Below, one piece after another: positions 1-8,030 of a stretch of DNA of 8,030 bases. The notes beneath the pieces were generated by a model, which saw only the letters and a list, made by a program, of their open reading frames with translations, was not told the DNA's origin and searched no databases. Positions within the stretch are counted from its first letter, which is position 1; each line of letters starts with the position of its first letter. Source of the stretch: Candidatus Hydrogenedentes bacterium CG07_land_8_20_14_0_80_42_17 (GTDB lineage Bacteria; UBA8481); the NCBI GenBank assembly GCA_002780065.1, contig PEWQ01000184.1, positions 1 to 8,030 on the forward strand. The letters run 5' to 3'. The translations under genes were made by a program, and so were the position numbers.

Positions 1-120
1 ATAATTGAAAAATGAAAATTGGAAAAATAAAATTTTCAATTTGCACTTTCCAATTTGCAAATAATTGAAAAATGAAAATTGGAAAAATAAAATTTTCAAT
101 TTGCACTTTCCAATTTGCAA
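1..120. repeat. Perfect 60-bp AT-rich tandem duplication
   Basis: Bases 1-60 and 61-120 are identical with no mismatch, and the match stops at 121. Each copy is very AT-rich and contains inverted arms: AAATTGGAAA at 16-25 pairs with TTTCCAATTT at 47-56, and AATTGAAAA pairs with TTTTCAATT. Each copy could therefore fold into a weak hairpin. The array may extend left of the window. No coding role is apparent. Exact identity at the window edge also fits an assembly duplication if this is a contig end. Confidence 0.9.
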
Positions 121-143
121 TTTCAAATATTATAACTCGTCAT

Positions 144-424
144 GGAGGCACGTGCGCCACACGTCAAAGGACGCCACGCGTCAAAGGACGCCACGCGTCA
201 ATGGGTGCCACACGTCAAAGGACGCCACACGTCAAAGGACGCCACGCGTCAATGGGCGCCACGCGTCAATGGACGCCCTCGCTATGGAGGCACAGGCGCA
301 CCGCGTCAATGGGCGCCACGCGTCAATGGGCGCCACGCGTCAATGGACGTCCGCGCCTGTGCAAGCTACGAATGCTTATCCAGCACGTGCAAGGCGTCCA
401 TTGACGCGTAGCGCACGTGCCTCC
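144..424. repeat. GC-rich element with ~32-bp terminal inverted repeats
   Basis: The first 32 bases (144-175, starting GGAGGCACGTGCGC) match the reverse complement of 393-424 at 29 of 32 positions. Between these ends lies an array of 17-bp units. A second copy of the GGAGGCAC end lies inside at 286-293 and starts a nested unit with its own 10-bp inverted repeat, GCACAGGCGC (290-299) against GCGCCTGTGC (353-362). G+C is about 60% or more, far above the flanks. No transposase and no clear target-site duplication are visible; the immediate flanks (CTCGTCAT left, GGATGAG right) weakly extend the inverted symmetry. It could be a non-autonomous MITE-like element, a structured palindromic repeat or a protein-binding array. 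The structure is seen directly; the function is unknown. Confidence 0.75.
158..350 (+). repeat. Array of ten 17-bp direct repeats
   Basis: Seven contiguous units run from 158 to 276. A 23-base interruption (277-299) carries the internal element end, and three more units follow at 300-350. The consensus is CACGCGTCAATGGGCGC, with AA/AT and A/G variants (e.g. CACACGTCAAAGGACGC). Units contain the palindrome ACGCGT, and GGCGCC forms at several unit junctions. An eleventh unit lies inverted at 394-410. Because 17 is not a multiple of 3, the array reads open in all three forward frames with a 17-residue repeat, so those frames are not taken as genes. The regular period resembles iteron-type binding arrays, but no replication protein is nearby. 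Confidence 0.85.
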
Positions 425-433
425 GGATGAGAA

Positions 434-458
434 GAATTTTCATTTTGTTGGAAAACTC
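434..458 (-). terminator. Weak terminator-like hairpin downstream of ogt
   Basis: Read on the minus strand, GAGTTTTC and GAAAATTC form an 8-bp stem (one G-U pair) around a 9-base loop, just past the ogt stop. Only a short pyrimidine stretch follows, so this is a tentative call. Confidence 0.3.
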
Positions 459-468
459 AAGGAACTAA

Positions 469-981
469 TTAACTTCTTTCCAGTCTCAATAATCTTTTTT
501 TTATTTCTACTCCTCCGCTGAATCCTCCAATCCCGTTTTTCCCTACCACTCGATGACATGGAATTAATATAGGCAATGGGTTTCGAGCTAGCGCATTTCC
601 GACCGCTCTGACTGCATTAGAATTAATACGCTCGGCAAGCTCTGAATATGACACAAACTTCCCATAAGGAATTTTTTTTGTTTCATTGAGAACTTTTTTT
701 GAAAATTTTGGCAGTTTAGGTTCAATGTAAGGTACAGAAAATTCGGTTAGTTTTCTGTTGAAATAGCTTTCGAGTTCTTCAAAAAAAAGACGTGCGATAT
801 TTTTGTAGAAACGAGGAGAAACAGGCTTGCCGCATAATCCGAAGCAATTCAGTTCTTCGCTGAATCTTGCTTTTCCAAACGAAATGCGCTTGATTCCCTC
901 ATCTGCAATTTCGATGCTGACAATGCCCCACTCAGGAAAAAACCTTTCAAGCGCTACGATACAATTATTAATTTGTGTCAT
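469..981 (-). CDS. ogt: Methylated-DNA--protein-cysteine S-methyltransferase (O6-alkylguanine-DNA alkyltransferase)
   Basis: This is a suicide DNA-repair enzyme that transfers the alkyl group from O6-alkylguanine to its own cysteine. The 170-residue product has the full C-terminal signature: PCHRVV at 141-146 with acceptor Cys142, an upstream RAVGNALARNP helix whose Arg125 matches the arginine finger (17 residues before the cysteine, as in human AGT), Tyr112 in the SYSELA segment, the GGFSGG loop at 152-157, and Glu168 matching the glutamate of the proton-relay network. The N-terminal ~90 residues are the usual poorly conserved domain. Length is typical for Ogt/MGMT. The ATG start is preceded by no clear Shine-Dalgarno. 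It is divergent from the ompA-like gene with 22 bp between starts. No AraC/Ada-type regulatory domain is fused, so induction by the Ada mechanism is not indicated. Ogt and adaB are both possible names. Confidence 0.95.
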   Translation of the reverse strand: MTQINNCIVALERFFPEWGIVSIEIADEGIKRISFGKARFSEELNCFGLCGKPVSPRFYKNIARLFFEELESYFNRKLTEFSVPYIEPKLPKFSKKVLNETKKIPYGKFVSYSELAERINSNAVRAVGNALARNPLPILIPCHRVVGKNGIGGFSGGVEIKKRLLRLERS

Positions 982-1003
982 TCTTTTACTTTACAATTAA
1001 AAG

Positions 1004-1516
1004 ATGAAGTTGTTAAATAGCAGTATGACTATTATTGCATTATATTTATTTTTGACTGGAGCAACATCTAATCCTGTTGTTGTGCCAGGTCCGATATGCG
1101 CTCCGCTTGATAAGAATATTTCTGCGCCTAGAGATGCAATGACTCTGGACGGCTCAGGTTATTTTGAACCAATATGTGAGACCTCCATATCAGGCGATAT
1201 GCTTTTCAATTTCAATTCCTACAGATTGAAGCGCGGCTCAGCTCCTATTATTGAGAATTGGTATAAATTGATAGTCGCTTCGAATTCTAAATTTTACATT
1301 GACGGGCATACAGATTCGATTGGCTCGGATCTTTACAATTTTAAACTTTCTCAAAGACGTGCTGAGACTGTCAGAAACGAGTTAATCAAAATGGGAATTT
1401 CACCTGACAGATTAACCGCGCGAGGATTTGGAGAATCAAAGCCTATTGCTAATAACGATACTGATGCAGGACGCTCACGAAACAGACGTGCCGAGATAAT
1501 TCCATCAGATAAATAG
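1004..1516 (+). CDS. OmpA/Pal-family peptidoglycan-binding protein
   Basis: The protein probably anchors the outer membrane or a periplasmic complex to peptidoglycan. The 170 residues begin with a short signal peptide (basic MK, hydrophobic ~9-20, small residues at 20-22). There is no lipobox cysteine, so it is not an obvious Pal lipoprotein. The C-terminal OmpA domain (~65-168) has GHTD at 101-104, LSQRRAETV at 115-123, RLTARGFGESKPIANN at 136-151 and GRSRNRRAEI at 156-165. Asp104 and Arg119 match the diaminopimelate-binding pair known from OmpA-like domains. There is no beta-barrel: only about 40 residues, with Cys32 and Cys58, separate signal and domain. The ATG at 1004 keeps the basic n-region; an in-frame ATG at 1025 would remove it. 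A TolC-like gene follows 65 bp downstream, possibly co-transcribed. No tol-pal genes are visible. Confidence 0.9.
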   Translation: MKLLNSSMTIIALYLFLTGATSNPVVVPGPICAPLDKNISAPRDAMTLDGSGYFEPICETSISGDMLFNFNSYRLKRGSAPIIENWYKLIVASNSKFYIDGHTDSIGSDLYNFKLSQRRAETVRNELIKMGISPDRLTARGFGESKPIANNDTDAGRSRNRRAEIIPSDK

Positions 1517-1581
1517 TTTTCTGAAACTGTAGTAATACGATTTTTGTCAAATATTTTTTATTTCAGCCGTTAATCAATTAG

Positions 1582-2856
1582 ATGAAACAATTGATCCCGA
1601 TTTTAATATTGCTCGCAACGCCTGTATGGACAGAACCTTCATATATCACTGTTGATGAAGCAGTCCGCATTGCGCTTGAAATGCATCCTGAATTCAAAGC
1701 CGCAGGCTTGAATGTTTCTGCGGCAAAATCGGATCTCTCTGCCGCAATAACTCAACAGTTCCCAACAGCGAGTTTGAATTCGTCGATGACTCATTACAGT
1801 GATCCACAAAGTTTAAGTTTATCTGGGCAAAGCATTCAGGTTGGGCCTGAAGATGAGTTTACACTTTCAGGCAGGATTGATCAGCCGATATATTCTGGAG
1901 GAAGAATAACTACTCAAATTGACAGAGCAAAAATTCAGAACGACATTGCAAAGTTGGAATTGAAGTCGAAGAGGAATCAAATTATTGCGGACATCAGAAA
2001 TATTTGTTATGAGGTTCTGCGCTACGAGGCTTTGGTGAAGGCGGCGAATGAAGCTATTGATGCGGCTAAGGCGCATCAAAATGATGCAGAGGCTAGAGTC
2101 AGAGCGGGCGTATCCGCAGGCATCGAAGTCATTCGCGCCGATGCCAGAATTAAGGAAGCTGAGCTCGATGCAGTCTCGAAAAAAAATGCGTTGGAGACTG
2201 CGCGCGCGCGGCTTGCAATCAACTTGAACATGCCGACAATTGAACGGATAGAAATTAGAGGAGAATTGCCTGAGGCAGGAATACAACGACCGTTTGATGA
2301 CCCTGAAGCTGAGGCGCTTCGCCGCAGACCCGATTTGGTTTCATTGAGAGCAAGCGCTCGAGCGGAAGAGCTTGGAATAAAATTAGAACGCTCTTCGTAT
2401 ATGCCGCAGGTGAATGCCTTTACTTCTTGGTCGTATCGTGATGACGATATTTCGAATAAGAATGATGAAGGTTGGAAACTTGGATTGAATGCGTCGTGGG
2501 AAATTTTTAATTGGGGCAGGATGTCGGCAAAAGTAAGATCGGCTCAATATCGAGCAGGTTTTGCTAGAGAACGTTCCGCTCTTTTGGAACGCACGGTGAA
2601 ACAGGAAGTTAGAGAAGCAACTTTAGCGATTTTATCTGCGAAAGAATCATTGGAGCTGACAGAAGCTAGAATGAATTCTAGCAGAGAAGATCTTCGCATA
2701 TCGAGATTGCGATTTAACGAGGGGGTTGGAATTGGCACAGAAGTTATTGATGCCGAAGTTGCGCTTTCAAATGCTGAGGCTCAGCATATTAACGCTCGAG
2801 TCGATCTTGCTGAGTCCTACAACCGTTTCTGGCTTGTCACCGGCGGCGACTATTGA
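1582..2856 (+). CDS. TolC-family outer-membrane efflux channel protein
   Basis: Proteins of this family trimerise into an outer-membrane barrel with a long periplasmic alpha-tunnel and serve tripartite efflux pumps or type I secretion. The 424-residue product has a signal peptide (MKQLIPILILLATPVWTE, cleavage near 17) and the internal duplication typical of the family. Each repeat has a strand motif (QPIYSGGR at 101-108; ASWEIFNWGR at 304-313) and a helical motif (RVRAGVSAGIEVIRADARI from 172; RLRFNEGVGIGTEVIDAEVAL from 375). The link segment RRRPDLVSLRASARAEELGIKL near 247-268 is characteristic. Length is normal. No membrane-fusion protein or inner-membrane transporter lies in the window, so its partner pump is unknown. 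The spacer from the ompA-like gene shows no strong terminator, so an operon is possible. The ATG has no obvious Shine-Dalgarno. Regional G+C (near 50%) is higher than in the next gene. Confidence 0.93.
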   Translation: MKQLIPILILLATPVWTEPSYITVDEAVRIALEMHPEFKAAGLNVSAAKSDLSAAITQQFPTASLNSSMTHYSDPQSLSLSGQSIQVGPEDEFTLSGRIDQPIYSGGRITTQIDRAKIQNDIAKLELKSKRNQIIADIRNICYEVLRYEALVKAANEAIDAAKAHQNDAEARVRAGVSAGIEVIRADARIKEAELDAVSKKNALETARARLAINLNMPTIERIEIRGELPEAGIQRPFDDPEAEALRRRPDLVSLRASARAEELGIKLERSSYMPQVNAFTSWSYRDDDISNKNDEGWKLGLNASWEIFNWGRMSAKVRSAQYRAGFARERSALLERTVKQEVREATLAILSAKESLELTEARMNSSREDLRISRLRFNEGVGIGTEVIDAEVALSNAEAQHINARVDLAESYNRFWLVTGGDY

Positions 2857-2876
2857 ACTTTTTAATAATAAAAAGT
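2857..2876 (+). terminator. AT-only hairpin directly after the tolC-like stop
   Basis: ACTTTTT (2857-2863) pairs perfectly with AAAAAGT (2870-2876) around the loop AATAAT, beginning at the base after the stop codon. The stem is AT-rich and has no following T-run, so it would be weak as an intrinsic terminator. It sits at the boundary between a GC-richer and an AT-richer gene. Confidence 0.3.
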
Positions 2877-2887
2877 AACATGTAAGT

Positions 2888-3406
2888 ATGCCTTCAAACA
2901 AAACTTGGTATGAAAAAATTTGCGAAAAGTTCAATAAAGCAGAATGCGAATGTATTGTAGTTGGTGGTGTTGCATCAGCTTTTTACGGTTCTCCGAGAAT
3001 GACGATGGATTTGGATTTTTATATCGATTGGTCAAAAAAAAATATCATGAAGATTGTATCGGTTTTTAGTGAAAACGGGTTTACATCTCTTCAACCGATA
3101 TCAATCTCAAATATTTCATCTCGTTTGAAACGGAAAAGGTTATTTCAAAAAAAAGGTTGTGTCGTATGGACTTTTGTTCATAAAAAATATCCGGAACAAG
3201 TTGTTGATCTCATATTTGATATTATTCCTGAATCGTTTATTGAATTGAAGAATAGAGCTATTAAAGAAAAAAATAGGATCGCAGGTATTCCGATTATTTC
3301 ATTTGGTGATTTATTAAAGATGAAGAGAAGAACAGGCAGAAAAAAAGATATAGAAGATATTGAAACGTTGATGGAAATTGAAACGGCAAGATTGCCAAGG
3401 AAATGA
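2888..3406 (+). CDS. Minimal nucleotidyltransferase-fold protein, possible toxin-antitoxin component
   Basis: The 172-residue product has the layout of small nucleotidyltransferase-fold proteins related to AbiEii/DUF6036-type proteins. VVGGVASAFYG at 24-34 provides the GG motif. RMTMDLDFYI at 37-46 supplies the DxD metal ligands Asp41 and Asp43. VVDLIFD at 105-111 offers a third acidic residue (Asp107). The C-terminal LLKMKRRTGRKKDIEDIETL segment (142-161) is a basic/acidic helix that such proteins commonly keep. There is no signal peptide. A small gene begins 9 bp after its stop, which fits a two-gene module. G+C of about 32% by eye is well below the tolC-like gene upstream and suggests a different origin. 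The ATG at 2888 is used; no Shine-Dalgarno is evident. The nucleotidyltransferase fold is well supported, but the substrate, and which partner (if either) is toxic, are inferred. Confidence 0.8.
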   Translation: MPSNKTWYEKICEKFNKAECECIVVGGVASAFYGSPRMTMDLDFYIDWSKKNIMKIVSVFSENGFTSLQPISISNISSRLKRKRLFQKKGCVVWTFVHKKYPEQVVDLIFDIIPESFIELKNRAIKEKNRIAGIPIISFGDLLKMKRRTGRKKDIEDIETLMEIETARLPRK

Positions 3407-3415
3407 AAAGCTGAA

Positions 3416-3652
3416 ATGAAACGAAGATGCATCTATTCTCGTGAAGAATTGTTGAGACAAAGTAAATTATCTCTTAGGGCAAAACTTAGAGCATTGGAAA
3501 ATTATGGGCGCTTATTGCAACTCACAAAGAAAACTCAATCTATGCAGGAAGATAATTCTTCGAGAGAAGATAATTCTTCGAGAGAAGATAATTCTTCTTC
3601 AATCAAGCAAGACTTGCGTAAAAGTCGTTCCCTTTGTCATCGACAAGAATGA
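3416..3652 (+). CDS. Small hypothetical partner of the nucleotidyltransferase, with repeat-derived tail
   Basis: The 78-residue product starts 9 bp after the nucleotidyltransferase stop and is probably translated from the same message. Residues 1-40 ([15 protein letters not shown], then [19 protein letters not shown]) look like one or two amphipathic helices. The pattern of a REE-L start followed by L-x-x-KL-x-x-LE resembles small ORFs I recall beside such nucleotidyltransferases; this was not checked. From residue 45 the sequence becomes [17 protein letters not shown], encoded by an 18-bp DNA repeat. The final ~16 residues are read antisense to the end of the fumarase gene (50-bp overlap). 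The conserved part probably ends near residue 42 and the tail looks like an accidental extension. The product may be unstable or the gene partly degraded. Confidence 0.5.
3548..3597. repeat. 18-bp hairpin-forming tandem repeat (2.8 copies)
   Basis: GAAGATAATTCTTCGAGA occurs at 3548-3565 and 3566-3583, with a partial copy at 3584-3597, all identical. Each copy holds GAAGA-TAAT-TCTTC, and each junction holds TCTTC-GAGA-GAAGA, whose GAGA would be a GNRA-type tetraloop in plus-strand RNA. Several alternative hairpins can therefore form. The repeat lies between two convergent genes, six bases before the fumarase stop, and could act as a weak bidirectional transcription end or RNA-stability element. 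It is also translated as the tail of the small upstream gene. Confidence 0.85.
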
Positions 3653-5204
3653 ATGCCGGAAAGTCTTCGACTTCAATTCTGTAAATCGCTTCCATTCCAA
3701 GTTCAGGATATTCGATTAACTCCATCTTCTTGATATGATCCTTTGCGAGAATTGCGGCAGGGCCTCCGATTGAACCGAGATAAAATCCGCCCCACTTTTT
3801 GCATGCGTCAGTGACTGATTTTGAGCGATTCCCTTTTGCGATCATTATCAGCGAACCACCGTGCGATTGGAAAAGATCTACATAAACATCCATTCTTCCG
3901 GCAGTGGTCGGTCCAAATGAACCTGCGGCCATTCCTTCCGGAATTTTTGCCGGGCCGGCGTAATACACCGGATGGTTTTTGAAATAGTCGGGAAGTTCTT
4001 CACCTCGTTCGAGTCGTTCTCTTAATCGTGAGTGAGCAAGATCTCTCGCTACAATTATGGTGCCGGTTAAAGAAAGCATGGTCTTGACAGGATATTTGCT
4101 CAGTTCAGTACGGATCTCATTCATTGGCCTACGTAAGTCAATCTTCACTCCACCCATTTCTTTCTTTCCTCGAAATATTTCAGGAATAAATCGAGCAGGA
4201 TTCTTTTCGAGCTCTTCAACCCAAATTCCTTTTCTATCTATTTTAGCTTTCATATTTCTGTGAGCCGAGCATGAAACTGCAAGCCCGATCGGAAGTGATG
4301 CTCCATGACGCGGCAGACGAATTACTCTCACATCCAGAGCAAAATACTTTCCTCCGAATTGTGCGCCGATGCCTGTTGCATACGCGGCTTTCAAAAGTTC
4401 ATCTTCCATTTCGATATCGCGGAATGCCTGTCCTTCTTCATTGCCGTGCGTCGGAAGTTCGTCAAGATATCCTGTTGTTGCGAGTTTAACTGTCTTCAAG
4501 GTCAAATCCGCTGAAGTGCCGCCGACAACAATTCCGATGTGATAAGGCGGGCATGCGGCGGTGCCGAGCGTCTTCATCTTTGCGATTAAATATTCTTTCA
4601 ACCGTTCTTTAGAGAGAAGCGCGGCTGTCTCTTGATACAGATAAGTTTTGTTTGCGCTTCCTCCGCCCTTTGCGATGAAAAAAAATTCATACTTCATTCC
4701 TTCGGAGAATTGTATCTCAATCTGTGCCGGCATGTTATTACCGGTGTTTTTCTCTTTGAACATTGTTAGAGGCGCGTTCTGCGAGTATCTCAGATTTTCA
4801 GTGAGATATACCTTGCGGATTCCTTCACTGATAAAAGCTTTGTCCTTTCCCGAAGTGAAAACAAGATGACCTTTTTTTGCAATTACCTGTGCTGTGCCAG
4901 TGTCTTGGCAGAGCGGCAATACACCTTCCGAAGCAACAACCGCATTTTGAAGCAGAGCTAGTGCTACACCTTTGTCGTTCGAACTTGCTTCGGAGTCGGT
5001 TAGTATTTTGGAAACTTGTTCGAGATGCTTGGCTCTCAAGAAAAAAGAAACGTCTCGCATAGCCTCTTCAGTAAGCTTTCTTATTCCCTCATCTTCGATC
5101 TTCAATATCTCTTGACCTTCAAATGAAGAGACGGAAACGTGTTTATCAGTCAATAACCTGTAATTTGTTTTGTCCTCACCGAGGACGAATAGATCGTGTG
5201 CCAT
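3603..5204 (-). CDS. fumA: Fumarate hydratase class I (4Fe-4S), fused alpha-beta
   Basis: The enzyme catalyses reversible hydration of fumarate to L-malate in the TCA cycle, in the cytoplasm, using an oxygen-sensitive [4Fe-4S] cluster. The 533-residue product is close to E. coli FumA (548 residues) and carries both domains. The N-terminal alpha domain has the three cluster ligands: Cys99 in LCQDTGT, Cys218 in [11 protein letters not shown] and Cys312 in AVSCSAHRN, plus [13 protein letters not shown] at 179-191. The beta domain follows, with [19 protein letters not shown] from 370, [13 protein letters not shown] at 412-424 and [18 protein letters not shown] from 428. A perfect 6-bp hairpin (GTCCTC/GAGGAC, 5172-5186) lies in the first codons. 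The ATG start has no Shine-Dalgarno. It is divergent from the phospholipase D-like gene across a 135-bp spacer, and its 3' end overlaps the small ORF by 50 bp. Related tartrate dehydratases share the fold, but the fused full-length form favours fumarase. Confidence 0.95.
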
Positions 5205-5339
5205 AAATATATTTTAGTGTATTAATTTTTTTTATGCATTATTTTTTTTCGGATAATTAAAAAATTAATCTTGTATTATTATTTATTAATAACTTATAGT
5301 GATGATTGAAATAAAAGTTTGTAAAGGAGATATAGAATT
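5205..5339. promoter_or_regulatory. Divergent AT-rich promoter spacer between fumA and the PLD-like gene
   Basis: This extremely AT-rich 135 bp must hold the promoters of two divergent genes. An 11-bp inverted repeat, ATTAATTTTTT (5221-5231) against AAAAAATTAAT (5259-5269), flanks its left half; being only A/T, it may be chance. On the plus strand TTGTAT (5271-5276) and TTATAG (5294-5299) are 17 bp apart, a fair sigma70-like match. No fumA promoter could be picked with confidence. Confidence 0.4.
5324..5330 (+). promoter_or_regulatory. Strong ribosome binding site of the PLD-like gene
   Basis: AAGGAGA ends nine bases before the ATG at 5340. It fixes that start and is the only textbook Shine-Dalgarno seen before a gene in this window. 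Confidence 0.75.
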
Positions 5340-6410
5340 ATGAAAAGAATTTGTAGCTCAAATTGGTTATTTGCATTACTCCTGACAGTTATTTTAATTT
5401 TGCCTTCCTATTCTTCAGTTACTTTTTATTCGTCCAATCCTACGGTTTCTTATTCGTCTTTGACTAATAGTAAAAAATTAGATTATCAAGTCATGTACTT
5501 CATTAAGGGCGCAAAATATACACTTGATGTCGCGGTTTACAATCTGACGCATCCTGAAATTACAGATTCTCTGATTGCGGCGCATAAAAAGGGTGTTAGA
5601 GTTCGAGTTGTCACCGATTACAATAATTGGAATAAATATTGCCGGAAACTTGTGGACAATGGAATTCAGGTTGTCAAAGGGCAATCGGCTACTGACAGAC
5701 ACATGCATCATAAGTTTATTATTAGAGATTCGAATGCTGTTCTTACGGGATCATACAACTTTACTAAGAACGGAGCTCGGCTTGATAAAAATACGATTGC
5801 GGTTTTTAAATATGCCAATGCTATGGCTGAACTTTATACTCGGGAATTTGAACAGATGTTTGTAGGCAAAAAATTTGGAACTTACAAAACCTATATGTCG
5901 GCTCGTTCAGGAAAAAGAGTCACAATTGGTAGCAAAACAAAATTTGACGTCACAGTTTATTTTTCACCTGAGGGCGGAATAACCGATGCTTTGGTAAGAG
6001 AGATTGACAAAGCTGACACAAACATTTATTTCAGCATGTACACATTTACAGATAAAAGCATAAGTGATGCAATGCTCAGAGCAAAAAGCCGTGGAGTAAA
6101 AATATACGGCGCGTTTGACAGAGACCAAAATGACAATTCCAGTTATTCGAAATTTCAGACTTTAAAAGATGCACGATGCTATGTAAGGCTCGATAAGCTT
6201 TCTGCGGCATACGGAGGACTACTTCACGACAAGATAATGGTTATCGATAATGGGTATACTTCTGATGCGATTGGGATTATTGGTAGCTTCAACTTCACTA
6301 ATCAGGCTGATTCTATAAATGATGAAAATATGGTAATTATTCATAGGCCTACTAGTGCGCGGTCGTTAAAGACTCATGTCTATAATGCTTACTCAAAGAT
6401 GAGTGAATAG
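5340..6410 (+). CDS. Secreted phospholipase D-family protein with two HKD motifs
   Basis: Members of this superfamily hydrolyse phosphodiester bonds in phospholipids or nucleic acids. The 356-residue product starts with a signal peptide (MKRICSSNW, hydrophobic 10-22, cleavage near 25), so it acts outside the cytoplasm. Two catalytic repeats are intact: HHKFIIRD with His123, Lys125, Asp130 followed by GSYNFT (137-142), and HDKIMVID with His296, Lys298, Asp303 followed by GSFNFT (315-320). Each repeat begins with the expected segment (YFIKGAKYTLDVAVYNLTHP from 53; LVREIDKADTNIYFSMYTFT from 218). The pattern is like bacterial Nuc-type endonucleases and PLDc_2 proteins, duplicated in one chain. 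Nuclease or lipase activity cannot be decided from sequence. A strong Shine-Dalgarno precedes it, and thiD follows after 29 bp, so the two may share a message without an obvious functional link. Confidence 0.92.
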   Translation: MKRICSSNWLFALLLTVILILPSYSSVTFYSSNPTVSYSSLTNSKKLDYQVMYFIKGAKYTLDVAVYNLTHPEITDSLIAAHKKGVRVRVVTDYNNWNKYCRKLVDNGIQVVKGQSATDRHMHHKFIIRDSNAVLTGSYNFTKNGARLDKNTIAVFKYANAMAELYTREFEQMFVGKKFGTYKTYMSARSGKRVTIGSKTKFDVTVYFSPEGGITDALVREIDKADTNIYFSMYTFTDKSISDAMLRAKSRGVKIYGAFDRDQNDNSSYSKFQTLKDARCYVRLDKLSAAYGGLLHDKIMVIDNGYTSDAIGIIGSFNFTNQADSINDENMVIIHRPTSARSLKTHVYNAYSKMSE

Positions 6411-6439
6411 ACAAAATTCAGCTAAAACTTTGAATTGAT

Positions 6440-7237
6440 ATGACTCGGCGAAAACTGTGTACTGCGATGACTATTGCAGGTTCCGACAGCGGCGGCGGAG
6501 CAGGCATTCAAGCGGATATCAAGACGTTTGCGATGTTTGGAGTGCATGGAACTTCTGCTGTAACGTGCCTGACTGATCAGAATCCGCTCAAGGTCGAAGG
6601 AATATTCCCTGTGCCTTCGAATTTTGTCTCCGATCAGATCAGAACAATTTTTAATGAGTTTTCACCTTCGGCTGTTAAGACGGGAATGCTGTATTCAAAA
6701 GATATTATTGTTTCTATAATTCGTCAGTTGACGAATTATAGAAGAAAAGGTAAAAAGTTTTATTTAGTTGTTGATCCTGTTATGGTCTCTTCTAGTGGAA
6801 AAGCTTTGCTTGAATCCAAGGCTGTAAATGCTTTGAAGGAATTGATGAGGATTGCAGACGTGATTACTCCCAATCTCGACGAAGTTGAAGCTTTGCTTGG
6901 ACGGAAACCTAAGAATATTGAAGAGATGAGATTAGCGGCAAGAGCGATGGCAATTGAGTTTGAATCTGCGGTTCTTCTCAAGGGCGGGCACTTGAAAAAT
7001 TGCAGATCAGCCGCGGATTTTTTAGTTGAAGGAAAGAATGAATTTTTGTTCTTGTCTAAATTTTTGAAAGGAAATTCGATTCATGGCACCGGCTGTACAA
7101 TGTCGGCGGCGATAACAGCTTGTTTGGCAAAAGGCCTCTCTTTAAGCTCTTCTGTTGCTGATGCAAAGGAATATATTTCAAATGCTATATTTAATTATGA
7201 GAAAGTTGGAAAACACAAGATACTCAAATGGCAATAG
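6440..7237 (+). CDS. thiD: Hydroxymethylpyrimidine/phosphomethylpyrimidine kinase
   Basis: ThiD phosphorylates HMP to HMP-P and then HMP-PP for thiamine pyrophosphate synthesis or salvage. The 265-residue ribokinase-fold protein has TIAGSDSGGGAGIQADIKT from 11 (substrate and dimer region), Gln47 in TDQNP matching the HMP-contacting glutamine of the usual TAQNT, VDPVM at 111-115, TPNLDE at 143-148, LLKGGH at 179-184 and the anion-hole motif HGTGC at 215-219 with catalytic-region Cys219. Length is normal for stand-alone ThiD; no ThiE or ThiN domain is attached. The ATG at 6440 leaves the usual nine residues before the TIAGSDS motif; Met10 would be too late. No TPP riboswitch fits in the 29-bp gap upstream and no other thiamine gene is present. 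The stop codon lies inside a palindromic repeat shared with the convergent gene. Confidence 0.95.
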   Translation: MTRRKLCTAMTIAGSDSGGGAGIQADIKTFAMFGVHGTSAVTCLTDQNPLKVEGIFPVPSNFVSDQIRTIFNEFSPSAVKTGMLYSKDIIVSIIRQLTNYRRKGKKFYLVVDPVMVSSSGKALLESKAVNALKELMRIADVITPNLDEVEALLGRKPKNIEEMRLAARAMAIEFESAVLLKGGHLKNCRSAADFLVEGKNEFLFLSKFLKGNSIHGTGCTMSAAITACLAKGLSLSSSVADAKEYISNAIFNYEKVGKHKILKWQ

Positions 7238-7271
7238 GCTATAGCCTATCGCCCATATCCTATCGCCTATT
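7233..7271. repeat. Palindromic CCTATCGCC-type repeat spanning two convergent stop codons
   Basis: ATAGGCTATAGCCTAT at 7234-7249 is a perfect 16-bp palindrome. CCTATCGCC occurs at 7245-7253 and again at 7259-7267 (14-bp period), and AATAGGC (7233-7239) pairs with GCCTATT (7265-7271). The thiD stop (7235-7237) and the ftsB-like stop (7260-7262) both lie inside. It could fold in either transcript but lacks a T-tract, so it is not a classic terminator. Confidence 0.8.
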
Positions 7272-7790
7272 ACCTTGATAATTTAATACGTAAGCTGGAG
7301 GTTCTTTTTTTGACTCGTGATAAATTGATTCGCCTGGGTATACAAGATTCAATTCGCTTCTGGCTGTACGTTCGATCGTTTCTTGGTCATTTTCGAATTT
7401 TGAATTCCCTATATTTATTATTTCGTTTTCATTTTTAATTTCTGTCAACTCTGCTTCCTCTTTCGCTATCTGCTCACGAATACGATGCCTCGCAATAAGT
7501 CCGTTTGGAGAGAAGATGTAAAGATAAAGCATTAAAGATGCGGCAGTAATGGACATCACTGATATGACAAAACGCATTTGGGTTTGACTGAATGAGCTGA
7601 TTATATCGTATGCTGAAGCTGGTTTTTGAAAGGACGGCAATGAAGGTAAAGAGGGAAACTTTACTTTTGAAAATAGATTGAGCCGCGGGCAGTTGAACCC
7701 TAACTTGAAGTGAAAATTTGAGCCTCTAACTTTACGTCTTCGACGAGTAATTCCAAAATTTCGTTTCTTTTTATTTACGATAGCCAGCAT
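7260..7790 (-). CDS. FtsB/DivIC-like septum formation initiator
   Basis: Proteins of this family are bitopic membrane proteins of the divisome that pair with FtsL and help activate septal wall synthesis. The 176-residue product (numbered from the ATG at 7790) has a very basic N-terminus (KKKR, RRRRKVR) and a proline-spaced PSLPSLP at 46-52. One membrane segment lies at about 74-93. A periplasmic coiled coil (~100-130) follows, then the family signature IERTARSELNLVYPGESIY at 139-157. Typical FtsB is about 100 residues, so the first ~70 are an extension; an in-frame ATG at 7577 (Met72) would give the classic length. A TATAAT-like box upstream favours the long form. A GTG one codon earlier (7793) is also possible. 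The last residues and stop come from a palindromic repeat. FtsL is less likely because of the ARxELxLVxPGE motif. Confidence 0.82.
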   Translation of the reverse strand: MLAIVNKKKRNFGITRRRRKVRGSNFHFKLGFNCPRLNLFSKVKFPSLPSLPSFQKPASAYDIISSFSQTQMRFVISVMSITAASLMLYLYIFSPNGLIARHRIREQIAKEEAELTEIKNENEIINIGNSKFENDQETIERTARSELNLVYPGESIYHESKKEPPAYVLNYQGNRR

Positions 7791-7807
7791 CACATATATG
7801 GCTATCG
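7778..7807. repeat. Inverted repeat around the ftsB-like start codon
   Basis: CGATAGCC (7778-7785) and GGCTATCG (7800-7807) are perfect 8-bp arms with 14 bases between, and the ATG at 7788-7790 lies in the loop. In the minus-strand message the start codon would sit in a hairpin loop. The arms use the same GGCTAT/ATAGCC wording as the repeat at the other end of this gene. Confidence 0.7.
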
Positions 7808-7810
7808 GCT

Positions 7811-7831
7811 TTTCGAGTTGTCGAAATTATA
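7811..7831 (-). promoter_or_regulatory. Possible -10 box and overlapping palindrome upstream of the ftsB-like gene
   Basis: Minus-strand TATAAT lies at 7826-7831, about 35 bases before the start, with no good -35 box. Directly beside it, TTTCGA (7811-7816) and TCGAAA (7821-7826) form a 6-bp palindrome around GTTG where transcription would begin. It could be an operator or a 5' hairpin. If the host uses a Bacteroidota-type sigma factor, the TATAAT match means little. Confidence 0.35.
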
Positions 7832-7839
7832 GAATTCAA

Positions 7840-8025
7840 GGATTAAACTTTTATACTAACTTATGCAAAATTTAATATGTAAAAAAGTTAATCCGTCATA
7901 TTGCATACCATGCTTTATCGTTCAGCGTTCAATTTAACTAACCCAACTTCAACAGTTTGAAAAAAAGATAGGCTGTTTTCACCCTGTGGATAGTTGAAGT
8001 CGGCACCGCAGTAGCCATTGCGGTG
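7840..8025. other. Non-coding stretch dense in inverted repeats
   Basis: No convincing gene is seen from 7794 to the window end. Four dyads follow one another. GGATTAAACTTTT (7840-7852) pairs with AAAAAAGTTAATCC (7881-7894), with one bulge. TATGCAA (7862-7868) pairs with TTGCATA (7901-7907). ACTTCAAC (7946-7953) pairs with GTTGAAGT (7993-8000). CACCGCA (8004-8010) pairs with TGCGGTG (8019-8025). They could form a structured leader, a small RNA or a repeat remnant; no known riboswitch fold was recognised. Confidence 0.5.
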
Positions 8026-8030
8026 GCGTC
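7938..8030 (-). CDS. Possible C-terminal fragment of an unidentified minus-strand frame
   Basis: A minus-strand frame is open from the window edge to a TAG at 7938-7940, giving 30 residues that end in AYLFFKLLKLG. The codons near the edge are GC-rich, and the stretch overlaps two inverted repeats, so it may be repeat-derived and not a true gene. No family is recognised. Confidence 0.15.
   Translation of the reverse strand, partial: DATAMATAVPTSTIHRVKTAYLFFKLLKLG

Follow-up and report, generated by a model that had tools for sequence, protein, structure and literature searches.

A GGAG-tagged REP/BIME-like repeat family with a variable tandem array in its hairpin in a Candidatus Hydrogenedentes genome

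Introduction

REPs consist of a tag, most often GTAG, and a palindrome; they are extragenic, are often arranged as inverted dimers with conserved spacers, and are found downstream of genes (PMC3733652, PMC8266576, PMC3116915, PMC2817692). In the open-access texts on REPs that we consulted, loops reach at most 27 bp, and a tandem array at the tip of the hairpin is not described there. An arrangement of another kind is seen in the pneumococcal BOX, boxA-(boxB)n-boxC, in which the number of boxB modules varies (PMC3049150). Here, we describe a tandem array of 17-bp units in a contig of Candidatus Hydrogenedentes bacterium CG07_land_8_20_14_0_80_42_17. The array is part of a lineage-specific, dispersed REP/BIME-like family, which is set apart by a GGAG tag and by the BOX-like tandem array carried in its hairpin.

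Results

The window, i.e., the whole 8,030-nt stretch that we analysed, is contig 173 of the host genome (G000), a 2.39-Mb draft of 207 contigs with an estimated completeness of 87%. Tandem Repeats Finder placed a 17-bp array of 11.1 copies at positions 155-349. The initial annotation had described ten direct 17-bp units and one inverted unit enclosed by inverted ends, and this was confirmed: seven direct units occupy 157-275, three occupy 299-349, the inverted one lies at 392-411, and 144-175 is complementary to 393-424 at 29 of 32 positions (91%), whereas 100 dinucleotide shuffles of 121-460 gave no 32-nt inverted match above 21/32. When the 281-nt stretch 144-424 was folded, both strands were far more stable than shuffles (z of -8.8 and -7.7 as DNA, and -10.7 and -7.6 as RNA). 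The AT-rich surround of the element was also borne out.

On the forward strand, the window starts with an AT-rich spacer module (1-143, right end TATAACTCGTCAT), near-identical copies of which are present at dozens of loci, and in which 60 bp are exactly duplicated (1-60 = 61-120). It is followed by an extra 5' head composed of a GGAG tag and the 9-nt arm GCACGTGCG (144-156), and by seven 17-bp units with the consensus CCACGCGTCAATGGACG (157-275), the whole segment extending to 285. A second GGAG tag with the 9-nt arm GCACAGGCG (286-298) forms the 5' half of hairpin 1 (286-362), whose 55-nt loop contains three units and TCCG (299-353), and whose 3' half is the arm CGCCTGTGC (354-362), complementary to 290-298 and recovered in the fold as well. 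The second element end noticed previously at 286 does have its own inverted repeat, at 290-298/354-362, close to the 290-299/353-362 claimed. The linker AAGCTACGAATGCTTATCCA (363-382), which resembles those at seven other loci (L007, L054, L056, L073, L106, L107 and L109), separates hairpin 1 from hairpin 2 (383-424). The latter is inverted, on the reverse strand, and consists of a GGAG tag, the GCACGTGCG arm, one 17-bp unit and the TGCACGTGC arm; it also appears in the fold. Positions 425-450 (GATGAGAAGAATTTTCATTTTGTTGG, no strand assigned) are probably a degenerate start of an outer spacer, with a weak match to locus L065 and, by eye, to L106 and L073.

This order had been taken for one palindromic element inserted into or duplicated within another. 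A REP-like dimer, in which the linker connects 286-362 to the inverted 383-424, with an extra tag-and-array segment (144-285) in tandem ahead of it, is the better reading. A similar tandem repetition of the 5' part occurs at four other loci (L085, L096, L102 and L111), where the heads are repeated with a period of 21-25 nt. The array was rejected as a coding sequence, as the three overlapping ORFs merely track a 51-nt triple repeat, and as a CRISPR, as the units are contiguous and have no unique spacers between them. In Rfam, the only matches were to microRNAs; they were below threshold and fell mostly within the AT-rich part. Elsewhere in the window, a perfect 18-bp tandem repeat, GAAGATAATTCTTCGAGA (3548-3597, 2.8 copies), lies inside a small ORF (3416-3652), and the protein encoded at 5340-6410 looks secreted, has two PLD-like domains and resembles the nuclease NucT.

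A BLAST search with 136-430 hit 75 places in the host genome. The unit motif CGTCAAWGGRCG gave 272 matches there with up to one mismatch, versus 33 for its reversed control, and the GGAG-tagged end motif GGAGGCACAGGCG gave 222 with up to two mismatches, versus 41 for the control, leaving more than 150 tagged ends above background. The initial annotation had proposed to look for multiple scattered copies that share their ends but differ in unit number, and the host genome contains them; the outcome of a single copy is ruled out. A census based on the genome searches and on 95 fetched stretches around the matches, aligned by eye and by script, comprised 211 units in 87 arrays, 40 of them single-unit, although a contig end is found no more than 300 bp away from 53 of the 84 element clusters, which lowers the confidence in the census and in the exact unit counts, those of long arrays included.

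The copies are built alike: T-GGAG is followed by a 9-nt arm, the loop, a 9-nt arm complementary to the first, and then AAGC or TTGC, with the TGGAG tag unpaired. Among 142 heads, GGAG was exact in 102 and the preceding T was present in 119, while GTAG was found in 3. The 5' arms belong to the classes GCACAGGCG (82 copies), GCACGTGCG (19), GCATGTGCG (6) and GCACGCACG (6), and the partner arms change with them, to CGCCTGTGC, CGCACGTGC, CGCACATGC and CGTGCGTGC, respectively. In 42 copies, in which the second arm could be located by its position and a recognisable GTGC end, a mean of 4.90 of the 5 inner pairs was formed, as compared with a mean of 4.37 and a maximum of 4.64 in 2000 shuffles, a comparison that does not amount to a strict probability, as the copies are related. 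The basal arms co-vary.

Loop lengths cluster at 3/4, 20/21, 37/38, 54/55, 71-74, 88 and 105 nt, that is, at 3-4 + 17n, and the number of units ranges from 0 to 9. The form with n=1, of about 42-46 nt, folds as a bulged hairpin (z -5.0), in which an internal loop separates a 9-bp stem from a 5-bp GCGTC/GACGC stem that is capped by an AATG loop. Given this fold and the regular increments in loop length, the 17-bp unit is best read as the apical tip of the hairpin, and forms with larger n as repeating this apical part. The apical stem of the unit is conserved, and compensatory changes in this mini-hairpin did not exceed those in shuffles. The spacing of units was 17 in 107 cases and 18 in 17 cases. 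Units were more alike within arrays (identity of 0.921) than between them (0.868; permutation maximum of 0.884), suggesting that the arrays grew in place, which fits amplification after the arrival of each copy.

After many hairpins, a linker like AAGCTACGCATGCTTATCC leads to an inverted second hairpin whose tag faces outward, as at loci L001, L007, L054, L073, L093, L102, L106, L107, L109 and L111. These pairs have the architecture of BIMEs and REPINs: hairpin-forming inverted repeats with outward tags and a conserved spacer. One dimer is often connected to the next by the AT-rich spacer, and a GGAGGCAC head lies within 45 nt of 46 of the 131 matches to the AT-rich module. As this module of about 90 bp (AATTGAAAAATGAAAATTGG...TTTGCAATTTCAAATAT) occurs also without the hairpin element (contigs C36, C53, C119, C6, C183 and others of the host genome), it represents another dispersed repeat family, which is frequently attached to the hairpin family. 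Exact duplications like that of 1-120 recur at other contig starts (L040, L066 and L080), suggesting assembly end effects in the AT-rich spacer. A third repeat, AGAGATTGCTTCGCACCTTCGGTGCTCGCAATGACA, was seen near the AT-rich module at L014, L055, L056 and L104. The flanks of the hairpin elements are mosaic.

The copies lie mainly between genes and are biased to gene 3' ends. A simple ORF caller placed 78 of the 84 strong clusters outside predicted ORFs, and the remaining six may be in ORF extensions. Gene ends facing the elements were 3' in 66 cases and 5' in 39, versus 34 and 42 in other gaps (Fisher p 0.023). Clusters with genes on both sides lay between tandem (15), convergent (9) or divergent (3) genes, against a baseline of 22, 6 and 10; the orientation classes alone (9 convergent and 3 divergent versus 6 and 10) gave p 0.07.

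Outside the host, BLAST revealed no relatives of the repeat in 59 other genomes; the repeat pattern had no matches in GTDB contigs, two patterns had none in IMG/VR, and PLSDB and INPHARED gave no matches either. Of 385 other genomes, 3 contained the bare hairpin core, each with one or two occurrences. Fumarase gave no placement of the host organism, its best hits (63-68%) being mostly to Verrucomicrobia and Rhizobiales. A genome of the same order (G001) had no excess of tagged ends (199 matches versus 429 for the control), but with only this one genome to represent the order in a sparsely sampled lineage, such absence says little about the age of the family.

The host genome contains four RAYT-like Y1_Tnp ORFs, all of which match the NCBI REP-associated tyrosine transposase model below its cut-off. 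In this assembly, 87% complete and broken at repeats, none of the four is flanked by two copies of the family. Two of them, on contigs C131 and C12, have inverted repeats of their own, of 34 and 28 bp. The motif GGGGWSAS is that of TIR-flanked transposases (PMC3733652), and sequences that fit it are present in the C131 inverted repeat (GGGGTCAG) and in the region upstream of the C2 ORF (GGGGACAC). The latter ORF, cut by the contig end, has one family copy with n=0 upstream. The fourth, on contig C205 (L024, 1387-2019), contains two unrelated GTAG palindromes (GTAGGGACAGGGCACCGCCCTGTCC) in frame inside its coding sequence, and these two are the only exact copies of this palindrome, GTAGGGACAGGGCAC(C/T)GCCCTGTCC, in the genome. 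On contigs C94 and C127, two copies in opposite orientation lie near each other, and by eye the genes that they enclose resemble ordinary housekeeping genes. As no RAYT-like ORF is flanked by two copies, it is the architecture of the family alone from which we infer its mobiliser.

Discussion

We consider it likely that the family consists of REP/BIME-like palindromes spread in trans by an HUH enzyme, and that their 17-bp tip was later amplified in place. The basic unit would be a GGAG-tagged imperfect palindrome located between genes, in which a 9-bp stem and a 5-bp apical stem are separated by an internal loop, with AATG as the loop at the tip, and two such palindromes would often be paired through a conserved linker with their tags outside, as in BIMEs and REPINs. 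The palindromes could have spread as single-stranded hairpins, with a Y1/RAYT-type HUH transposase recognising the tag and the stem. Replication slippage or unequal recombination may then have amplified the apical segment, which would produce 0-9 units and leave the tag and the basal stem undisturbed, in the manner of boxB variation in pneumococcal BOX. The copies might also have an effect on neighbouring transcripts.

Of the classes suggested in the initial annotation, a structured extragenic repeat agrees with these results, while a MITE and a DNA-binding array are not supported. A non-autonomous DNA transposon with TIRs of about 32 bp, moved by a DDE transposase and carrying an internal minisatellite, would account for the inverted ends of the tag-outside dimers and for the many dispersed copies. 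Yet single tagged hairpins, like tandem heads, occur as often as dimers do, many copies of the dimer have ends of two different arm classes, and no matching transposase ends were found in the host genome, which makes a MITE unlikely. We find it rather unlikely, too, that the array is a functional, non-mobile structure maintained by the host for protein binding, such as a nucleoid, gyrase or terminator-like site. Its highly conserved GCGTCAATGGACGC core, its bias to gene 3' ends and its strong folding would suit such a role, but the number of units differs widely among loci, local homogenisation suggests neutral tandem growth, no terminator-like site was found in the region, and the repeat is absent from the one genome of the same order.

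That the family is a separate repeat class, a tagged mobile hairpin with actively expanding apical mini-hairpins, whose array would be made or used by its own HUH enzyme (e.g., through strand transfer repeated at the tip) rather than by passive slippage, appears improbable to us. It is hardly credible that collapsed or chimeric repeats created the array during assembly: the position of 53/84 clusters within 300 bp of a contig end and the exact 60-bp duplication at the start of the contig would be expected of an artefact, but dozens of copies are located within contigs, have different genes on their sides, and differ in unit number and in variants.

With the REP/BIME-like reading, a sparsely sampled bacterial lineage gains a family of this kind whose tag differs and whose hairpin has a variable tandem array built in. 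With such a family, one could ask which parts of a REP hairpin are required by an HUH transposase, i.e., the tag and the basal stem alone, or also the tip. In the host genome, many contigs end at the repeat, and it may conceal genes, possibly its own transposase among them.

The family resembles the REPs, BIMEs and REPINs of E. coli, Pseudomonas and Stenotrophomonas in being a high-copy, extragenic, tagged imperfect palindrome, in its alternative stem classes with compensating changes, and in forming inverted dimers that have their tags outside and a conserved linker between the hairpins, with alternating spacers and a bias to gene 3' ends (PMC3733652, PMC3116915). It falls within the size and abundance range of REPs (imperfect palindromes of 20-50 nt, in high copy and mainly extragenic), and its n=1 form is a bulged palindrome, as are E. 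coli REPs. Unlike in REPs, the tag is GGAG and not GTAG or one of the published variants (GYAG/GYRG/GTRG/GTMG, GTGG), so the family is not filed with GTAG REPs, even though it works like REPs. It differs from them also in that the apical segment is present in 0-9 tandem copies, whereas the REP loops in the texts consulted are short or reach 27 bp, and in that no REP-flanked RAYT was found in its host genome. In this last respect, the family may be similar to the CGTC-tagged REPs, which lack a dedicated transposase (PMC3733652). About half of the copies do have CGTC immediately upstream of the tag, and it also occurs within the 17-bp unit, but it is not at the stem base, it is absent upstream of the TTCATCT-GGAG type, and the stem has neither the initial AT pairs nor the CCA tail of CGTC REPs. 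The parallel with BOX of Streptococcus pneumoniae is one of architecture, with no evident relation in sequence: in both, two pairing end modules enclose tandem inner modules, which vary in number and form folds of their own (PMC3049150), but the family described here has 17-bp units in place of boxB, and its ends are REP-like tagged hairpins in inverted dimers.
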